Source: Alkalicella caledoniensis (GTDB taxonomy: Bacteria > Bacillota > Proteinivoracia > Proteinivoracales > Proteinivoracaceae). Taken from it: DNA of 64,000 nt. Location: contig NZ_CP058559.1 of NCBI RefSeq assembly GCF_014467015.1, positions 620,001 through 684,000 of the forward strand. Reading direction: 5' to 3'. How positions within the stretch are numbered: the stretch's first letter is position 1; every line of letters starts with the position of its first letter. This document shows, one piece after another, positions 1 through 64,000 of this stretch. The notes beneath the pieces were generated by a model. That model worked only from the letters and a program-made list of their open reading frames with translations. It was not told the DNA's origin and did not search any database. A program made the translations under genes and the position numbers.

Positions 1-793
1 CATTTTCAATTGTTTCCCTTTGCATGAATTCAACTGCAGTTGGAGTAGACCTTGATCTAAGGATATGTGGTACAGTTTCGATACATTGGTCCAATGTTCC
101 AAATGGTACCAGTAAAGAAACAGCTTTTTTAGGAAGTGGTAATAACCTTACAGTAATTTCTGTGGCAATACCAAGGGTACCTTCAGAACCTACCATCATG
201 TCTTTGATACTGTAGCCAGAACTGTTTTTTATAACTTTACCACCGGTTTCAAGGATTTCACCGTTAGCAAGTACGATCTTCATACCTCTAACGTAATCAC
301 GGGTAACTCCGTACTTAACAGCCCTCATACCACCAGCGTTTGTCATTACGTTGCCACCGATTGTAGCACTTTTCTCACCTGGATCTGGAGGATAGAAAAG
401 ACCTTTTTCTGTAACAGCCTTGATGAACTCCATTAGTAAAACACCAGCTTGAACTGTTCCCATTAGGTTTTCTTCATCGATTTCAATTATTTTATTCATT
501 TTTGTCAGTGATAGCATAATTCCACCGTGGATTGCAACTGCACCACCACAAAGACCAGTACCTGACCCCCTCGGGGTTACAGGGATATTATTAGCATGAG
601 CATGTTTCATTATTTGTGAAACTTCTTCAGTGCTTATAGCTTCAATTACAACTTCTGGCATAAACTTACCATACTCTTGCATTTCATCATGGGTGAAATC
701 GTCGTTGATTTGATCACCTGAGTATACTCTATCTGCAGCAGTAATGCTGATTAAAAAATCAATATCCTTTTGTGTAACTTTTTGATAAGCCAT
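1..793 (-). CDS. lctD: FAD-linked lactate/glycolate dehydrogenase, GlcD family (partial)
   Basis: The N-terminal 264 codons of a GlcD-type flavoprotein; the gene runs off the left edge. It begins MAYQKVTQKDIDFL after a GGAGGG ribosome site. The FAD-binding type 4 (PP-loop) motif PRGSGTGLCGGA lies near residue 80, followed by the family stretch PPDPGEKSATIGGNVMTNAGG and then GSEGTLGIATEIT. It is the last visible gene of the racemase-EtfB-EtfA series, 23 bp after etfA. In the acetogen lactate system this subunit oxidises D-lactate to pyruvate and passes electrons to the adjacent Etf. The substrate is inferred from context: GlcD relatives also oxidise glycolate and 2-hydroxyglutarate, but lactate permease and racemase neighbours favour lactate. 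Confidence 0.88.
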   Translation of the reverse strand, partial: MAYQKVTQKDIDFLISITAADRVYSGDQINDDFTHDEMQEYGKFMPEVVIEAISTEEVSQIMKHAHANNIPVTPRGSGTGLCGGAVAIHGGIMLSLTKMNKIIEIDEENLMGTVQAGVLLMEFIKAVTEKGLFYPPDPGEKSATIGGNVMTNAGGMRAVKYGVTRDYVRGMKIVLANGEILETGGKVIKNSSGYSIKDMMVGSEGTLGIATEITVRLLPLPKKAVSLLVPFGTLDQCIETVPHILRSRSTPTAVEFMQRETIEN

Positions 794-816
794 TTTATTT
801 TCCCTCCTTTGAATTT

Positions 817-2019
817 TTAGCCTACTAACTCAGAGATATCTGCGCCATTTTTAATGCTAGCTATAAGCTTAGGAATGACTTCGTAGATATCACCAACAAT
901 TCCGTAATGAGAAACATTGAAAATCGCAGCATTTGGATCATTGTTAATTGCAAATACGTTTTCAGCTCCACCCATACCAGCAGTAAACTGTACAGCACCA
1001 GAGACCCCTAAAGTAATAAGTAATTTCGGTCTTACTGTTCTACCAGATAAACCTATCTGTTGGTTGTGTGAACCCCAGCCCGCTTCTATCAAAGGACGGG
1101 TAACAGCTATTTGACCACCTAAAAGGTCAGCTAGTTCTTTAACCATCGCCATATCTTTTTCTTCTTTAATACCTCTACCAGCAACAACTAGTACTTCTGC
1201 ATCATTGATTCCAGGTACTACTTCTTTTTTGTGAACACCTAGTACTTCTATTTGAGAAGCTAATTTTTCCACTGCAATATCACAAACTTCTACTTTACCA
1301 GTTATGTTTTCAACTTTTTCAGCTGTGTCCATGATTTTATATCTAACTGTAGCCATTTGTGGACGGTGATTTGGTGTAATAATTTGAGCCATGATGTTAC
1401 CACCAAAAGCAGGTCTAATTTGTACTAAGTCAGTGTTTTCTTTAACATCAAGAACTGTACAGTCAGCGGTCAGACCAGTTCTAAATCTAGTTGCAATTCT
1501 TGGAGCCAGTGAACGTCCAACTGAAGTTGCACCTACAAGGATTGTACTTGGTTTAACATTTTTTACACAGTCTTCAAAAGCAGCTGTATAAGAATCTACT
1601 CTAAAGTGTTCAAGTTCTGCGTTGTCATATACAAACACTTTATCAACACCATATTTTAATAACTCATCGGCTTGTTTAGTTATTTCATGTCCTAAGAATA
1701 GGGCATAAACTGGGTGGTTAATTTTAGCTGCTAGTTCTCTAGCTTTACCTATAAGTTCAAAAGTTACTGGGTGGATGTTACCTTCTACATGCTCCACGTA
1801 GATCATGATACCTTTCCACTCATCTTTATTTATCTCAGCTCTTACTTCATCAATGATACCAATTGCTCCTAGTGGACAGCCTTTGATACAAATTTTACAC
1901 ATCTTACAAGCTGCAGTAAAAGCGATTTGTCCATTTTCAGTTACAATAGCGTTGAAAGGACAAGTTCCAACACAAACTTCACATAGTGTACACTTATTAT
2001 GGTTTACTACTAATGACAT
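817..2019 (-). CDS. etfA: Electron transfer flavoprotein alpha subunit with N-terminal ferredoxin domain
   Basis: A 400-residue EtfA with an N-terminal ferredoxin domain. Two CxxCxxCxxxC-type clusters occupy residues 10-56 (CTLCEVCVGTCP and CKMCKICIKGCP), consistent with two [4Fe-4S] centres. The Etf alpha N-domain follows, and the C-terminal FAD-binding signature with GRGIKEEKD and ITLGVSGAVQFTAG is near residues 285-350. EtfA and EtfB form a heterodimer that links the flavin dehydrogenase to ferredoxin and NAD. Ferredoxin-domain EtfA proteins are characteristic of bifurcating or confurcating complexes. It starts 17 bp after etfB on the same strand, so the two are surely co-transcribed. Function in lactate oxidation is inferred from the neighbours. 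Confidence 0.93.
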   Translation of the reverse strand: MSLVVNHNKCTLCEVCVGTCPFNAIVTENGQIAFTAACKMCKICIKGCPLGAIGIIDEVRAEINKDEWKGIMIYVEHVEGNIHPVTFELIGKARELAAKINHPVYALFLGHEITKQADELLKYGVDKVFVYDNAELEHFRVDSYTAAFEDCVKNVKPSTILVGATSVGRSLAPRIATRFRTGLTADCTVLDVKENTDLVQIRPAFGGNIMAQIITPNHRPQMATVRYKIMDTAEKVENITGKVEVCDIAVEKLASQIEVLGVHKKEVVPGINDAEVLVVAGRGIKEEKDMAMVKELADLLGGQIAVTRPLIEAGWGSHNQQIGLSGRTVRPKLLITLGVSGAVQFTAGMGGAENVFAINNDPNAAIFNVSHYGIVGDIYEVIPKLIASIKNGADISELVG

Positions 2020-2036
2020 ATCTTCCCCATCCTCTC

Positions 2037-2822
2037 CTATACGAATTTTAACTCTTTTAGTTTTCCAAACATGTTGCCTGCTAGCTCTTCTCCATTACCT
2101 TCCCAAACTACCTTCTCACCGTTACTTTCTGGATTGAAAATTCTTTCAACCTGGGTAGGTGAACCGCTTAGACCGTAGCGTTTAGTATCTTGATCGAAGT
2201 AATCAGCGAAAGTTTTCATAACAACTGGACGATCCTTTGTAGCTAATTTCCTTTTATAGGATGGTAGTCTTGGTTGGAAGATACCTTTTTCTACAGTGAT
2301 TAAGCATGGGTAGCTCATTTTCACTGTCTCTACAGTATCAGCCATATCCATTTCTACAGCAATTCCTTTATCATCTACTTCTAAAATCTTAGTTACCCAT
2401 GCAACATGAGGCATGTTTAGGTATTCTGCAATTGCAGGACCTACTTGTGCTGTATCACCATCTGTTGTTTGCTTACCACAGATGATTATATCTGGTTGGC
2501 CAATAGCCTTAATTCCTTGAGATAAAGTGTAAGATGTAGCTAGCACGTCTGCACCTGCAAACTTACGGTCAGATAGGATATACCCCTCATCTGCACCCAT
2601 CATATAAGCTTCTTTTATAACAACTTCAGCTTGTGGTGGCCCCATTGTTAAAACAGTAAGTTCACCATTTAACTCTTCTTTTAATTTTAAAGCTGTTTCT
2701 AAAGCATAAAGATCGTAAGGGTTCATTTTTGACTCGACGCCATCTCTTACTAAAGAACCATTTTCATCAACTTCTACTTGGTTAGTCTCAGGTACTTGTT
2801 TAACACAAACAAAAATTTTCAT
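2037..2822 (-). CDS. etfB: Electron transfer flavoprotein beta subunit
   Basis: A 261-residue EtfB. It opens [20 protein letters not shown], typical of the family, and carries the nucleotide-binding region with [22 protein letters not shown] near residues 112-135 and the conserved stretch [14 protein letters not shown] near residue 178. EtfB holds the nucleotide or bifurcating flavin and pairs with EtfA. It lies 25 bp downstream of the LarA gene and directly upstream of etfA, giving the order larA-etfB-etfA-glcD, one transcription unit. The start follows GGAGGAGAAAAGTA. Confidence 0.93.
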
Positions 2823-2847
2823 TACTTTTCTCCTCCCCTTTTTTGGA

Positions 2848-4122
2848 TTATTTCACTATAACAGAAACTCCATCTGGTATAACAGTAATTGAAGCTTTTT
2901 CTCCCTTTATTTCAAGAGCCTTTTGTAAGGCTTCATCAAAGGTAAACGAATGTTTTATGTGCATTGATTCAATCATATTTTTATCACACTGATCTGTTAC
3001 GATAAATACTGTATGTTTCTCTAGTATCCTAGCTAATATTTGGAACTCCCATTGATCAGGAAGTGTCTTATCCCTTGGGATTTGTAATACCTTTTTAGTA
3101 ACTTCATGGGGGCTAGACGCTTCTGCCATATATTTATAAAAAGCTTCGCCTCCATGACCGTCGTTACAGGCTGAAAGGATAATTATTACTCCTCCTTCAG
3201 CACAACTTGCTTCAGCTGCCGTCATACCTTTAACTGTCTGATATATATTTTGGTCAAGGGGATAACCACCGTTTGAAGTTACCACTATATCCGCAGGTTT
3301 TTTCTCAACAACTGCAAGTTCAGTAACAAATTCGCACCCTTTTTCGTGGGCTTTTTGTGGATCCCCGGCAACTGCATGGATAATCTTTTTATCTGCGTCT
3401 ATAATTACGTTTAGTATGAACGCCAGTTTAGCTTGTTCAGCTGCAAAAATCATATCTTTATGAATAGGGTTATTGTTCAATATCCCTGTTCTAGCATGAG
3501 GGCTTGCTATAAACTCAGAACAGTGGTTAGCAAGAACTGTTTCTTTACCTGCTACCCCAGGAAGGACGCTTTTTCTTCCTCCAGAAAAACCTGCAAAAAA
3601 GTGCGGTTCGATAAATCCTTCTGAAATAAGCAGTTCTGTTTCCATCACCAATTTATTTAGCCACAATTCTCCACCAGAAGGTAAGATGCCAACATACTTC
3701 ATGTCGTGCTTATCCCAACTCACATGGTTTACTAATTTCTCATTATTTACTATTTCTTCACCAAACTTGTTTAACATTTCCTGATGGGTTGTGGCCCTAT
3801 GAAACCCAGTAGCGATAAGTATAGTAATATCAATATTTGGGTTAACCTTACGTATTCTTCTAAGAACTATTGGCAAAGTTACTTTACTGGGCACAGGTCT
3901 TGTATGGTCTGAAGTAATAATGACCATATTCTTCTTACCTTTGACCAACTCTTCTAAACTTTCACTATCAATAGGGTTATCTAAAGCCCTCTCAACTAGT
4001 TGCTCTTCATTTACATCTGGGACAAAATGATGGGCCTTTGATTCTAACACTGCAATTAGGTTTTCATCTGGAATCTCAGCATCCACAAACGTTGTAGAAT
4101 AAGGAATCTTTATTTTTGCCAT
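2848..4122 (-). CDS. larA: Nickel-dependent lactate racemase LarA family protein
   Basis: A 424-residue DUF2088/LarA protein, the usual length. Visible motifs are [15 protein letters not shown] near residue 90 and [17 protein letters not shown] near residue 180, which carry the conserved histidine and lysine region of the family. LarA interconverts L- and D-lactate using a nickel pincer cofactor made by LarB, LarC and LarE; none of these lie in the window. The gene sits between the regulator and etfB. An operator identical in core to the one before the permease lies 37 bp upstream of its start, so this gene probably begins its own regulated transcript. Other LarA homologues racemise other 2-hydroxy acids, so substrate is inferred from the lactate context. 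Confidence 0.87.
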
Positions 4123-4158
4123 TCTTTACACCCTCCCTTTCAACATTTTCCTGTCTGA

Positions 4159-4169
4159 TGGTCTGACCA
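4159..4169. promoter_or_regulatory. Operator for FadR/LldR-type regulator (upstream of larA)
   Basis: TGGTCTGACCA fits the TGGTNNNACCA half-site pattern known for FadR-subfamily GntR regulators. It lies between the regulator gene and larA, about 37 bp before the larA start codon. The identical 11-mer occurs before the lactate permease at 6945-6955. The linked regulator at 4314-5039 is the obvious ligand. Confidence 0.75.
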
Positions 4170-4190
4170 GTTCAAATAAAAAATTTATGT

Positions 4191-4236
4191 TTCTAATAGC
4201 TTCTCACAAAAAGTAAATGTTGAAAAGCTATTAGAA
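4191..4236 (-). terminator. Possible terminator or attenuator hairpin after the regulator gene
   Basis: TTCTAATAGCTT at 4191-4202 pairs perfectly with AAGCTATTAGAA at 4225-4236, giving a 12-bp stem with a 22-nt loop. Read on the minus strand it is followed within a few bases by an AT-rich tract ending TTTTTTATTT. It lies 78 bp after the regulator stop and before the larA operator, so it may separate the permease-regulator transcript from the racemase-dehydrogenase transcript. Confidence 0.5.
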
Positions 4237-4313
4237 GTATTAGAGAGTTACTAGTAAATTATATTTATATTAGATTTATATTAGATTTTTATTAGATAAA
4301 GAAATATTATCAT

Positions 4314-5039
4314 CTACTCATTTTGTAGTAGATTATTTTCCTCTTGCTCCATCATACACTTATTTACATAATCTAAGTGATGTTTCATGCGAGTTGATGC
4401 CAATTCTGCATCTCCCTTTGCAATAGCAGAGAACAAACCTTTATGTTGTTCAATAAGTATTTCTAGATTTTTTGGATCCATAAGTATATTACTACGAGTA
4501 TAAGTAATGCTTGTATCAATTAGATCGGAAATAGTGTTCAATATGTTGAACAGCAATCTATTACCGGAAATTTTCGCTATGGTGTAATGGAACTTTTTAT
4601 CGAGCTTTATATTTAAGTTCTCGTCCATTCTATATTTTTCAAGATCTTGGACTACAGCTTGAAGCTCTAAGATTTGTTCTGGAGTTGCGTTTTTTGAAGC
4701 TAAGGCTGCGCTGTTAACCTCCAATATAAGCCTAAAATCTAAGATTTCTGTAGGAGAAGTTTTCTCCAAAAAGAACAATATGGATAGGGGCTCTAAAAAG
4801 TTTTGATCTAGCTTTTCCTTTATAAAATTTCCTTCGCCATGTCTACTTTCTATAAGGCCTATTATTTGAAGTGCACTTAGTGCTTCTCGAATAGATGCCC
4901 TACTAACTTGTAGTTGTTCAACTAGGTCCCTTTCAGATGGAAGCTTATCTCCTCTTTTTAGTTCTCCGGTCATAATCATGTTCTTAATTTGTTCTATTAC
5001 ATGTTCGTATACTTTTACATCCTTTATTGGGCGAAACAT
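4314..5039 (-). CDS. FadR-subfamily GntR transcriptional regulator of lactate genes
   Basis: A 241-residue GntR regulator. The winged helix-turn-helix occupies residues 10-75, with the signature GDKLPSERDLVEQLQVSRAS followed by IREALSALQIIGLIES. The rest is an all-helical FCD effector domain typical of the FadR/LldR/LutR branch. It lies between the permease gene (105 bp upstream) and larA. The two TGGTNNNACCA operators flanking this locus match the DNA pattern of the subfamily, so it very probably senses lactate and controls both transcripts. Its GGGGGGAG ribosome site can pair with an upstream CCCCTCTATTT sequence, which could limit its translation. Confidence 0.88.
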   Translation of the reverse strand: MFRPIKDVKVYEHVIEQIKNMIMTGELKRGDKLPSERDLVEQLQVSRASIREALSALQIIGLIESRHGEGNFIKEKLDQNFLEPLSILFFLEKTSPTEILDFRLILEVNSAALASKNATPEQILELQAVVQDLEKYRMDENLNIKLDKKFHYTIAKISGNRLLFNILNTISDLIDTSITYTRSNILMDPKNLEILIEQHKGLFSAIAKGDAELASTRMKHHLDYVNKCMMEQEENNLLQNE

Positions 5040-5045
5040 GTTACT

Positions 5046-5112
5046 CCCCCCTCTATTTTCTTTATGAAGAATATTTGTTTTTAATATTCTAATTGTATAG
5101 GAAATAGAGGGG
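5046..5112 (-). repeat. Nested inverted repeats overlapping the regulator ribosome site
   Basis: CCCCTCTATTTTC at 5048-5060 is complementary to GAAATAGAGGGG at 5101-5112, with one bulged base. Inside lies a second inverted repeat, GAATATT (5069-5075) against AATATTC (5083-5089). Read as minus-strand RNA the outer stem includes the GGGGGGAG ribosome site of the GntR gene at 5039. The structure is visible; a role in limiting regulator translation is inference. Confidence 0.55.
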
Positions 5113-5144
5113 ATTGTAAATGTTAAGTTAAAATAGCTTTTATT

Positions 5145-6821
5145 TTAAAATACTCCTGTAGCGAAGACATAAATCGCTAAAAATCCAACAATACCAACTA
5201 ATATTGCATATATAGCTGCTGGAATTACATTTCTTCTAATAATCTTACCTTCTACTCCTAATATTCCTACTGTTGTACAAGCAGCAACAACGTTGTGTAC
5301 ACATACCATGTTACCGATAGCTCCACCAACTGCTTGAAGCCCAAGGATAATAGTTCGAGATATTCCTAAGCTCTCAGCAACTCCGTATTGGAAACTACCA
5401 AATAGTACGTTAGAAGTAGTGTTACTACCTGACATAAAGGAACCTAAGATTCCAATGAAAGGTGAGAACAGTGGCCAAGCTCCAGAGAATATGCTAGCAG
5501 TAGCATTTGACATGGCTAGCATCATGCCATCAATACCAGCTGTGTTGTTAGCTGATTGTATCATTACCTGTACTAAAGCAACAGCAAATCCTAATGCAAT
5601 AGCTGCAGGAATAACCTGTTTAATTGAGTTTCCCCAAGCAGTCTTAACTGCCTCACCTTTCATTCCGTGAAGGAATATGGTTAAGATAGCTACTAGGGTG
5701 AAAGGAAGAATTCCTGGTGACCATAGGTATTGTAGGCTATAGTTTAGGGAAGTACCTAATACATTGTTCCAGCCTATGGTAAAAGCTTCTCCTCTTAAGA
5801 GTGTGCTTAAACCTGTTGCAGGCAAGCGTGTTATAACAAGTATACTTAAAATTAGACCATATGGTAGCCATGCTAACCAAAGTGGCATAACCTTTTCATC
5901 CTTTGTGGATTTAGCATCTTCATCAGCAGGGCTGCCCCAGTCTGATTCCCAGTTTTCTTTAGCTGGGAAATCCCATGAATCCTTAGGTACTAAAAAGCCA
6001 GCTTTGACTGCTAAAAGTACTAATACCATACCCACTCCAGCACCTACAAGAGAAGGAAGTTCTTGACCAAATACTGTAGCAACAAACAGGTAAGGTACAG
6101 TAAATGAAAGACCTGCGAAAATTGCAAAAGGTGCAGCTTTCAGTGCCGGTTTAATACTTTTTTCTTCACCAAAGAACTTTGTTAACATACATAGTGCTAA
6201 TAACGGTAAGAATGTACCTACAATTGCATGTGGTATAGCCGACCAAACACCAACATTTTTAACAAACTCTGCAGCTGTTAATTCAGCTCCAGCTAATGTT
6301 TCTGCCGGAACTAAGTTTGCATAAGCGTTAATTGGAGTTCCAACTGCACCAAAAGACACTGGAGTACTATTTCCTATCAATGCTACCATGGCTGCAGCTA
6401 ATGGCGGGAAGCCTAGGGCTACAAGTAATGGTGCTGCAAGTGCTGCTGGTGTACCGAATCCTGCAGCTCCTTCTATGAAGGCCGCAAATAACCAAGCAAT
6501 GATTATTACCTGAATCCTTCTATCTGTTGTAATACCGTGGAAGCCTTTGTTTATAGATTTAATAGCTCCACTGTTTTTTAGAGTATTCATCATTAAGATT
6601 GCACCAAATACGATTATTAAAATATTAAATGCAGACAAAAATCCGAAAACTGTAGCTCCCGATAACCATTGGAAATCCATCTTCCAAACAGATCCAGCTA
6701 GAATTACAGCTATCCCCCAGCTGATAGGCATAACCTTTTTAGCTGGCATGTTGAACTTTGTCATAAGGACGATTGTTACTAGTATTGGAATAACGGCCAG
6801 TAAGGCATAAACTATCTCCAT
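5145..6821 (-). CDS. lctP: L-lactate permease, LctP family
   Basis: A roughly 558-residue integral membrane protein with about a dozen hydrophobic helices, the normal size for LctP/LldP lactate:proton symporters. Family stretches include [20 protein letters not shown] near residue 115 and [19 protein letters not shown] near residue 460. I chose the ATG at 6821 ([12 protein letters not shown]), 11 bases from AGAGGAG, because an upstream GTG at 6833 abuts that site. The protein imports lactate, and possibly glycolate, for the downstream racemase and dehydrogenase. It is the first gene of the locus, and a perfect 15-bp LldR-type operator lies about 120 bp upstream. Confidence 0.93.
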
Positions 6822-6899
6822 TTTTAACAACACTCCTCTTCCCTTTTTTTTAACCTACAAATTTCTAAAAAACTTCCCCCTTTTTTTATATTTATACTA

Positions 6900-6916
6900 A
6901 TGTGTATTTTACACAT
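6900..6916. repeat. Short perfect inverted repeat upstream of the permease
   Basis: ATGTGTA, a TTT spacer and TACACAT form a 7-bp perfect inverted repeat about 80 bp before the permease start and 27 bp from the LldR operator. It may be a second protein-binding site or part of the leader. Confidence 0.4.
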
Positions 6917-6942
6917 TGTATACAAATATGTACATGTCCTCT

Positions 6943-6957
6943 GATGGTCTGACCATC
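6943..6957. promoter_or_regulatory. Operator for FadR/LldR-type regulator (upstream of permease)
   Basis: GATGGTCTGACCATC is a perfect 7-1-7 palindrome whose core TGGTCTGACCA is identical to the site before larA and fits the TGGTNNNACCA consensus of FadR-subfamily regulators. It lies about 120 bp before the permease start. Its sharing by the two transcripts supports joint control by the regulator at 4314-5039. Confidence 0.78.
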
Positions 6958-7141
6958 TTATGTGTTGATTATAGTTCGTGATTTGTCTAAATGTCAAGAA
7001 AATTCTGCATTAAAAGATTGATATCACTTTCACATACAACCCTTGCTTTTCTGTATTTTTCTTGTAATTTCAAGGTTGCTAATGTTAATTTTATGTTACA
7101 AAAATGATTAAAAAAAAAATAATTCTTCTGATCAGTAAAGA

Positions 7142-7171
7142 AGTCTACTAAGTTTGTATACTTAATAGACT
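7142..7171. repeat. Imperfect 30-bp palindrome
   Basis: AGTCTACTAAGT (7142-7153) faces ACTTAATAGACT (7160-7171) across a 6-bp spacer, with 11 of 12 positions complementary. It lies 200 bp before the response regulator gene. It resembles a dimeric regulator site, but the binding protein is unknown. Confidence 0.4.
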
Positions 7172-7371
7172 CCAAGTGTAAACAAAAAGTAAATATTGAA
7201 GGTATAAATGTGCAAATACTTATATATAGTGGTATATTTAAATTATTAGATGTTTTTGGCTTACAATTTGAGACACATTGACTATGAAGCAATACTGTAT
7301 GGTCACCATTCAATGGAACCTTAATGCTTGTGGAAACATTGAATTTTGGTCATTTTTAAGGAGGACTTTTT

Positions 7372-8067
7372 GTGGAAAATAATAAGATTCTTATTGTTGA
7401 CGATGATCCAAATATTTGCGAGGTCGTTAAGTTATATCTAAACAAGGAGGGTTATAACACTATAACAGTTCATGACGGTAGTAATGGCATACAAGCTTTT
7501 AAAGAGCATAAACCTGCCCTATTGGTTCTAGACTTAATGCTTCCTGAAATCAGTGGGTTAGATGTCTGTAGGGAGATAAGGAAGCTAAGTGATTTGCCAA
7601 TAATTATGCTCACTGCAAAGGATGACTTAGTTGATAAAATCGTAGGTTTTGAATTGGGAGCAGATGATTATGTGGTCAAACCCTTTGAACCTAAGGAACT
7701 TGTTGTAAGGGTTAAGGCTGCCCTGCGGAGGTCTAAGTTAAACGATCCTGATACAGAAATCAACGATAAGTTTATTGCCTATACAGATCTAAGTATTGAT
7801 TTAACTTCTTATAAAGTTCTTCTTATGGGAAAACCAGTTGAGTTATCACCAAAGGAAATCGAGCTTTTATTTTTCTTAGCTAGTAATCCCAATAGAGTCT
7901 TTACTAGGGAATATCTACTTGAGAGAATTTGGGATTATAACTATATGGGAAATACGCGAACAGTAGATGAACATATAAAAAGACTTAGAAAAAAGGTCCC
8001 AGATCATCAAGAGTGGATGATTGCTACTGTTTGGGGAGTAGGTTACAAATTTGAGGTGAAGGATTAA
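7372..8067 (+). CDS. OmpR/PhoB-family response regulator
   Basis: A 231-residue response regulator starting with GTG after AAGGAGGAC. The receiver domain occupies residues 1-120, with the acidic pair DDD near residue 10, the phospho-acceptor Asp in LLVLDLMLPEISG near residue 53, the MLTAKDD threonine region and the conserved Lys in DDYVVKPFEP near residue 104. The C-terminal winged helix (residues 130-231) has the OmpR signature LSPKEIELLFFLA and RTVDEHIKRLRKK. It overlaps the histidine kinase start by one base, so the two are translationally coupled. Nothing nearby reveals the target genes. Confidence 0.93.
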   Translation: MENNKILIVDDDPNICEVVKLYLNKEGYNTITVHDGSNGIQAFKEHKPALLVLDLMLPEISGLDVCREIRKLSDLPIIMLTAKDDLVDKIVGFELGADDYVVKPFEPKELVVRVKAALRRSKLNDPDTEINDKFIAYTDLSIDLTSYKVLLMGKPVELSPKEIELLFFLASNPNRVFTREYLLERIWDYNYMGNTRTVDEHIKRLRKKVPDHQEWMIATVWGVGYKFEVKD

Positions 8068-9482
8068 TGTTCAAACGCAGCTTCTTTTCAAAGCTGATAG
8101 TGATTTACGCAGGTATATTAACTTTAATTCTTATGTTAATGTCCGGTTTCTTAAATTACGCTTTTCAAAGATTCTACTATATAGATGAGTTTAGACGCCT
8201 AGAAAACACCGCCATTGAATTTGCCGATGTATATGAACAATACAATATAGGGCAACTAGGTATTTTGGAGTTTCAAGTGAGTGTTCGAACTTTTACTAGA
8301 TCTACTAATTCAGTTGTTTTAGTTGTTGCACCCGACGGAAAAATAGTTTTTAACTCAAATTCTTTAGTAAGTGGTATAGCCCCACATATGGGGAGACTAA
8401 GTAGCTTAGATGAGTCTCTTAAACCTCAACTGAACCGCTCCCTTAAGGATCAAACTGTACGGGAAGTGTGGCGATCTAATATCACTGGTGAATCTGCTTT
8501 AAACCTTTTCCTACCTTTAAAATACAACGACGAAGTAGTTGGAGCCATGGTAGTCAGTCAGCCAAGTCACGATATAAACCAAGTTGTTAGTTCCATCAAT
8601 AAGCTCATATGGTTTGTGGGAGCCATAGGAAGCATTATTACAGTTTTTATCCTGTATTTTGTATCTAAAAACTTTACTAGACCCATTACCAAGATAAACA
8701 AAGCGGCTTTATCCATGGCTTCAGGCACATTTATAAAGGTTTATTTGGATAATGAAGATGAGCTTGGACAGTTGGCATCTTCATTTAACTATATGGGTGA
8801 GCAACTTGCTAAGCAAGAAGAGCATAGACGAGAGTTCCTGACCACTGTATCCCACGAATTAAGGACACCTCTGACTTCAATTTTAGGTTTTATTCAAGGC
8901 ATGTTAGACGGGGTCATAGAAAAGGACGAACAGGACCACTATCTAAAAATAACTGTTAAGGAAATCAAGCGTATCATAAGCTTAACAAATGATCTCTTAG
9001 ACCTAGAAAGAATCAAACAAGGGCAAGTAGAGCTACACAAGGATTATTTTAGTGTGGTTGACTTAATAAAAGAATGTCTTTCACAACTTAATCCCCTATT
9101 TAAAGAACGAAGCATTGGCTTTGAGATCGATTGCCCAAATGAGTTGGTCATAGTAGGAGATAGAAATAGGCTAAAGCAAGTATTCATGAATCTTTTAGAT
9201 AACGGAATAAGGCATGCAAATACAAAGATCGATGTTGAAATAAGATATTGTGGTAGGGATGTCCAAATAGAAATCTCTGACGATGGGCCTGGTATTTCTC
9301 CCGAAGATGCCCCCCACTTATTCGAACGTTTTTACAAAGCTGATAAGTCTCGTACTTCAAAGGGAAGCGGTGCAGGACTAGGGTTGTCCATTGCTAAACA
9401 TTTAGTGGTTTTACATGGGGGCTCTTTAAAGCTGGAACCTTCAGATAGTGGAGCTATCTTCAAGGTCACACTCAACAAATAA
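8067..9482 (+). CDS. Sensor histidine kinase with HAMP domain
   Basis: A 471-residue membrane kinase. A transmembrane helix at residues 10-32 and a second at about 175-200 bracket an extracellular sensor domain of roughly 140 residues. A HAMP linker follows (FTRPITKINKAALSMASG). The HisKA box is FLTTVSHELRTPLTSILGF with the phospho-accepting His near residue 263, and the HATPase domain shows the N box (FMNLLDNGIRHA), G1 box (ISDDGPGIS) and G2 box (GSGAGLGLSIAKHL). The architecture resembles PhoR/ResE-type kinases. It is the partner of the response regulator with which it overlaps, and a strong terminator follows directly. Confidence 0.93.
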   Translation: MFKRSFFSKLIVIYAGILTLILMLMSGFLNYAFQRFYYIDEFRRLENTAIEFADVYEQYNIGQLGILEFQVSVRTFTRSTNSVVLVVAPDGKIVFNSNSLVSGIAPHMGRLSSLDESLKPQLNRSLKDQTVREVWRSNITGESALNLFLPLKYNDEVVGAMVVSQPSHDINQVVSSINKLIWFVGAIGSIITVFILYFVSKNFTRPITKINKAALSMASGTFIKVYLDNEDELGQLASSFNYMGEQLAKQEEHRREFLTTVSHELRTPLTSILGFIQGMLDGVIEKDEQDHYLKITVKEIKRIISLTNDLLDLERIKQGQVELHKDYFSVVDLIKECLSQLNPLFKERSIGFEIDCPNELVIVGDRNRLKQVFMNLLDNGIRHANTKIDVEIRYCGRDVQIEISDDGPGISPEDAPHLFERFYKADKSRTSKGSGAGLGLSIAKHLVVLHGGSLKLEPSDSGAIFKVTLNK

Positions 9483-9513
9483 AAGTGAAGGGATATTCCC
9501 TTCACTTTTATTT
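9477..9513 (+). terminator. Terminator of the two-component operon
   Basis: A perfect 17-bp stem (9477-9493 with 9497-9513) with a TAT loop. It overlaps the last codon and stop of the kinase gene, and its right arm ends CTTTTATTT. Confidence 0.88.
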
Positions 9514-9647
9514 GTTATAACGTGGACATTTTTAGCCCCACTGGGACTTAACTGTATATGTATTTGTGGATATTTGATCACTGTTATATATTATCGATAT
9601 TTATTCCTGTTATCACACTATGTCAAAAAAGTTTCTTCTATTAAAAG

Positions 9648-9695
9648 ACCCAACACCACACGCATAAATAATACGTGAAAATGTTGGGTTTTTTC
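9648..9695. terminator. Bidirectional terminator
   Basis: ACCCAACA at 9648-9655 pairs with TGTTGGGT at 9682-9689, with partial pairing inside (CACACG with CGTG). A T run follows on the plus strand, and CTTTTAATAG lies on the minus side. It lies just downstream of the leftward amidohydrolase gene and probably ends it. Confidence 0.7.
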
Positions 9696-9713
9696 CAGCT
9701 TATAGAAAAGGTC

Positions 9714-10889
9714 TTATCTTTTATAAGCGACCTTCCCATCTACAAAGGTATATAAACAATTTGATAGGAAGTCAAATGGGTGTCTGTCGTACACTGTTAT
9801 GTCAGCATCTTTCCCTATTTCTATACTTCCTAGCCGATCCCCTAACCCTAAGGTAATTGCAGGGTTAATTGTGATCATTTTAAGGGCCTCATATTCATCT
9901 AGTCCTTCCCTTACAGCCAAAGCTGCTGCATGGATCAATCTATAAATAGGTAGTACTGGGTGATCAGTTGTAACTGAAACTGGAAGCCCAGTTTTGATCA
10001 ATACTTGAAGTGACTTCAACGTTTTGTTTTTAGTTTCCACCTTAGTAGGTACCCCTAACGAAGGGCCAACAACAAAGGGATAATTAAATTTAGAGACATA
10101 CTCTGATATGAGGTGTGCTTCACTGGAATGCTCGATGGACATATCCAAGTTAAACTCCTGGGAAATACGGATAGCTGTAGCGATGTCATCAGCCCTGTGA
10201 GCATGTATTTTAATAGGCATTTCACGTTTGAGAACCTTTACTAAATTTTCAAGCTTTAGATTTCTCTCTGGTGCCTTTTCAGGGTCTTTTTCAGCCTTTT
10301 CAAGTTTTCTTGCATAGTTTTGCCCTTCAACTAGAGCTTCCCTCATAACAGCAGCACTGCCCATCCTTGTGGAAGGACTAGTTTTCTTACTACTGTAAAC
10401 TCTTTTTGGGTTTTCCCCTAAAGCAGCTTTCATGCAAGCATCTTTCTTAACAATCCTAGATTCCATGACGATATCTTCGGACCAGTTTTTAATAACAACT
10501 CCTACACCACCGATTATATTACCACTACCTGGAATTACTAGGGCACTGGTAATTCCAGCTTTGATAGCATCATCAAATGCTGAATCAGCTGGGTTTATTG
10601 CATCTATGGCATTTACATGTGCAGTAACTGGAGTTGTTAACTCGTTGTGGTCTGCACCTTCAAAGCCTAAGGCAGTCTCAGAAATTCCAAGGTGGGTATG
10701 TGGATCAATGAACCCTGGGAAAATCAGAGCCCCATTTACATCGATAATTTCACAACCATTAGGTATATCAAACTGCCCTACAGCTGCTATTTTGCCATTT
10801 TTTATTAAAACTCCACCTATAATTGGTTCTTTGTCTTTAATTGTATAGACAGTACCATTTACTAAGGCTTTAAAACTATTTTCGGTCAT
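9714..10889 (-). CDS. Amidohydrolase, imidazolonepropionase-like (paralogue 2)
   Basis: A roughly 391-residue amidohydrolase. The metal-binding HxH is in FPGFIDPHTHLG near residue 65. Further histidines are in IKIHAHRADD (near 230) and IEHSSEAH (near 252), and the catalytic Asp is in VTTDHPVLP (near 310). The C-terminus has the usual GKDADITVYDRHPF. I chose the ATG at 10889 (MTENSFKAL) because GGAGAG lies 8 bases upstream; an earlier ATG at 10904 lacks a ribosome site. It overlaps the upstream paralogue by 14 bp, so the pair is one operon. The substrate is unknown; relatives hydrolyse cyclic amides and some peptides. Confidence 0.85.
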   Translation of the reverse strand: MTENSFKALVNGTVYTIKDKEPIIGGVLIKNGKIAAVGQFDIPNGCEIIDVNGALIFPGFIDPHTHLGISETALGFEGADHNELTTPVTAHVNAIDAINPADSAFDDAIKAGITSALVIPGSGNIIGGVGVVIKNWSEDIVMESRIVKKDACMKAALGENPKRVYSSKKTSPSTRMGSAAVMREALVEGQNYARKLEKAEKDPEKAPERNLKLENLVKVLKREMPIKIHAHRADDIATAIRISQEFNLDMSIEHSSEAHLISEYVSKFNYPFVVGPSLGVPTKVETKNKTLKSLQVLIKTGLPVSVTTDHPVLPIYRLIHAAALAVREGLDEYEALKMITINPAITLGLGDRLGSIEIGKDADITVYDRHPFDFLSNCLYTFVDGKVAYKR

Positions 10890-12036
10890 AGATAATCTCT
10901 CCATTTATTATGGTTTTTTCAACTACGGTTTTGTAGTCAAATAAGTGTCCACTTAAAATGATTATATCTGCATCCTTGCCAACCTCTAAACTACCCACTC
11001 TATCACCTACACCGATTATTTCAGCGGCATTGATAGTAATAGCCTTTAGTGCTTCCTCTTCAGGTAAGCCATCTTTATGGGCTAGGGCTGCACATAGGGG
11101 CAGATATTGTTGCGGAATAACAGGATGGTCTGTCATTATAGCAAATTTAACACCTGCTTCATATAAAATTCTACCTGTTTCAAATGTAAGGTTTTGAAGC
11201 TCTACCTTTGGTTTAGAGGAAAGTGTTGGTCCTATTACAACGTCTACACCTCTTTTAGCTAGAAAATCAGCTATAAGATGGCCTTCTGTACAGTGTTCGA
11301 TTGTAATATCCACATCAAATTCTTCTGCTATTCTTAAAGCAGTTACAATATCATCTGCTCTATGGGCATGGGCACGTAAAGGAATCTCTTTTTTAAGAAC
11401 CTTAACGATGGCTTCCATTTTTAAATCTCTATCTGGTGCTTTGTCTGGATCACTCTCAGCTTTCTCTAATTTCTTTAAGTAGTTCTGAGCTTTAATTAGT
11501 TCTTCTCTCATAACAGCAGCTGTACCCATTCTAGTAGAAGGAGATTTCTTTTGGCTGCTGTATACTCTTTTTGGGTTCTCACCAAAGGCACACTTTAAAC
11601 CAGTAGGGTCTATCATAACCATCTCATCTATGACTTTACCATAGGTTTTCATAGCAAGGCCTAGTCCACCGATAACATTTGCACTTCCTGGTCCTGAAAC
11701 TACTGTTGTAATACCACCTTGATAGGCTTCTTTAAATGCAACATCCATAGGGTTAATGGCATCTAGTGCTCTTAGATGTGGAGTTGATGGGTTTGTCATT
11801 TCATTTCCATCTGCCCCCTCAAAACCTAAGCCTTCTTCAAATATTCCGATGTGGGAGTGAGCATCAATAATACCAGGCATGATAACCTTACCTTGAGCAT
11901 CGATAACTTGTGCTCCTTCGGGAATTTCTACATCTGTACCAATTGCTTTAATTTTTTGGTTTTCCACCAGAATGGTACCAGTTTCAATTATTGTACCAGC
12001 CATGGTATAAATTTTCCCATTTTTAATTGCTAACAT
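10876..12036 (-). CDS. Amidohydrolase, imidazolonepropionase-like (paralogue 1)
   Basis: A 386-residue amidohydrolase starting after GGAGGGTGTTTGA. It has the metal-binding HxH in MPGIIDAHSHIG near residue 62, a second His region LRAHAHRADD near 222, IEHCTEGH near 244, the catalytic Asp in IMTDHPVIP near 302 and the C-terminal GKDADIIILSGH. The downstream gene encodes a close paralogue: both contain the stretch GENPKRVYSS followed by KSPSTRMG and A[AV]VMRE, so the two arose by tandem duplication. They may form a heteromer or act on related substrates. The reaction cannot be named from sequence. Confidence 0.85.
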   Translation of the reverse strand: MLAIKNGKIYTMAGTIIETGTILVENQKIKAIGTDVEIPEGAQVIDAQGKVIMPGIIDAHSHIGIFEEGLGFEGADGNEMTNPSTPHLRALDAINPMDVAFKEAYQGGITTVVSGPGSANVIGGLGLAMKTYGKVIDEMVMIDPTGLKCAFGENPKRVYSSQKKSPSTRMGTAAVMREELIKAQNYLKKLEKAESDPDKAPDRDLKMEAIVKVLKKEIPLRAHAHRADDIVTALRIAEEFDVDITIEHCTEGHLIADFLAKRGVDVVIGPTLSSKPKVELQNLTFETGRILYEAGVKFAIMTDHPVIPQQYLPLCAALAHKDGLPEEEALKAITINAAEIIGVGDRVGSLEVGKDADIIILSGHLFDYKTVVEKTIINGEIIYDRK

Positions 12037-12190
12037 TCAAACACCCTCCTCTTTAAATAAGTTCTATGTAATTATTTCGACATAAAAAACAGAATTCCTC
12101 TCGATTGCCGAAATTTATTAAATTCTATTATAACATACACGTAAATATGACTTAATTAAACATTCTTTTGCCACAAATGCAAGGGTTACC

Positions 12191-12226
12191 TTTGCTATCA
12201 TGTAAATCATGTAGATCTGTGGCTAG
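12191..12226 (-). repeat. Copy of the dispersed CACAGATCT repeat
   Basis: On the minus strand this reads TAGCCACAGATCTACATGAT followed by TTACATGATAGCAAA. It is nearly identical to the cores at 50259, 50457 and 51941, so the repeat is dispersed over at least 40 kb. It lies between genes in every case seen. Confidence 0.7.
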
Positions 12227-12243
12227 GCTAAGTTTTTTTATTA

Positions 12244-12291
12244 TCACCAGCATTTATCAGCACTACCTCCACCGATAACTGAAATTTTCAT
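12244..12291 (-). pseudogene. Micro-ORF or truncated gene start, MKISVIGGGSADKCW
   Basis: A 15-codon frame with an excellent ribosome site (GGGGAGG, 7 bases before ATG). The peptide MKISVIGGGSADKCW looks like the first beta strand and glycine loop of a Rossmann-type enzyme that is then cut off by stop codons TGA TAA. Directly downstream lies a copy of the dispersed repeat. I read it as the stub of a gene whose remainder was lost, possibly with repeat insertion. A genuine short peptide cannot be excluded. Confidence 0.4.
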
Positions 12292-12427
12292 TTGTCATCC
12301 TCCCCATTTTTTTATTATTATTTTAATATTCTTCAAAGTGAGAAAAAATCCTTTTTTTAAAGTTCTAAGGGAACCTAATTATTATTACTACGTCTAATAG
12401 GTAAGAAAAACCAAAGGAGGTTATTCT

Positions 12428-12922
12428 ATGACCAAAAAAATCTTGCTTTGCACACTAGCAATCTTGCTAGTCCTATCAACAACTTCAGTGGCCATGCTAA
12501 AAGTTGTTGACCCTGAAACAGAAGCTAAGTATATGGAGATAGCAAAATCCTCTGCACATGGTAAAGTAGAGCTACTAGAAGGTTGGGTCAGAGATCTTGC
12601 ATCCATAAACAAAGATATCTACATTGTTCATATGATTGTTGATGGTAAAGATTTAGTTGTTTACATTGATATGGATACAGATGATATATTATCTGAGAAT
12701 GAGTTTAATAAATATGTTGATTTAGATGTTGAAGAGAACAAAAAAAATCCAACATTTAGTATTACAGGAGTTAAGGATACAGGAGACGGTAGTATTGAAG
12801 CTGAAGCAAGGGCTACTGAGGATGACCCTTCAAGTTTAAAATACATTATTCCTATTGTAAGTGTATTAGTACTAGGAGGATGCTTGAGTTTCATAAATAA
12901 TAACAAAAGAGCTAAGAAATAA
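12428..12922 (+). CDS. Secreted, membrane-anchored protein of unknown function
   Basis: A 164-residue protein that I do not recognise. Residues 1-23 form a signal peptide or N-terminal helix (KKILLCTLAILLVLS), residues 25-138 a mostly acidic extracellular domain, and residues about 140-158 a transmembrane helix (YIIPIVSVLVLGGCLSF) followed by a short basic tail NNNKRAKK. This is a type I membrane topology. The domain contains DGKDLVVYIDMDTDDILS, which loosely recalls a PepSY-like strand pattern, but I would not assign it. The start follows AAAGGAGG. Its stop codon abuts that of the convergent DUF2062 gene inside a perfect palindrome. Confidence 0.75.
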   Translation: MTKKILLCTLAILLVLSTTSVAMLKVVDPETEAKYMEIAKSSAHGKVELLEGWVRDLASINKDIYIVHMIVDGKDLVVYIDMDTDDILSENEFNKYVDLDVEENKKNPTFSITGVKDTGDGSIEAEARATEDDPSSLKYIIPIVSVLVLGGCLSFINNNKRAKK

Positions 12923-12944
12923 TTATTTCTTAGCTCTTTTGTTA
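12901..12944. terminator. Perfect 44-bp palindrome acting as a shared bidirectional terminator
   Basis: Bases 12901-12922 are exactly complementary to 12923-12944, with the axis between the two convergent stop codons (TAA on plus, TAA on minus). Each arm encodes the C-terminal tail NKRAKK of its own gene. The ends read TAACAAAAG and CTTTTGTTA, so T-rich tracts follow in both directions. Confidence 0.85.
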
Positions 12945-13483
12945 CAGTTTTTATCACCTTCTAGGGTATCACAATCCTTTTGAAAGAACTTACATTTTAT
13001 ATATCTAGGAAACCAAATTATCGTATATAATATTGCCCCGAAAAAAATTGCATTTATTACACCACCGAGAAAAAACTCAAACCCAAATTCTGTTACGTTG
13101 CTTAGGGAGAAAAAACGAGTAGGCTCTTTTATTACTACTTCAATATTTCCTATGGATTCTTGTATTGAATCCTGTATTTGTTTTTCTATCTCTGGCCTAG
13201 CAAACCATTGTCCTATTATGAATCTTCCAGTCATCATATTTAATGAGTACATAAGTGGTATAAAAAAACCTGTACCTAAGTTTACTGTTACTGCAGCAAT
13301 ACCACTTCCCCTAAATAATTTTGCATTAAAAACAGATACAAAGGGCCCTATCCCCAATGAAGGTATAAAATTCCACCCTAACCCTATGGCAGCTCCTAAG
13401 CCAATGGCATGGGGTGTATCTTTAATTGTGGTTACTTTTTTCCAAATCTCCTGAATTTTTCCCCATATATTTTTCAACATCAT
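12923..13483 (-). CDS. DUF2062 domain membrane protein
   Basis: A roughly 186-residue membrane protein with the DUF2062 pattern DTPHAIGLGAAIGLGWNFIP near residue 22 and further hydrophobic segments near residues 70-95 and 140-165. Members are small inner-membrane proteins of unknown role, often near glycosyltransferases. The first ATG (13489) is fused to the AAAGG ribosome site, so the ATG at 13483 (MMLKNIWGK) or 13480 is the likely start. The C-terminal tail CNKRAKK mirrors that of the convergent neighbour because both are encoded in the shared palindrome. Confidence 0.75.
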   Translation of the reverse strand: MMLKNIWGKIQEIWKKVTTIKDTPHAIGLGAAIGLGWNFIPSLGIGPFVSVFNAKLFRGSGIAAVTVNLGTGFFIPLMYSLNMMTGRFIIGQWFARPEIEKQIQDSIQESIGNIEVVIKEPTRFFSLSNVTEFGFEFFLGGVINAIFFGAILYTIIWFPRYIKCKFFQKDCDTLEGDKNCNKRAKK

Positions 13484-13562
13484 TTCCATCCTTTATAATT
13501 TGAATTCAAATTACATTATAACAATGATTTCTACTTCTATCAATGATAAAATTTATCAAATA

Positions 13563-13592
13563 AAAAGCCTTAACTATTAGATTAAGGCTTTT
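13563..13592 (-). terminator. Terminator of the lipoprotein gene
   Basis: AAAAGCCTTAA (13563-13573) pairs with TTAAGGCTTTT (13582-13592) around an 8-nt loop. On the minus strand it is followed by TTTTTATTT and lies directly after the lipoprotein stop at 13606. Confidence 0.82.
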
Positions 13593-13605
13593 AGAGTTTT
13601 TAAGG

Positions 13606-14199
13606 TTATTTAGACAGCTTAATTCTAAGCAAGTACACTATATCGTAATTAACCATTTGTTGTTTATTTGCTTCAGGGTTTTCATAAAAATCACCTGTAA
13701 AAGAAAACATTTCCCTACCATCGTTTTTATAACTAATACTGGCTAATGTTATATCATTATCTGCAATTTTTATATTATTATTAACTCCCCACATCTTTGA
13801 AAAACCTTTAGTTTCGTCTATAACTAGTTTATCACTTGCTTTAGTAGTGGATTTTCCACCTTCGTCTTGTAAAACAATAGTCCAATTATTGATTCCCTCT
13901 GACTCATCTATGGCAAAAATAAACACCCCTTCATTGCCTAAGGTGGATCCCATTCCAATGAAAGTATCAATTTTTTCGCCAAACTCATATCTTTCTACCC
14001 ATATATCAATCCACTTGAACTCATCATCTAATTTAAAATCAAACACAAAATAACTAGTAGTACCTACTGATAAAAATAGTTCCTCCTTCGCATTTAATTC
14101 AGCCTGTGAAATTACATTAGTTGTTTTGCCCTTTCTACTACAACCTACTAAAGATAACATCAAAATAGTAACTAGTAGTACAGTGAATATTTTTCTCAT
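13606..14199 (-). CDS. Putative lipoprotein
   Basis: A 197-residue protein with a Gram-positive lipoprotein signal: basic start MRKIF, hydrophobic core and lipobox LVGC with Cys20. The mature part is acidic, with strand-rich stretches such as YFVFDFKLDDEFKWIDIWVE and tryptophan-containing motifs, but no motif I recognise. It is a single gene with its own GGAGG ribosome site and terminator. The product is expected to be anchored outside the membrane; function is unknown. Confidence 0.78.
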   Translation of the reverse strand: MRKIFTVLLVTILMLSLVGCSRKGKTTNVISQAELNAKEELFLSVGTTSYFVFDFKLDDEFKWIDIWVERYEFGEKIDTFIGMGSTLGNEGVFIFAIDESEGINNWTIVLQDEGGKSTTKASDKLVIDETKGFSKMWGVNNNIKIADNDITLASISYKNDGREMFSFTGDFYENPEANKQQMVNYDIVYLLRIKLSK

Positions 14200-14496
14200 T
14201 TCTCTATCCTCCTATCATTAACTCACTTAAATTTAATACTAAATTAATATATGAACATATTCTCCTTAAAGACTCCTATACCTTTAGTTAAACTTTTTAA
14301 TTTTTTATCAACAAAAGAGAAACATTCTACCTCTAATTATATTTTAGATTAATCTAAGAAGGATTGCTTATTTAAAAGTTTATAAAATTACTCAATAAAG
14401 CAAACACTATAATGACTGTGATTTAAATCCTATTATTACTACTTTTTGTAATGTAAAATTAAGGTAGAAAATAAATTACACAAGGAGGAATTTTTA
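14200..14496. other. Intergenic region, nothing specific seen
   Basis: AT-rich divergent spacer between the lipoprotein gene and the gene at 14497. It should hold both promoters. No repeat, riboswitch or small gene could be supported. Confidence 0.5.
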
Positions 14497-15156
14497 ATGA
14501 GTGCATTTTTAGGGCCGATACACCATTGGTTGTATAATAAAGTTATTTTATTTGAAAGATTGGAAAAGGACATACTGGAAGGTCTAATAGCGGAGGTTGG
14601 TGAAGAAGCCAGTGAGCTTTACGATAAAGCACGGGAAAACCATGGCGACCCACTTAACCCTGATATTCCATTGGAAGAGCTAATTGATACCGAAAATATA
14701 CATGGTTGGTTACAAACACAAATACAAAAAGCAGAGACAAGACATGCTGAGTTTTTAAATCAAGCATTTCAGAAATTTAATGAAGAAGCAGTAGAAGTGG
14801 CCAGGGAATTTTATGCCAAACAAGGAAAATTCTGTGGTGAACAAAGTGAGTCCCATGCAAAGCCACAAAATGCCCAAGATCTATATCAAGAAATCAACAA
14901 TTACGTACTAGATGGCATGCCATGTGATCAAGCAAACCAACTTGTTGTAAATGAAGAGGATCTAGTTAAGTGGGAAGTTACACAGTGCCTTCACGTTGGT
15001 TATTGGAAAAAAGTTGGAGCTGATCCAAATAAATTCTACAAACTTAGAGAGACATGGTTAGATGCCTTTGTTGCATATGCCAATAACGATTATGAATATA
15101 GATTTAGCAACGATAATGGCACTTTAAAGCATTTGATCCAAAGAGTAAGAGACTAG
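14497..15156 (+). CDS. Conserved hypothetical cytosolic protein
   Basis: A 219-residue soluble protein starting MSAFLGPIHHWLYNKV after AAGGAGG. I recall similar openings in uncharacterised clostridial proteins but no assigned function. It is helical and acidic with no signal peptide or membrane segment. Residues 145-200 contain the cysteines and aromatic residues DGMPCDQAN, VTQCLHVGYWKK and YKLRETWLDAF, which suggest a small-molecule or metal site. It stands alone and is followed by a strong terminator. Confidence 0.72.
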   Translation: MSAFLGPIHHWLYNKVILFERLEKDILEGLIAEVGEEASELYDKARENHGDPLNPDIPLEELIDTENIHGWLQTQIQKAETRHAEFLNQAFQKFNEEAVEVAREFYAKQGKFCGEQSESHAKPQNAQDLYQEINNYVLDGMPCDQANQLVVNEEDLVKWEVTQCLHVGYWKKVGADPNKFYKLRETWLDAFVAYANNDYEYRFSNDNGTLKHLIQRVRD

Positions 15157-15181
15157 CTAATTTATAGCTTTTAGATATGAG

Positions 15182-15224
15182 AAAAGCCCAGATTCTTTAT
15201 TTAATAAAGAACTGGGCTTTTTTT
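15182..15224 (+). terminator. Strong rho-independent terminator
   Basis: AAAGCCCAG and CTGGGCTTT frame an inner TTCTTTATT/AATAAAGAA stem, and the right arm runs into TTTTTTT. It ends the gene at 14497-15156. Confidence 0.9.
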
Positions 15225-15255
15225 GAGTACTCCAAGTAGCGTCCCTACCTGTACT

Positions 15256-15594
15256 TTAATCCTGGTCAGTGTGTTCACTGCATTCTACTTCTCCATCTTC
15301 GTAAGTGTAGATTCCTCCACTAGGACACTGCAATGGATTTTTGAGATATTCCTCCCTCGCCAGGTATTGAACAAAATTTAAGTTCTCAACATTACCACCG
15401 CTAAATGTAACCTTCTCTATGGCCTCATATTGCTCTATAGCTGCCCTTATGATAAGTCTTGAACTTGTACATAGTTCTTCATTTGCTGCGTCGGACCCCT
15501 TTGCTATATTGGGTACTGTTATTGCCAAGATTATTCCTAGCAACCCTACTACCAGTAAAACCTCTAACAATGTAAAACCTTTATCATTTTTCAT
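15256..15594 (-). CDS. Type IV pilin-like / ComGC-like prepilin
   Basis: A 112-residue prepilin. The N-terminus MKNDKG/FTLLEVLLVVGLLGI shows the prepilin peptidase cleavage site after Gly6, Phe as residue +1 and Glu at +5, followed by a hydrophobic helix. The globular part is short, with cysteines in EELCTSSR, LQCPSGGIYTYEDGEVECSEH, much like ComGC or major pseudopilins whose C-terminus reads CPSGGxYTYxxGxVxCS. No pilus assembly genes lie nearby, so it depends on machinery encoded elsewhere. The start follows AAAAGGGGGGG. Confidence 0.85.
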   Translation of the reverse strand: MKNDKGFTLLEVLLVVGLLGIILAITVPNIAKGSDAANEELCTSSRLIIRAAIEQYEAIEKVTFSGGNVENLNFVQYLAREEYLKNPLQCPSGGIYTYEDGEVECSEHTDQD

Positions 15595-15617
15595 TTTTAT
15601 CCCCCCCCTTTTATAAT

Positions 15618-15645
15618 AAAAAAAGACCTTAGCTTCCCTAAGGTC
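15618..15645 (-). terminator. Terminator of the glutamate dehydrogenase gene
   Basis: GACCTTAG (15625-15632) pairs with CTAAGGTC (15638-15645). On the minus strand the stem is followed by TTTTTTTATTATA. It lies between gdh and the pilin-like gene and therefore separates them. Confidence 0.82.
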
Positions 15646-15759
15646 GGTTAAAATAAGTTAAGCATCGGAACTGTGTTATAAATATTCTACACATTGCGAC
15701 ATTTTCCTTCTTGCTTAAACATTTTTTTATTTTTATTTTTAGGAGAAATAATATGGCAC

Positions 15760-16998
15760 CTAAAAGCCACGTATTCTCATCCCATCAGCTATACGCTCTA
15801 TGGCTACCATAAAAGCCGCAGAGCTCATGTCAACTTCCTTTTCATAATGCATATTGTAAACCCTTTCAAAGGAATGAACCATTATCTCTTCCAATTTCCT
15901 ATTTACCTCGTCCTCACTCCAGTAATAATTCATAAGATTTTGCACCCATTCAAAGTAAGAAACCGTAACTCCACCTGCACTGGCTAAAATATCTGGTATT
16001 ACTAAAACTCCCCGTTCATATAAAATTGAGTTCCCAATAACTGTTGTAGGACCATTTGCAGCTTCTGCAACTATTTTAGCTTTAATGTTGAATGCATTAT
16101 CTTCTCTAATCTGATTCTCTAAAGCTGCAGGAACTAAAACATCACATTCTAACTCTAATAATTCTTCATTAGAAATAACCTTACCTTCACCGTGAATAAC
16201 TGAACCCTTTTCATTTTTCACACTCTCTAGGACTGTGGGATCTATACCATTTGGGTTTAATATTCCACCTTTGCTATCACTAACACCTATAATTTTCGCC
16301 CCAGCATCATGTAGTAAAACAGCTAAATTATATCCCGCATTTCCGAATCCTTGAATAACAACTTCTGAACCCTGCAAATTTAACTTTAGTTTCTTTAATG
16401 CTTCCCTAACTGTAATAAAGCAGCCCATGGCAGTTGCCTTATCTCTCCCCTTTGAACCTCCTAAAATCAAAGGTTTCCCCGTAACTATACCAAAATCAGT
16501 ATAACCACTTACCTTACTGTATTCATCCACCATCCATGCCATAACTTGAGGGTTTGTATACACGTCCGGTGCTGGTATGTCTACTTTACTACCTATAACA
16601 GGTGCAATTGCTCTAATATACCCCCTGGATAATTGCTCAATTTCCCTTTTACTCAGCTCCTTAGGGTTACAAATAACCCCACCTTTTCCTCCGCTAAAGG
16701 GTAAACCTACTAAAGAACATTTCATTGACATCCACATGGAAAGTGCCTTGATTTCATCCAAAGTAACATCTGGATGAAATCTAACTCCCCCCTTAGCGGG
16801 TCCAAGTGTATCGAGATGTTGAGATCTAAACCCCTTAAAAACTCTAATTTCTCCACTGTCCATCCTTACAGGTATAACAACTTCTATAACCCTTTGGGGC
16901 CATTTCAACCGTTCATAATATTCAGCCTCTAATTCTAATTTCTCACATGCCTTTTGAATCTGCCCTTGGGCAGCTTCAAGAACGTTTGTGTTTTCCAC
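15760..16998 (-). CDS. gdhA: Glutamate dehydrogenase (Glu/Leu/Phe/Val family)
   Basis: A roughly 412-residue cytosolic dehydrogenase that interconverts glutamate and 2-oxoglutarate with release of ammonia. The catalytic region GPAKGGVRFHPDVT and PFSGGKGGVICNP is near residues 67-110, and the Rossmann NAD site GFGNAGYNLAVLLHDAGAKI is near residue 220. A C-terminal family motif is PDILASAGGVTVSYFEW. I chose the GTG at 16998 (MENTNVLEAA), 8 bases after AGGAG, since the earlier GTG at 17007 overlaps that site. Length and motifs fit the NAD-type enzymes of Clostridia and GudB/RocG. The gene stands alone, with its own terminator. Confidence 0.93.
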   Translation of the reverse strand: MENTNVLEAAQGQIQKACEKLELEAEYYERLKWPQRVIEVVIPVRMDSGEIRVFKGFRSQHLDTLGPAKGGVRFHPDVTLDEIKALSMWMSMKCSLVGLPFSGGKGGVICNPKELSKREIEQLSRGYIRAIAPVIGSKVDIPAPDVYTNPQVMAWMVDEYSKVSGYTDFGIVTGKPLILGGSKGRDKATAMGCFITVREALKKLKLNLQGSEVVIQGFGNAGYNLAVLLHDAGAKIIGVSDSKGGILNPNGIDPTVLESVKNEKGSVIHGEGKVISNEELLELECDVLVPAALENQIREDNAFNIKAKIVAEAANGPTTVIGNSILYERGVLVIPDILASAGGVTVSYFEWVQNLMNYYWSEDEVNRKLEEIMVHSFERVYNMHYEKEVDMSSAAFMVAIERIADGMRIRGF

Positions 16999-17164
16999 TT
17001 CCCTCACTCCTTGTCTTGTTAACTCATACTATTACTTTACTATTTATTATGTGAATAAGTGCATTAAATCACTAAAGATTAAACTATTATTATACGTGTT
17101 TCCTGAAAACCCTTTTTTATGGTAAAATTTATTATATGCAAATGTAGGATAAGGAGAATGTAAA

Positions 17165-18376
17165 ATGTCAACAGTGGCTTACATCCAAGCTGATATGGTA
17201 ATGAACCCACTTTTGTTAAAGGAGATTAACAAAAAACCAATTATTGAACATACCATTGAACGCTTGCTACAAATAACAGATATAAATAGTATAGCAATGT
17301 GCTTACATAAGAATTCATCAAATTTAGCCCTAGGATACTTACAAAATAAGTACCCAACCTTAACTCTAAACTTTTCTAAAGAACAAAATGCAGGGAAAAG
17401 AATGATAGAAATGTTTAAGTCAACTAGGCCCAGTTCAATAGTAAGGGTTACAGGTGACCAAATATTTCTGGATATTGCAGAAACTCAGAGTATGATTGAT
17501 GACTTCAAAGTTAATCAATGTGATATCTCCTACCACGATCTAAATGATGGACTTCTTCCTGAAATATTAAGTTACCACGGTTTAGAGAAATGTCAAATAC
17601 CTATAGGAAAGTACCACAGATTTCTTAAATACATAAATAACAACCCCCATATTCTCAGCATTAAAAAGAGAGAGCATGGCTCTCAAACACCCTTCTTTAG
17701 ATTCTTTATAAGAAATGACCGTGAGTTTCATGTGGCTAGTCAAATTTTGCAATATAATCTAGATTATAACAGATTTAATGTATATGGGGAATTACTATTC
17801 GGTGACACGGGCCTATATGATGATGGGTGGTTTGAAACTTTTGAAAGTAAGCAATCAACGAAAACTAGTGGAGAACTTGTACCATGGATGACTTATCCTG
17901 CTATTGATTTTCTTACACCAAGGGTAAAGAAAGAATTCTCAGTATTTGAGTACGGCTGTGGAGCTGGTACCATATGGTGGTCTAAAAGGGTTGGGAAGGT
18001 CACTGCCTGTGAACATACCTCCCACTGGGCTACACATGTTAGGGGGGTAGCTCCAGAAAATGTAACTATAATACATGTGGATTTGTCTAAAGGTGATAAC
18101 TATGCAAGGCAAGTGGAGATATCTAATGAAAACTATCATGTAATTGTTATAGATAGTAGGGATAGGATCAACTGTGCTAAAAGCGCAGTTAAGTCCCTAA
18201 CCGACGATGGAATAATTATTTGGGATGACAGCCAACGTGAAAGGGATGACGAAGGTAAGGAGTTTATTTTATCCCAAGGTTTTAGAAAGCTTGAATTTAA
18301 GGGTATGGGTCCCATTGTTAAAGATAAAAATGAAACAACTATTTTTTATAGGGATGGAAATTGTTTGGGAATATAA
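17165..18376 (+). CDS. SpsF-like nucleotidyltransferase fused to a methyltransferase-like domain
   Basis: A 403-residue two-domain protein. Residues 1-230 resemble cytidylyltransferase/SpsF-type proteins (AYIQADMVMNPLLLKEINKKPI and IVRVTGDQIFLD). Residues 250-400 look like a SAM-dependent methyltransferase fold, with the glycine motif FEYGCGAGTIWWSKRV near 258 and the acidic strand VIVIDSRDR near 325. It may modify a cell-surface or spore-coat polysaccharide, but no other glycan genes are adjacent. The start follows AAGGAG. A diverged duplicate of its last 75 codons lies 11 kb away at 29384-29611. Confidence 0.72.
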   Translation: MSTVAYIQADMVMNPLLLKEINKKPIIEHTIERLLQITDINSIAMCLHKNSSNLALGYLQNKYPTLTLNFSKEQNAGKRMIEMFKSTRPSSIVRVTGDQIFLDIAETQSMIDDFKVNQCDISYHDLNDGLLPEILSYHGLEKCQIPIGKYHRFLKYINNNPHILSIKKREHGSQTPFFRFFIRNDREFHVASQILQYNLDYNRFNVYGELLFGDTGLYDDGWFETFESKQSTKTSGELVPWMTYPAIDFLTPRVKKEFSVFEYGCGAGTIWWSKRVGKVTACEHTSHWATHVRGVAPENVTIIHVDLSKGDNYARQVEISNENYHVIVIDSRDRINCAKSAVKSLTDDGIIIWDDSQRERDDEGKEFILSQGFRKLEFKGMGPIVKDKNETTIFYRDGNCLGI

Positions 18377-18520
18377 AATATGCCGAAGGCTAGTAATTTG
18401 CCTTCGACACAGGTGGCTAGCGCCAGTATGTATTGAACTTGAACTTTCTTTTTGTAAGTTTAGGGACTACACAGCTCACCTGCCCCAAAAATCAAAGACG
18501 GTAAATTGAGTGGCCCTCTA

Positions 18521-18548
18521 AGCTGAAGACCATTATCGGTCTTCAGCT
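18521..18548. terminator. Bidirectional terminator overlapping the S41 peptidase stop
   Basis: AGCTGAAGACC (18521-18531) pairs with GGTCTTCAGCT (18538-18548) around a 6-nt loop. The loop and right arm encode the last codons and stop of the leftward S41 peptidase gene. TTTTATTA follows on the plus strand, so it probably serves the rightward gene. Confidence 0.65.
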
Positions 18549-19960
18549 TTTATTACCTCTATGGCTTTTTTCATTGCTAGGTCTGTATTGTTTATGTAGT
18601 CTTCTAAAGTGTACTTTATCGGATAGTGGGGATAAAGGGCATCTTCATCTGCTCCTAAACCCTTGCCCTTGGGCCTGACCCACTGGGTGTGGGATATAAA
18701 GTACCTAATTTTAGAGTTGGTCAGTTGGAATCTCAGTATGTCTCCGTAACTATTTGGGGCATTGCCTGTGGGCTCACCTATTATGGTTCCCAGTTCATTG
18801 TCCTTAATGATCACTGCAAACCAGTTTGCAGAGGAAAATGTTCCATTGTCTATAAGGGCATATATTTTTCCATCAAATATAAGTTCTTCTTCAGCTCTAA
18901 TATTATTAACTAAGTTAGGTTCTGCTTTGCTGTTTCTAGATCCAGTACCCCTTTGTTCTTTAGACGCAGTTGAAGTTCTCCCTTTACCTCCAAAGGAAAG
19001 ATATTCATCTATATCAATATATCTAATAAACTCATTTATTACCCTAGAGTCTCCCCCTGGGTTTCCCCTGATATCTATAACTATATTGTTGATACCATTG
19101 TCTTTTACATCTTTGAACATCGTTTCCATAAATGCTATATACTGATCATCATATACACATCGTGTCAGTAAGAAGTAGCATAAATCGTTTTCAGCATCTA
19201 AAAAATAAGAGTATCCTCTACTTACATATCGAACTGGATAAAATCTTTGATTATCAACTGGCCTTGTATAAGTATCGTTAAAGTTCAAAGATGTTTTTAT
19301 TACTTCTCCATATCGTTTCAGTTCAACTTCTATATTTTTAACATCATCAATTGTTGCACCTAATTGGGTTAATGTAGACTCCCATAATGCAAAATCTTTC
19401 ACTCTATCATTTATCCAATAAATGTTCTCTGCAGGAACCCTTCTTTTAGCTACTTCGTAAATTTCTTGCATAGTTATGCCACCAAGTGAAATAAGTTTAT
19501 CTCCTGCCATCACATCTTTTCCATCTAGCACATAAAACTCGTTATCTACATATGCAATTTCCATGGGAAGTTTTAGATCCCCTTGAAATACATTTGCAAC
19601 TGATGTATGGCCATCTTCCAGTTTAATTATGATTTCCGAAACAACTATGGTGAATTCTCCTACTGTCATTGGATGTTCTATTAGTACCTCTGCCTGCTGA
19701 AATGCTTTTTCAACTTCGTTAGGCAACCCATTGATGGTCTTAGGGTGAACATCTACCATATCCTTTTTTAACTGTGCCAAATCTTCTTTCATTTGTTCAC
19801 TGGAAATTATAGTATCGAAACTAAGGGTCTCTTCAAAAACTGGACGTGTCCCCTCGGTACCTCCTTTATAGGAATTGCTGTATATAAAAGCAATGACAAC
19901 ACCTACTAATAAAATCACAGATATTATTGAAACAATTTTTACTTTCCTATTTGCAAACAT
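18533..19960 (-). CDS. Membrane-anchored S41 family peptidase
   Basis: A 475-residue protein with an N-terminal membrane anchor (residues 8-28) and an extracellular S41 (C-terminal processing/tricorn-type) protease domain. The domain shows IVIDIRGNPGGDSRVINEF near residue 292, the nucleophile region NGTFSSANWFAV near 370 and IIGEPTGNAPNSYGD near 390, where a basic catalytic partner would usually follow. No PDZ domain is obvious. Substrate unknown; relatives without PDZ often act on short peptides. The start follows AGGGAGGGG. Confidence 0.85.
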   Translation of the reverse strand: MFANRKVKIVSIISVILLVGVVIAFIYSNSYKGGTEGTRPVFEETLSFDTIISSEQMKEDLAQLKKDMVDVHPKTINGLPNEVEKAFQQAEVLIEHPMTVGEFTIVVSEIIIKLEDGHTSVANVFQGDLKLPMEIAYVDNEFYVLDGKDVMAGDKLISLGGITMQEIYEVAKRRVPAENIYWINDRVKDFALWESTLTQLGATIDDVKNIEVELKRYGEVIKTSLNFNDTYTRPVDNQRFYPVRYVSRGYSYFLDAENDLCYFLLTRCVYDDQYIAFMETMFKDVKDNGINNIVIDIRGNPGGDSRVINEFIRYIDIDEYLSFGGKGRTSTASKEQRGTGSRNSKAEPNLVNNIRAEEELIFDGKIYALIDNGTFSSANWFAVIIKDNELGTIIGEPTGNAPNSYGDILRFQLTNSKIRYFISHTQWVRPKGKGLGADEDALYPHYPIKYTLEDYINNTDLAMKKAIEVIKAEDR

Positions 19961-20106
19961 TAAACCCCTCCCTATTTTTACAACAAAATTATTGGCTAAC
20001 TTTGAATAACTTATACATTAACCTTATCACAAGTCTACTATGTACCACAAGGTACTATGTTTCAATATTTTATTAATTTTATGTAACATTTGTTTTTGAA
20101 CAAAAA

Positions 20107-20143
20107 AAGACCCTAAATATGTCTTTACTGACCTTAGGGTCTT
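20107..20143 (-). terminator. Terminator downstream of the accessory cluster
   Basis: AAGACCCTAA (20107-20116) pairs with TTAGGGTCTT (20134-20143). On the minus strand TTTTTTTG follows. It lies 80 bp after the stop of the gene at 20222 and probably ends that cluster transcript. Confidence 0.78.
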
Positions 20144-20221
20144 AATTGTCTCTACTTTATTTTACTGCTTTTTTGTCTTTTATATTTTTTAAAATAATAA
20201 TTACTCATCCTTTTTTAATTA

Positions 20222-21955
20222 CTACACTACAAAAATTGAAGCCATCTGAGGATAAGATAGTACGAAATGGTAGCCCAAAATCCATATAATCATTCCAATT
20301 AGTATGTTCATTGACGAGCTGGGCCTTAATTTTCCTAGCTTTAGTACCAATACCGAAACAGCTAGCATAATTATACCAGCTCCCATTTCAAATCCTTCCC
20401 AAACATCTATCACACTGTAAGTTGAATCTTGTTGTGGTATGAAATTCCACAAGATAAGTATGACTAACATAAACAGCGTATAGGGCCTTTCCTGTAGTAA
20501 GAACAATATGCCTATCTTATTTAATACAGCTAAAATCACAAGAATAACTAGTATCACAACACTGCTGCTTATTACTCCAATTATACTCCCCAACATACTC
20601 ATGATTACTAGATATAGAAATTGACTATAGGGTTTTTCACTGGTATAAGGATTCACTCCAAGATTTATCCATAATGAACTTGGTGGTTTCTCAATATTGT
20701 TTCTATAGTCTATGACAAAGTTAGACCTATGCAACCTTGTAAACCAAAAAGCATGTAAATATCCTTCATTGTCAGGAATTATTTGAGGATATTTTGTATA
20801 ACTCCTATTCCATGTAATTCTCTGTTGATTTATTTTTATGTTCCCCTCACTATCAATCTTTGTAAAGTACCCTTCCATGCTTTCATTCCTACTATCTTCC
20901 CAAGCAACATAAATATTATCATCAAAATCGATGTTTATTGTTGGAAAATGGGCTATACCCCATTCATTTGTTAAAATTGATTCACTTACTATGGATCCAT
21001 TATAACTAATTTTTATGTATTTTACATCCATTACTAAATTTCCTGTTAGGCCAGGACCACTTGTATGATGTGTAAACACTATATGATAGTTTCCCATTGA
21101 GTCAATCACAACCTGTGGACCTATATCTCCATAGGCATAAGTTGTCACTGAGGTCCCTAGTATATGTGGAACAGATGCAATATTTTTGCTTCCCACATTA
21201 CCTTCATCGTCCACTTCCACTAAAATCAAGCTCTCATGATCCTTGAAAAACACTCTAGTAACAGAATCATTTCCCCTGTGGAATTGAAATTGTGGTATTA
21301 CTATACTTCTGTTGGCACTACTATTGAAGTTATATATTTCGGTAGATTGAACCAATTTCCCCTCTAAACTTCTCCGTTCAAAAAATAAATAAGGTGCTCG
21401 ATTGGATATGCCTCCGTATACTATGTTCAATTCATCGTTGATAATGTTTACTCCTATGTTTGGAATAGACTGAAATCTAAGTGCTCCTTCGGGTTCCTCT
21501 ATTTTCTCTTTAGATATAATACTACCTTCTAGACTAAACACATATAGAAACAACCTATACACATTATCTTCCAATTCACTTGTTATTAAATAGACTTTAT
21601 CATCAAAAATTACATAGTCAGTACTAGATTCCCTACTAGATGTAATAGTAGAGATAGTATTTTCCATTTGACCTATAACACCCCAGCCAATTTTATATTC
21701 AAATAATGATTCTTCATTTTCCTCCCACCACCCATAGAAATACTTGTCCTTATACTCCTTCAATCTTAATGGTTTATTGCTATTTACATAATCAATTTCT
21801 TGATAGTGAGAAGGTAATGACCAATCAAACCGCCCAAGATATTCCCACTGATATTCATTGGAACCATAGGCATCAACAGCATAAATAGCATTTCCAATGG
21901 TGTTATGGAACAAGATGAAAAAAAATAAGAAAATCAGCACTATTTTCTTAAGCAT
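20222..21955 (-). CDS. Secreted propeller-like protein with C-terminal membrane domain
   Basis: A 577-residue protein I cannot name. Residues 1-27 are a signal peptide. Residues 35-430 are rich in strands, with recurring motifs such as NIYVAWEDSRNESMEGYF, YHIVFTHHTSGPG and YLHAFWFTRLHRSNF that look like blades of a sialidase-type beta propeller. The final 140 residues hold four hydrophobic helices. It overlaps the permease gene by 8 bp and has its ribosome site inside it, so the two are coupled. It is the last gene of the minus-strand cluster that begins with the radical SAM gene. A role as extracellular partner of the permease is inference. Confidence 0.7.
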   Translation of the reverse strand: MLKKIVLIFLFFFILFHNTIGNAIYAVDAYGSNEYQWEYLGRFDWSLPSHYQEIDYVNSNKPLRLKEYKDKYFYGWWEENEESLFEYKIGWGVIGQMENTISTITSSRESSTDYVIFDDKVYLITSELEDNVYRLFLYVFSLEGSIISKEKIEEPEGALRFQSIPNIGVNIINDELNIVYGGISNRAPYLFFERRSLEGKLVQSTEIYNFNSSANRSIVIPQFQFHRGNDSVTRVFFKDHESLILVEVDDEGNVGSKNIASVPHILGTSVTTYAYGDIGPQVVIDSMGNYHIVFTHHTSGPGLTGNLVMDVKYIKISYNGSIVSESILTNEWGIAHFPTINIDFDDNIYVAWEDSRNESMEGYFTKIDSEGNIKINQQRITWNRSYTKYPQIIPDNEGYLHAFWFTRLHRSNFVIDYRNNIEKPPSSLWINLGVNPYTSEKPYSQFLYLVIMSMLGSIIGVISSSVVILVILVILAVLNKIGILFLLQERPYTLFMLVILILWNFIPQQDSTYSVIDVWEGFEMGAGIIMLAVSVLVLKLGKLRPSSSMNILIGMIIWILGYHFVLSYPQMASIFVV

Positions 21956-23030
21956 TTTCCTTCACCTCCATGGCTCCACGTAAGGCTTCCCCAATAATAT
22001 TTATGCTTATAATTAAGGCAAAAAGAAATCCCCCTGAAAATAGAACAGCCCACGGCGCCCTTCTAAAAGCATAGCCTTGATAAGATCTAAACAAGTTACC
22101 TAAATACTGTGCCCACCCACTGCCTCCAAAACCTAAAAATGCAAGCATAGCGTCATACATTATTACCTGGCTCAGAAAATTAGTTGTCTGAAGTATAATA
22201 CTTGAAAGTGAGTTCGGTAACAAATGCCCAAATATAATCTCAAACTCACTGCATCCAGTGGCTTTCGCCTGTTGAACAAATTCCCTTTCCCTTAAAGAAA
22301 AAAATTCACCCCTTATTATTTTCGCAAGGGTACAGCCCCCATAAATAGCAAACATCCATATTCTGATATCTTTACTAGGGAAAACCATAAGTACAAGCAT
22401 AAACAGCATGATAGGGGCAAATGCTAGTATACTCTCCACAATAATCATTAATACCCTATCAATAACCCCTTTAAAGTGCCCCGCCATAGCACCCAAAGCA
22501 ATACCTATGATTATACTATAAAGGGCTGCCGTTATGGGGGTTTCAATAACACTTCTTGCAAGGAATGCTAAATTAGTCAATATGTCCTGCCCAGCTGGGG
22601 AAACACCTAGTGGATGGGTTCTAGATGGTGTGGAATCAAAATCCGAAGATCTAACAACATAGTCGCGATATATTCTTTCAAATGGTTCATATTTTAAAAA
22701 AACTCCTGGTTTTATTGCCATACTTAAAAAAATAAACAGGATGATAAATGCAATCCACACTGCTTTGTAACTGAAAAATTTTTTAATAAACAACTTACTT
22801 TTTCTCGTTATAGTACCCCTATCCACTCCAATATTGGCCCTTACAGTTTTGAATAAGTTTATTTTTTCTTTAACAAAATAATGAATCAGAACAAACACCA
22901 ATCCACAAATTGCTAACAAAAGCATAGCAGACTGAAAATCTGCAACATAAGCCAGTAGCTTATTTCCCCCTAAGAAATAAGCAGTCAGAAAAACTATACC
23001 CAACAAATATGGCAACAAAATTAAGTACAT
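21948..23030 (-). CDS. Orphan OppC/DppC-like ABC transporter permease
   Basis: A 360-residue permease with the binding-protein-dependent transport motif EFVQQAKATGCSEFEIIFGH followed by LLPNSL near residue 255 (the EAA loop that contacts an ATPase). The stretch HPLGVSPAGQDILT near residue 137 is typical of the DppC/OppC subfamily. It carries two extra N-terminal helices in the first 60 residues compared with usual DppC proteins. No DppB, ATPase or binding protein is adjacent, which is unusual. Instead it lies between the ABC exporter gene and the propeller protein it overlaps. Its function may depend on that partner or on ATPases elsewhere. Confidence 0.85.
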   Translation of the reverse strand: MYLILLPYLLGIVFLTAYFLGGNKLLAYVADFQSAMLLLAICGLVFVLIHYFVKEKINLFKTVRANIGVDRGTITRKSKLFIKKFFSYKAVWIAFIILFIFLSMAIKPGVFLKYEPFERIYRDYVVRSSDFDSTPSRTHPLGVSPAGQDILTNLAFLARSVIETPITAALYSIIIGIALGAMAGHFKGVIDRVLMIIVESILAFAPIMLFMLVLMVFPSKDIRIWMFAIYGGCTLAKIIRGEFFSLREREFVQQAKATGCSEFEIIFGHLLPNSLSSIILQTTNFLSQVIMYDAMLAFLGFGGSGWAQYLGNLFRSYQGYAFRRAPWAVLFSGGFLFALIISINIIGEALRGAMEVKENA

Positions 23031-23069
23031 AAAATCCCCCTTTTAAAAAATATTACAAAGAACATTTTG

Positions 23070-24665
23070 TTACATAGCCTTTATCTCTATGATTTCGTCA
23101 GCTATATCCTTAAATCCTTCATCATGAGTTATAATTATAGTTATACGATCATTCTTACTATCAAGAAGTATCTTTTTAAGCTTTGCGATACTAACTGTAT
23201 CTAATGCCGAGGTTGGTTCATCTAGAATTAAAATCTTAGGTTTCTTTAGAAGAGCTCTAATAAGGGAAATCTTTAACTTTTCTCCCCCTGAAACATTCAT
23301 CACAGTGTCTTCACAATCAAACAGATTTTTATTAACGTTTAACGCAGTTAATAGCACCCCTAATTCTTCTTTAAAATGTTCTTTACCTGTACCTGATGGC
23401 ATATAAGTTAATTTAGGTTCTTGCTCACTAACTCCAATCAGCTCACTTCTGGTACTATATAGGTCAATCTTTTTTATGTCTAAAGAATTATACAATATAG
23501 TTCCACTAAATTCTTCAACATAAATTCCTAAAATTAGGTTTATTAAGGTGCTTTTTCCAACACCATTTTCTCCTGCTATGCAATATATATTTCCTCGATT
23601 AAAAACATAACTAAATTTCTTTATTTCTGAATTAGAGCCCTTATATCCAAAACTTATATTATTTAGTTCTATATTCTCAATATTCTCTAACAGTACACTG
23701 CCATTTTTCTCTGGGTTAATGGATAAAATGTCCAAAATTCTATCCATACTCACCTTAGCATTTTGGTATTGCTCACCAACGGAGTAAAGAAATCCTAAAT
23801 TGTCCAAAATCATTATAAAATAATTGCTCATTATGGTGAACTGACCAATTTTTAGGTTACCAGAAATTATCTCCTTTCCCCCATAGTAAAATAAAATCAC
23901 TTGTACTACAACTTTTATCAATGTTTTATTACTAGCAAATTGTAATGATGTCCTTGTATATTTTAGTAGTGATGTTAACACATTGGATAGCTTTTTATCT
24001 ATATATTCATTGTATTCTTCAAATGCACCTTTAATTTTAATTGATTTCATATTCTCTAAAAAATGCTGCGTCTTGGAAAACGCATCATTCTCTTTTTCTT
24101 TCATATCATAATTTAAAGTATAAATTTTGTCCTTGAAAAAAAAATAACTCATAATATATATAGGTATTAAAGGCAAAATAATTATCGTTAGCATATCATT
24201 TATTCTAAAGCAAATTACCAAAAGTAAAACTATGTTTAGCAAATTAATTACTACATTAAAGCTATTCCCAAGTATAAATGCTACAATAACATTAACATCT
24301 GAATTTATTCTATGGTTGATATATCCAGGTTCTTTGGATTCGAGGTTACTAATAGGGATAAATGAAATATGCTTTAATATAAATAGTTTCAAGTCATTTG
24401 ATATATGTGTTTTGAGCTTAACGAAAATATAGCTCTGGACACAGTTTGCAAGTATATTCCCTAACCCTAAGATAAGTAAGAGAATTGAAAACACTTTTAT
24501 TGAATTAATATCTATATGTTCTACTAGAGAATCTATATAACTTCCAGTAAAGTAAGGAAGTGAAATTCCTAATAACTTAGCTAAAAAACTAAGTATTACA
24601 TAAAAAATAATCAACTTACCATAGCTCTTTATATAGGGGAACAATAGATTAACAAATGACGCCAC
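23070..24665 (-). CDS. ABC exporter (fused membrane and ATPase domains), likely peptide exporter
   Basis: A 531-residue half-transporter. Residues 1-300 form a six-helix ABC transmembrane domain. The ATPase domain has Walker A GENGVGKSTLINLIL near residue 365, signature VSGGEKLKISLIRAL near 455, Walker B PKILILDEPTSALD near 475 and the His switch IIITHDEGF. No C39 peptidase domain is present. It starts with GTG at 24665 after AGAAGGTG, 83 bp downstream of the cysteine-rich peptide gene and separated from it only by a large hairpin. By position it should export the mature peptide. Confidence 0.87.
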   Translation of the reverse strand: MASFVNLLFPYIKSYGKLIIFYVILSFLAKLLGISLPYFTGSYIDSLVEHIDINSIKVFSILLLILGLGNILANCVQSYIFVKLKTHISNDLKLFILKHISFIPISNLESKEPGYINHRINSDVNVIVAFILGNSFNVVINLLNIVLLLVICFRINDMLTIIILPLIPIYIMSYFFFKDKIYTLNYDMKEKENDAFSKTQHFLENMKSIKIKGAFEEYNEYIDKKLSNVLTSLLKYTRTSLQFASNKTLIKVVVQVILFYYGGKEIISGNLKIGQFTIMSNYFIMILDNLGFLYSVGEQYQNAKVSMDRILDILSINPEKNGSVLLENIENIELNNISFGYKGSNSEIKKFSYVFNRGNIYCIAGENGVGKSTLINLILGIYVEEFSGTILYNSLDIKKIDLYSTRSELIGVSEQEPKLTYMPSGTGKEHFKEELGVLLTALNVNKNLFDCEDTVMNVSGGEKLKISLIRALLKKPKILILDEPTSALDTVSIAKLKKILLDSKNDRITIIITHDEGFKDIADEIIEIKAM

Positions 24666-24695
24666 TGAAAATCACACCTTCTAGTAAAATCTTCT

Positions 24696-24745
24696 AAATG
24701 ACATGTTAAATCCAAGTTTTGAAACTTGGATTTAACATGTCATTT
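24696..24745 (-). terminator. Perfect 24-bp inverted repeat between precursor and exporter genes
   Basis: Bases 24696-24719 are exactly complementary to 24722-24745 with only TG between. The hairpin starts 3 bp after the peptide stop codon. On the minus strand it is followed by AGAAGATTTTACT rather than a clean T run, so it may be a partial terminator or an RNA-stabilising 3' end that raises precursor mRNA over exporter mRNA. Confidence 0.7.
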
Positions 24746-24748
24746 TAC

Positions 24749-24895
24749 TTAAAATTCAATATGAAAACCATCCCAACATTGATTTATGTCTGGGCACGGT
24801 GGCATATGCCCGAAACATGGCACTATATAACCATCGCATCCTAAATGGCAGTTCACTGAATTATTTGGATCACTTCCGTTTATTAGGTATTTCAT
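24749..24895 (-). CDS. Cysteine-rich RiPP precursor peptide (candidate)
   Basis: A 48-codon gene, MKYLINGSDP at the start and QCWDGFHIEF at the end, with five cysteines at residues 16, 20, 27, 34 and 40. The ribosome site is GGGGGTG, about 5 bases before ATG. It lies between a radical SAM/SPASM maturase gene (upstream, 67 bp) and an ABC exporter gene (downstream), the classic arrangement for ranthipeptide or sactipeptide-type natural products. The spacing of Cys with neighbouring Gly, Pro and aromatic residues suits thioether formation. There is no GG leader cleavage motif. I know of no named family with this core. Product and activity are inference. Confidence 0.75.
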   Translation of the reverse strand: MKYLINGSDPNNSVNCHLGCDGYIVPCFGHMPPCPDINQCWDGFHIEF

Positions 24896-24962
24896 ACTCT
24901 CACCCCCTTTCCAATCCCACTAGTTTTTTCTTGTCAAATACACTATAGAAAATGAAACTCAC

Positions 24963-25466
24963 TTAATTACTCACTATTATTTCTTCTTTTAATTTATCAA
25001 GGACAATCTGCTCTATGTGATCTCGTAAATTATACTTGTATCTCGAACATCGATCTATAATTTCACTTTCTCTTCTTTTTGGACAACCACCCATACAAAT
25101 TGGGATAATTTTACATTTAGCACACTCTGAATCTTGGGTAGGGTCGTATAACAAATATTTAGTCAACTCTTTCAAGTCATTTTTATTTTTATCGACCAAA
25201 TTACTTATAACATATCCTTTTATACCTATATCAGACCAACATTTATATATGTCTCCTTTAGGATCTATTACAATTGCAGAATTCGAATCTGCTCCACACC
25301 TGTTACCTAATAATGCAGGATACATATGACGCATATTTTTACTAAAACCACTTCTTACAAGCTCTTGTTGAAATTCAAAAGAGTATTTGCAAAAAGTATT
25401 AAAGTCTAAACATTTATTTATTGAATAGCAGTCATTAGTAGGCTCGATATAACCTAGATACCCCTA
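24963..25466 (-). pseudogene. Radical SAM/SPASM maturase, C-terminal part (cut by IS)
   Basis: This frame encodes the C-terminal part of the maturase whose N-terminus is at 27307-28121. From the IS edge it reads YLGYIEPTNDCYSINKCLDF and runs unbroken to the stop. It carries the SPASM-type auxiliary cluster ligands: NRCGADSNSAIVIDPKGDIYK then CWSDIG, and CAKCKIIPICMGGCPKRRE near the end. An in-frame ATG at 25334 is unlikely to make an active enzyme. The insertion separates it from the SAM-binding half, so the maturase should be non-functional unless the element is lost. Confidence 0.85.
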
Positions 25467-25538
25467 TGTGTTAGGATAGTTGTCGTAAGAAATTGATGTA
25501 TAATAGAAAATACGACAATGAACCTAAGGAGAGAGAAT

Positions 25539-26033
25539 ATGCCTAGAACTAGCAAGTATAGTCAAGATTTTATAGATACAGTTTTAAAGAGGCTTGAGCC
25601 CCCTTCATCAGAGACAGTGAATGATTTATCAGAAGAGCTAGGGATACCAAGCTCAACTATCTATACATGGGTAAAAAGGAGCAATGGTAGTTTAAGAAAG
25701 CAAAAGCCCAAGGATAAGTGGACATCCAAAGATAAGTTTCATGTTGTTTTAGAGACAGCCACTCTATCGGAACTGCAACTAGCAGAGTATTGTAGGAGAA
25801 AAGGCCTTTATGTAGAGGAAGTTAAAGCCTGGAAAGATCAGTGTCTTAATGCTAATAATGAACCTGTGGAAGATACTAAAAAGATAAAGAATGAGCTTAA
25901 AGAGGAAAAACTAAAAGCTAAAGAGCTAGAAAAAGAACTTCGTATGAAAGAAAAGGCATTAGCTGAAACGGCTGCTTTACTGGTACTTAGAAAAAAGGCA
26001 AACGCGATTTGGGGGGACCCCGAGGAAGACTGA
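25539..26033 (+). CDS. IS3-like transposase OrfA
   Basis: A 164-residue OrfA beginning MPRTSKYSQDF after AAGGAG; an upstream ATG at 25518 precedes that site and is less likely. Residues 1-50 form a helix-turn-helix (SEELGIPSSTIYTWVKR), and the C-terminal third is a charged coiled coil (ELKEEKLKAKELEKELRMKE), the leucine-zipper-like part used for oligomerisation. The frame contains A AAA AAG at 25991-25997, where ribosomes can shift -1 into orfB to make the full transposase. Confidence 0.87.
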   Translation: MPRTSKYSQDFIDTVLKRLEPPSSETVNDLSEELGIPSSTIYTWVKRSNGSLRKQKPKDKWTSKDKFHVVLETATLSELQLAEYCRRKGLYVEEVKAWKDQCLNANNEPVEDTKKIKNELKEEKLKAKELEKELRMKEKALAETAALLVLRKKANAIWGDPEED

Positions 26034-27097
26034 TCAGTGACTCAGATCGTGTAGACGCAGTAAAGCTGATCAAAGAGGCAGTAGATAGTGGTGCTAGATT
26101 AAGACCAGCCTGTGCAGAATTGAATATAAGCGACCGGACATATCAGCGCTGGTCTAAGGGTAATGAAGTAAAAAAAGATCAACGTCCGTTGGCGCAAAGG
26201 CCTGTTCCCAAAAACAAGTTAAGCGATGAAGAACGCTCCATAATACTAGATACGCTAAATAGCCCAGAGTACGCTGACCTACCTCCCTCTCAGATTGTAC
26301 CGAAGTTAGCTAACGAGGGTAAATACCTTGCTTCCGAATCGACAATTTACCGAATATTGAGAGAAGAAAAAATGAATGCACATAGATCTAAAACTAAAGA
26401 GCCTATAAAAAAGGAAGCTCCTACACATATTGCGACAGCTCCAAATAAGGTATGGACATGGGACATAACCTGGTTGAATGCTTCTGTAAAAGGTGCTTAC
26501 TTTAAGCTATATTTAATCTTGGATATGTTTAGTAGAATGATAGTGGCGTACGAAGTTTGGGAGTCAGAAAAAGCAGAATATGCAGAGCAACTAGTAAGAA
26601 AAGCAACCTTGTCACAAGGCATAGCTGGAAGACCCCTGGTCCTTCATTCTGATAACGGTAGCCCAATGAAAGCTGCTACATTTCAAGCAACCCTAGAAAA
26701 GCTTGGTATCCAAAGCTCATTTTCTAGACCTAGGGTAAGTAATGATAATCCGTACTCTGAATCACTTTTTAAAACGATGAAGTATGTTCCGAAGTACCCT
26801 ACTAAAGGGTTTCATTCAATAGATGAAGCAAGGAAATGGGTAAGAAAATTTGTAAGTTGGTACAACAACGAGCATTTGCATAGTGGTATTAAGTTTATAA
26901 CACCCTATCAGAGACATTACGGTCTCGATAAGGCAATAATGGCTAAACGTATCGAAGCTTATAAACTAGCTCAACGAAAGCATCCTGAAAGGTGGGCTAG
27001 ACATATCAGAAATTGGGAGTTGCCAGAGTTTGTGGCATTAAATCCTATTAAGGATGAAGAAGCAGTGGAACTTATTAGTCAGGAAGAGCAAGTGTAA
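26009..27097 (+). CDS. IS3-like transposase OrfB, DDE integrase
   Basis: OrfB in the -1 frame relative to orfA, opening with a weak TTG and overlapping it by 25 bp; expression as an OrfAB fusion through the slip site at 25991-25997 is likely. The rve integrase core has the three acidic residues in VWTWDITWLNAS (near 150), LVLHSDNGSPMK (near 213) and SNDNPYSESLFKTMK (near 248). Upstream is an HTH_21-type region ending MNAHRS. The frame is intact, so the element may still move. Confidence 0.9.
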   Translation: MGGPRGRLISDSDRVDAVKLIKEAVDSGARLRPACAELNISDRTYQRWSKGNEVKKDQRPLAQRPVPKNKLSDEERSIILDTLNSPEYADLPPSQIVPKLANEGKYLASESTIYRILREEKMNAHRSKTKEPIKKEAPTHIATAPNKVWTWDITWLNASVKGAYFKLYLILDMFSRMIVAYEVWESEKAEYAEQLVRKATLSQGIAGRPLVLHSDNGSPMKAATFQATLEKLGIQSSFSRPRVSNDNPYSESLFKTMKYVPKYPTKGFHSIDEARKWVRKFVSWYNNEHLHSGIKFITPYQRHYGLDKAIMAKRIEAYKLAQRKHPERWARHIRNWELPEFVALNPIKDEEAVELISQEEQV

Positions 27098-27179
27098 TCA
27101 CAAGACTAGATTTGGCGAAGCGTATCATTTACTTGGAGAGGCCCACATGGTAGCCTGTTGAAAAGGCAGGACTTATTAT

Positions 27180-28121
27180 TTATGGGCATGCCTTTAAGGA
27201 CCTATACCTTGTGGGCAGAGGCTCCATGTCAATGACAAATCGGGTCCAGAACTCATAATTATTTTTATTAAAATGCGACAACTTTATTGACAAACACCGA
27301 TACACATAAACTTTATTTTTTAATCCATATTCATCCAATGCTTCTAAGAGTTTATCAATTGAATTTATATTGTCTTTGTCTGCGTTTACCCTAAGGGCTG
27401 TTTGAGGAATAATATTTACGTTTTCAGCAAGATTTGATAATATTTGTTTAAAAGTTGGCCCACCCCCACTAAGCGGTCGTCTTTTATCATGTTCATTCTC
27501 TTCACCATCAATAGTTACTTGTATATTTTTGATGTCGAGTTCTTTAAGTCTAGAACAAGTATAGTTATTAAGATTATATCCATTAGTTATCATTGATGCA
27601 GAATAATTTATGTTTTTATCACGACATATTTGCTTAGTTTTTTCTGTAATATTTTCGATTATATTGAGGGCAAGTAAAGGTTCTCCTCCATACCACGTAA
27701 TTTTAACTCCATCGTAATACTTTGCTTGTTGCTCTATAAACTTAATAACTGAATCTTGAACTTCTTTACTCATTATCCCGTCTCTATAGCCTTTTTCAAA
27801 ACAATAAATACAGTCAAAATTACAGTTCATTGTTGGAGCAATTGTAATCTGCCATATTCTAGATGAATATCTACTTCTTAGCATGTTAAGCCTAATTAAT
27901 TCGAGTTCATCTGTTTGATTATCTATCATAAATCCACCCTTTATTAGACTACTAATAAGTTCTTCATCTTTAATGGGAATACTCTCTTCAACAAATCTAT
28001 TAAAAATATCATATTTTTCCTTTTCCATAATTGCTAGTGCATTGCTTCGAGAATTATAGGCTATAACTTTACTACAATCATTTGGAAAATCATAAAAGAA
28101 ATTATAGTCAGATGATTTCAA
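27180..28121 (-). pseudogene. Radical SAM maturase, N-terminal part (cut by IS)
   Basis: Starts with TTG at 28121 after GGAGGTG. Residues 1-85 form the variable N-domain. The radical SAM cluster motif CNFDCIYC (CxxxCxxC) is in APTMNCNFDCIYCFEKGY near residue 97, followed by WYGGEPLL near 144 and strands of the partial TIM barrel to GLKNKVY near residue 272. After 27306 the frame reads into the insertion sequence and stops at 27180, adding about 42 foreign codons. Together with 24963-25466 it makes a SPASM-type peptide maturase of roughly 430 residues that would install thioether or other crosslinks in the cysteine-rich peptide. Confidence 0.87.
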
Positions 28122-28148
28122 GATTACACCTCCATATTGATTTTCTAA

Positions 28149-28289
28149 TTATATAAATTCATCATACATATGCCATTCATAAATATCACTTTCTTTTTCC
28201 GCTAAAATCACAGTTGTATTACTCCTACTAAAGCTAAATATACTAATGAAAATTATCAATAGTAATACCACTATTTTTGTATTTTTCAA
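28149..28289 (-). CDS. Short secreted peptide, candidate signalling peptide
   Basis: A 46-codon frame from a TTG at 28289 preceded by AAGGGGGG. It has a basic start (MKNTK), a strong hydrophobic helix VVLLLIIFISIFSF, a small-residue region with an ALA-like site (VILAEKES) and a short acidic-aromatic tail ending YEWHMYDEFI. This is the layout of Phr/PapR/NprX-type exported pro-peptides. It lies between the divergent RRNPP-like regulator gene and the radical SAM gene, 27 bp before the latter. No family can be named from sequence, and the non-ATG start lowers certainty. Confidence 0.55.
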   Translation of the reverse strand: MKNTKIVVLLLIIFISIFSFSRSNTTVILAEKESDIYEWHMYDEFI

Positions 28290-28418
28290 TTCTATAGTTC
28301 CCCCCTTAAATTATTGTTTTATTCTTAAATTTATAATATAATAGAATATAAAGAACATCAATACACTTTAATGTTGGTTGACATTTTGCTTGTTGTGTGA
28401 TAATTGGGGAGGGATGAC

Positions 28419-29309
28419 GTGTATTATAATCTTTTATTATTTGGGGATAAATTTAAGAGTATCAGGGAAAATCTTAAATTAACTAGGGAAATGCTAAGCG
28501 ATTTATCTGGAGTACATGTTGAAACTATCCGAAGAATTGAAAAAGGAGGGGCTAGAATCCCTAAATCTGAAACATTGGAAATACTCTCATTTTTCATGAA
28601 GGAAGATCTAAATTTGATATTATTCGATTACCGCATAGATGATTATTCTCTGTTCAAATCTATTAGAAATAGTCTAGAGAATAAATTAAATGAAGGAAAT
28701 TTTGATTTATCTACGGAAATAATTGAATTAAAAAAAATGATAAATCCAAGTATTAATAACTATAACCAAGTTTTTATTAAACAGTTAATTCTTCTTGCCG
28801 AAGGAATTATTTCATATAGAAAAAAAGACTACAATAATTCTTTTGAAAAATTTAATATGGCCCTTACTCAAAATACACCTTTTTTTGATGTGAATGATTA
28901 TAAAGGTTATATCTATTCACCTATGGAAATTCGGATATTAATGAATTTAGCATTTGTTCTAAATAAGCTTGGAAAGACAAATCTCTATCTAGAGATTTTG
29001 GAGTTTTGTATAACTAACCAGAATTCTACAGATATCATTGATAAATTATGTCATAATTTATCAAGCGCATTCCTACGGACAGGAGAGTACGAAAAAGCAT
29101 TAAAATATTCCAAAATGGGAGTCGAGTATTGTGAAGAAAAACTAAAAGTTAATGGCTTGCATATACTATACTACGGCAAAGGCCTAGCAGAATATTACTT
29201 GAACAACAATGAGTACTTAAAATCCATTAACAAGGCAATTTTTCTTTGTGACCTTTTCCGCAAAGACGATTTTAAAAAAATAATCCTTAACAGCACTTGT
29301 AGTACGTAA
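28419..29309 (+). CDS. RRNPP-like regulator (HTH plus TPR-like repeats)
   Basis: A roughly 296-residue cytosolic regulator. I chose the GTG at 28419, 5 bases after GGGGAGGG, over an upstream TTG. Residues 10-65 are an XRE-type helix-turn-helix (SIRENLKLTREMLSDLSGVHVE). The remaining 230 residues are helical hairpins of TPR type, e.g. FEKFNMALTQN and LRTGEYEKALKYSKMGVEYCE. Size and architecture fit PlcR/Rgg/NprR receptors that bind imported peptide pheromones. It is divergent from a small secreted-peptide gene 129 bp away and the radical SAM cluster, the natural target. Ligand binding is inference. Confidence 0.8.
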   Translation: MYYNLLLFGDKFKSIRENLKLTREMLSDLSGVHVETIRRIEKGGARIPKSETLEILSFFMKEDLNLILFDYRIDDYSLFKSIRNSLENKLNEGNFDLSTEIIELKKMINPSINNYNQVFIKQLILLAEGIISYRKKDYNNSFEKFNMALTQNTPFFDVNDYKGYIYSPMEIRILMNLAFVLNKLGKTNLYLEILEFCITNQNSTDIIDKLCHNLSSAFLRTGEYEKALKYSKMGVEYCEEKLKVNGLHILYYGKGLAEYYLNNNEYLKSINKAIFLCDLFRKDDFKKIILNSTCST

Positions 29310-29383
29310 TTCTAAGATTTCTGTTCAATCCCTAAGTTCTAAAAATCTTGCCTGAGTAGGGTTATTCTTTAATAGCTTAATTT

Positions 29384-29611
29384 ATAGATAGTAGAGATAG
29401 GGTCAATTGTGCTAAGAATGCAGTTAAGTGTCTTACAGAAGATGGAGTGATAATCTGGGGTGACAGTCAGAGGGAGCAAGATGAGGAGGGTAAAGAGTTT
29501 ATTTTATCCCAAGGTTTTAGAAAAATTGAATTTAAGGGTATGGGTCCTATTGTAAAGGACAAAAATGAGACTACTATTTTTTATCGGGATGGAAATTGTT
29601 TAGGAATATAA
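29384..29611 (+). pseudogene. Duplicated C-terminal fragment of the nucleotidyltransferase-methyltransferase gene
   Basis: An open stretch of 75 codons plus stop, beginning IDSRDRVNCAKNAV and ending YRDGNCLGI, matching the last 75 residues of the protein at 17165-18376 with 9 differences by eye. It has no start codon or upstream part. A hairpin terminator follows. It is a remnant of a second full-length gene or of a partial duplication, left beside the decayed ABC exporter genes. Confidence 0.85.
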
Positions 29612-29615
29612 AAAC

Positions 29616-29648
29616 AGAAGGCATTGCCATACACGGGCAATGCCTTCT
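29616..29648. terminator. Bidirectional terminator
   Basis: AGAAGGCATTGCC (29616-29628) pairs perfectly with GGCAATGCCTTCT (29636-29648). ATTTTTAT follows on the plus strand. It lies 5 bp from the stop codons of both flanking sequences. Confidence 0.85.
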
Positions 29649-29652
29649 ATTT

Positions 29653-31379
29653 TTATGCTATTTTATCTTCTTTAAATTGTAAGTTGTAAAGATTGGCGTA
29701 GATTCCCCCTAGTTCTATGAGTTCTTGATGTGTTCCTTGTTCTGCTATGGCCCCTTTATCCATGACCAGTATCCTATCTGCCTTTTCTATGGTCGATAGT
29801 CTGTGGGCTATTACTATGGATGTTTTTTCTCCCATTAGATCATCCAATGCCGATTGTACCAGTGCTTCTGACTCGTTATCTAAGGCAGAGGTCGCTTCAT
29901 CTAGGAGCAATATCTCGGCGTTTTTTATTATGGCTCTGGCTATTGCTATACGTTGTTTTTGTCCTCCTGATAGGAATGTTCCCCTTTCACCTACAAGTGT
30001 ATTGTAGCCTTCTTCTAGGTTTTCTATAAAGTCATGGGCATTTGCCTGTTTCGCAGCTTCTACTATCTGCTTTGTACTTGCCCCTGTTTTTCCAAAAGAG
30101 ATATTTTCTTGAACTGTCCCACTAAACAAGTAAGGATCTTGGGGTACAAAGGCTGCCAAATCTCTTATTTCCTCCATTGTATACTTACTTGCAGGTTTAC
30201 CCATTATGGAGACACAACCTGATTGTGGATAGTTGAAACCAAGGATGAGTTTAAATAATGTGGATTTTCCTCCACCACTGGGGCCTACAATAGCCACCGT
30301 CTCACCTTTTTTTACCGATAGACTCAAGTCATTGATAACCTTTATGTCGTCTTCATATTGAAAATTAACATTGTACAGGCTTAGTACTGCATTGTCGTAG
30401 CATCCTTCTTCAGATAAGGGATAGTATTTTGGTTCTTCCTTCTTGTCTAGGAGTTCACTTATTCTATCAAACCCTGCAAGGGATGTCTGTAGTTGGTTAA
30501 TAAAGGTTCCTAGTTGGTTAAACAATTGTGAAACTCCATTTTGTACTTGTACTAATGCTATTATGGTACCTAGCTCAATATATCCCTTGGACATAAACAA
30601 TCCACTGACTGCAATAAAACCCACAAAAGAGCTGGTCCATGCAAAAGTGTTTAAACCCTGGTAAGCGGCGTTAATCCTAACCCTTTTTTCAGCTTTACTT
30701 TTAGTTATATCATTAATTTCTTTAAACTTACCAACCATGTAACCACCTATGTTGAACAAACGTATAACATGGGCTCCAGCTAAGATGTCGGAGATCTTTT
30801 CTGTAACTTTACCAAGGGAAGACTGTCATCGCTGGCAACCTTCAATGGTTTTGCAAAACGTGTCATAATGAAAAGCAAAATAATTTGATAACCTATAAGC
30901 CCTAAAGCAAACCTCCAGTCTAGCCATACCATAAATACTGTACAGCCAATTCCATTCAACACTGTCTCACTGACTCGTACCAATTGCTCTTTGTAGGCTG
31001 TTTCAGTTGTTTGAATATCATTTGTAGTTCTAGATATTAAATCTCCACTATGGGAATCATTTAAAGTCGTTTGATCCAATTTAATTAGTTTTTCCAAGGA
31101 TTGTTCCCTTAGACGTGCAGTTGTCTTTAAAGATGCGTAGTTTACTAGGTACATACCTATTGGTGTAATTAGAGCCAAAAAGATAATCAACCCTAAACAT
31201 TTTAGTATGATTGGGAGTATCAAGCTGGAATCATAAACAGCCCTATCGAAAATATCCATAAAAAGAATAGCAATGACGATATTACTCATGGGGTTTGAAA
31301 TAGCCAGCATTAATAATCCAGATAGATATCTACTTTTCTCTTCTTTCAGTAAATTTAACATAATTTTGTATTTTTTCAT
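29653..31379 (-). pseudogene. ABC exporter half-transporter B, frameshifted
   Basis: A 575-residue half-transporter when one missing base is restored. The first part (MKKYKIMLNLLKEEKSRYLS to the helices near residue 180) leaves frame at about 30800-30835, after FAKPLKVASDD. The correct continuation SSLGKVTEKISDILAGAHVI is visible in the next frame and joins MFNIGGYMVGKF. The ATPase domain is complete: Walker A GPSGGGKSTLFKLILGF, signature LSGGQKQRIAIARAI, Walker B ILLLDEATSALD and AHRLST. The offset fits a 1-nt deletion. It abuts the partner gene at 31380. Sequencing error is possible, but both partners carry the same kind of lesion. Confidence 0.82.
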
Positions 31380-33130
31380 CTATGCCACCCCACTTTCTTG
31401 ATCAACATGGGAAAAATCTTTGTTATAGAGTTTTGAATAAAGTCCTTCTTTATCAAGCAATTGTTCATGGGTTCCTTCTTCCACAACAGCTCCACCTTCA
31501 ATAACTAAAATTCTATCAGCATTTTTTATTGTGGATAATCTATGTGCTATAACCATAGTTGTTCTACCTTCCATGGCCTTTTCCAATGCTTGTTGTACCA
31601 TTTGCTCAGATTCAGTATCCAAAGCAGATGTGGCTTCATCAAGGAGTAATAATTTTGCATCCTTTAATATCGCCCTAGCAATTGAAATCCTTTGACGTTG
31701 CCCACCGGAAAGCTTAGCTCCCCTTTCACCTACCATGGTGTCGTATCCATCAGCAAGTTCCATTATAAAATTATGGGCGTTAGCCTTTTGAGACGCTGCA
31801 ATTATTGCTTCCATGCTAAAATTTCTGCCTAAGGTTATATTTTCCTTTATTGTTGTGGGAAAAAGATAGGTGTCTTGGGAAACAACTGCTATTTCCTCTC
31901 GCAAAAAATCTAATTTCCATTTATCAATAGTATTATTAAATAGACTAATTTCCCCCTCATAGGGCTGGTAGAAACCTGTGATCAATTTAAAAATCGTTGA
32001 TTTACCTCCACCACTTGGACCAACCAAAGCTACCTTTTCTCCACAATTTATATGGAAACTTATACCTTGCAATATATCTTTCTCACCATATGCAAATCTA
32101 ACATTATTAAAACTAAGGACATTCTCACTTTCGAAATCTAATTTTTCGCCAGTTTGACGTTCTGATACAATATCTACTATTTCATAAATTCTATCTAATC
32201 CAGCTCCCGCTGCTTTATAGCTACCTATATGATTAGGAAGCTGAGCCAGGGGCCAAGATAGTTGATTTAGTAAGTTTATAAAGGCAAGTAGACCTCCAAC
32301 AGACATACTACCTCGATTAACCAGTAGACTACCCAGTCCAAAAGACACTATAAATGGTAAGAATGTTAAAAAGCCAGATATTCCTGCAAGGATTGCTCTT
32401 CTTAGTGCTATAACTCTACCCCTTTTAACGGATTCATCCACCTGACCTTTGAAACTCTCTAAAATCCTATCCTTCAAATTGAATGATTTAACAATTTGAA
32501 TTCCACCTAATATATCTTGATTCGCTTTGTTGATGTTTGCAAGCTCTTCCTGTAGGGCTTTACTATAGTTAGAAATTGGTTGAGTTATTTTCATTGTTAA
32601 ATACATCATTATAGGTATAAATACTAAACTAGCCAAGGTCAGTTGCCAGTTTAAGTACGTCAAATAAGCAAGTGTAGCCACTGCCATCAGTGGCCTTAAT
32701 ATAAGAAAATAGCCATCCCAATCTAAAAAGCGTTTTACAAGTTGTATATCATTGGTAAGCTTAGACAAGTTGTCACCACTATGCATTGTATCAAGTTTAG
32801 GTATGGGTAACTTTGTAAACTTTTCAGTTGCTTTATATCTAAGGTCAGCTATGGCCCTTTCACTTAAATAGCCCACAACAAAATCCTTAAAATAAATGGT
32901 AGTTGCAAATAGTATAATGACTGATCCAAACCTAAAGCAATTTTCCCATACCCTTCTCCACCTTGAAGGCCAATATCTATCCCATTTTTAAATAAATCAG
33001 CCATGTATATAGTCAGGAAAATCTCAAGGACCATAAATATAGGTGTAAGGATAACAAATATCCTCAATTCTTTGTTCTCTAAAAATAACCGCCTCAGCGG
33101 ATTTTTAATTTTACTTTCCATTTCACCCAC
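31380..33130 (-). pseudogene. ABC exporter half-transporter A, frameshifted
   Basis: A 583-residue half-transporter when one missing base is restored. The N-terminal 80 codons (MGEMESKIKNPLRRLFLENK) leave frame near 32925-32950 after GEGYGKIALG. The next frame continues FGSVIILFATTIYFKDFVVG into SERAIADLRYKATEKF. The ATPase domain is complete: Walker A GPSGGGKSTIFKLITGF, signature LSGGQRQRISIARAI, LLLLDEATSALD and AHRLST. With its neighbour it forms a heterodimeric exporter pair like YheH/YheI or LmrC/LmrD, usually for drugs or peptides. The two genes abut (TAG then ATG). Confidence 0.82.
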
Positions 33131-33151
33131 CCCTTACATAATTATTTAATC

Positions 33152-33273
33152 AAATACTTAATATATTTAATATTATACTTAACTTTATTGATTATTGCAA
33201 GTGTGTTTTAAATATTTTTATTTAATTTTGGTGAAACTGATGTTTATTTAATAAATACCTTAATATATTTAAT
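33152..33273. promoter_or_regulatory. Pair of AT-rich direct repeats upstream of the exporter genes
   Basis: AAATACTTAATATATTTAAT (33152-33171) recurs as AAATACCTTAATATATTTAA (33253-33272) about 100 bp away. Each contains a near-palindrome around TTAATATATTTAA. They lie in the promoter region of the exporter operon and could be binding sites for a MarR- or PadR-like regulator that is not in the window. Confidence 0.4.
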
Positions 33274-33359
33274 TCAATTATTCTTCTCGTAAAAAAATCC
33301 TTTGTAACAAAGTCAAAAGATCATAGCAAAGATTTTGAAAGAGATTACCTCAGAAATTA

Positions 33360-33387
33360 AAAAGTGACCCTTTAATGGGCCACTTTT
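33360..33387 (-). terminator. Terminator of the cobalamin operon
   Basis: AAAAGTGACCC (33360-33370) pairs with GGGCCACTTTT (33377-33387) with one A/C mismatch and a 6-nt loop. On the minus strand TTTTTAATTT follows. It lies 13 bp after the last cobalamin gene. Confidence 0.82.
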
Positions 33388-33399
33388 AATTATTATTTG

Positions 33400-33930
33400 C
33401 TATCTTTCAATTCCGTCCCTTGATGTTACACCTTGATCATAATAATGCTTTATTTTCTTCATCTCAGTTATTAAATCTGCCTTTTCTGAAACCTCCGGGG
33501 GAACATCCCTTCCTGTCAGTATAATTTCCATTCCCTCAGGTTTTTCATCTATGAATTGGCACACCTGTTGTTGTGATATTAAACCATTCTTCATTGCAGC
33601 CATTATCTCATCTAAGATCAATACATCCTGAGGATTCTTTTCAAGCCAACTTAAGAATTCCTTCCACTCTTTTTGACATTGATTACTTAACTCTACTTGT
33701 TCTTGTTGTGTAAGGGTCCAAAAAAAACTATTTGTTTCGCCTATACGCTTTAAAGTGAATTTATCTTTAAAATGATCTATGCTTTCTATCTCTCCAGTGT
33801 ACATTCCTTTTAAAAATTGCAAAAGGGTAACTTTAAACCCTCTCCCCACAGCCCTAAAACCTAGACCTAAGGCTGCAGTGGTTTTACCTTTTCCATCACC
33901 AGTGTATATTTGAACATATCCTTTTTCCAT
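33400..33930 (-). CDS. cobO: Cob(I)alamin adenosyltransferase, CobA/BtuR family
   Basis: A 176-residue enzyme that transfers the adenosyl group of ATP to cobalt in corrinoids. The P-loop is at the start, VQIYTGDGKGKTTAALG, followed by the family stretch VTLLQFLKG near 38, DVLILDEI near 104 and ILTGRDVPPEV near 138. It is the last gene of the operon, 1 bp after the ABC ATPase gene, and is followed by a terminator. It supplies the adenosylated substrates needed by CobU and CobS in the same operon. Confidence 0.93.
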   Translation of the reverse strand: MEKGYVQIYTGDGKGKTTAALGLGFRAVGRGFKVTLLQFLKGMYTGEIESIDHFKDKFTLKRIGETNSFFWTLTQQEQVELSNQCQKEWKEFLSWLEKNPQDVLILDEIMAAMKNGLISQQQVCQFIDEKPEGMEIILTGRDVPPEVSEKADLITEMKKIKHYYDQGVTSRDGIER

Positions 33931-33931
33931 G

Positions 33932-34726
33932 TTAGATCGCTCTCCTTCCTTTACCTATGGGTATGACGTGGGGTTTACCTGTTATGGGGTTTTCTATGAC
34001 ACAACAATCCATTTTATAAACTCTTTGAACAATTTCTTTTTTGATAACTTCCTTAGGAGTGCCCATTGCCACAACACATCCCTCGTTTAACAGTATTATA
34101 TAGTCACTGTATTCTACGGCCATATTTATATCATGAAGAACTGCTGATACAGTTATTTCTCTCTCTTTACACAGAAAAGCCACAGTATCTAGCAATCCAA
34201 CTTGATGGTTAATGTCCAAGTGTGATATTGGCTCATCCAATAGTAAAATATTAGTTTGCTGTACAATAGCCCTTGCCACTATAACTCTTTGTCTTTCTCC
34301 ACCACTTAGATTTTTTATGGACTTATCTTTAAGTCTTAAGGTGTCTGTCATCTCCATAGCTTCTTTGGCTATTTGCAGGTCCTTTTCACTTTCTAATTCA
34401 AAGGATTTAAGATATGGTGTTCTTCCCATAAGTACAATATCTAGAACTGAAAAGTCAAAATCCACTGATGTATCTTGGGGTACAGATGCTACCAATCTAG
34501 ACATTTTTTTTGTGGATAGATTATAGATGTCATTTCCCTCAATAAAGATAGAATTCTTATTGGGCTCCAATATCTTTAGCATGTTTTTTAAAAGGGTTGT
34601 TTTCCCACACCCATTGGGCCCTAAAATACTATAGAATTTACCCCTTTGTATGTCAAGATTCAATCCATCTAGCACCGTTTCTTCGCCATACTTAAATCTC
34701 AGGTCTTTTACAGTTATATGGGGCAT
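33932..34726 (-). CDS. btuD: Cobalamin ABC importer ATPase, BtuD/FecE family
   Basis: A 264-residue ATPase: Walker A GPNGCGKTTLLKNML near residue 35, signature LSGGERQRVIVARAI near 138, Walker B ILLLDEPISHLDI near 160 and switch His in AVLHDINMAVE. Partner of the FecCD-type permease whose stop overlaps its start by one base. Located in the B12-riboswitch operon, so corrinoid import is the likely role; related ATPases import iron siderophores. Confidence 0.92.
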   Translation of the reverse strand: MPHITVKDLRFKYGEETVLDGLNLDIQRGKFYSILGPNGCGKTTLLKNMLKILEPNKNSIFIEGNDIYNLSTKKMSRLVASVPQDTSVDFDFSVLDIVLMGRTPYLKSFELESEKDLQIAKEAMEMTDTLRLKDKSIKNLSGGERQRVIVARAIVQQTNILLLDEPISHLDINHQVGLLDTVAFLCKEREITVSAVLHDINMAVEYSDYIILLNEGCVVAMGTPKEVIKKEIVQRVYKMDCCVIENPITGKPHVIPIGKGRRAI

Positions 34727-35781
34727 TACTGAATCACCTTCTTTTTAGTCTTATATAGTAAGTAAATAAAATAGGGTGACCCAAAGATGGCCGTGACTGC
34801 ACCAACAGGGATTTCTGTGGGAGCTATAATTGTTCTTGCCAAAGTATCAGTTAATATTAAAAATATCGCACCACCTAAGGCTGAAAAAGGAATGAGAACT
34901 CTGTGATCCGGGCCCACAAGCATTCTAATGGCATGGGGTATTATCAAACCAACGAACCCAATTATTCCGCTTACGGAAACACTAAAAGCAATGATGACCG
35001 AAGAGATAACCAAGAGAACCCTTTTAGTTTTGTCCACTTCAACTCCAAGATTTTTCGCTGTATCATCTCCAACCATGAGAAGGTTTAAATCCCTTGCATA
35101 ACAGATTATCAATAATGTCCCAACTAAAACTATAGGCAAAAGTGTAAAGACATGTTTCCAGCTAGCCGCAGCCACACTACCCATGGTCCAAAAAACAATA
35201 CTTTCTATTTTGTCTCTGTTAAATATCATCAGTACAGAAATTATAGAGGAAAGCAGGGCACTTACGGCAATTCCAGCTAACAGTAGTGTAATAGTAGGAA
35301 CCTTATTTCCAATCCTAGCTATATTGTACACTAAAGTCACTGTGACTATAGCTCCAATAAAAGCTAGTAAATTTACATATCCTAACCCTCCAGTGAATCT
35401 ACTTAATCCTAAAACAATAGCTATGGTTGCTCCAAGCGCTGCTCCAGATGAAACACCAATGACATAGGGGTCTGCCATGGGATTTTTAAACATCCCCTGA
35501 AATGTTGCACCCACAACAGATAGACCCATGCCCACAATAGCAGCTAGGAATATCCTAGGAAGTCGTATCTGCCACACTATTACTCTATGGGTATTTGGAA
35601 TTTCCTCTGTACTAAAATACCTACCTAATCCAGGTATCCTTTCTAGCATGATCTTTAAGCTATCTAAAAATGATATATTTGCAACACCTAAAGTGCTTAC
35701 ATATATAACTAGAGTAACTAGGGCAATAAGTATTCCTATAAACAATGTGTTGTACTGACTTTTTTTCTCAATAAAGCTCAT
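34726..35781 (-). CDS. btuC: Cobalamin ABC importer permease, BtuC/FecCD family
   Basis: A 351-residue membrane protein with about ten helices. FecCD family stretches are visible: WQIRLPRIFLAAIVGMGLSV near residue 70, GATFQGMFKNPMADPYVIGV near 90, SGIIGFVGLIIPHAIRMLVG near 268 (the ATPase contact region) and EIPVGAVTAIFGSPYFIYLL at the end. Overlaps the ATPase gene by one base and follows the binding-protein gene by 5 bp. Imports corrinoid delivered by BtuF. Confidence 0.92.
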   Translation of the reverse strand: MSFIEKKSQYNTLFIGILIALVTLVIYVSTLGVANISFLDSLKIMLERIPGLGRYFSTEEIPNTHRVIVWQIRLPRIFLAAIVGMGLSVVGATFQGMFKNPMADPYVIGVSSGAALGATIAIVLGLSRFTGGLGYVNLLAFIGAIVTVTLVYNIARIGNKVPTITLLLAGIAVSALLSSIISVLMIFNRDKIESIVFWTMGSVAAASWKHVFTLLPIVLVGTLLIICYARDLNLLMVGDDTAKNLGVEVDKTKRVLLVISSVIIAFSVSVSGIIGFVGLIIPHAIRMLVGPDHRVLIPFSALGGAIFLILTDTLARTIIAPTEIPVGAVTAIFGSPYFIYLLYKTKKKVIQ

Positions 35782-35786
35782 TTTAT

Positions 35787-36716
35787 TTATTTGAATGCAT
35801 CTGGATGGATAATTTTTGCAAGTTCCTCAAACCCTTTCGCAAGTCGTGGCCCTTGTCTATCTAGGAGATTATTATCTATTTCAAATACATTGCCCTCAAT
35901 GATTGCTGTTAAATCCTGATACCCATTTGCTTCTTTGATTCCATCTATTACATTGTTGTATTTTGATACTATCATAATTTGTGGGTCATGCTCAACTAAT
36001 TTCTCTAAGCTGTAACTCCAACCCTCCATGTCATCAGCAATATTAATACCCGAAGCCATTGCAATCATTTCACTTATAAAAGTACCCCCACCAGCAGTAT
36101 AGTCACCATATTCACCATATCCAACAACATAGTAAACTGTAGGCTTCTCTTGGTCTTTGATTTTTTCTTCAACGGAATTCACCAAATCTTTCATTTCATT
36201 TATCATGTTTGTTGCTTGTTCATTTACATCAAGAATTTGGCCTAGCTTAGATATGACCTCGTATACCCCTTCAAAACTATTCTGTGGGTTCAGCAAAATA
36301 ACTTTTATACCAAGGCTTTCTAATTTATCATACACATCTTCACTGAAATGGGTTGACGCAACTACAAGGTCTGGTTCAAGTTCAATTATTTTCTCAATAT
36401 TAGGCTCTCTAAGGGTACCTACTGAGTCAATTGCGCTGACATCAGCAGGGTAGTCACAAAAATCAGTTCTTCCAACTAAAACCTCCTGTTGTCCCAATGC
36501 AAAAATTGTTTCTGTTATGCTTGGAGCTACAGATATTACTCGCTCAGGCTTACTTTCAAAGGTTAGTTCTTGTCCATAGGAATCTTTAATAGAAAAGGGG
36601 AAATCTGTACCTTCAACAACATCTGGATCTTCATCTTTTTCCTGGGATGTACATCCTACAACTACAAAAAGCATTAAACTCATTACCATAAATAAACTCA
36701 ATAATTTTCTAAACAT
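35787..36716 (-). CDS. btuF: Cobalamin ABC importer substrate-binding lipoprotein, BtuF type
   Basis: A 309-residue lipoprotein with lipobox VVGC at residues 19-22, then a periplasmic-binding fold of class III. Family strings include RVISVAPSITETIFALGQQE near residue 62, VGRTDFCDYP near 82 and IEKIIELEPDLVVAS near 108. It captures corrinoid outside the membrane and feeds BtuC/BtuD. Its position between the cobD-like gene and the permease, inside the riboswitch operon, supports cobalamin or cobinamide over heme or siderophore. Confidence 0.9.
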   Translation of the reverse strand: MFRKLLSLFMVMSLMLFVVVGCTSQEKDEDPDVVEGTDFPFSIKDSYGQELTFESKPERVISVAPSITETIFALGQQEVLVGRTDFCDYPADVSAIDSVGTLREPNIEKIIELEPDLVVASTHFSEDVYDKLESLGIKVILLNPQNSFEGVYEVISKLGQILDVNEQATNMINEMKDLVNSVEEKIKDQEKPTVYYVVGYGEYGDYTAGGGTFISEMIAMASGINIADDMEGWSYSLEKLVEHDPQIMIVSKYNNVIDGIKEANGYQDLTAIIEGNVFEIDNNLLDRQGPRLAKGFEELAKIIHPDAFK

Positions 36717-36748
36717 TTCTCCATCTCCTTATTGTTTTTGTGTATTTA

Positions 36749-37804
36749 TTAAATAAATAACTCCTTTAATAAACCCGCCAGCTTACTGTTAGCTTTTCTA
36801 TCTTTGATTGCAATTCTGAAATGGTATGGGGTTAGTCCAGTGAAACCTTCAGGTGTTCGGATTAAAACATCCCTTTCCAATAGCCATTTCTTTATTTCCT
36901 TGGCAGATAACTTATCTGACTTTAGCAATATGAAATTTGCTTGTGTTGGTAATACATTTAATCCTGGGATTTCTTTTAACTCATCATAGAGATATCTTCT
37001 TTCTCTTGCTATCCATTGGTTTGATTCAATAATATAGGCTTGGTCATCTAAAACACTTAGCCCTGCTATAACTGCAGCTGTATTAATATTCCACGGCTCC
37101 ATTTTATTGCTTATTTTCTTAGCCAGATCTCCATCATTTATAACGGTATATCCTAATCGTATACCCGGCATACCGAAAAATTTCGTAACAGCACGCACAA
37201 CTATTACATTTGGCAGTTTGTCTATCTGGTAAATCATACTATTTCTAGGGTAACCCTCTGTAAATTCTATAAATGCTTCATCAACTAGAAGGTAGCTATT
37301 TTTAGCCTTAAGTGTTAAAGCGAGATCCATCATTGAATCTAGGTTTGTTAATGTACCCGTTGGATTGTTTGGGTTACATAACACCATCAGTGAATTCTCT
37401 GATATACTCCTATGTAAACATGTCAAGTCTAAACATCCGTTTTCTAAATAAGCATTCACCTCCTCCACAGGGATTTTTTCAATTTCAGCAGCCCGTTTAT
37501 ATTCTGAGAAGGTAGGTACAACGATAACTACTTTCTCCACATCTAGTACTGAAATAGTCTTGTATATTATTTCAACTGCGCCATTTCCCACAATTATAGA
37601 TTCCACATTGTCTATTTTTAAGTATTTTGCAATGGCAGCCCTTAACTCAAGGTATTGGATATCGGGATAACGGGTAAAATCTGATATATTTTGTACTAAT
37701 TTAATTTCAAAGCTCTTGGGCACACCCAGTGGATTTATGTTGGAGCTAAAATCTATAAGTCTGTCATTTTTATAGCTATATATATTTCCTCCATGGAAAT
37801 TCAT
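36749..37804 (-). CDS. cobD: Threonine-phosphate decarboxylase (PLP, HisC-like), CobD type
   Basis: A 351-residue fold-type I PLP enzyme. It begins MNFHGGNIYSY, typical of CobD, with the substrate loop FSSNINPLGVP near residue 18. Conserved parts are NPNNPTGTL near 145, the Asp of LLVDEAFIEF near 175 and the PLP lysine in RAVTKFFGMPGIRLGY near 212. CobD makes (R)-1-aminopropan-2-ol phosphate, which CbiB attaches to adenosylcobyric acid. It lies directly after cbiB. HisC paralogues look similar, but the operon context decides. Confidence 0.9.
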   Translation of the reverse strand: MNFHGGNIYSYKNDRLIDFSSNINPLGVPKSFEIKLVQNISDFTRYPDIQYLELRAAIAKYLKIDNVESIIVGNGAVEIIYKTISVLDVEKVVIVVPTFSEYKRAAEIEKIPVEEVNAYLENGCLDLTCLHRSISENSLMVLCNPNNPTGTLTNLDSMMDLALTLKAKNSYLLVDEAFIEFTEGYPRNSMIYQIDKLPNVIVVRAVTKFFGMPGIRLGYTVINDGDLAKKISNKMEPWNINTAAVIAGLSVLDDQAYIIESNQWIARERRYLYDELKEIPGLNVLPTQANFILLKSDKLSAKEIKKWLLERDVLIRTPEGFTGLTPYHFRIAIKDRKANSKLAGLLKELFI

Positions 37805-37816
37805 TTTTTCACTCCT

Positions 37817-38761
37817 CTATTTAACCAGTATAGAGATTACCAAAAATATCATTAGTGTTAGAAAAGCCGATGTATACATAAGACTGTTTACCTTCTTAAT
37901 GTCTTCATGGGAAATTTCTTTAGTGTCATCTCCAATTGTTGGTTTATCAACAAGTTTTCCATGATAATAGTTAGCTCCGCCTAGCTGAATATTTAAAGCT
38001 CCTGCGGTGGCAGCCTCAGGGTAACCTGCATTTGGACTGCTGTGTTTTAAATGGTCTCTTTTAAGTATTAGGAAACTTCTTTGTGTGTCCAGGCCAAGTA
38101 TTGCTGACGACATGATTATTAATATCCCTGTGATTCTTGCAGGTATATAGTTTGCTATATCATCTAACTTTGCTGATGCCCATCCGAGGTGCATGTATTT
38201 TTCGTTTTTGTAACCCACCATGGAATCTAGGGTATTTATAGCTTTATATGCTAAGGCTAAAGGTGCTCCACCTAAAAACATGTAAATCAAGGGGGCTATT
38301 ACACCGTCGGAGGTGTTTTCTGCCACTGTTTCAACAGCTGCCTTTGCTATTTCACTATCATTAAGGCTAGTTGTATCTCTCCCCACAATATAAGACAGTA
38401 GGATTCTAGCATTAGAGATATCATTTTCTTTTAGTGCCTTATACACCTTTATACTCTCCACTTTTAATGTTTTAGGGGCAATGCTTGTCCAAAGAAAGAT
38501 TATGTTAATTCCCCAAAATAGATAGGTATGTACTTTTTTTGAATAATGAAGTGTCAATGCCACTGTAGCAAACGTAATAAAAACAGTGGATAGTGCTAAA
38601 ATAACCCCGCCAAGCTTTAATCCTTTAGGGTACATAAATACTTTTCGTATAAGCTTCTCCATGGAAGTGACGAAAATGCCAATTATTCTAACTGGATGGG
38701 GAAACCAATAAGGGTCACCTAAAATCATATCCATTGTAAATGCCGTTAATATACTAATCAT
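37817..38761 (-). CDS. cbiB: Adenosylcobinamide-phosphate synthase CbiB
   Basis: A 314-residue membrane protein with several helices. It opens ILTAFTMDMILGDPYWFPHP, the family signature, and contains KAAVETVAENTSDGVIAPLI near residue 137, GAPLALAYKAINTLDSMVGY near 165 and SPNAGYPEAATAGALNIQLGG near 238. CbiB joins adenosylcobyric acid with the aminopropanol phosphate made by CobD. It overlaps the cbiP stop by 8 bp. Confidence 0.94.
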   Translation of the reverse strand: MISILTAFTMDMILGDPYWFPHPVRIIGIFVTSMEKLIRKVFMYPKGLKLGGVILALSTVFITFATVALTLHYSKKVHTYLFWGINIIFLWTSIAPKTLKVESIKVYKALKENDISNARILLSYIVGRDTTSLNDSEIAKAAVETVAENTSDGVIAPLIYMFLGGAPLALAYKAINTLDSMVGYKNEKYMHLGWASAKLDDIANYIPARITGILIIMSSAILGLDTQRSFLILKRDHLKHSSPNAGYPEAATAGALNIQLGGANYYHGKLVDKPTIGDDTKEISHEDIKKVNSLMYTSAFLTLMIFLVISILVK

Positions 38762-40271
38762 TAATACCTTCCTCTAGTATTTTGTAAACAGCTTCCATAT
38801 CTAAATTATCCCGAACGATGTCAGCTAGTTTGTCAAATTCCTGTTCTTTGTGATCCCAGAAATCTTGAACCACTATGTCCACAATTTCCTTATCCCTGTT
38901 CTTTCTCACATTGTTAAGTAGATTCCTGGTAAACTCTGCATTATCAAAGATTCCATGTAGATAAGTTCCAAATATTGTTAGGTCACCGTTGACTGCCCCA
39001 TCATTTTCACCTGGGGAGTTCAAGCCAGTCCTTTCTTTTATTCTAATCAGTGGTTTCATGTCATTTAGATTCTTTGTTCTACCCATATGAATTTCATATC
39101 CTTTTACTCTGGTATTGAATATGCAATCAGTCCCCTGGGATAGGGTTGTTGCTTTACTCTTTTGGAACTCTGTAATTACAGGCAATAATGCTAAACCATC
39201 AATCCTGTTAGTGGTCGACTCCACACCTTCTAGATCTAGAATCTCTTGACCTAGCATTTGAAATCCCCCGCATATACCAAAGAGGTTGCTACCATTTTTG
39301 TTGGCTTTCAAAATTTCTTTATCAATTCCAGTTTTTTTGATTGCTTCTAGGTCTTCTATGGTGTTTTTACTTCCAGGTATTATTATCATGTCGGGGTTAC
39401 CCAAGGCCATAGGTTTGTCTATATCCACAAATCTCAGTTTCACATCATTATGCATTCTCAAAGCATTAAAATCCGTAAAATTAGATATTTTAGGAAGCTT
39501 TAGTATAGCTATATCTAAATCTCCCATTGGGTTGTCACTGTACTGACTCCAGTTTGTAACGCTGTCTTCATCTTCAAGATTTAAATTGAAATAAGGTATT
39601 ACACCAAGAACAGGAATATTTACTAGTTCCTCTATTTGTTTGAGCCCTGGTTTTAATAGTTCAACACTACCGCGAAATTTATTAATTATAATTCCTTTAA
39701 TCATACTCCTTTCATCTTCATCAAGGAGCATTATAGTTCCATAGATAGAAGCAAAAACACCACCCCTATCTATATCCGCCACCAAAATTACTGGTGAACT
39801 GGCCATTTTTGCCATACCCATGTTTACAATATCATCACTTTTTAAGTTAATCTCAGCGGGGCTTCCAGCACCTTCAATCACAATAATATCGTTATTATCT
39901 AAAAGACTATAATAAATGGATTTAACCATTTCTCTAAGTCTCGGTTTATATTTAAAATACTCTGGAGCATCCATGTTTTCTGCAACAACGCCTTTTAATA
40001 TTACCTGGGACTTTCTGTCTGTAGTTGGCTTTAGTAAAATGGGATTCATCTCCACCTTAGGTACTTTCCCACATGCCTCAGCTTGCATTACCTGGGCTCT
40101 CCCCATCTCATAACCCTCATGGGTTATATAGGAATTTAGGGACATATTTTGTGATTTAAAGGGCGAAACATTGTATCCATCTTGTGTTAATATCCTGCAA
40201 AGGGCTGTACAGAGGATACTTTTTCCCACGGATGATGCAGTACCTTGTATCATTACGCTTCTTCTTTTCAC
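38754..40271 (-). CDS. cbiP: Cobyric acid synthase CbiP/CobQ
   Basis: A roughly 505-residue glutamine amidotransferase that amidates four side chains of adenosylcobyrinic diamide. The ATP-binding part reads VMIQGTASSVGKSILCTALC near residue 7 and SQNMSLNSYITHEGYEMGRA near 40. The amidotransferase part has the nucleophile in LFGICGGFQMLGQ near 335 and a C-terminal GTYLHGIFDN. I chose the GTG at 40271 because the earlier GTG at 40280 overlaps AAGGAGG. It follows the phosphatase gene by 25 bp. Confidence 0.94.
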   Translation of the reverse strand: MKRRSVMIQGTASSVGKSILCTALCRILTQDGYNVSPFKSQNMSLNSYITHEGYEMGRAQVMQAEACGKVPKVEMNPILLKPTTDRKSQVILKGVVAENMDAPEYFKYKPRLREMVKSIYYSLLDNNDIIVIEGAGSPAEINLKSDDIVNMGMAKMASSPVILVADIDRGGVFASIYGTIMLLDEDERSMIKGIIINKFRGSVELLKPGLKQIEELVNIPVLGVIPYFNLNLEDEDSVTNWSQYSDNPMGDLDIAILKLPKISNFTDFNALRMHNDVKLRFVDIDKPMALGNPDMIIIPGSKNTIEDLEAIKKTGIDKEILKANKNGSNLFGICGGFQMLGQEILDLEGVESTTNRIDGLALLPVITEFQKSKATTLSQGTDCIFNTRVKGYEIHMGRTKNLNDMKPLIRIKERTGLNSPGENDGAVNGDLTIFGTYLHGIFDNAEFTRNLLNNVRKNRDKEIVDIVVQDFWDHKEQEFDKLADIVRDNLDMEAVYKILEEGIND

Positions 40272-40296
40272 TAAAAGCACCTCCTTTTTATTTTTT

Positions 40297-40887
40297 TCAA
40301 CAACAGTTTAAACTCTTAATAGTACAGTGACCATCCTTTAGCTCTAACACACTGTATTTACCATGTTCAAAGGTAAAATTCCAAAACAAGTGGTGACTAC
40401 CTGTTAACAAAATAGAAGTTATTAGCTGGAGACATCCTTTATGAGAAACAAGTAGAATTTTTTTACCGTCATTGTAAGATAGTATCTTATAAATACTTTT
40501 TTTAACCCTACTGTACATGTCTATAAAGCTCTCCCCCCCAGGGGGTGGAGTAGTTTGCCAGTCTTCGTTCCAATCCTTCCACTGTTTTGGAAATTTTTTA
40601 GAAATTTCCTTATGGTGTAGTCCTTCCCATAAACCAAAGTCTATTTCAACTAGGTTATGGTCTAAAAGTATTTCCTGTTCACTACCTGATATAATTTGAG
40701 CTGTTTGAACACACCTTTGCAGTGGGCTTGATATAATGAATTCGAAACTATGCTCTGATAGACTATTCTTCAAGTTATCTCCCTGCTCTAATCCCCTATT
40801 GTTTAGAAGGCAATCAGTTCTACCATAGTATACCTTCTCTTGGTTTAGGACAGTTTCCCCATGCCTTACTAGATAAAGTAGAGTCAT
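40297..40887 (-). CDS. cobC: Alpha-ribazole phosphatase / histidine phosphatase, CobC
   Basis: A roughly 196-residue phosphoglycerate-mutase-like phosphatase. The catalytic histidine is in LLYLVRHGETVLNQE near residue 8, RCVQTAQII is near 60 and the second His is in ILLVSHKGCLQL near 150. The ATG at 40887 overlaps the cobS stop as ATGA, a translational coupling, and is preferred over an in-frame start 57 bases further upstream inside cobS. CobC removes phosphate from alpha-ribazole 5'-phosphate or adenosylcobalamin 5'-phosphate. Confidence 0.9.
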   Translation of the reverse strand: MTLLYLVRHGETVLNQEKVYYGRTDCLLNNRGLEQGDNLKNSLSEHSFEFIISSPLQRCVQTAQIISGSEQEILLDHNLVEIDFGLWEGLHHKEISKKFPKQWKDWNEDWQTTPPPGGESFIDMYSRVKKSIYKILSYNDGKKILLVSHKGCLQLITSILLTGSHHLFWNFTFEHGKYSVLELKDGHCTIKSLNCC

Positions 40888-41639
40888 GACAACAGGCCCC
40901 AATGGTATATCCACAAAATGATGGGCAGAGCTACTATTTCGCATATTTCATTTATGGCTCCTAGTAAATCGCCAGTTAGTCCACCCAATTGTTTAATAAA
41001 AAAATGACGGGCTATGTACCCTAAGAGCAATACTAATAGCAAGCTTATGACACCGTACAAATTAAATAATCCAAAACACAGCATTAAGGCAATAACCACG
41101 GTCATGGTCGTACCCATTAGGTTGGTTTTACCAATAAAAAGGTCTCCTAGCCCTTCACCTTCCCTGGCATACTTAGCTCCAAATAATGTTATAGCCATGG
41201 CAGTTCTACCAATGGTTGGTAGTAGGACTATTGCTACTAGAATTATTTCCCTTGGCATGGCCTCTAAAAAAGCAATCTTTAAAATAAGTAAGAAAAATAA
41301 GCCCAGCATGCCATTTGTACCTATTCGACTATCCCGCATGATTTCCAACATTTTTTCTCTTTTTCTTGCTGAGAAGATACCGTCACAGGTATCTGCGAAT
41401 CCATCTAAGTGCAATGCCCCTGTGATAAAGGCATTGGAAATCAATACTAAGATTATTGGTATTATCCCTTCAAACAGCTTCGAACTTAAAAAAAAGAACA
41501 AGGCGTTTATAGACCCTACCACAAGGCCTATAAATGGAAAATATATAATCCCCTTAGGGAAATCCCCCTCTTTGATATCAATGGCTTTGTTTATGGGGAT
41601 TCGTGTAAAAAACTGTAACATCAAAAGAAATATCTTCAT
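40884..41639 (-). CDS. cobS: Adenosylcobinamide-GDP ribazoletransferase CobS
   Basis: A 251-residue membrane enzyme that joins AdoCbi-GDP to alpha-ribazole (or its phosphate), closing the nucleotide loop. The signature is GALHLDGFADTCDGIFSARK near residue 75, with the acidic metal residues DGxxDxxDG. FTRIPI at residue 12 and GDLLGAINEI near the C-terminus are also typical. It overlaps cobC by 4 bp and follows cobU by 10 bp. Confidence 0.94.
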   Translation of the reverse strand: MKIFLLMLQFFTRIPINKAIDIKEGDFPKGIIYFPFIGLVVGSINALFFFLSSKLFEGIIPIILVLISNAFITGALHLDGFADTCDGIFSARKREKMLEIMRDSRIGTNGMLGLFFLLILKIAFLEAMPREIILVAIVLLPTIGRTAMAITLFGAKYAREGEGLGDLFIGKTNLMGTTMTVVIALMLCFGLFNLYGVISLLLVLLLGYIARHFFIKQLGGLTGDLLGAINEICEIVALPIILWIYHWGLLS

Positions 41640-41649
41640 TTTATTGTCC

Positions 41650-42216
41650 TCACTTAATTTTTACTGGAATCCCGGAAACTAGCAGATATACTTCATGGGC
41701 CCCTTTAGCTATTAGTTGATTGGCCCTACCCGCCAAGTCCCGAAATACACGGGCCAGCTTAGCTTCAGGTACAACTGAGCTTCCAACCTCATTTGTTACC
41801 ATAATAAGGTGTGTGTTTTTCTCATTGGCTGATGCCAATAGCTTTTCAAGTTGATCGGTAATAGAACTTTCAATTTCATCTAACACTTCCTGTGTTATGT
41901 TATCTTCGTCAAATTTTCCGTTGTTAAACATGATATTTGTAATCATAACAGTTATACAGTCAAGCAAAATAGTGTTATATTTATCTCCCTTTTCAAGAAT
42001 TATGTCATGGAGGTTCTCAAAGCCTTCATATGTATCCCAATGTTTGGGTCTAGCTTCTTTATGCTTATTAACCCTATCTTGCATCTCTTCATCAAAGGCA
42101 ATGGCAGTGGCTATATAAAGGACTTTTTCATCTAGGCCTATGCCCTTTGCTATTTGTTCTGCATAGCTGCTCTTTCCACTTCGAGCACCGCCCGTCACTA
42201 CAGTAATCTTCCCCAT
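41650..42216 (-). CDS. cobU: Adenosylcobinamide kinase / guanylyltransferase CobU
   Basis: A 188-residue bifunctional enzyme that phosphorylates cobinamide and transfers GMP. P-loop GGARSGKSSYAEQIA is at residue 8, followed by KVLYIATA near 33, the catalytic His region NKHKEARPKHWDTYE near 52, LLDCITVMITN near 85 and VTNEVGSSVVPEAKLARVFR near 138. A standard length enzyme in the riboswitch operon, upstream of cobS. Confidence 0.94.
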   Translation of the reverse strand: MGKITVVTGGARSGKSSYAEQIAKGIGLDEKVLYIATAIAFDEEMQDRVNKHKEARPKHWDTYEGFENLHDIILEKGDKYNTILLDCITVMITNIMFNNGKFDEDNITQEVLDEIESSITDQLEKLLASANEKNTHLIMVTNEVGSSVVPEAKLARVFRDLAGRANQLIAKGAHEVYLLVSGIPVKIK

Positions 42217-42285
42217 AATAGCACCTCCTTTTTTATGAAAAATAAATATTTTCCTTAATCTCAGTCAAAAGTTAGCTTTCTAAGA

Positions 42286-43032
42286 CTAGATGAACCTTCC
42301 AAGTATATTAAAGGGTATAGGTATATCTTTACAAACCTCATTTAAATATTGATCTGAGACTGAAAATATGGCACATGTTGCAGGACCAGCAGATTTTTTT
42401 AAATCAATTGGTATTTGATTCTCTAAAATGTAAGATAGGTTGTTAGAGCCTGCCATTTCCTCAATTTCATATAGTATACCTTTAGATCCAACTGGTAAAA
42501 TTTCTTGTACTTTATCATTCTTAGCTAACATGTTTAAAATTGGTATGGATAAGGTTTCCTTCCCTTTATCCAAAGATACTTCTTCACCTACTTTGGGTAA
42601 ACCAACTACAACTGCTAGGGAACCTTTATTAGTTTTGGGTAATTGCCAAGTCTTTTTGTTTACTGTACCTATAACAGTTAAGCCCATGGCAGTTTGTGAG
42701 ACAGGAATATTTTCTTCAGTAGTTCCCGTTACAAGTAATTCTTCTTGTTCTTCCATAAGGCTTATGGCCCTTTTTATTCCTTTAAGTATCTCCTTGCCTG
42801 CATCATCCATCTCCACAGACAATGTGTTTATCAACGTAACTGGCTTGGCACCTATGGCCAGCAATTCACACAATGCCACATGGGCGGTATAGTACCCAAC
42901 TAAACTAGGTGGAACTTTGACTAAATCATTTTCCTTATTTCCAATTCCCCCAGATGAATCACAGGAAATAACCAAAAGATCATAGTCGTTTATTGGTACT
43001 AAGGTCAGATCTCTAAATTTTCTTCCTCTCAC
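42286..43032 (-). CDS. cblS: Alpha-ribazole kinase CblS-like
   Basis: A roughly 248-residue protein of the AIR synthase (PurM)-like fold. Motifs are DLLVISCDSSGGIGNKENDL near residue 15 (metal/ATP loop), ELLAIGAKPVTLINTLSVEM near 52 and GTTEENIPVSQTAMGLTVIG near 102. In Listeria and Geobacillus, CblS phosphorylates alpha-ribazole imported by CblT, bypassing CobT. Here it directly follows the S-component gene, and no cobT is in the window. I chose the GTG at 43032 (MRGRKFRDL), 5 bases after the upstream stop; an overlapping frame extends further but lacks a ribosome site. The assignment rests on pairing and fold. Confidence 0.82.
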   Translation of the reverse strand: MRGRKFRDLTLVPINDYDLLVISCDSSGGIGNKENDLVKVPPSLVGYYTAHVALCELLAIGAKPVTLINTLSVEMDDAGKEILKGIKRAISLMEEQEELLVTGTTEENIPVSQTAMGLTVIGTVNKKTWQLPKTNKGSLAVVVGLPKVGEEVSLDKGKETLSIPILNMLAKNDKVQEILPVGSKGILYEIEEMAGSNNLSYILENQIPIDLKKSAGPATCAIFSVSDQYLNEVCKDIPIPFNILGRFI

Positions 43033-43036
43033 TAAT

Positions 43037-43543
43037 TTATAGCCTTTTGCCCATGGCTTTATGTAGTATAACTGCCAATATAACATTTGCAGCAGATGCC
43101 AGTGTAAGGGGAATTACCATAGCGTAAAAAAGTGTCCATCCACTAAATTGCATTGCCAGCAATGTACTGAAATACGCTGCTAAAAGAGTAGACACTGGTC
43201 CATTAAATATAATAGCCGTGATACTTGCTAATATATAATTAGATCTTTTATATACCCATCCGAATAAGAACACTGTTACTCCCATAATGGAAGCAATGAT
43301 CAAGTGCATTGGCAAAGTCATTGGAAACCCGCTTGTGATAGCAGTAAGCAAATGACCTAAAACCCCTACCACAGCACCTAAGCTAGGCCCTAGAAGGATA
43401 GCTGCAAAGTAAGCTGGCATGGAGTCAAAAGCTATACTACCTTGTATCTTAAGCAACGCCCCTATGTAAGATAATCCAACAAATATTGCACAGTATGTCA
43501 TTTGGGTAACACTATTTTTTGAAGTTACTACAGCATTTTTCAT
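43037..43543 (-). CDS. cblT: ECF transporter S component, probable alpha-ribazole transporter CblT
   Basis: A 168-residue membrane protein with about six helices, the ECF S-component pattern. It contains AIFVGLSYIGALLKIQGSIA and PAYFAAILLGPSLGAVVGVL with GHLLTAITSGFPMT near residues 20-75. S components bind the vitamin or precursor and use a shared ECF module encoded elsewhere. Its coupling to the kinase-like gene downstream matches the CblT-CblS alpha-ribazole salvage pair. A cobalamin-specific S component (CbrT) is the alternative. Confidence 0.83.
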   Translation of the reverse strand: MKNAVVTSKNSVTQMTYCAIFVGLSYIGALLKIQGSIAFDSMPAYFAAILLGPSLGAVVGVLGHLLTAITSGFPMTLPMHLIIASIMGVTVFLFGWVYKRSNYILASITAIIFNGPVSTLLAAYFSTLLAMQFSGWTLFYAMVIPLTLASAANVILAVILHKAMGKRL

Positions 43544-43544
43544 T

Positions 43545-44921
43545 TTATACCACTCCTTTTTTCTTTTTTTGACATGTTTCTAATAACATTTTTAGAAAAT
43601 CTAAATTGCTATAAAAGTGAATGTGTGGATAACCTGCTAGGGTTTTCTTCTTTACAAGCCCACATTCCCACATTTTCACCTGTTCCCCTTTGTTATTTGT
43701 TTTCTTACAGTGGTAAAAGTAACTGGGAATACTATGACTTTCTATACTAGAACGATGAAATTCATGTCCTTTTATAGATACACCTGTTTTTGTAGTTACC
43801 TCAGTATATCCAAAACGTTGTAGGGTTTTATTCATCTTTGTTTTTATTGGGAAGAAGTCAACCATATCATTAAAGTTTCCACTTAAATCTTCTATACCTT
43901 TGGATAGATAAATTAGACCGCCACATTCTGCATATGTTGGCATTCCTGCTTCAAGTTCATTTTTCAGGGAGTCTCTAAACTCTTTATTTTCCTTAAGTTC
44001 CTTTGCAAAAACCTCTGGGAATCCCCCTCCAAGATAGATACCATCTAACCCTTTAGGAACATTTTTATCCCTTAGAGGGCTAAAGTAAACTAAGTTGACT
44101 CCCAGCTTCCTTAATAGTTCCAAATTGTCTTCATAGTAAAAGCTGAAAGCCTTATCCTTAGCAACACCTATTGTTAGGTTATCACCATAGGTTTGTAGTT
44201 GATCACTGACAATTTTAATACTATCATCAAGTTTGCCACCTGCTTTTGAGATATCTAGCAAAAGATCTAAGTCTATATATTTTTCTATTTCAACTGCCAG
44301 CTGATTTACTTTTTCCCTTAGGCTTGGAATCTCTTCTGGAGGTATAAGACCTAAGTGTCTGCTTTTAAGGGTAATATTAAGGGACGATGGTAAAAATCCT
44401 ATGCATGGGATTTTTACATCCCTCTCTATGACTTCCTTTATCATTTCATAATGGGCTTTTCCAGCCACCTTGTTTACAATGATACCTTTTATATCAACAT
44501 CTCTATCATAGTGTTTAAACCCCAACACAATAGCTGCAGCACTTGTTGACATGGCACTGGCATCTATCACTAGTATCACAGGTGTTTTTAAAATCTTAGA
44601 TATGTGTGCTGTGCTTCCCTGGTCCTTTATGCTTCCGAATCCATCATATAGACCCATAACACCTTCAATAATTCCCATATCTTTGTTTTTGATTCCATTT
44701 AGAAAGAGGAATTTCACAGTTTCAGAAGTAAGCATCCAGCTATCTAAGTTCTTCGACGGTACATTTGTAACAAAGGAATGAAAACCAGGGTCAATGTAGT
44801 CTGGACCCACTTTAAAAGGAGCGATTCTTACCCCTCTTTTAGTTAAGGCTGCCATTATCCCAAGGCTGATTGTGGTTTTTCCAACACCACTTGAAGTGCC
44901 TGCTATTATTACCCTATCCAT
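43545..44921 (-). CDS. cbiA: Cobyrinic acid a,c-diamide synthase CbiA/CobB
   Basis: A 458-residue glutamine-dependent amidotransferase. The ATP part shows IIAGTSSGVGKTTISLGIMA at residue 4 and FKVGPDYIDPGFHS near 38, then EGVMGLYDGFGS near 85. The class-I-like amidotransferase domain has YLGGGFPEVFAKEL near 297 and the nucleophile in PTYAECGGLIYLSKGI near 330. It is the first gene after the B12 riboswitch and its hairpin, so its expression is directly under riboswitch control. No corrin-ring-building genes are in the window. Confidence 0.94.
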   Translation of the reverse strand: MDRVIIAGTSSGVGKTTISLGIMAALTKRGVRIAPFKVGPDYIDPGFHSFVTNVPSKNLDSWMLTSETVKFLFLNGIKNKDMGIIEGVMGLYDGFGSIKDQGSTAHISKILKTPVILVIDASAMSTSAAAIVLGFKHYDRDVDIKGIIVNKVAGKAHYEMIKEVIERDVKIPCIGFLPSSLNITLKSRHLGLIPPEEIPSLREKVNQLAVEIEKYIDLDLLLDISKAGGKLDDSIKIVSDQLQTYGDNLTIGVAKDKAFSFYYEDNLELLRKLGVNLVYFSPLRDKNVPKGLDGIYLGGGFPEVFAKELKENKEFRDSLKNELEAGMPTYAECGGLIYLSKGIEDLSGNFNDMVDFFPIKTKMNKTLQRFGYTEVTTKTGVSIKGHEFHRSSIESHSIPSYFYHCKKTNNKGEQVKMWECGLVKKKTLAGYPHIHFYSNLDFLKMLLETCQKKKKGVV

Positions 44922-44970
44922 TTTTAACCTCCTTTTTTTGTTCTTTTCACAGGATTTAGTTCAAAAAAAT

Positions 44971-44998
44971 AAAAACACATAGTGGACTATGTGTTTTT
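44971..44998 (-). terminator. Riboswitch-controlled terminator ahead of cbiA
   Basis: AAAAACACATAG (44971-44982) pairs with CTATGTGTTTTT (44987-44998) around a 4-nt loop. On the minus strand TTTTTATTTTTTTG follows. It lies between the riboswitch aptamer and cbiA, the usual expression platform for transcriptional control. Confidence 0.85.
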
Positions 44999-45049
44999 TT
45001 GTATTAAAAAAACTCACTCACTTCCCACCGAAGCTATGATAACTCTATT

Positions 45050-45212
45050 TTAAGGCAGGTCTCCTGACTTACAGATCAACTTACTTTCTTCCCCTTCCCG
45101 AAAAACCAGTGGTTATGGAAGATTTCATCCCTGAATACAGTAGCGGGGGCTGTAGAGGGTTCTAACCTCTTTCCCTTTTAAGCTTTACTTTGTAGTAAAA
45201 GCACCCTAAAAT
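45050..45212 (-). promoter_or_regulatory. Cobalamin riboswitch
   Basis: On the minus strand the aptamer runs from AGGGTGCTTTTACTACAAAG through AAAAGGGAA, the conserved CTCTACAGCCCCCGCTACTG, a GAAGGGGAAG element and ends AAGTCAGGAGACCTGCCTTA. These are the conserved B12-box elements. It precedes cbiA and, with the downstream hairpin, should switch off the whole cobalamin operon when adenosylcobalamin is plentiful. Confidence 0.95.
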
Positions 45213-45328
45213 CATATTAAATTTTTAGTTTGTTCCACTCGATTATATATTATACATTTTTCTTTGTCAACTGATAATTCGCAAAATTCCCCATAGATTA
45301 TTAACATAACCAGTAGACTTCAAATACA

Positions 45329-45350
45329 AAAGAACCCTTACGGGTTCTTT
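45329..45350 (-). terminator. Terminator of the oligoendopeptidase gene
   Basis: AAAGAACCC (45329-45337) pairs perfectly with GGGTTCTTT (45342-45350) around TTAC. On the minus strand TTGTATTTG follows. It begins 2 bp past the pepF stop codon. Confidence 0.85.
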
Positions 45351-45351
45351 G

Positions 45352-47124
45352 TTATTTACTAAGCTTTATAAACTCTTCAATATCCTCTTCAATAAGCTTC
45401 AGGGAACTTCTCCAAAAGTCTGGAGTTGTTACGTCAATGCCTATTGTTGCAGCTACTTCTTTGATGGTCATTTTTCCTGTTACTGAAAGCAGTTGATCAT
45501 ATAGTCCAACAAATTCTTCCCCGCGCTTCAGATACTCAGCATATAAGCCTTTTGCAAACAGTAATCCGAATGCATATGGGAAGTTGTAGAAATTTCTACC
45601 GGCAGAGTAATAATGTGGCTTGTTCAACCACATGTATGGATGTAATTGATCATGGTCTAATCCACTGCCATAGGCTTGTTTTTGAGCTTCTAGCATAATC
45701 TCCTTTAGCTCATTTACAGAAAGGGAATGGTCTTCCCTTATTTTAAATAACTCTGTTTCGAACAAGTATCTACTTAAGATATCCACAATAACCTGCCCTG
45801 CTGAGGAAATTTGATCTTCTAAAATAGTAAGTTTCTCTACGTCATTAGCCTGTTTTAGGGCTGCATTCATTACAATTGCTTCATTAAAAATTGAAGCAGT
45901 CTCAGCTAATGGCATGGGATAACTGGTGTTTAGTATGCTTTCATCATTTAGACAGTATCCATGGTACGCATGGCCTAATTCGTGGGCCAAGGTGGTTACA
46001 CTACCAAGACTACCGGAATAGTTAGTAAGAATTCTACTTTCCTTGATAGTCTGTAGATTACTGCAGAAAGCACCACCCCTCTTACCATCTCTTATCTCAG
46101 CATCTATCCATTGTTTTTCGAATACTTCATCAGTGAAGTCAGCTAATCTATCACTGAAAGTCTTAAATTGTTTAACTATAAAGGCCCTTGCTTCATCATA
46201 GCTATACTCCATGTTTACTTCACCCACTGGGGCAAATAACTCATAAAATGGCAATCCATTATTATGTCCTAGCATTTCACCTTTTCTGCGGAAATATTTA
46301 TGGAAGCTTGGTAAGCTCTCTTTCATGGCCGTTAGCATAGCATCTAGTGTGTCTTGATCCATACGGGAATCAATAAGGGTTTTTTCCAGTGGAGATTTAA
46401 AACCTCTAACTTTTGCAACGGTTATGACTTCACCTTTGATACCGTTAAGTGCCGCTGCAGATGCTTCTTCTATTTTTTTGTAGGAAGCAATTTCAGCATC
46501 AAAAGCTGTTTTTCTGACTTCAGGGTCTTTGCTATGGGCCATGTTTCTTACTACAGGTAAAGGCAGACTCTTTTTTTCACCATTTACGTTGATATCAACC
46601 AATAAAGTTGAAGATACCTTGTCTTGTAATTTTGACCAGGCTTGTGAGCCAGTGGCAGTCATTTTTGCAAGTAGCACTTCTTCTTTTTCACTTAATAAAT
46701 ATTTGTTACCTTGAGCTATCTCTTCTAAGTAGAATTTATGTTCCTTAAGTACTTCAGAGCCCTCTATGATTTCAGCTAATTTTTCTAGTCCCCCCAGCCA
46801 CTTTTCAAATTGAACTTGTGCAGCTTTAAGCTCTGTTGATTTAACTTGAAGTTTCTCTAGATAGCCAAGTGCTGTCTCGTCCCTTGCATCTGTACTAGAA
46901 GATAAAGAACTAAAGGCGAATAACCTAGAAAATAATTTTCTGTACTGTGTATTGAGCACAATTATTTCTTCTAGTTTTTCTGTGGCATTTTCGTTGTTGA
47001 CTAACTTCTCAGCAGTCCATTGTTTAATTTTTGTTGTCTCATCATCAAGTCTAGCAAAATCATTGGCAAATTCTTGTGATTCAAAGCCTGGATAAAGAGA
47101 ATCTAAACTCCAACGCATGTTCAT
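45352..47124 (-). CDS. pepF: Oligoendopeptidase F, M3 family
   Basis: A 590-residue cytosolic metallopeptidase that degrades short peptides. The zinc motif HELGH is in TTLAHELGHAYHGYCLNDES near residue 385, with the third ligand Glu in PLAETASIFNEAI near 412. The N-terminal helical region (RWSLDSLYPGFESQEF) and the C-terminal FYNFPYAFGLLFAKGLY are typical of the PepF/M3B group. The start follows AAGGGGG with a 10-base spacer. It is a single gene with its own terminator. Confidence 0.94.
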   Translation of the reverse strand: MNMRWSLDSLYPGFESQEFANDFARLDDETTKIKQWTAEKLVNNENATEKLEEIIVLNTQYRKLFSRLFAFSSLSSSTDARDETALGYLEKLQVKSTELKAAQVQFEKWLGGLEKLAEIIEGSEVLKEHKFYLEEIAQGNKYLLSEKEEVLLAKMTATGSQAWSKLQDKVSSTLLVDINVNGEKKSLPLPVVRNMAHSKDPEVRKTAFDAEIASYKKIEEASAAALNGIKGEVITVAKVRGFKSPLEKTLIDSRMDQDTLDAMLTAMKESLPSFHKYFRRKGEMLGHNNGLPFYELFAPVGEVNMEYSYDEARAFIVKQFKTFSDRLADFTDEVFEKQWIDAEIRDGKRGGAFCSNLQTIKESRILTNYSGSLGSVTTLAHELGHAYHGYCLNDESILNTSYPMPLAETASIFNEAIVMNAALKQANDVEKLTILEDQISSAGQVIVDILSRYLFETELFKIREDHSLSVNELKEIMLEAQKQAYGSGLDHDQLHPYMWLNKPHYYSAGRNFYNFPYAFGLLFAKGLYAEYLKRGEEFVGLYDQLLSVTGKMTIKEVAATIGIDVTTPDFWRSSLKLIEEDIEEFIKLSK

Positions 47125-47188
47125 AGTACTAAAACCCCCTTAAATTTTCTACTCTAATAATAATTCGATACCAGAGATATTTATTCCT

Positions 47189-47821
47189 TTATTTCACAAG
47201 ATTTTTTTTAAGTTCCTGTGCAGCCTTTTTCACATCATTAGCTGACAATATAGCGGAAACCACTGCTACACCATCGATTCCCGTGCCCTCTAGCTTTTCA
47301 ATGTTTTCAAGATTTATTCCACCTATCCCTACAACGGGGATGTTCACACTCCTTTTTATCTCTTTTAGCAAATCAAGGGATACACTAACTGTATCTTCTT
47401 TTGTACTTGTTGGGAACATGGCCCCTACTCCTAGATAACTGGCTCCTTGCTTCTCAGCTAGCTTTGCTTCCTTTATCGTTCGTGCGGATATGCCGATGAT
47501 TTTCTCATCTCCTAAAATTTTTCTTGCTTCAGCCATAGGGATATCCTTTTGTCCTAGGTGAACACCTGCGGCACCAACAGTTAAAGCTATGTCAATTCTG
47601 TCATTTATGATTAGAGGAATATCATGTCTATCTGTAAGTTCTTTAACTTTAATGGCCATGTTGTAAAATTCCAAGGAAGACATATCTTTCTCCCTTAATT
47701 GAACCATACCAACTCCCCCTGCGATGGCTTCCTCTAGGGATGCTAGAAGGTCTTTGCCTTTAAGGGCGTTTCTATCTGTTACTAGGTACACTGAGAAATC
47801 GATTTTATTATTCATTCTCAA
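47189..47821 (-). CDS. thiE: Thiamine-phosphate synthase ThiE
   Basis: A 210-residue TIM-barrel enzyme joining HMP-PP and HET-P to thiamine phosphate. Visible signatures are VYLVTDRNALKG near residue 11, MVQLREKDMSSLEFY near 40, LIINDRIDIALTVGAAGVHL near 75, GVGAMFPTSTKEDT near 130 and VVGIGGINLENI near 162. It is the last gene of the thiW-thiD-thiM-thiE operon and overlaps thiM by 14 bp. Confidence 0.95.
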   Translation of the reverse strand: MRMNNKIDFSVYLVTDRNALKGKDLLASLEEAIAGGVGMVQLREKDMSSLEFYNMAIKVKELTDRHDIPLIINDRIDIALTVGAAGVHLGQKDIPMAEARKILGDEKIIGISARTIKEAKLAEKQGASYLGVGAMFPTSTKEDTVSVSLDLLKEIKRSVNIPVVGIGGINLENIEKLEGTGIDGVAVVSAILSANDVKKAAQELKKNLVK

Positions 47822-48626
47822 TCTTAGCCACCTTTCTTAATACATTTTCATCTATCTTAGATACCACATCGAAAATCTTTACTTTAAATGATCCCATTCC
47901 ATCTTCTTGAGCAATATCATGGCAGATGTCTCCAGCCACTCCCATAATTAAAACCCCCAGGGCAGCTGCTTCTATATATTTACTAGTCACAGTTGCAAAT
48001 GTCCCAATCATGGAGCCTATCATACACCCTGTACCTGTTAATTGTGCTAAGTACTTACTACCATTGGTTATGGTGATAGTTTTTTCTCCAAATGTTATGT
48101 AATCAGTGGGGCCTGTTAGCGCAATAACCGTATCTAATTTCATTGATAACTCCCTTAAACTTAAAGGAGTTATCATATCTCCAAGGCCTACATCTACCCC
48201 CTTTGATTCTCCACTTAGACCAGCGATAATGCTAATTTCAGATGCGTTACCCTTTATAACTGCCAGCTTATATTCACCAATTATCTTCCTTAAAATCCCT
48301 AACCTAAAGCTAGAGACCCCAATACCTACGGGGTCTAAGACTACAGGTATGTTGTTTGCATTGGCGATTTCACAAGCCTTTAGAATAGTCTCTGCTTTTT
48401 GTTCGTTTATTGTCCCTAAATTCACAACGAGGGCGTCTGCTCTAGGGAGAATATCATTTATCTCACCTATATAATCAGCCATAATGGGTGAAGCCCCTAA
48501 TGCTAAGACAATATTGGCACAGTCATTCACTGTAACGTAGTTCGTTAAGTGATGAACTAAAGGCTTTTTCTCCTTTACTTTTTGTAACAGGGTATTGAAG
48601 GTATTAAATTGGATGCTGTTACTCAT
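47808..48626 (-). CDS. thiM: Hydroxyethylthiazole kinase ThiM
   Basis: A 272-residue ribokinase-fold enzyme that phosphorylates 4-methyl-5-hydroxyethylthiazole. It contains PLVHHLTNYVTVNDCANIVL near residue 22, SPIMADYIGEI near 46, PVVLDPVGIGVSSFR near 93, VIKGNASEI near 118 and the anion hole/catalytic LTGTGCMIGSMIGTF near 194. It overlaps thiD by 8 bp and thiE by 14 bp, showing a tightly coupled operon. Confidence 0.95.
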   Translation of the reverse strand: MSNSIQFNTFNTLLQKVKEKKPLVHHLTNYVTVNDCANIVLALGASPIMADYIGEINDILPRADALVVNLGTINEQKAETILKACEIANANNIPVVLDPVGIGVSSFRLGILRKIIGEYKLAVIKGNASEISIIAGLSGESKGVDVGLGDMITPLSLRELSMKLDTVIALTGPTDYITFGEKTITITNGSKYLAQLTGTGCMIGSMIGTFATVTSKYIEAAALGVLIMGVAGDICHDIAQEDGMGSFKVKIFDVVSKIDENVLRKVAKIENE

Positions 48627-49425
48627 CTAGCATCCCCGCTCCCTTATATAAATTATAGAAATGATGTGTAGGACCCACACCTTTTCCAATTTGAAGGGCA
48701 TTTTCTATGGCAACTATGATATACTCTTTTGAACCCTTAACAGCATCAATTACACTTAAACCCCTACCAATGTTTGCAGCTATAGCAGAAGATAGTGTGC
48801 ATCCTGTTCCGTGGGTATTTTTGGTGGGTATTTTCTCACCCTTTAGATAGTGGAATTTCTCTCCATCATAAAGAATATCTGTAGCCTCAGTTTCTAAATG
48901 TCCACCTTTAATCAATACATTTTGCGCACCCATGGACTTTATACTTATTGCTGCTTTTTCCATGTCATCAAATTTATCTATCTTAATACCTGTTAGTTCC
49001 TCAGCTTCTGGAATGTTTGGTGTCACCACATACGCAAGGGGAACCAGTTCTTCAATAAGTGCTTTTTTTGCTTCTGGTTCAAGTAAATGATAACCACTTT
49101 TTGAAATCATCACAGGGTCAATTACAACTTTTTTAAATTTATATTTTTTTAGTTTTTCTGCAATTATCTTAATAATCTCTGTTTGAGATACCATCCCTAC
49201 CTTTACTGCATCTACCTCAATATCTGTAAATATTGCATCAATTTGTGCTCCTACCACATCTGGCGAAATATTTTCCACTGCGAATACACCTTGAGTATTT
49301 TGTGCGGTAACTGCAGTTATCACACTCATACCAAAGGTTCCATGGGCGGAAAATGTCTTTAAATCTGCCTGTATTCCAGCCCCTCCACTACTGTCTGAGC
49401 CCGCAATGGTAAGTAAGTTTTTCAT
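48619..49425 (-). CDS. thiD: Hydroxymethylpyrimidine (phosphate) kinase ThiD
   Basis: A 268-residue ribokinase-fold enzyme that phosphorylates HMP and HMP-P. It has the opening [20 protein letters not shown] at residue 4, [17 protein letters not shown] near 31, [16 protein letters not shown] near 95, NIPEAEEL near 137 and the catalytic [19 protein letters not shown] near 205. It lies between the HMP/thiazole S-component gene thiW and thiM. Confidence 0.95.
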
Positions 49426-49450
49426 TTTACATACCTCCTAAGTACTTATT

Positions 49451-49927
49451 TTACATTCTATTAAAAATATTAGTTTTGATTATAAGATAACCTATGATTG
49501 CACCTACTAAACTACTTGCTAAAAAAGGGATTACAAAAGCAAATGCAGTGGCCCCACTACCCAACATGAACTTTGCAACCGGGAAAGCCAAAATACCACC
49601 GATAATTCCTGTACCAAAAACTTCACCACCCAGAGCAGCTAGTTTATTTTTAGAAACTTTATATAACATCCCAGCGGATAGAGCTCCTATGATACTTCCT
49701 GGGAAAGCAAGTAATGAACCTAATCCTAGTATGTTTCTAAGTATAGATATTATAGACGCATTAAGTACTGCATATAATGGACCTAGCAAGATGGCAGATA
49801 AAATGTTAATGGTGTGTTGAATAGGAAAAGCCCTTGCTACTCCCACAGGAATAGAAATTAGGTGTGCAGTAACCACCCCAATAGCGATAAGTAGTGCCGA
49901 AATAATTAGCTTTTTTGTGTTATTCAC
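49451..49927 (-). CDS. thiW: ECF transporter S component ThiW (thiazole precursor)
   Basis: A 158-residue membrane protein with about five helices and the ThiW opening AHLISIPVGVARAFPIQHTI near residue 21, followed by NILSAILLGPLYAVLNASII. ThiW proteins are predicted thiamine-precursor (hydroxyethylthiazole) S components that use a shared ECF module. It is the first gene after the TPP riboswitch, upstream of thiD and thiM. The presence of ThiM fits thiazole salvage. Confidence 0.92.
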   Translation of the reverse strand: MNNTKKLIISALLIAIGVVTAHLISIPVGVARAFPIQHTINILSAILLGPLYAVLNASIISILRNILGLGSLLAFPGSIIGALSAGMLYKVSKNKLAALGGEVFGTGIIGGILAFPVAKFMLGSGATAFAFVIPFLASSLVGAIIGYLIIKTNIFNRM

Positions 49928-49982
49928 TTAATCCTTCCTCCCTATGTAGCTGTTGCTACTTATTATATTTTTATAAACAAAA

Positions 49983-50010
49983 AAGCATGATCCATAAAGG
50001 GATTCATGCT
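49983..50010 (-). terminator. TPP-riboswitch terminator hairpin
   Basis: AAGCATGATCC and GGGATTCATGCT pair with one mismatch to form a stem. On the minus strand TTTTTTGTTTATAAAAA follows. It lies between the TPP aptamer and thiW and is the likely expression platform. Confidence 0.75.
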
Positions 50011-50042
50011 CTTAGTATTGTTACAATTGTTATTGTACATAC

Positions 50043-50142
50043 CTTCGGCCTGAACTTCCCTACGCTGGAATTACCCAGATCAGGTTCAAGGTCAAGGACA
50101 TTATAGGGTCCTTTTCTCAGCCGGCCTCACCCAGCTCCCTTA
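50043..50142 (-). promoter_or_regulatory. TPP (thiamine pyrophosphate) riboswitch
   Basis: On the minus strand it reads GGGAGCTGGGTGAGGCCGGC then CTGAGAAAAGGACCC, and later TTGAACCTGATCTGGGTAAT then TCCAGCGTAGGGAAGTTC, matching the conserved THI-box elements (CTGAGA, ACCTGATCTGG, GCGTAGGGAA). It controls the thiW-thiD-thiM-thiE operon. Confidence 0.95.
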
Positions 50143-50250
50143 GATCAGCTATTATTTGCTTATATATCTATATTAGCATAAAAGGGTTTAAAATAGAACT
50201 TATAAATTATAATTTTGCGTCGCTATTATCTTCTAGGACCTTCAAAACTA

Positions 50251-50700
50251 AACCCTTTGCCACAGATCTATATGATCTATATGATCTTAAGGGCAAGGAC
50301 GAAATTCAACTTCATAGCCACGGATTTTCACTGATTTTCATGGATTTAAATAAAAGGAGAAGCTTCTAGAGAATAGCTAATTTATTATATCTAAAGTTTG
50401 CTTTTTATAGTTTGGGCTTTTTAGTGCAAGGTAGTGGTAAAGTCTTTTAATTCTTAGCCACAGATCTACATGATCTACATGATCTCAAAGGCAAGGACGA
50501 AATTCAACTTCATAGCCACGGATTTTCAATGATTTTCAACGGATTTCTAAAGGTAAAAGAGAACTTTCTAATGGCTATAGGCTAGTAACTAAAGACTTTT
50601 CTTAAGCTTGCTTTTTATAGTGTTGAGCTTTTTAGTGAAAAGTAGTGGTTAAGTGCCTTTGATCTTATTTCATTAAATCCTTAGACACAGATCTTCATGA
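50251..50700 (+). repeat. Tandem copies of the dispersed CACAGATCT repeat
   Basis: Unit A (about 50251-50448) and unit B (about 50449-50660) share the start GCCACAGATCTA then ATGATCTAYATGATC, the middle GGCAAGGACGAAATTCAACT TCATAGCCACGGATTTTCA and the end GCTTTTTATAG plus GCTTTTTAGTG. The starts are 198 bp apart and the ends 210 bp apart, so the units differ by small indels. A third, truncated copy (ACACAGATCTTCATGATC) begins near 50685. Confidence 0.78.
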
Positions 50701-50892
50701 TCTAAATTCTAAAACATTGCCACTAATTATCACTAAAAAACTATACAGTAATTTCACTAAATAACTGATTAGGTCATTTAGTGTTGTTAGTGTTAATTCT
50801 TGGCATAGTTCGTAGTGCCATTAGTGGCTTAGTTTTGTAGTATTCTTGGCCTTAAAAAACAATCAAAAAGGAGGAGATTTTCCCCCTCCTTG

Positions 50893-51876
50893 CTACCATT
50901 TATATAGGGCAGCTGCGACTGCGAAACCTACCCCTGATGCTATAAACACTACATTATCACCTTTTTTGATTTTGCCTTCTTTCAATGCCACATCCAGTGC
51001 CATGGGTATACATGCAGACCCTGTATATCCGTATTTATCCATTATACATGTTGTCTTTTCCATGGGCAGACCAAGAATAGGCATTACTTCATCTATAACC
51101 CATTTGTTAATTTGGGTGAAAAATACATGATCAATATCTTTATATTCCAAACCATTTTCAGCCAATAAATCTTTAATCATAGGTGGCCAAAGTTTAATGT
51201 TTCTATCAGGTGGAAGGGGCTGTAAAAACTGAAGCAAATGCTCTTTATTTTCTAGCCTCTGTGGCGTTATAGGGTGTTTAGTTCCACCGGCATAAATACC
51301 TAATAAATCATACTGGGTGCCATCAGCAATTAGCTTTGATCCAACAAAACCACCTTGTTCAGTTGTTTTAGAAATAACAACAGCTCCAGCACCGTCTGCA
51401 AATATGGGAAACACATTTACATCTGTCTTATCTATAAATTTAGTCATGTTGTATACGCCTATAAGTAGGATATGTTCATATCCGCCACTCATCACCATTC
51501 TTGATGCTACATCTAATGCTGAAACAAAGCCAGAACATGATGCATTTAAATCAAAGGTTCCTGCGTTAACTGCCTCTAGCCTTCCTTGTACTACAGAGGA
51601 CGTTGCAGGGCTAATATACTCAGGCGTATCTGTGGCAACTATGACCAAATTTATATCTTCAGGTTTTAGTCCTGCATCAATGATAGCTTTTTCGCCAGCT
51701 TTTTCTGCTAAATCTACACTACTTTCATCATCATTGGTTATATATCTTTGTTTTATCCCCAGCTTACCTTCAAGACTAGGTTTTAGAGGTTGACCTAATA
51801 GCTTTTCCATATGTGCGTTTGTTACCAGATTGTCTGGATGGTATAGGCCTGTACCTGTAATCATTGCATAGAACAT
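50893..51876 (-). CDS. KAS III-like (FabH-fold) condensing enzyme, atypical active site
   Basis: A 327-residue thiolase-fold protein of the FabH type. The nucleophile Cys is retained in FDLNASCSGFVSALDVASRM near residue 112. At the place of the usual PHQAN it reads VFFTQINKWV, so the catalytic His appears to be Thr. At the usual GNTSAAS it reads YGYTGSACIP, so the Asn appears to be Tyr. The C-terminus VFIASGVGFAVAAALYKW is normal. It is the last gene of the transcript headed by the alpha/beta hydrolase. It probably acts on CoA thioesters rather than in fatty acid synthesis, since no ACP or Fab genes are nearby. Confidence 0.83.
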   Translation of the reverse strand: MFYAMITGTGLYHPDNLVTNAHMEKLLGQPLKPSLEGKLGIKQRYITNDDESSVDLAEKAGEKAIIDAGLKPEDINLVIVATDTPEYISPATSSVVQGRLEAVNAGTFDLNASCSGFVSALDVASRMVMSGGYEHILLIGVYNMTKFIDKTDVNVFPIFADGAGAVVISKTTEQGGFVGSKLIADGTQYDLLGIYAGGTKHPITPQRLENKEHLLQFLQPLPPDRNIKLWPPMIKDLLAENGLEYKDIDHVFFTQINKWVIDEVMPILGLPMEKTTCIMDKYGYTGSACIPMALDVALKEGKIKKGDNVVFIASGVGFAVAAALYKW

Positions 51877-51896
51877 ATTTCACACTTCCTTTCTAG

Positions 51897-51985
51897 AGCA
51901 AACCCTTTGCTACAGATCTAGTCTTTTAACCCCTTTAGCCACAGATCTACTTGATCTTCATGATCCTAATGGGCAAGGACTTCTT
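51897..51985 (+). repeat. Copies of the dispersed CACAGATCT repeat
   Basis: AACCCTTTGCTACAGATCTA at 51901 and TTTAGCCACAGATCTACTTG at 51937, the latter followed by ATCTTCATGATCC and GGGCAAGGAC, match the cores at 50251 and 50457. They fill most of the gap between the KAS III-like gene and the CoA-transferase gene. Confidence 0.72.
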
Positions 51986-52001
51986 AGCCAACCATGTCTC
52001 C

Positions 52002-53324
52002 CTATAATCTCAGTTCTTTTGCTTCTTGTCTCAGTTGGTCCCTGAAGTCTGGATGGGCTATGCTTATAAGAAGGTTTACCCTGTCCCTTATGGATGTACC
52101 CCTTAAGTTTACCACCCCATACTCTGTTACCACATAGTCAACATCGTTTCTTGATAAAGAAACAGTAGCACCATGGGTAAGCCTTGTAACAATCTTTGAA
52201 ACAGTCTTTCTTTGGTCTTGATCACTACCTGGAACTCTTATGTTTGCTGTGGAGTAAAGGGCGATAATTGATTTACCACCAATGGACATTTGTGCTCCAA
52301 CAGCTGTATCTGACTGGCCTCCAGTTCCACTGAATTGTACATGGCCTATGGATTCTGAACAGCATTGACCTGATAGGTCCATTTCTAATGTTGTATTTAT
52401 GGAAACCATCTTGTGGTTTTTACCAATAACATAGGGATCATTTACCCAATTTCCATTTAAAATCTGAACAGCTGGATTATCGTTTATAAAGTCATATAAC
52501 TTCTTAGTACCCAAAGCGAAGGTAGCAATCATTTTTCTTGGCATCAAGGTTTTCTTGCTGCCGTTTATTGCTCCTGCGTTATACAAATCCACCATTCCAT
52601 CTGTGAACATCTCAGTGTGGATACCTAAGTCCTTTTTATTGACTAGTTCAGATGCCACAGCATTTGGTATGCCACCTATCCCTAGTTGAATCGTTGACCC
52701 ATCTTCCACAAGTTCTGCAATGTATTTTCCAATGATTTTATCCTTTTCATTTGGTTCAGATACCGGCAGCTCTGGAACTGGGTAGTTTGTCTCTATTACA
52801 TGATCAATTTCACTTATATGAATTGTGGTGTCACCAAAGGTTTTAGGCATATTAGGATTTACTTCTAGTATAACTAAATCAGCCTTTTCGGCAATCTCTC
52901 TCTCATATGTGGAGCTTAGAGACAAAGATAGGTATCCATGCTTATCCATTGGTGAAGCTGTACCCACTAGTATATTACATTTTTTGTGCTGAACTCTTTT
53001 TGTTCCAGCAAAGTGCAAGTGGTTAGGAATAAACGTTGCACGACCGTCCTTATGAGCATTTCTAATGGCTGGGGTGTAAAACCAACCTTCTAGTAAAAAG
53101 CTATCACTATAGGACTCATTTGTGAAGTACTCATAGTTAGCCATGGGCAGACAAGTGGAAACAGTAACATCCTTTACTCTGTCTGCAATTAAATGTAGTT
53201 TAGATAAAAATTCCCTTGGCTCAGCTGCAGCTAGGGCAGAGATTATATGGTCACCTGTATTAACTTTACTTAATGCTTCTTCTACGCCAATAAGCTTGTT
53301 TTTATATATTTCCTGAACATTCAT
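52002..53324 (-). CDS. CoA-transferase, acetyl-CoA hydrolase/4-hydroxybutyrate CoA-transferase family
   Basis: A roughly 440-residue family I-type CoA-transferase. Visible are GIGGIPNAVASELVNKKDLG near residue 218 (CoA-binding loop), the catalytic-glutamate region YVVTEYGVVNLRGTSIRDR near 408 and FSGTGGQSDTAVGAQMS near 342. Members move CoA between acetyl- or butyryl-CoA and a carboxylic acid. I chose the ATG at 53324 (MNVQEIYKNK), which follows GGGGAGG by 8 bases; a longer frame begins at 53360 but lacks a ribosome site and would overlap the upstream gene. It lies between two KAS III-like genes, so the acid it activates is probably their substrate or product. Confidence 0.9.
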   Translation of the reverse strand: MNVQEIYKNKLIGVEEALSKVNTGDHIISALAAAEPREFLSKLHLIADRVKDVTVSTCLPMANYEYFTNESYSDSFLLEGWFYTPAIRNAHKDGRATFIPNHLHFAGTKRVQHKKCNILVGTASPMDKHGYLSLSLSSTYEREIAEKADLVILEVNPNMPKTFGDTTIHISEIDHVIETNYPVPELPVSEPNEKDKIIGKYIAELVEDGSTIQLGIGGIPNAVASELVNKKDLGIHTEMFTDGMVDLYNAGAINGSKKTLMPRKMIATFALGTKKLYDFINDNPAVQILNGNWVNDPYVIGKNHKMVSINTTLEMDLSGQCCSESIGHVQFSGTGGQSDTAVGAQMSIGGKSIIALYSTANIRVPGSDQDQRKTVSKIVTRLTHGATVSLSRNDVDYVVTEYGVVNLRGTSIRDRVNLLISIAHPDFRDQLRQEAKELRL

Positions 53325-53341
53325 TTTAGCTACCTCCCCTA

Positions 53342-54367
53342 TTAACTTATCTGTCCCCATTTGATTACATTGGCAGCCCAGGCATATCCAATACCTGCGG
53401 CTATCATGGAAATTACCGTCCCGTCTATTACTTTACCTTGATCTAGAGCTAAATGTAGTGAAAGAATCTGATCTACTTGCCCCATATGACCATAATCCTT
53501 TAAATATATAGACTGGTCTTCATTTAGTCCAAGGAATTCAACCATATACTTGTGTTGAGAATACTTAAAATGAAGAACGGCTAAATAGCCCAAATCCTCT
53601 TTAGGTACACCGGATTTTTCAAAGGCCCTATCTATACAATGAATCCAGTTTGACATGGAAACCTCATTTAACCTGTCTTTCATGTGTCTTTCATCAAATA
53701 GTCGAAGAGACTTATATGCAATATCCACATTTTCTTTTGTTATAGGGTTACATGTACCTCCAAACTCAACACCAGCATCCCTTGAAAGGGATCCATCAGT
53801 CATAATATGAGTTCCTAGCAATTCATTTTTACCATAATTTTTTTTCAAAATTATAGCCCCACCACCTGCTGAAAGGTTGTACATCATGGACATGGACTTA
53901 TCTGTGTAATCAACGAAATCTCCATTGCGATAACCACCAACTACCATAGCACAATTCAAATCATCATCGGCTAGCATCATATCCTTGGCCATTTTTAATG
54001 CTGCAACAGTTGTACAACACCTTTGTTGCACATCAATAGCCCAAGCATTTGTGGCACCAATTTTCTCTTGGATATATATCCCTGATGTTGTTAAAGGGTA
54101 TTCCTTCCATTCCTCACCCATACATATTATCAAATCAATTTCCTTGGGGTCTATGCCTGTATTTTTAATAGCATCCAGTCCAGCTTTTACACCCATTTCT
54201 TGTGTACCATCATCGTCACCGGGAATAGGCTTTTCAACAATACCTAATTTTGTTATAACTGCTTCCTCTGCCCAAACTCCTAATGTTGCATCTGCTATCT
54301 CTTTTGCAGTCATCCTTTTTTCAGGTATATATATTCCTGTCCCCACTATACCTACGTGTTTTCTCAT
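53342..54367 (-). CDS. KAS III-like condensing enzyme (divergent, Cys-His-His pattern)
   Basis: A 341-residue FabH-fold protein opening HVGIVGTGIYIPEKRMTAKE. The nucleophile Cys lies in AIDVQQRCCTTVAALKMAKD near residue 118, His is retained in AVLHFKYSQHKYM near 270, and the usual GNTS Asn position reads DYGHMGQVDQ, i.e. His. It is a paralogue of the protein at 61249-62283 (both share AKDMM.ADE/D.LN and the GHxGxxDQ motif). HMG-CoA synthase-like and FabH-like enzymes both have this fold, so a CoA-dependent condensation or cleavage is plausible. It is followed 17 bp later by the CoA-transferase. Confidence 0.83.
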   Translation of the reverse strand: MRKHVGIVGTGIYIPEKRMTAKEIADATLGVWAEEAVITKLGIVEKPIPGDDDGTQEMGVKAGLDAIKNTGIDPKEIDLIICMGEEWKEYPLTTSGIYIQEKIGATNAWAIDVQQRCCTTVAALKMAKDMMLADDDLNCAMVVGGYRNGDFVDYTDKSMSMMYNLSAGGGAIILKKNYGKNELLGTHIMTDGSLSRDAGVEFGGTCNPITKENVDIAYKSLRLFDERHMKDRLNEVSMSNWIHCIDRAFEKSGVPKEDLGYLAVLHFKYSQHKYMVEFLGLNEDQSIYLKDYGHMGQVDQILSLHLALDQGKVIDGTVISMIAAGIGYAWAANVIKWGQIS

Positions 54368-54580
54368 TATTCCATCCTCCCTAACGTTAATTAAGCTTTT
54401 TTACATAGATTAACCTTATGGGTAAAAACCCTTATATTTTCCATTGAGTCCTAGTTTTTTGATAAATTGAAACCAAAATATTCAGTTCTCAGCTTTGGAC
54501 TCATAATTTCCGTAATAATTGTATCTACTTTCTTTTGTAAGTAAATCAACAACGCTTTAATAACTCAAAAATTTGAGTGT

Positions 54581-54612
54581 GCCATGCAGCCTAGGAGAGC
54601 AGACTGCATGGA
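54581..54612. repeat. Inverted repeat between hydrolase and KAS III-like genes
   Basis: CCATGCAG and CTGCATGG form an 8-bp perfect inverted repeat with a 16-bp spacer, followed on the minus strand by a small CTCAAATTTTTGAG hairpin. No T run of terminator quality follows. It could be an internal processing or regulator site. Confidence 0.45.
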
Positions 54613-54636
54613 CTTTAGGAGGTAAATGAAACGATG

Positions 54637-55425
54637 TTATTCTAAAAACTCTATGATGAGCTTATTAGCAATTTGAGGTTGCTCCATGAAGAAAACGTGA
54701 CCTGCGTCATTAATGATCTCAACTTTAGAGCATGGTATTTTTTGTTTTAAAAGCCTTGCATTCTCATGGGGGACTACCCTATCTCCTTTGCCTGCTAGGA
54801 TAAGGGTTTCACTCTTTATTTTATCTACTCTTTCTTCACAGTCGAAAGATGCACCTGCCATAAGCTGGCGGTTGTAAGCATACTTTGGTTGGGGATTGTT
54901 CATTTTCTCTTCCATTATTTTAGTAAGTACTTCAGCTTGTATTTTATCTTTATCAAGGGCTGTACCAATGGCATCTTTTATCTCTTCAACTGACTTATAC
55001 TGGCCCCCGCCTTTTAACATAATATTTAAGGTGTCCTGAGGAATTGGAACACTGTTTGGTCCACCGAATGATGTTGAACAAAGGATTAGCTTATCAACCA
55101 TGCAAGGGTATTTCAACGCGAACTCTTGGGCGATAAAACCACCCATGGATACACCTAAAACATGGGCCTTTTTTATTTCTAGCTTTGATAAAAGATCTGC
55201 TAAATCATCTGCAAATAGCTCTATGGAATACTCCATATCAGGTTTGTCAGTTTCACCTACACCCCTATTATCAAATATAATAACTTTAAACTTTTTAGAA
55301 AGCTCTTCAACTTGTTTATACCACATCCAAGAAGAGTAGCCCAAGCCTTCTATTAAAACTAAAGGCTTACCTTCACCATGTATCTCGTAATACATCTCTA
55401 TATCGTTTATTTTTATCTTAGCCAT
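54637..55425 (-). CDS. Alpha/beta hydrolase
   Basis: A roughly 262-residue alpha/beta-hydrolase. The oxyanion motif HGEGKPLVLIEGLGYSSWMW is near residue 16, the nucleophile elbow HVLGVSMGGFIAQEFALKYP near 88 (Ser in GVSMGG), the acid in GKGDRVVPHENARLL near 213 and the His in NDAGHVFFMEQP near 241. It resembles 3-oxoadipate enol-lactonases and similar esterases, but the substrate is unknown. The ATG at 55425 follows AAAGGTGGTG; the GTG at 55437 overlaps that site. It is the first gene after a sigma-54-type promoter at 55455-55470. Confidence 0.87.
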   Translation of the reverse strand: MAKIKINDIEMYYEIHGEGKPLVLIEGLGYSSWMWYKQVEELSKKFKVIIFDNRGVGETDKPDMEYSIELFADDLADLLSKLEIKKAHVLGVSMGGFIAQEFALKYPCMVDKLILCSTSFGGPNSVPIPQDTLNIMLKGGGQYKSVEEIKDAIGTALDKDKIQAEVLTKIMEEKMNNPQPKYAYNRQLMAGASFDCEERVDKIKSETLILAGKGDRVVPHENARLLKQKIPCSKVEIINDAGHVFFMEQPQIANKLIIEFLE

Positions 55426-55454
55426 CTTACACACCACCTTTATATCTTTTTATT

Positions 55455-55470
55455 TGCAACATTTATGCCA
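55455..55470 (-). promoter_or_regulatory. Sigma-54 (-24/-12) promoter of the hydrolase-KAS III transcript
   Basis: On the minus strand TGGCATAAATGTTGCA matches the sigma-54 pattern TGGCAC-N5-TTGCA with one mismatch. It lies about 30 bp before the hydrolase start codon. The motif GTACA-TGTT..AGTACA found upstream at 55600-55622 is shared with the other sigma-54 promoter. Confidence 0.75.
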
Positions 55471-55599
55471 ACTTATAAAAGCATAAAAACATCGAATAGA
55501 AGCCCTATTTACACGTAGCTATTGATAGACAATACAGGGTAGTGACCAAAAAACGTACATTTTTCATGATTCTAACATAAATCAAAGTGTTCAAAAATT

Positions 55600-55622
55600 G
55601 TACATGTTCTAATAAAAGTACA
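55600..55622. promoter_or_regulatory. Candidate activator site (upstream of the second sigma-54 promoter)
   Basis: GTACATGTTCTAATAAAAGT followed by ACA. The same arrangement (GTACA, then TGTTYTA.TA, then AGTACA) occurs at 62889-62916 upstream of the other sigma-54 promoter. It lies about 140 bp upstream of the -24 element, a normal distance for an enhancer-binding protein. Confidence 0.45.
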
Positions 55623-55651
55623 GTGGCACATGACTTTGATGTAAATAAAAA

Positions 55652-55669
55652 AGCCAGGTAAGCCTGGCT
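55652..55669 (-). terminator. Terminator of the Liv transporter transcript
   Basis: AGCCAGG (55652-55658) pairs with CCTGGCT (55663-55669) around TAAG. On the minus strand TTTTTTATTTAC follows. It lies 56 bp after the livM stop and separates the two sigma-54 transcripts. Confidence 0.85.
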
Positions 55670-55724
55670 CTTATATGGGGGATTGTTGTTAAATGGAATG
55701 AGTTTCTTAAATCTAAATCAAGGC

Positions 55725-56783
55725 TTATGATTCTACTTTAGGACCAATCTTGTCCTTTACTTTAGCTTTAATATCATCAAAGTTATCTTTTAGTTTATTG
55801 ATACCTCCAATTATCCCTGAAGGCATGAACATAACTAAGAGAACATAAATAGTACCTATGAAAATCATTGGAAATCTTAATATTTGATAACCCATGGATG
55901 AGTTTAAATCTAAAAGGAAATTCTGAATCCAGGTGATAAACGCACTACCTATTATAGCTCCATAAAGGGTTCCAGTACCCCCAACCAATGTCATTAGTAG
56001 AGCGTTGATGGTATATTGTAGGCTTAGATAATCAGTATTTGCAAATCGTACAATTACTGAAAAGAATACCCCAGCCATACCAGACGCCACTGATGAAACT
56101 AAAAGGGCAATGGTTTTATACTTAATAGTATCGTAGCCCAAAAACCTTGCTCTTTGTTCATTTTCCCTTATGGAAAGCAAAACTTTACCAGTAGGGGATT
56201 GAACAAATTTACGAAGAATTATAGTCATGACAATCAAAAAGATCAGTGCGAAATAGTAGCCACCTATACGTGTTGTAAATAGTGGTTGCAATGCTACCCG
56301 AGATGTACTAAGTGGTAGCCCATCTTGACCTCCAGTAACACCTCTCCATCTTTCAGCAATATTTCTAACTATTTCACCCACTGCCAAAGTTATCATTGCC
56401 GCAGCAACTACACCACCGGCTTTAAAAACTATCTTGCTCATTAAAAATCCACCAATAAGTGAGTATATCACTATAAACAAAAGGGCTAGTATGAAAAATG
56501 TTAAATCGTTTTGCATGTTTAGGAATATAACTCCTATATACACACCACTACCAAAAAAGATAGCCTGGCCTAGATTGATAAATCCAGTATAACCCCTTAA
56601 AATATCATAACTCATACCATAAACAGCCAGTATAAATATTCTACTAAACATTATTAGTTGAGAGTTCCTTAAAAAGTGAGGCAGTATGAAAAATAGTAAC
56701 AATGTTAATGCGAGACCAATGGTTTTAGAAAGGGTTGTTTTATTAGAACCTAAGTGTTTAATAAAGTTTGGTTTAGTCTCCAT
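55725..56783 (-). CDS. livM: Branched-chain amino acid-type ABC permease LivM
   Basis: A 352-residue permease with about nine helices. LivM stretches are YDILRGYTGFINLGQAIFFG near residue 57, GPSPxG-like WRGVTGGQDGLPLST near 145, ARFLGYDTIKYKTIALLVSS near 218 and VGGTGTLYGAIIGSAFITWI near 265. It pairs with LivH, whose stop overlaps its start. Liv-type systems import branched-chain amino acids, but also amides, urea or aromatic and short-chain acids, so the substrate is open. Confidence 0.92.
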   Translation of the reverse strand: METKPNFIKHLGSNKTTLSKTIGLALTLLLFFILPHFLRNSQLIMFSRIFILAVYGMSYDILRGYTGFINLGQAIFFGSGVYIGVIFLNMQNDLTFFILALLFIVIYSLIGGFLMSKIVFKAGGVVAAAMITLAVGEIVRNIAERWRGVTGGQDGLPLSTSRVALQPLFTTRIGGYYFALIFLIVMTIILRKFVQSPTGKVLLSIRENEQRARFLGYDTIKYKTIALLVSSVASGMAGVFFSVIVRFANTDYLSLQYTINALLMTLVGGTGTLYGAIIGSAFITWIQNFLLDLNSSMGYQILRFPMIFIGTIYVLLVMFMPSGIIGGINKLKDNFDDIKAKVKDKIGPKVES

Positions 56784-57772
56784 TATTTACTCACCGCCGT
56801 TCCAAATAATCCTTCAGGTTTAAATATTAGTACTAAGGCCATAACCAGTACATTGGCTACAACTGCAAATGCAGGAGCAAACATTGCTACAGCTACTCCC
56901 ATTAGCCCAATAAATACACTTGCCATAGCTGTGCCATAGAAGTTTCCTAGTCCACCTATAATAACAACTATAAAAGCAAGAATTTGATTATTCATTCCAA
57001 CTGTAGAAACAACATTACCTACAAATGGCATGTAAAGTGCTCCACCAATACCTGCTAAAGCTGCTCCGAACGCAAATACAAAAGTAAAATATTTTTTAAT
57101 ATTTATACCAATAGCCTGTACGTGGTCTGGACTTTGTAGCCCAGCCCTTATAACCATACCTATTTTGGATTTAGATAGAATCCTATGGATAACAAGTGCT
57201 ACTATTAAACCCACAACAATCAAAAAAACATTATAGTGAACTATTCTAGCGTTGCCCAGCCTAGTAACACCATCTAAAAATGGTGGTCTGTTTATTGCAA
57301 AGGGGCTTGGTCCCCAGATTAGTCGTACTAGATCTGTAAATACTAATTGCAACCCTAAAGTTATAAGAATCTGTGCTGGTGCATTAGAGTACACTTTGTT
57401 TATAAACAATCTTTCAAATATATAGCCCATAAGAAAAACTACTGCAACTGCAATGATTACGCTAAAAATAAATATATATAGTTCTTTGTAAAATGGTAAT
57501 GTGGCACCACCAGGTATTTCCATGGAAGTAATGTTTAATATCCCTCCATAGCTACCCATCTCCCTTGCTTCAGGAAAACTCCTTAAGATAACCTGGGCTC
57601 TAATGGTATAGTATGACCATACGTAGGTGTATCCTCCCCAAAGGAATAGTGTTCCATGGGCGAAATTTATTACTCCCATAAAACCTAATATTATAGATAG
57701 CCCCGATGCCATTAGAAATATTAATGCGCCTTGTGCAAGCCCGTTAATTAATAAAGTGACTAAAGTATCCAT
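56783..57772 (-). CDS. livH: Branched-chain amino acid-type ABC permease LivH
   Basis: A 329-residue permease with about eight helices. LivH stretches are LASGLSIILGFMGVINFAHG near residue 20, GLQSPDHVQAIGINIKKYFT near 205, AALAGIGGALYMPFVGNVVS near 235 and IVVIIGGLGNFYGTAMASVF near 268. It overlaps livM by one base and follows livF by 41 bp. Partner in the Liv importer. Confidence 0.92.
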   Translation of the reverse strand: MDTLVTLLINGLAQGALIFLMASGLSIILGFMGVINFAHGTLFLWGGYTYVWSYYTIRAQVILRSFPEAREMGSYGGILNITSMEIPGGATLPFYKELYIFIFSVIIAVAVVFLMGYIFERLFINKVYSNAPAQILITLGLQLVFTDLVRLIWGPSPFAINRPPFLDGVTRLGNARIVHYNVFLIVVGLIVALVIHRILSKSKIGMVIRAGLQSPDHVQAIGINIKKYFTFVFAFGAALAGIGGALYMPFVGNVVSTVGMNNQILAFIVVIIGGLGNFYGTAMASVFIGLMGVAVAMFAPAFAVVANVLVMALVLIFKPEGLFGTAVSK

Positions 57773-57813
57773 GGTATCCTCCTTTTAAAAATTTAGCATC
57801 ATATTTGTTTGGT

Positions 57814-58518
57814 TTAAATACCCAAGTGCTTTGCTTGAAGCTCTTTATCTTTGATTAAATCAGATACTTTTCCGTTTTCTACAGTTTTTCCTTCATTAAT
57901 TATATAGTACCGCTCTCCAACGGCACAGGCTAAGGCAAAGTTTTGCTCCACTAACAGAACCGTTGTTTCTTTTTTTATATCATTTAGCGCCATGGCTAGT
58001 CTTTCAATAACCACTGGTGCTAGACCTTTACTTGGTTCATCTATAAAAAGAATCTTGTTTTTATTAACCAATGCCCTGCCTATGGATAGCATTTGTCTTT
58101 GTCCACCACTTAGTGTTTTCGCAAGCCTTTTATAAGCAATCTTTAAATCTGGAAAAAGATCTAAAACATAATCCCGCCTTGCAAAAGTGTCAGCATCTTC
58201 CTTCCACATTGCCAGCCTTAAATTCTCTTCAATGGTAAGCAAATCAAAAATTCCATAGTCTTCAGGAACATATCCTATCCCTTGTTTTTGTATCTCGTAG
58301 GTTGGCATTCCAACAAGATTCTTGCCATCTAATTCAATGGTACCACTTCTTGTTTGCACTAATCCCATTACTGTTTTTAGAAAAGTTGTTTTTCCTGCTC
58401 CATTTCTACCTAGTATTACTACGGCCTCACCTTGGCTAACCTCCAGGGACACTCCTTGAAGAATTGTATAAGGCCCAATATAAGATACTAAATCTTCAGT
58501 TTTAAGAAGAGATTTCAT
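57814..58518 (-). CDS. livF: Branched-chain amino acid-type ABC ATPase LivF
   Basis: A 234-residue ATPase: Walker A LGRNGAGKTTFLKTVMGL near residue 37, the LivF stretch GIGYVPEDYGIFDLLTIEEN near 82, signature LSGGQRQMLSIGRAL near 138, Walker B ILFIDEPSKGLAP near 158 and VEQNFALA. It overlaps the livG stop by 17 bp, so the two ATPases are translated together. Confidence 0.93.
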   Translation of the reverse strand: MKSLLKTEDLVSYIGPYTILQGVSLEVSQGEAVVILGRNGAGKTTFLKTVMGLVQTRSGTIELDGKNLVGMPTYEIQKQGIGYVPEDYGIFDLLTIEENLRLAMWKEDADTFARRDYVLDLFPDLKIAYKRLAKTLSGGQRQMLSIGRALVNKNKILFIDEPSKGLAPVVIERLAMALNDIKKETTVLLVEQNFALACAVGERYYIINEGKTVENGKVSDLIKDKELQAKHLGI

Positions 58519-59272
58519 TTAGTACTCCTCCTCCCAAGTATGCTGCAAGGACTTCTGGATTTTTAGATACAGCTTCTGGATCGCCGTCTGCTAAAACAGA
58601 ACCATTTGCCAAAATTACCAATCTATCAGACAATTTCTTAACCATATCCATTTTATGTTCTATGAGCACAATAGTTGTTCCAAGTGCATGGGTCTTTGTT
58701 ATAATGTCAATCATTGTAGGTACTTCTTCTATGGCCATACCAGCAGTTGGCTCATCTAGCAGTAGTACTTTAGGATCTAACGCCAAAGCCATACCTAACT
58801 CTAGCTTTCTTTGTTCTCCGTGGGTTAGATCAGACGCCAAAGAGTTTTTTCTATCTAATAGTAAAACTCTTTCTAGTATTTCTTCTGTTCTCTCATTAAC
58901 ATTTGAAAATTTATCAAAGTTAGTTAAAAGCTTAAAGCCAACTTTATAATGGGATTGAGCAGCTAAACGAACATTTTCATATGCTGTAAGTTTCGGAAAA
59001 ACGTTTGTTAGCTGGAAAGATCTCCCCACACCAATTGCTACTCTTTTAGTTGGGGACAGACTTGTTATGTCTGTCCCATCAAAGAAAATTTTCCCGGTAG
59101 TTGGGGTAAGGAGTCCACTGATTAAATTGAAAAAGGTTGTTTTCCCTGCACCGTTTGGACCCAATATGGTAGTAAGTTTGCCTTTTTCTATCTCCAAACT
59201 AACATTTGATACTGCCTTATGGGCACCAAAGCTGATGCCGAGATTCTCTGTTTTTAATATTATCTCTGACAT
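58502..59272 (-). CDS. livG: Branched-chain amino acid-type ABC ATPase LivG
   Basis: A 256-residue ATPase: Walker A LGPNGAGKTTFFNLISGL near residue 36, the LivG-specific GVGRSFQLTNVFPKLTAYEN near 84, signature-region SDLTHGEQRKLELGMAL near 150 (the degenerate LSxGxQR typical of LivG), Walker B VLLLDEPTAGMA near 172 and IEHKMDMV. It follows the binding-protein gene by 41 bp. Confidence 0.93.
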   Translation of the reverse strand: MSEIILKTENLGISFGAHKAVSNVSLEIEKGKLTTILGPNGAGKTTFFNLISGLLTPTTGKIFFDGTDITSLSPTKRVAIGVGRSFQLTNVFPKLTAYENVRLAAQSHYKVGFKLLTNFDKFSNVNERTEEILERVLLLDRKNSLASDLTHGEQRKLELGMALALDPKVLLLDEPTAGMAIEEVPTMIDIITKTHALGTTIVLIEHKMDMVKKLSDRLVILANGSVLADGDPEAVSKNPEVLAAYLGGGVLNEISS

Positions 59273-59313
59273 GTTCTACATCCTTCCCCTATGTGAGATT
59301 ATATTACCTTTAC

Positions 59314-60522
59314 TTATCTTGGGTGTGTAACTTGAATTGCGTCTTCTACCTCTGCGTGTGGAATAACTCTTACTAATTCTGGAACTATATGATCTACGCC
59401 ATCCACTCTAGTGAACTTAATTTCAAATAGGTGTTGTTGTGCTTGATGGTCTTCTTCTCTAAAGTATCTCATACCTGTTGGAGAATCAAATTCCATACCT
59501 CTAAGTATAGCAATTAATTCTTCTGCATCGGTAGATCCTTCTGATTCTTGTATTGCTTTAACCATTGCCATTGCTGTTGCCATACCACCTGAAACAAAAA
59601 TATCTGGTACTGTGCCGTATTCTTCTTGATGACGGTTAATTAGCCATTCATTTACAGGGTTCTTTGCAACGCCATGGTAGTATACTGTAAATCCTACTCC
59701 ACCTTCAATGTCTAGCATACCCCTTAGACCAGCTAACTCTGGTGCTCCTGTTGTTACAGTTTTTTCTTCAAATAAACCAAGGTCTTGCATTTGTCTCCAT
59801 GGGTTATTTGCTCCAGCCCAGATTACGAAAACATAATCGGCGTCAGAGTTTAATATTCGAGTGATGTAAGGAGTAAAATCTGTAGCATCAGCAGGAGGGT
59901 ATTCTTCCATGATTAGTTCTCCACCCCTTGCTTCTAAAACTTTTTTAAATGGTTCAACACTGGCGTGTCCGAAGGCTGAGTCAGGTGCGAAAGTAGCAAC
60001 CTTTGCTCCTGGATCGTTGTTTAAGATAACAGCTGCCATGGCAGCAGCATCTTGAGCTGTGTTCCTTGCTGCACGGAAGATATATCTATTTCCTACTGTA
60101 CCAGTTAAAAAGTCTGCAGCAGCAGGCTCTATGAAGAAGATTCTTTCGTACTCTTCAGCCAAACCTAAAATAGCAGCAGCATCAGCAGATGATGCAGGTC
60201 CTACTATAAAGTCTACTTCATCGTCATCTAACAATTTGATAGCTCTTTCCCTTGCTACCTCAGGAACAGTTGTGGTATCTTCCCATATTACTTTTAGTTC
60301 TCTACCAGCAACTTCCATTGTTCCATCAGTTGCATATTCTAGTCCTAACATAAATCCCCTTTGCATTTGCTCACCGTAATCCATCAATGCACCACTTAGA
60401 GAAGTTAATCCACCAATTAAAATTGGGCCATCTTCTTCTCTACCAGATTCTGAATTACATCCAGCAAATACCACTGTTGCCATTAACAAAATAAGTGTTA
60501 ACGATATGATCTTTTTCTTCAA
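59314..60522 (-). CDS. livK: Liv-type ABC substrate-binding lipoprotein
   Basis: A roughly 402-residue binding protein of the type I periplasmic fold. The lipobox is VFAGC, with the lipid Cys near residue 21. The mature part begins with ILIGGLTSLSGALMDYGEQMQRG, the family opening. Further stretches are DDDEVDFIVGPASSADAAAI near 105 and AATDFTPYITRILNSDADYV near 210. I chose the TTG at 60522 (MKKKIISLTL), 8 bases after AAAGGGG, since the ATG at 60531 abuts that site. It captures the imported compound for LivHMGF. The ligand cannot be read from sequence. Confidence 0.9.
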   Translation of the reverse strand: MKKKIISLTLILLMATVVFAGCNSESGREEDGPILIGGLTSLSGALMDYGEQMQRGFMLGLEYATDGTMEVAGRELKVIWEDTTTVPEVARERAIKLLDDDEVDFIVGPASSADAAAILGLAEEYERIFFIEPAAADFLTGTVGNRYIFRAARNTAQDAAAMAAVILNNDPGAKVATFAPDSAFGHASVEPFKKVLEARGGELIMEEYPPADATDFTPYITRILNSDADYVFVIWAGANNPWRQMQDLGLFEEKTVTTGAPELAGLRGMLDIEGGVGFTVYYHGVAKNPVNEWLINRHQEEYGTVPDIFVSGGMATAMAMVKAIQESEGSTDAEELIAILRGMEFDSPTGMRYFREEDHQAQQHLFEIKFTRVDGVDHIVPELVRVIPHAEVEDAIQVTHPR

Positions 60523-60593
60523 AATCAACATCCCCTTTTTTTTGATTTATATTTATAACCATTTAAGGTTACAACCTTAGTTAGTTGTACAGA

Positions 60594-61211
60594 TTATTTC
60601 TTAAGTTGTTTTATAACGTGGGCCATGTTTTCAGCTAGATGCTGCATAATACTCTCCCCTTCTAAATCCTCGTGGGCATCAACAGCACCGCCCTTACCTG
60701 CCACTCCCACGTTCCAGTAGTGTGAACCTATAACCATTAGGTCATTGACTGTCATCCAAAGCAGTAGCTCGGCAAATGTAAAGTTTTGACCAGCTCTCCT
60801 AGCTACAGTTATTGGAGCTGCCACCTTCCCAGAGAAGGCTGTTCCCTTCCACTGATAGTTCTCTGACTTATCTTTCATGTCGTTATTTATCCATCGTCCT
60901 AGAAAACCAGCTCTATCAAGGAGTGCCTTAACCAATGCTGTAGAAGAAGAATTATATACAGGAGAACCTATTAATATGCCATCAGCTTCTAACATCTTAT
61001 TAAACACTTCGTCAAAATCATCTTTAGGTAGTGTACATTTTTTTGCTTCGATACACCCATAACACCCTGTACAGTGGTGTATTTTTTTATCCCTAAGTGT
61101 AATTAGCTCTGTTTGTATACCATGTTTTTCTAGCTCATTTAAAGTGAATTGAGTGTAGTATTCAGTGTTGCTCTTTACCCGGGGACTACCCACTATTCCT
61201 ACAACCTTCAA
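60594..61211 (-). CDS. Iron-sulfur flavoprotein / NADPH-dependent FMN reductase family
   Basis: A 205-residue flavodoxin-fold protein: VVGIVGSPRVKSNTEYYTQF at the start (FMN phosphate loop) and ILIGSPVYNSSSTALVKALL near residue 80. Near residue 47 it has the compact cysteine set CTGCYGCIEAKKC (CxxCxxCx5C), the pattern of methanogen/clostridial Isf proteins that bind a [4Fe-4S] cluster next to FMN. It may carry electrons for a reductive step in the surrounding pathway. It lies between the KAS III-like gene and the Liv binding-protein gene in the same transcript. Confidence 0.85.
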   Translation of the reverse strand: MKVVGIVGSPRVKSNTEYYTQFTLNELEKHGIQTELITLRDKKIHHCTGCYGCIEAKKCTLPKDDFDEVFNKMLEADGILIGSPVYNSSSTALVKALLDRAGFLGRWINNDMKDKSENYQWKGTAFSGKVAAPITVARRAGQNFTFAELLLWMTVNDLMVIGSHYWNVGVAGKGGAVDAHEDLEGESIMQHLAENMAHVIKQLKK

Positions 61212-61248
61212 TATACCACCTCCTTCAAATAACCTTATTGGGTAAGTA

Positions 61249-62283
61249 TTATTTACCCCATCTTAGGATAGAGCAGCCAAAGGCGTAACCAGTACCAGCA
61301 CCAAGTAAGGCCACAATGGAGCCATATTTTATCTTACCTTGATTTACACCGTGCTGTAGGGCTATTAATTGATCAGCATGTCCGCAGTGTCCATCATCAC
61401 ATAAGTAAACTGTTTTTTCTTTATCAATACCCAGCTCCGCCATTATGGCGTAGTGAGCTTTAGGGTTCATATGATTTATCCCTATATAATCTATATCCTT
61501 TTCCTGAAGACCCGATGCCTTTAGGGCCTTTCTAACTACACCTATAAATGCTGGGATAGATTTTTCACCTAACCTTTTTTTCATTCCTTCTGGATCAGTT
61601 AGGGTGATTAGCTTTGCTTTTTTAAGCTTTTCAGGGTCCTCAGCTATCTCTTGGGTGATAGGGTGAAGGGTACCTCCAAACTTTCCTATAACGTCATCAC
61701 AGAAAACATGTTCTGTGATGATTCCACTTCCTAGCAACTCATTTTCTATGTGATCTCTTTTTAAAAGTATTGCAAACCCAGCTGGAGACATATCAAACAT
61801 AAAGGATTGAGAGGGTTCCTCATAATCAATTAAATAAGCGTTTGTATTACCGCCTGCAATTAACACAGTATTTAAACTTTCGTCGGCATACATCATATCT
61901 TTAGCCACCTTTAAAGCCAAGGGAGTTCCAGCACATCTGAAAGATAAATCCCATGCATATGCATTGTCTGCGCCTATCTCATTTTGAATTTTTATGGCCA
62001 CTGTCCAACATACATACTCAGCATAGGTTTCTCCTGCGTAAAGTATCATATTAATTTTTTTAGGATCAACATTAGTTTTTTCAAGTAAGGATTTTGCTGC
62101 CTTTGTTGCCATCATACCAGCATGATCCTCAGGGCCACCTACGTACTTCCTATTGATACCTAACTTATTTCGCAAGATATCGGGACTTATATTAACTTGT
62201 TTTGAAAGTTCCTCAGCAGAAATGGTCTGCTCGGGCAAGTAAATGGAGTAGTCCATTATACCTACTCTAAAGTCATGTCCCAT
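61249..62283 (-). CDS. KAS III-like condensing enzyme (divergent, Cys-His-His pattern)
   Basis: A roughly 344-residue FabH-fold protein. The start ATG at 62283 follows AAAGGAGG by 8 bases; an upstream in-frame ATG lacks a ribosome site. The N-terminus reads FRVGIMDYSIYLPEQTISAE. The nucleophile Cys is in AWDLSFRCAGTPLALKVAKD near residue 117, His in IGINHMNPKAHYAIM near 270, and the usual Asn position reads DDGHCGHADQLIAL, i.e. His. It is closely related in layout to the enzyme at 53342-54367. The C-terminal LLGAGTGYAFGCSILRW is standard. It follows the MaoC gene in the sigma-54 transcript. Confidence 0.84.
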   Translation of the reverse strand: MGHDFRVGIMDYSIYLPEQTISAEELSKQVNISPDILRNKLGINRKYVGGPEDHAGMMATKAAKSLLEKTNVDPKKINMILYAGETYAEYVCWTVAIKIQNEIGADNAYAWDLSFRCAGTPLALKVAKDMMYADESLNTVLIAGGNTNAYLIDYEEPSQSFMFDMSPAGFAILLKRDHIENELLGSGIITEHVFCDDVIGKFGGTLHPITQEIAEDPEKLKKAKLITLTDPEGMKKRLGEKSIPAFIGVVRKALKASGLQEKDIDYIGINHMNPKAHYAIMAELGIDKEKTVYLCDDGHCGHADQLIALQHGVNQGKIKYGSIVALLGAGTGYAFGCSILRWGK

Positions 62284-62361
62284 AGTTGAAACCTCCTTTA
62301 TTAATTCTTTCATCCATTTACAAAATCCTTTATTTTGTTATATACGGTATTATATTCCACT

Positions 62362-62778
62362 TTATTTAGGAGGCATTACAGAAGCAACACCATCAAGAAC
62401 CATATCACCTTTTTGATTTGTGCAGGTAGTTCTTAGCTTTATTCGGTTTTTTTCCTCAATAATCTCAATAACTTCAACTTCTGCTTTTACTGTATCCCCT
62501 ATTAATACTGGCGCTGTAAATTTAAGTTCTTGGCCAAGGTAAATGGTTCCACATCCAGGAAGCTTCATACCAAGAACTGCTGATATAAGACCTGCCGTTA
62601 GCATACCATGGGCAATCCTAGTCTTAAAAAAGGTATTTTTAGCATGTTCTTCATTTATATGTGCAGGGTTCAAATCACCTGTTATTCCTGCGTATAGATA
62701 AACATCTGTTTCTGAAATTGTTTTCTCTACAAAAGCTTTGTCCCCAATTTTTAGTTCTTTAATAGTTAGACCTTTCAT
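62362..62778 (-). CDS. MaoC-like (R)-specific enoyl-CoA hydratase
   Basis: A roughly 138-residue hot-dog-fold hydratase of PhaJ/MaoC type. The catalytic Asp-His motif is YAGITGDLNPAHINEEHAKN near residue 28 and TRIAHGMLTAGLISAVLG follows near 52. It should hydrate trans-2-enoyl-CoA to (R)-3-hydroxyacyl-CoA, or the reverse. The ATG at 62778 (MKGLTIKELK) follows GGAGGG; a longer frame lacks a ribosome site and covers the promoter. It is the first gene after a consensus sigma-54 promoter at 62819-62834. Confidence 0.9.
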   Translation of the reverse strand: MKGLTIKELKIGDKAFVEKTISETDVYLYAGITGDLNPAHINEEHAKNTFFKTRIAHGMLTAGLISAVLGMKLPGCGTIYLGQELKFTAPVLIGDTVKAEVEVIEIIEEKNRIKLRTTCTNQKGDMVLDGVASVMPPK

Positions 62779-62818
62779 TATAAAACTCCCTCCACAACTT
62801 TGATTTGCTATTATTAAA

Positions 62819-62834
62819 TGCAAGTGTCGTGCCA
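62819..62834 (-). promoter_or_regulatory. Sigma-54 (-24/-12) promoter of the MaoC-KAS III-Liv transcript
   Basis: On the minus strand TGGCACGACACTTGCA matches the consensus TGGCACRN4TTGCW exactly. The start of transcription would be near 62808, about 30 bases before the MaoC start codon. A sigma-54 activator gene lies directly upstream on the same strand. Confidence 0.9.
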
Positions 62835-62888
62835 AAAAAAATATTAATTTGTCTTATGATAGTTTTGCAACACCTTTTATGTGTGTTA

Positions 62889-62916
62889 GTACAATGTTTT
62901 ATTAGATTTTAGTACA
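62889..62916. promoter_or_regulatory. Candidate activator site upstream of the MaoC promoter
   Basis: The core GTACAATGTTTTATTAGATT followed by TTAGTACA resembles the motif at 55600-55622. The flanks include the direct repeat TTAGTACA at 62886-62893 and 62909-62916. It lies 55-80 bp upstream of the -24 element, where an enhancer-binding protein could act. Confidence 0.5.
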
Positions 62917-62978
62917 CACTTATTTTTTATATTTAGATACGTTAAATCCATTAGAATATAAAACTTGTAATCATAAAA

Positions 62979-63017
62979 AAGACCGATAATGTACAATTAA
63001 TGTACATTATCGGTCTT
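62979..63017 (-). terminator. Terminator of the sigma-54 activator gene
   Basis: A perfect 17-bp stem: AAGACCGATAATGTACA (62979-62995) with its complement at 63001-63017 and a 5-nt loop. On the minus strand TTTTTTATGATT follows. It lies 65 bp after the activator stop and separates it from the MaoC transcript. Confidence 0.9.
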
Positions 63018-63082
63018 AGTTAGTAGATTTCGCCTATTTAATTGTTTAAAATGCGGACACGTGTCCATTATCCAGACATTTT

Positions 63083-64000
63083 TTATTCTAAGCCATACTT
63101 TTCTATTTTATCATATAAACTTGAGCGACTTATGTTTAAAAGTTTTGCCGTTTTAAGCTTGTTACCTTCAGTATATTCTAAACATCTTGCTATAGCTTCC
63201 TTTTCAGTGTCCTCTATGACATCCTTAAGAGTTCTTATTGGCCCTTTAGCAACCTTTTTGGTATTTTGAGTGATATAAACTGGCAAATGTACAGGCAATA
63301 TAGAATCCGATTCTGTTAAATTGATTGCCCTTTCCAAAACGTTTTCCAGTTCCCTTACATTACCTGGCCAGTTATGGCCTCTTATATATTCCATGGCATT
63401 TACAGAAATCTTACTTACATATTTACCCATCTGACTTGATAGTTTCCTAAGCAAACTATAGGATAAGCCTTCCACATCGTTATCCCTTTCCTGTAGAGAG
63501 GGAATCTCTATGCTCATAACATTCAGCCTATAGTACAAGTCCTCCCTAAATTCACCTTTTTGAACAAGTTCTTTTAGATCTTGGTTGGTGGCTGCAATAA
63601 CTCTAATATCGATTTTAGTGGTTTTATTGCTACCTACCCTTTCAACTTCTTTTTCTTGTAGTATTCGTAAAAGTTTAGCCTGCATCTTAATTGGCATATC
63701 ACCAATTTCATCAAGGAAGATACTTCCTCCATTGGAAAGTTCGAACTTACCGATTTTTCCACCTTTTTTTGCCCCTGTAAATGCGCCTTCCTCGTAACCA
63801 AATAGTTCTGATTCAAGAAGTTCTGCAGGTATGGCAGCACAATTTACCTTTACAAAAGGATTATGGTTACGATTACTACCACTATGTATTGCATGGGCAA
63901 AAAGCTCTTTACCAGTACCACTTTTTCCCAATAAAAGTACGTTGGAATTACTTTGGGCAGCTCTTCTTGCCATGTATTTTGCTTGAACCATCCTCTCGCT
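63083..64000 (-). CDS. Sigma-54-dependent transcriptional activator (partial)
   Basis: The C-terminal 305 codons of a bacterial enhancer-binding protein; the N-terminal sensor domain lies beyond the right edge. The AAA+ domain shows Walker [19 protein letters not shown] near the visible start, the sigma-54 contact loop [14 protein letters not shown], Walker [14 protein letters not shown], sensor [13 protein letters not shown] and the R-finger region [16 protein letters not shown]. The C-terminus is a Fis-type helix-turn-helix ([20 protein letters not shown]). It is upstream of and co-oriented with two sigma-54-type transcripts, whose regulator it probably is. Confidence 0.93.

Follow-up and report, generated by a model that had tools for sequence, protein, structure and literature searches.

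The 48-residue open reading frame at positions 24749-24895 of the window (the whole 64,000-nucleotide stretch that was analysed) is likely the precursor of a Clo7bot-like radical SAM RiPP, which would be under a PlcR-type switch and was orphaned by the apparently recent entry of an insertion sequence (IS) into its maturase gene. The earlier note had read the gene as a Cys-rich RiPP precursor of a radical SAM cluster, a reading of gene and type that is supported by the synteny of the maturase, peptide and exporter triad. To it we add that the precursor is an orphan in this genome, that it belongs to a sister group of Clo7bot and that a putative signalling module of PlcR type accompanies the cluster.

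The precursor ORF lies on the minus strand, starts with ATG and has 48 codons, with cysteines at positions 16, 20, 27, 34 and 40; on re-examination of the sequence, the length, strand, coordinates and cysteine positions first reported all proved exact. The strong ribosome site that had been claimed is indeed present, as AAGGGGGTGA (24900-24909, minus strand), 4 nt 5' of the start codon. The encoded peptide begins MKYLINGSDPNNSVNCHLGC, and alignment with its relatives suggests a leader of about residues 1-15 (MKYLINGSDPNNSVN) and a Cys-rich core from C16 onwards. On its flanks are the C-terminal SPASM fragment of the maturase, which ends at 24963, and an ABC exporter gene, which starts at 24665. 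The position between a SPASM maturase and an exporter was therefore correctly described, but the maturase gene is interrupted by an IS, and what adjoins the precursor is one half of this disrupted gene. The ORF is genuine, very probably that of a RiPP precursor; its composition alone is not compelling, and it is position together with homology that raises it above chance.

The same triad of maturase, Cys-rich peptide and exporter holds in orthologous clusters. The N-terminal part of the window maturase matched its orthologues at 52% in G002, a genome of the same family, at 44% in G063 and at 40-46% in G313, and at 39-42% identity the window exporter resembles those that accompany the maturases in G002, G063 and Tissierella. 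Genes for short peptides, with strong ribosome sites, adjoin the maturase in G002 (peptides beginning MTYLIEGNSLVDVLCSQFEC and MTYLIEGNSMEELC), in G063 (three of the form MQML[VI]EGTELEHDTECFINC and one beginning MRMLVEGTELEHGTECFINC) and in G313 (beginning MRFIFNASENADTECTRYC); adjacent peptides were also present in Clostridium hydrogeniformans, Tissierella and others. The window peptide follows the plan of these relatives, a short leader of the pattern M-x-[YFM]-[LI]-x-x-[GA] and then the core: the leaders beside orthologous maturases read MTYLIEGNS, MQMLVEGTE and MRFIFNAS, and that of the window reads MKYLINGSD. A CX3C motif opens the core of the window peptide and is found in the G063 and G313 peptides as well.

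Since the core of the window peptide has five cysteines versus 8-10 in most of its closest relatives, and pairwise identity with them is 21-29%, it is leader, position and Cys content that carry the case. A direct peptide search of 150 related genomes yielded no relative beyond chance (best other match, E 0.005) and was unproductive because the core is too variable. Scanning the genome contigs with a single protein likewise found nothing, whereas an alignment-based scan succeeded. Co-conservation with the maturase, a test named beforehand, was seen in most orthologues but not in all, as no Cys-rich neighbour of the maturase was found in L063, whose maturase is close, or in G354/L065. The co-occurrence is thus incomplete rather than absolute: by the criteria used, 28 of 50 related maturases adjoin a Cys-rich ORF versus 26 of 159 other large genes at the same loci, and a Cys-rich ORF with the leader pattern adjoins 22 of the 50 versus 10 of the 159, in counts that ignore kinship and with a pattern set after part of the peptides had been seen.

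The peptide had also been thought short enough to be missed by gene callers. Such peptides are not inherently missed, however, as similar ones are annotated at the Paraclostridium ctpM locus. Current family models fail to detect the precursor group, so that clusters of this clade have probably been annotated too rarely, and the leader pattern provides a means of finding further clusters of the group.

Regarding the class of the product, a radical SAM/SPASM maturase gene, here split by an IS, lies beside a Cys-rich precursor, as is usual for ranthipeptides. In ranthipeptides a thioether joins the Cys sulfur to a non-alpha (beta or gamma) carbon, and in sactipeptides to the alpha carbon. SPASM maturases with Cys-rich precursors are common to both classes and sequence does not separate them, so that a sactipeptide with alpha-carbon thioethers has to be weighed. 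We regard it as unlikely, since the curated maturase models nearest to ours are Clo7bot, TIGR04463, CefB and PapB-like ones rather than AlbA-like, and the nearest solved structure to the maturase is 5wgg, which we take to be the SCIFF maturase CteB.

The assignment to a family within the ranthipeptides was examined with curated models and a tree. No NCBIfam model (E<=10) and no Pfam model (E<=1) matched the precursor, among them the Clo7bot model TIGR04333, whose cut-off of 31 bits was exceeded by a Paraclostridium control peptide (39.1 bits). The searches for Clo7bot and SCIFF precursors that had been proposed were thus carried out, and the peptide matches neither. As far as curated models go, the statement that it matches no family is correct, but its leader is of a Clo7bot-like style that is widespread. 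SCIFF is further disfavoured by the five cysteines and by TIGR03974, which gave 66.6 bits on the N-terminal part of the maturase versus a cut-off of 425. The best NCBIfam model for both maturase fragments and for the intact orthologues was TIGR04334, with about 211-213 bits for the N-terminal part, about 89-108 bits for the C-terminal part, and 337 and 316 bits for the orthologues, versus a cut-off of 600. A maximum-likelihood tree placed the window maturase within a supported clade of 17 rows (97/94), apart from the annotated Clo7bot maturase, which belonged to another clade of 9 rows (100/99). These scores below cut-off, together with the separate clade, indicate that the group is a sister of Clo7bot that falls outside the curated definition and probably works in a similar way.

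That the cluster is a true Clo7bot member (TIGR04333/TIGR04334), missed by the HMM through divergence, appears improbable. The rank of TIGR04334 as best model would fit such membership, as would the Clo7bot leaders MKFIKKP and MKYIVKP, which resemble MKYLING, and the recurrent CX3C early in the core; but a precursor without a TIGR04333 match even at the permissive threshold, orthologous maturases far below the TIGR04334 cut-off and an annotated Clo7bot maturase in a different supported clade already disfavour it.

The maturase assigned to this sister group is encoded on the minus strand in two pieces of one gene. The N-terminal part (27307-28121) contains the radical SAM core (CNFDCIYC) and has a TTG start with GGAGGTG, and the C-terminal SPASM part occupies 24963-25466. 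Between them, on the plus strand at 25467-27306 (ends uncertain by a few bases), lies an IS3-like element of 1840 bp with two transposase ORFs (25518-26033 and 26009-27097). Other copies of the element in the genome are nearly identical to it, two at about 100% and two at 97%, so the insertion looks recent. With its SPASM domain cut off from the radical SAM core, the enzyme has probably lost its activity. No intact paralogue of the maturase was found in the genome, where the next family match reached only 71 bits. The precursor is consequently probably orphaned in this genome and unmodified at present, and the IS-split maturase is a natural knock-out that can be used for strain comparison.

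One could suppose that in this A. caledoniensis strain the peptide acts unmodified, through disulfides or metal binding, or that the split maturase fragments cooperate, since, the insertion aside, the precursor and the two fragments have kept open frames. Open frames are, however, expected without selection after an insertion as recent as the near-identical IS copies suggest, and the C-terminal fragment has internal start codons only; we therefore hold this very improbable.

As for chance, a first-order Markov simulation that keeps the dinucleotide content of the window gave, per 64 kb, 0.4 short ORFs that are rich in Cys and preceded by a ribosome-like site, versus two observed, the second of which is clearly spurious. 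A leader profile of 7 positions, built from 11 peptides adjoining related maturases with the window peptide left out, placed the window peptide first among 1831 ORF starts (11.8 bits versus 8.2 for the second-ranked). Hence, although the simulation does yield such ORFs with loose ribosome sites and the window itself holds a spurious one, the strong ribosome site, the location between maturase and exporter, the first rank of the leader and the gene order kept by relatives make a short untranslated frame that merely carries some Cys codons the least credible of the alternatives.

Divergently from the maturase, a gene on the plus strand (28419-29309, GTG start) encodes a 296-aa PlcR-type (RRNPP) regulator with HTH and TPR-like regions. 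A profile built from 15 sequences, paralogues and orthologues together, gave a full-length match to PlcR (2qfc; E 1.3e-9). Such a family profile was required to reach PlcR, as phmmer with the single regulator matched only designed TPR proteins; in Pfam, HTH_3 was found at E 9.4e-9 and TPR alone was weak. No relative of the regulator was found in viral contigs. Size and architecture agree with those given for RRNPP receptors, 250-500 aa with HTH and a TPR fold (PMC10075063). Between regulator and maturase lies a small minus-strand ORF (28149-28289; TTG start with AAGGGGGG) encoding a candidate signalling propeptide of 46 aa with the tail ESDIYEWHMYDEFI. Being adjacent, divergent, within 10-100 aa and preceded by a strong ribosome site, it corresponds in position and size to the description of RRNPP propeptides (PMC10075063); its N-terminus has a Lys and a hydrophobic stretch (hydropathy 3.6), a possible secretion signal as judged by hydropathy.

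The arrangement of regulator, small ORF and maturase recurs in G002 and L063; the regulator of the latter, a Clostridiales MAG-2163 cluster, appears frameshifted (L063:4592-5536). Small hydrophobic-leader peptides were found beside PlcR-type regulators at L051:8525-8662, L154:5252-5398, L157:4174-4317, L158:3848-3979, L159:5213-5353, L161:315-500 and L164 (about 3905-4060). The tails of small ORFs beside paralogous regulators are alike: SDIYEWHMYDEFI, DEDYEWFSYTSNL, DDSIEWNALKNGHDL, DDDYEWNSIENEII, DPVIEWHQYNGTNSI, DEDIEWHNIRYDL, present twice in one propeptide, and YEYEWNGTGDQSF, from a frame that would need an ATT start. In the L161 propeptide the tail occurs twice in tandem. An EW pair, in the motif (Y/I)EW, was present in 7 of the 9 small peptides examined (those of L158 and L063 lack it), and their hydrophobic halves are not conserved. 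By the PMC10075063 criteria, and with signal peptides assigned by hydropathy only, this pattern is as would be expected for RRNPP propeptides. An operator palindrome was clear between the divergent genes of L157, L159, L162 and L163; the one expected in the window was not significant.

Regulators of this family also adjoin other kinds of RiPP genes: a YcaO/SagD azole cluster at L158 (G002), a radical SAM gene nearest to geopeptide and CefB models at L164 (G004), and PapB-like radical SAM genes with ABC exporters at L165 and L166 (G384 and G258). RRNPP control of RiPPs is known from the RaS-RiPPs of streptococci (PMC8092268), and RRNPP pairs have been described next to 196 clusters, RiPPs being the commonest (PMC10075063); no EW-tailed peptide group was found in the main texts of the literature searched. 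We give about an even chance to the proposal that a single family of PlcR-type receptors, together with their (D/E)x(Y/I)EW-tailed pheromones, was recruited in this lineage as a quorum switch shared by several RiPP classes, which would comprise Clo7bot-sister radical SAM, YcaO azole, geopeptide-like and PapB-like clusters, the window cluster with its just IS-disrupted maturase included. If the regulator pairs work in this way, synthetic YEW-tail peptides would offer a direct means of activating silent clusters of several RiPP classes in a lineage that has been little studied.

The remaining neighbours of the precursor may contribute to transport and processing. The ABC exporter (23070-24665, minus strand; ABC_membrane and ABC_tran) is without an N-terminal peptidase domain. 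A co-directional S41 peptidase (18533-19960, minus strand) is a possible maturation protease, unproven as such; an S41 gene likewise lies beside a paralogous regulator at L160. The OppC-like, oligopeptide-type permease encoded 39 bp after the exporter gene (21948-23030, minus strand) is a possible, equally unproven pheromone importer. Its gene is overlapped by that of a 577-aa protein without Pfam match (20222-21955). Directly after the precursor stop, a near-perfect hairpin with a 23-bp stem (24696-24745, minus strand; -32.3 kcal/mol, z -8.75, 0/200 shuffles) precedes the exporter gene. It is terminator-like on the opposite strand only and could be an mRNA stabiliser or an attenuator ahead of the exporter gene; a genome-wide repeat was ruled out, as this is its only copy in the genome, and an Rfam search of the region returned no family. 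Around the cluster, a 232-nt direct repeat, 84% identical (18147-18378 and 29382-29613), represents the 3' end of the gene 17165-18376 recurring beyond the far side, so that a partial gene duplication brackets the 11-kb region, as would follow an insertion. Farther on are two ABC exporter genes (29653-31379 and 31380-33130), each in two frames (368+199 and 498+88 aa) and possibly frameshifted.

In an intact cluster such as that of G002, the PlcR-type regulator would sense the small secreted peptide with its YEW-type tail at high density and, with it, start transcription in the divergent direction. The leader (MKYLINGS in the window) would then be recognised by the SPASM maturase, which would install thioether crosslinks at core cysteines, and the product would leave the cell through the ABC exporter. 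In the window, this pathway would end with a precursor that is probably left unmodified.

Four known systems invite comparison. Clo7bot (TIGR04333/TIGR04334), of which the literature searched made no mention, likewise has an ABC exporter and several short peptides rich in Cys next to a SPASM maturase, as at the ctpM locus of Paraclostridium bifermentans (NZ_CP094934.1), with leaders that open M-K-[FY]-[IL] and CX3C close to the core start. It differs in a precursor model that misses the window peptide, in a maturase model, TIGR04334, of whose cut-off the maturases of our group reach about half, in their separate clade in the tree, in a leader that ends in KP rather than G, and in the PlcR-type regulator pair beside the window cluster. 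PapB-type ranthipeptides and SCIFF share the SPASM maturase and Cys-rich precursor, but the window peptide is without CX3D repeats and has five cysteines rather than six, and the PapB and SCIFF models stay below cut-off. The streptococcal RaS-RiPPs under Rgg/SHP (PMC8092268, PMC13361665) likewise join a radical SAM RiPP cluster to a regulator of RRNPP type with a short peptide for signalling, which in our cluster is a candidate; there, however, the pair is Rgg with SHP, whereas here the regulator is PlcR-like and the propeptide is longer, with a hydrophobic leader and an EW tail, and the peptide and maturase families are not the same. Finally, PlcR-PapR of the Bacillus cereus group resembles our pair in the full-length PlcR profile match and in a small propeptide, here putatively exported, with a C-terminal signal, but the sequence similarity is distant only, a (D/E)x(Y/I)EW tail takes the place of PapR, and the targets here would include RiPP clusters.
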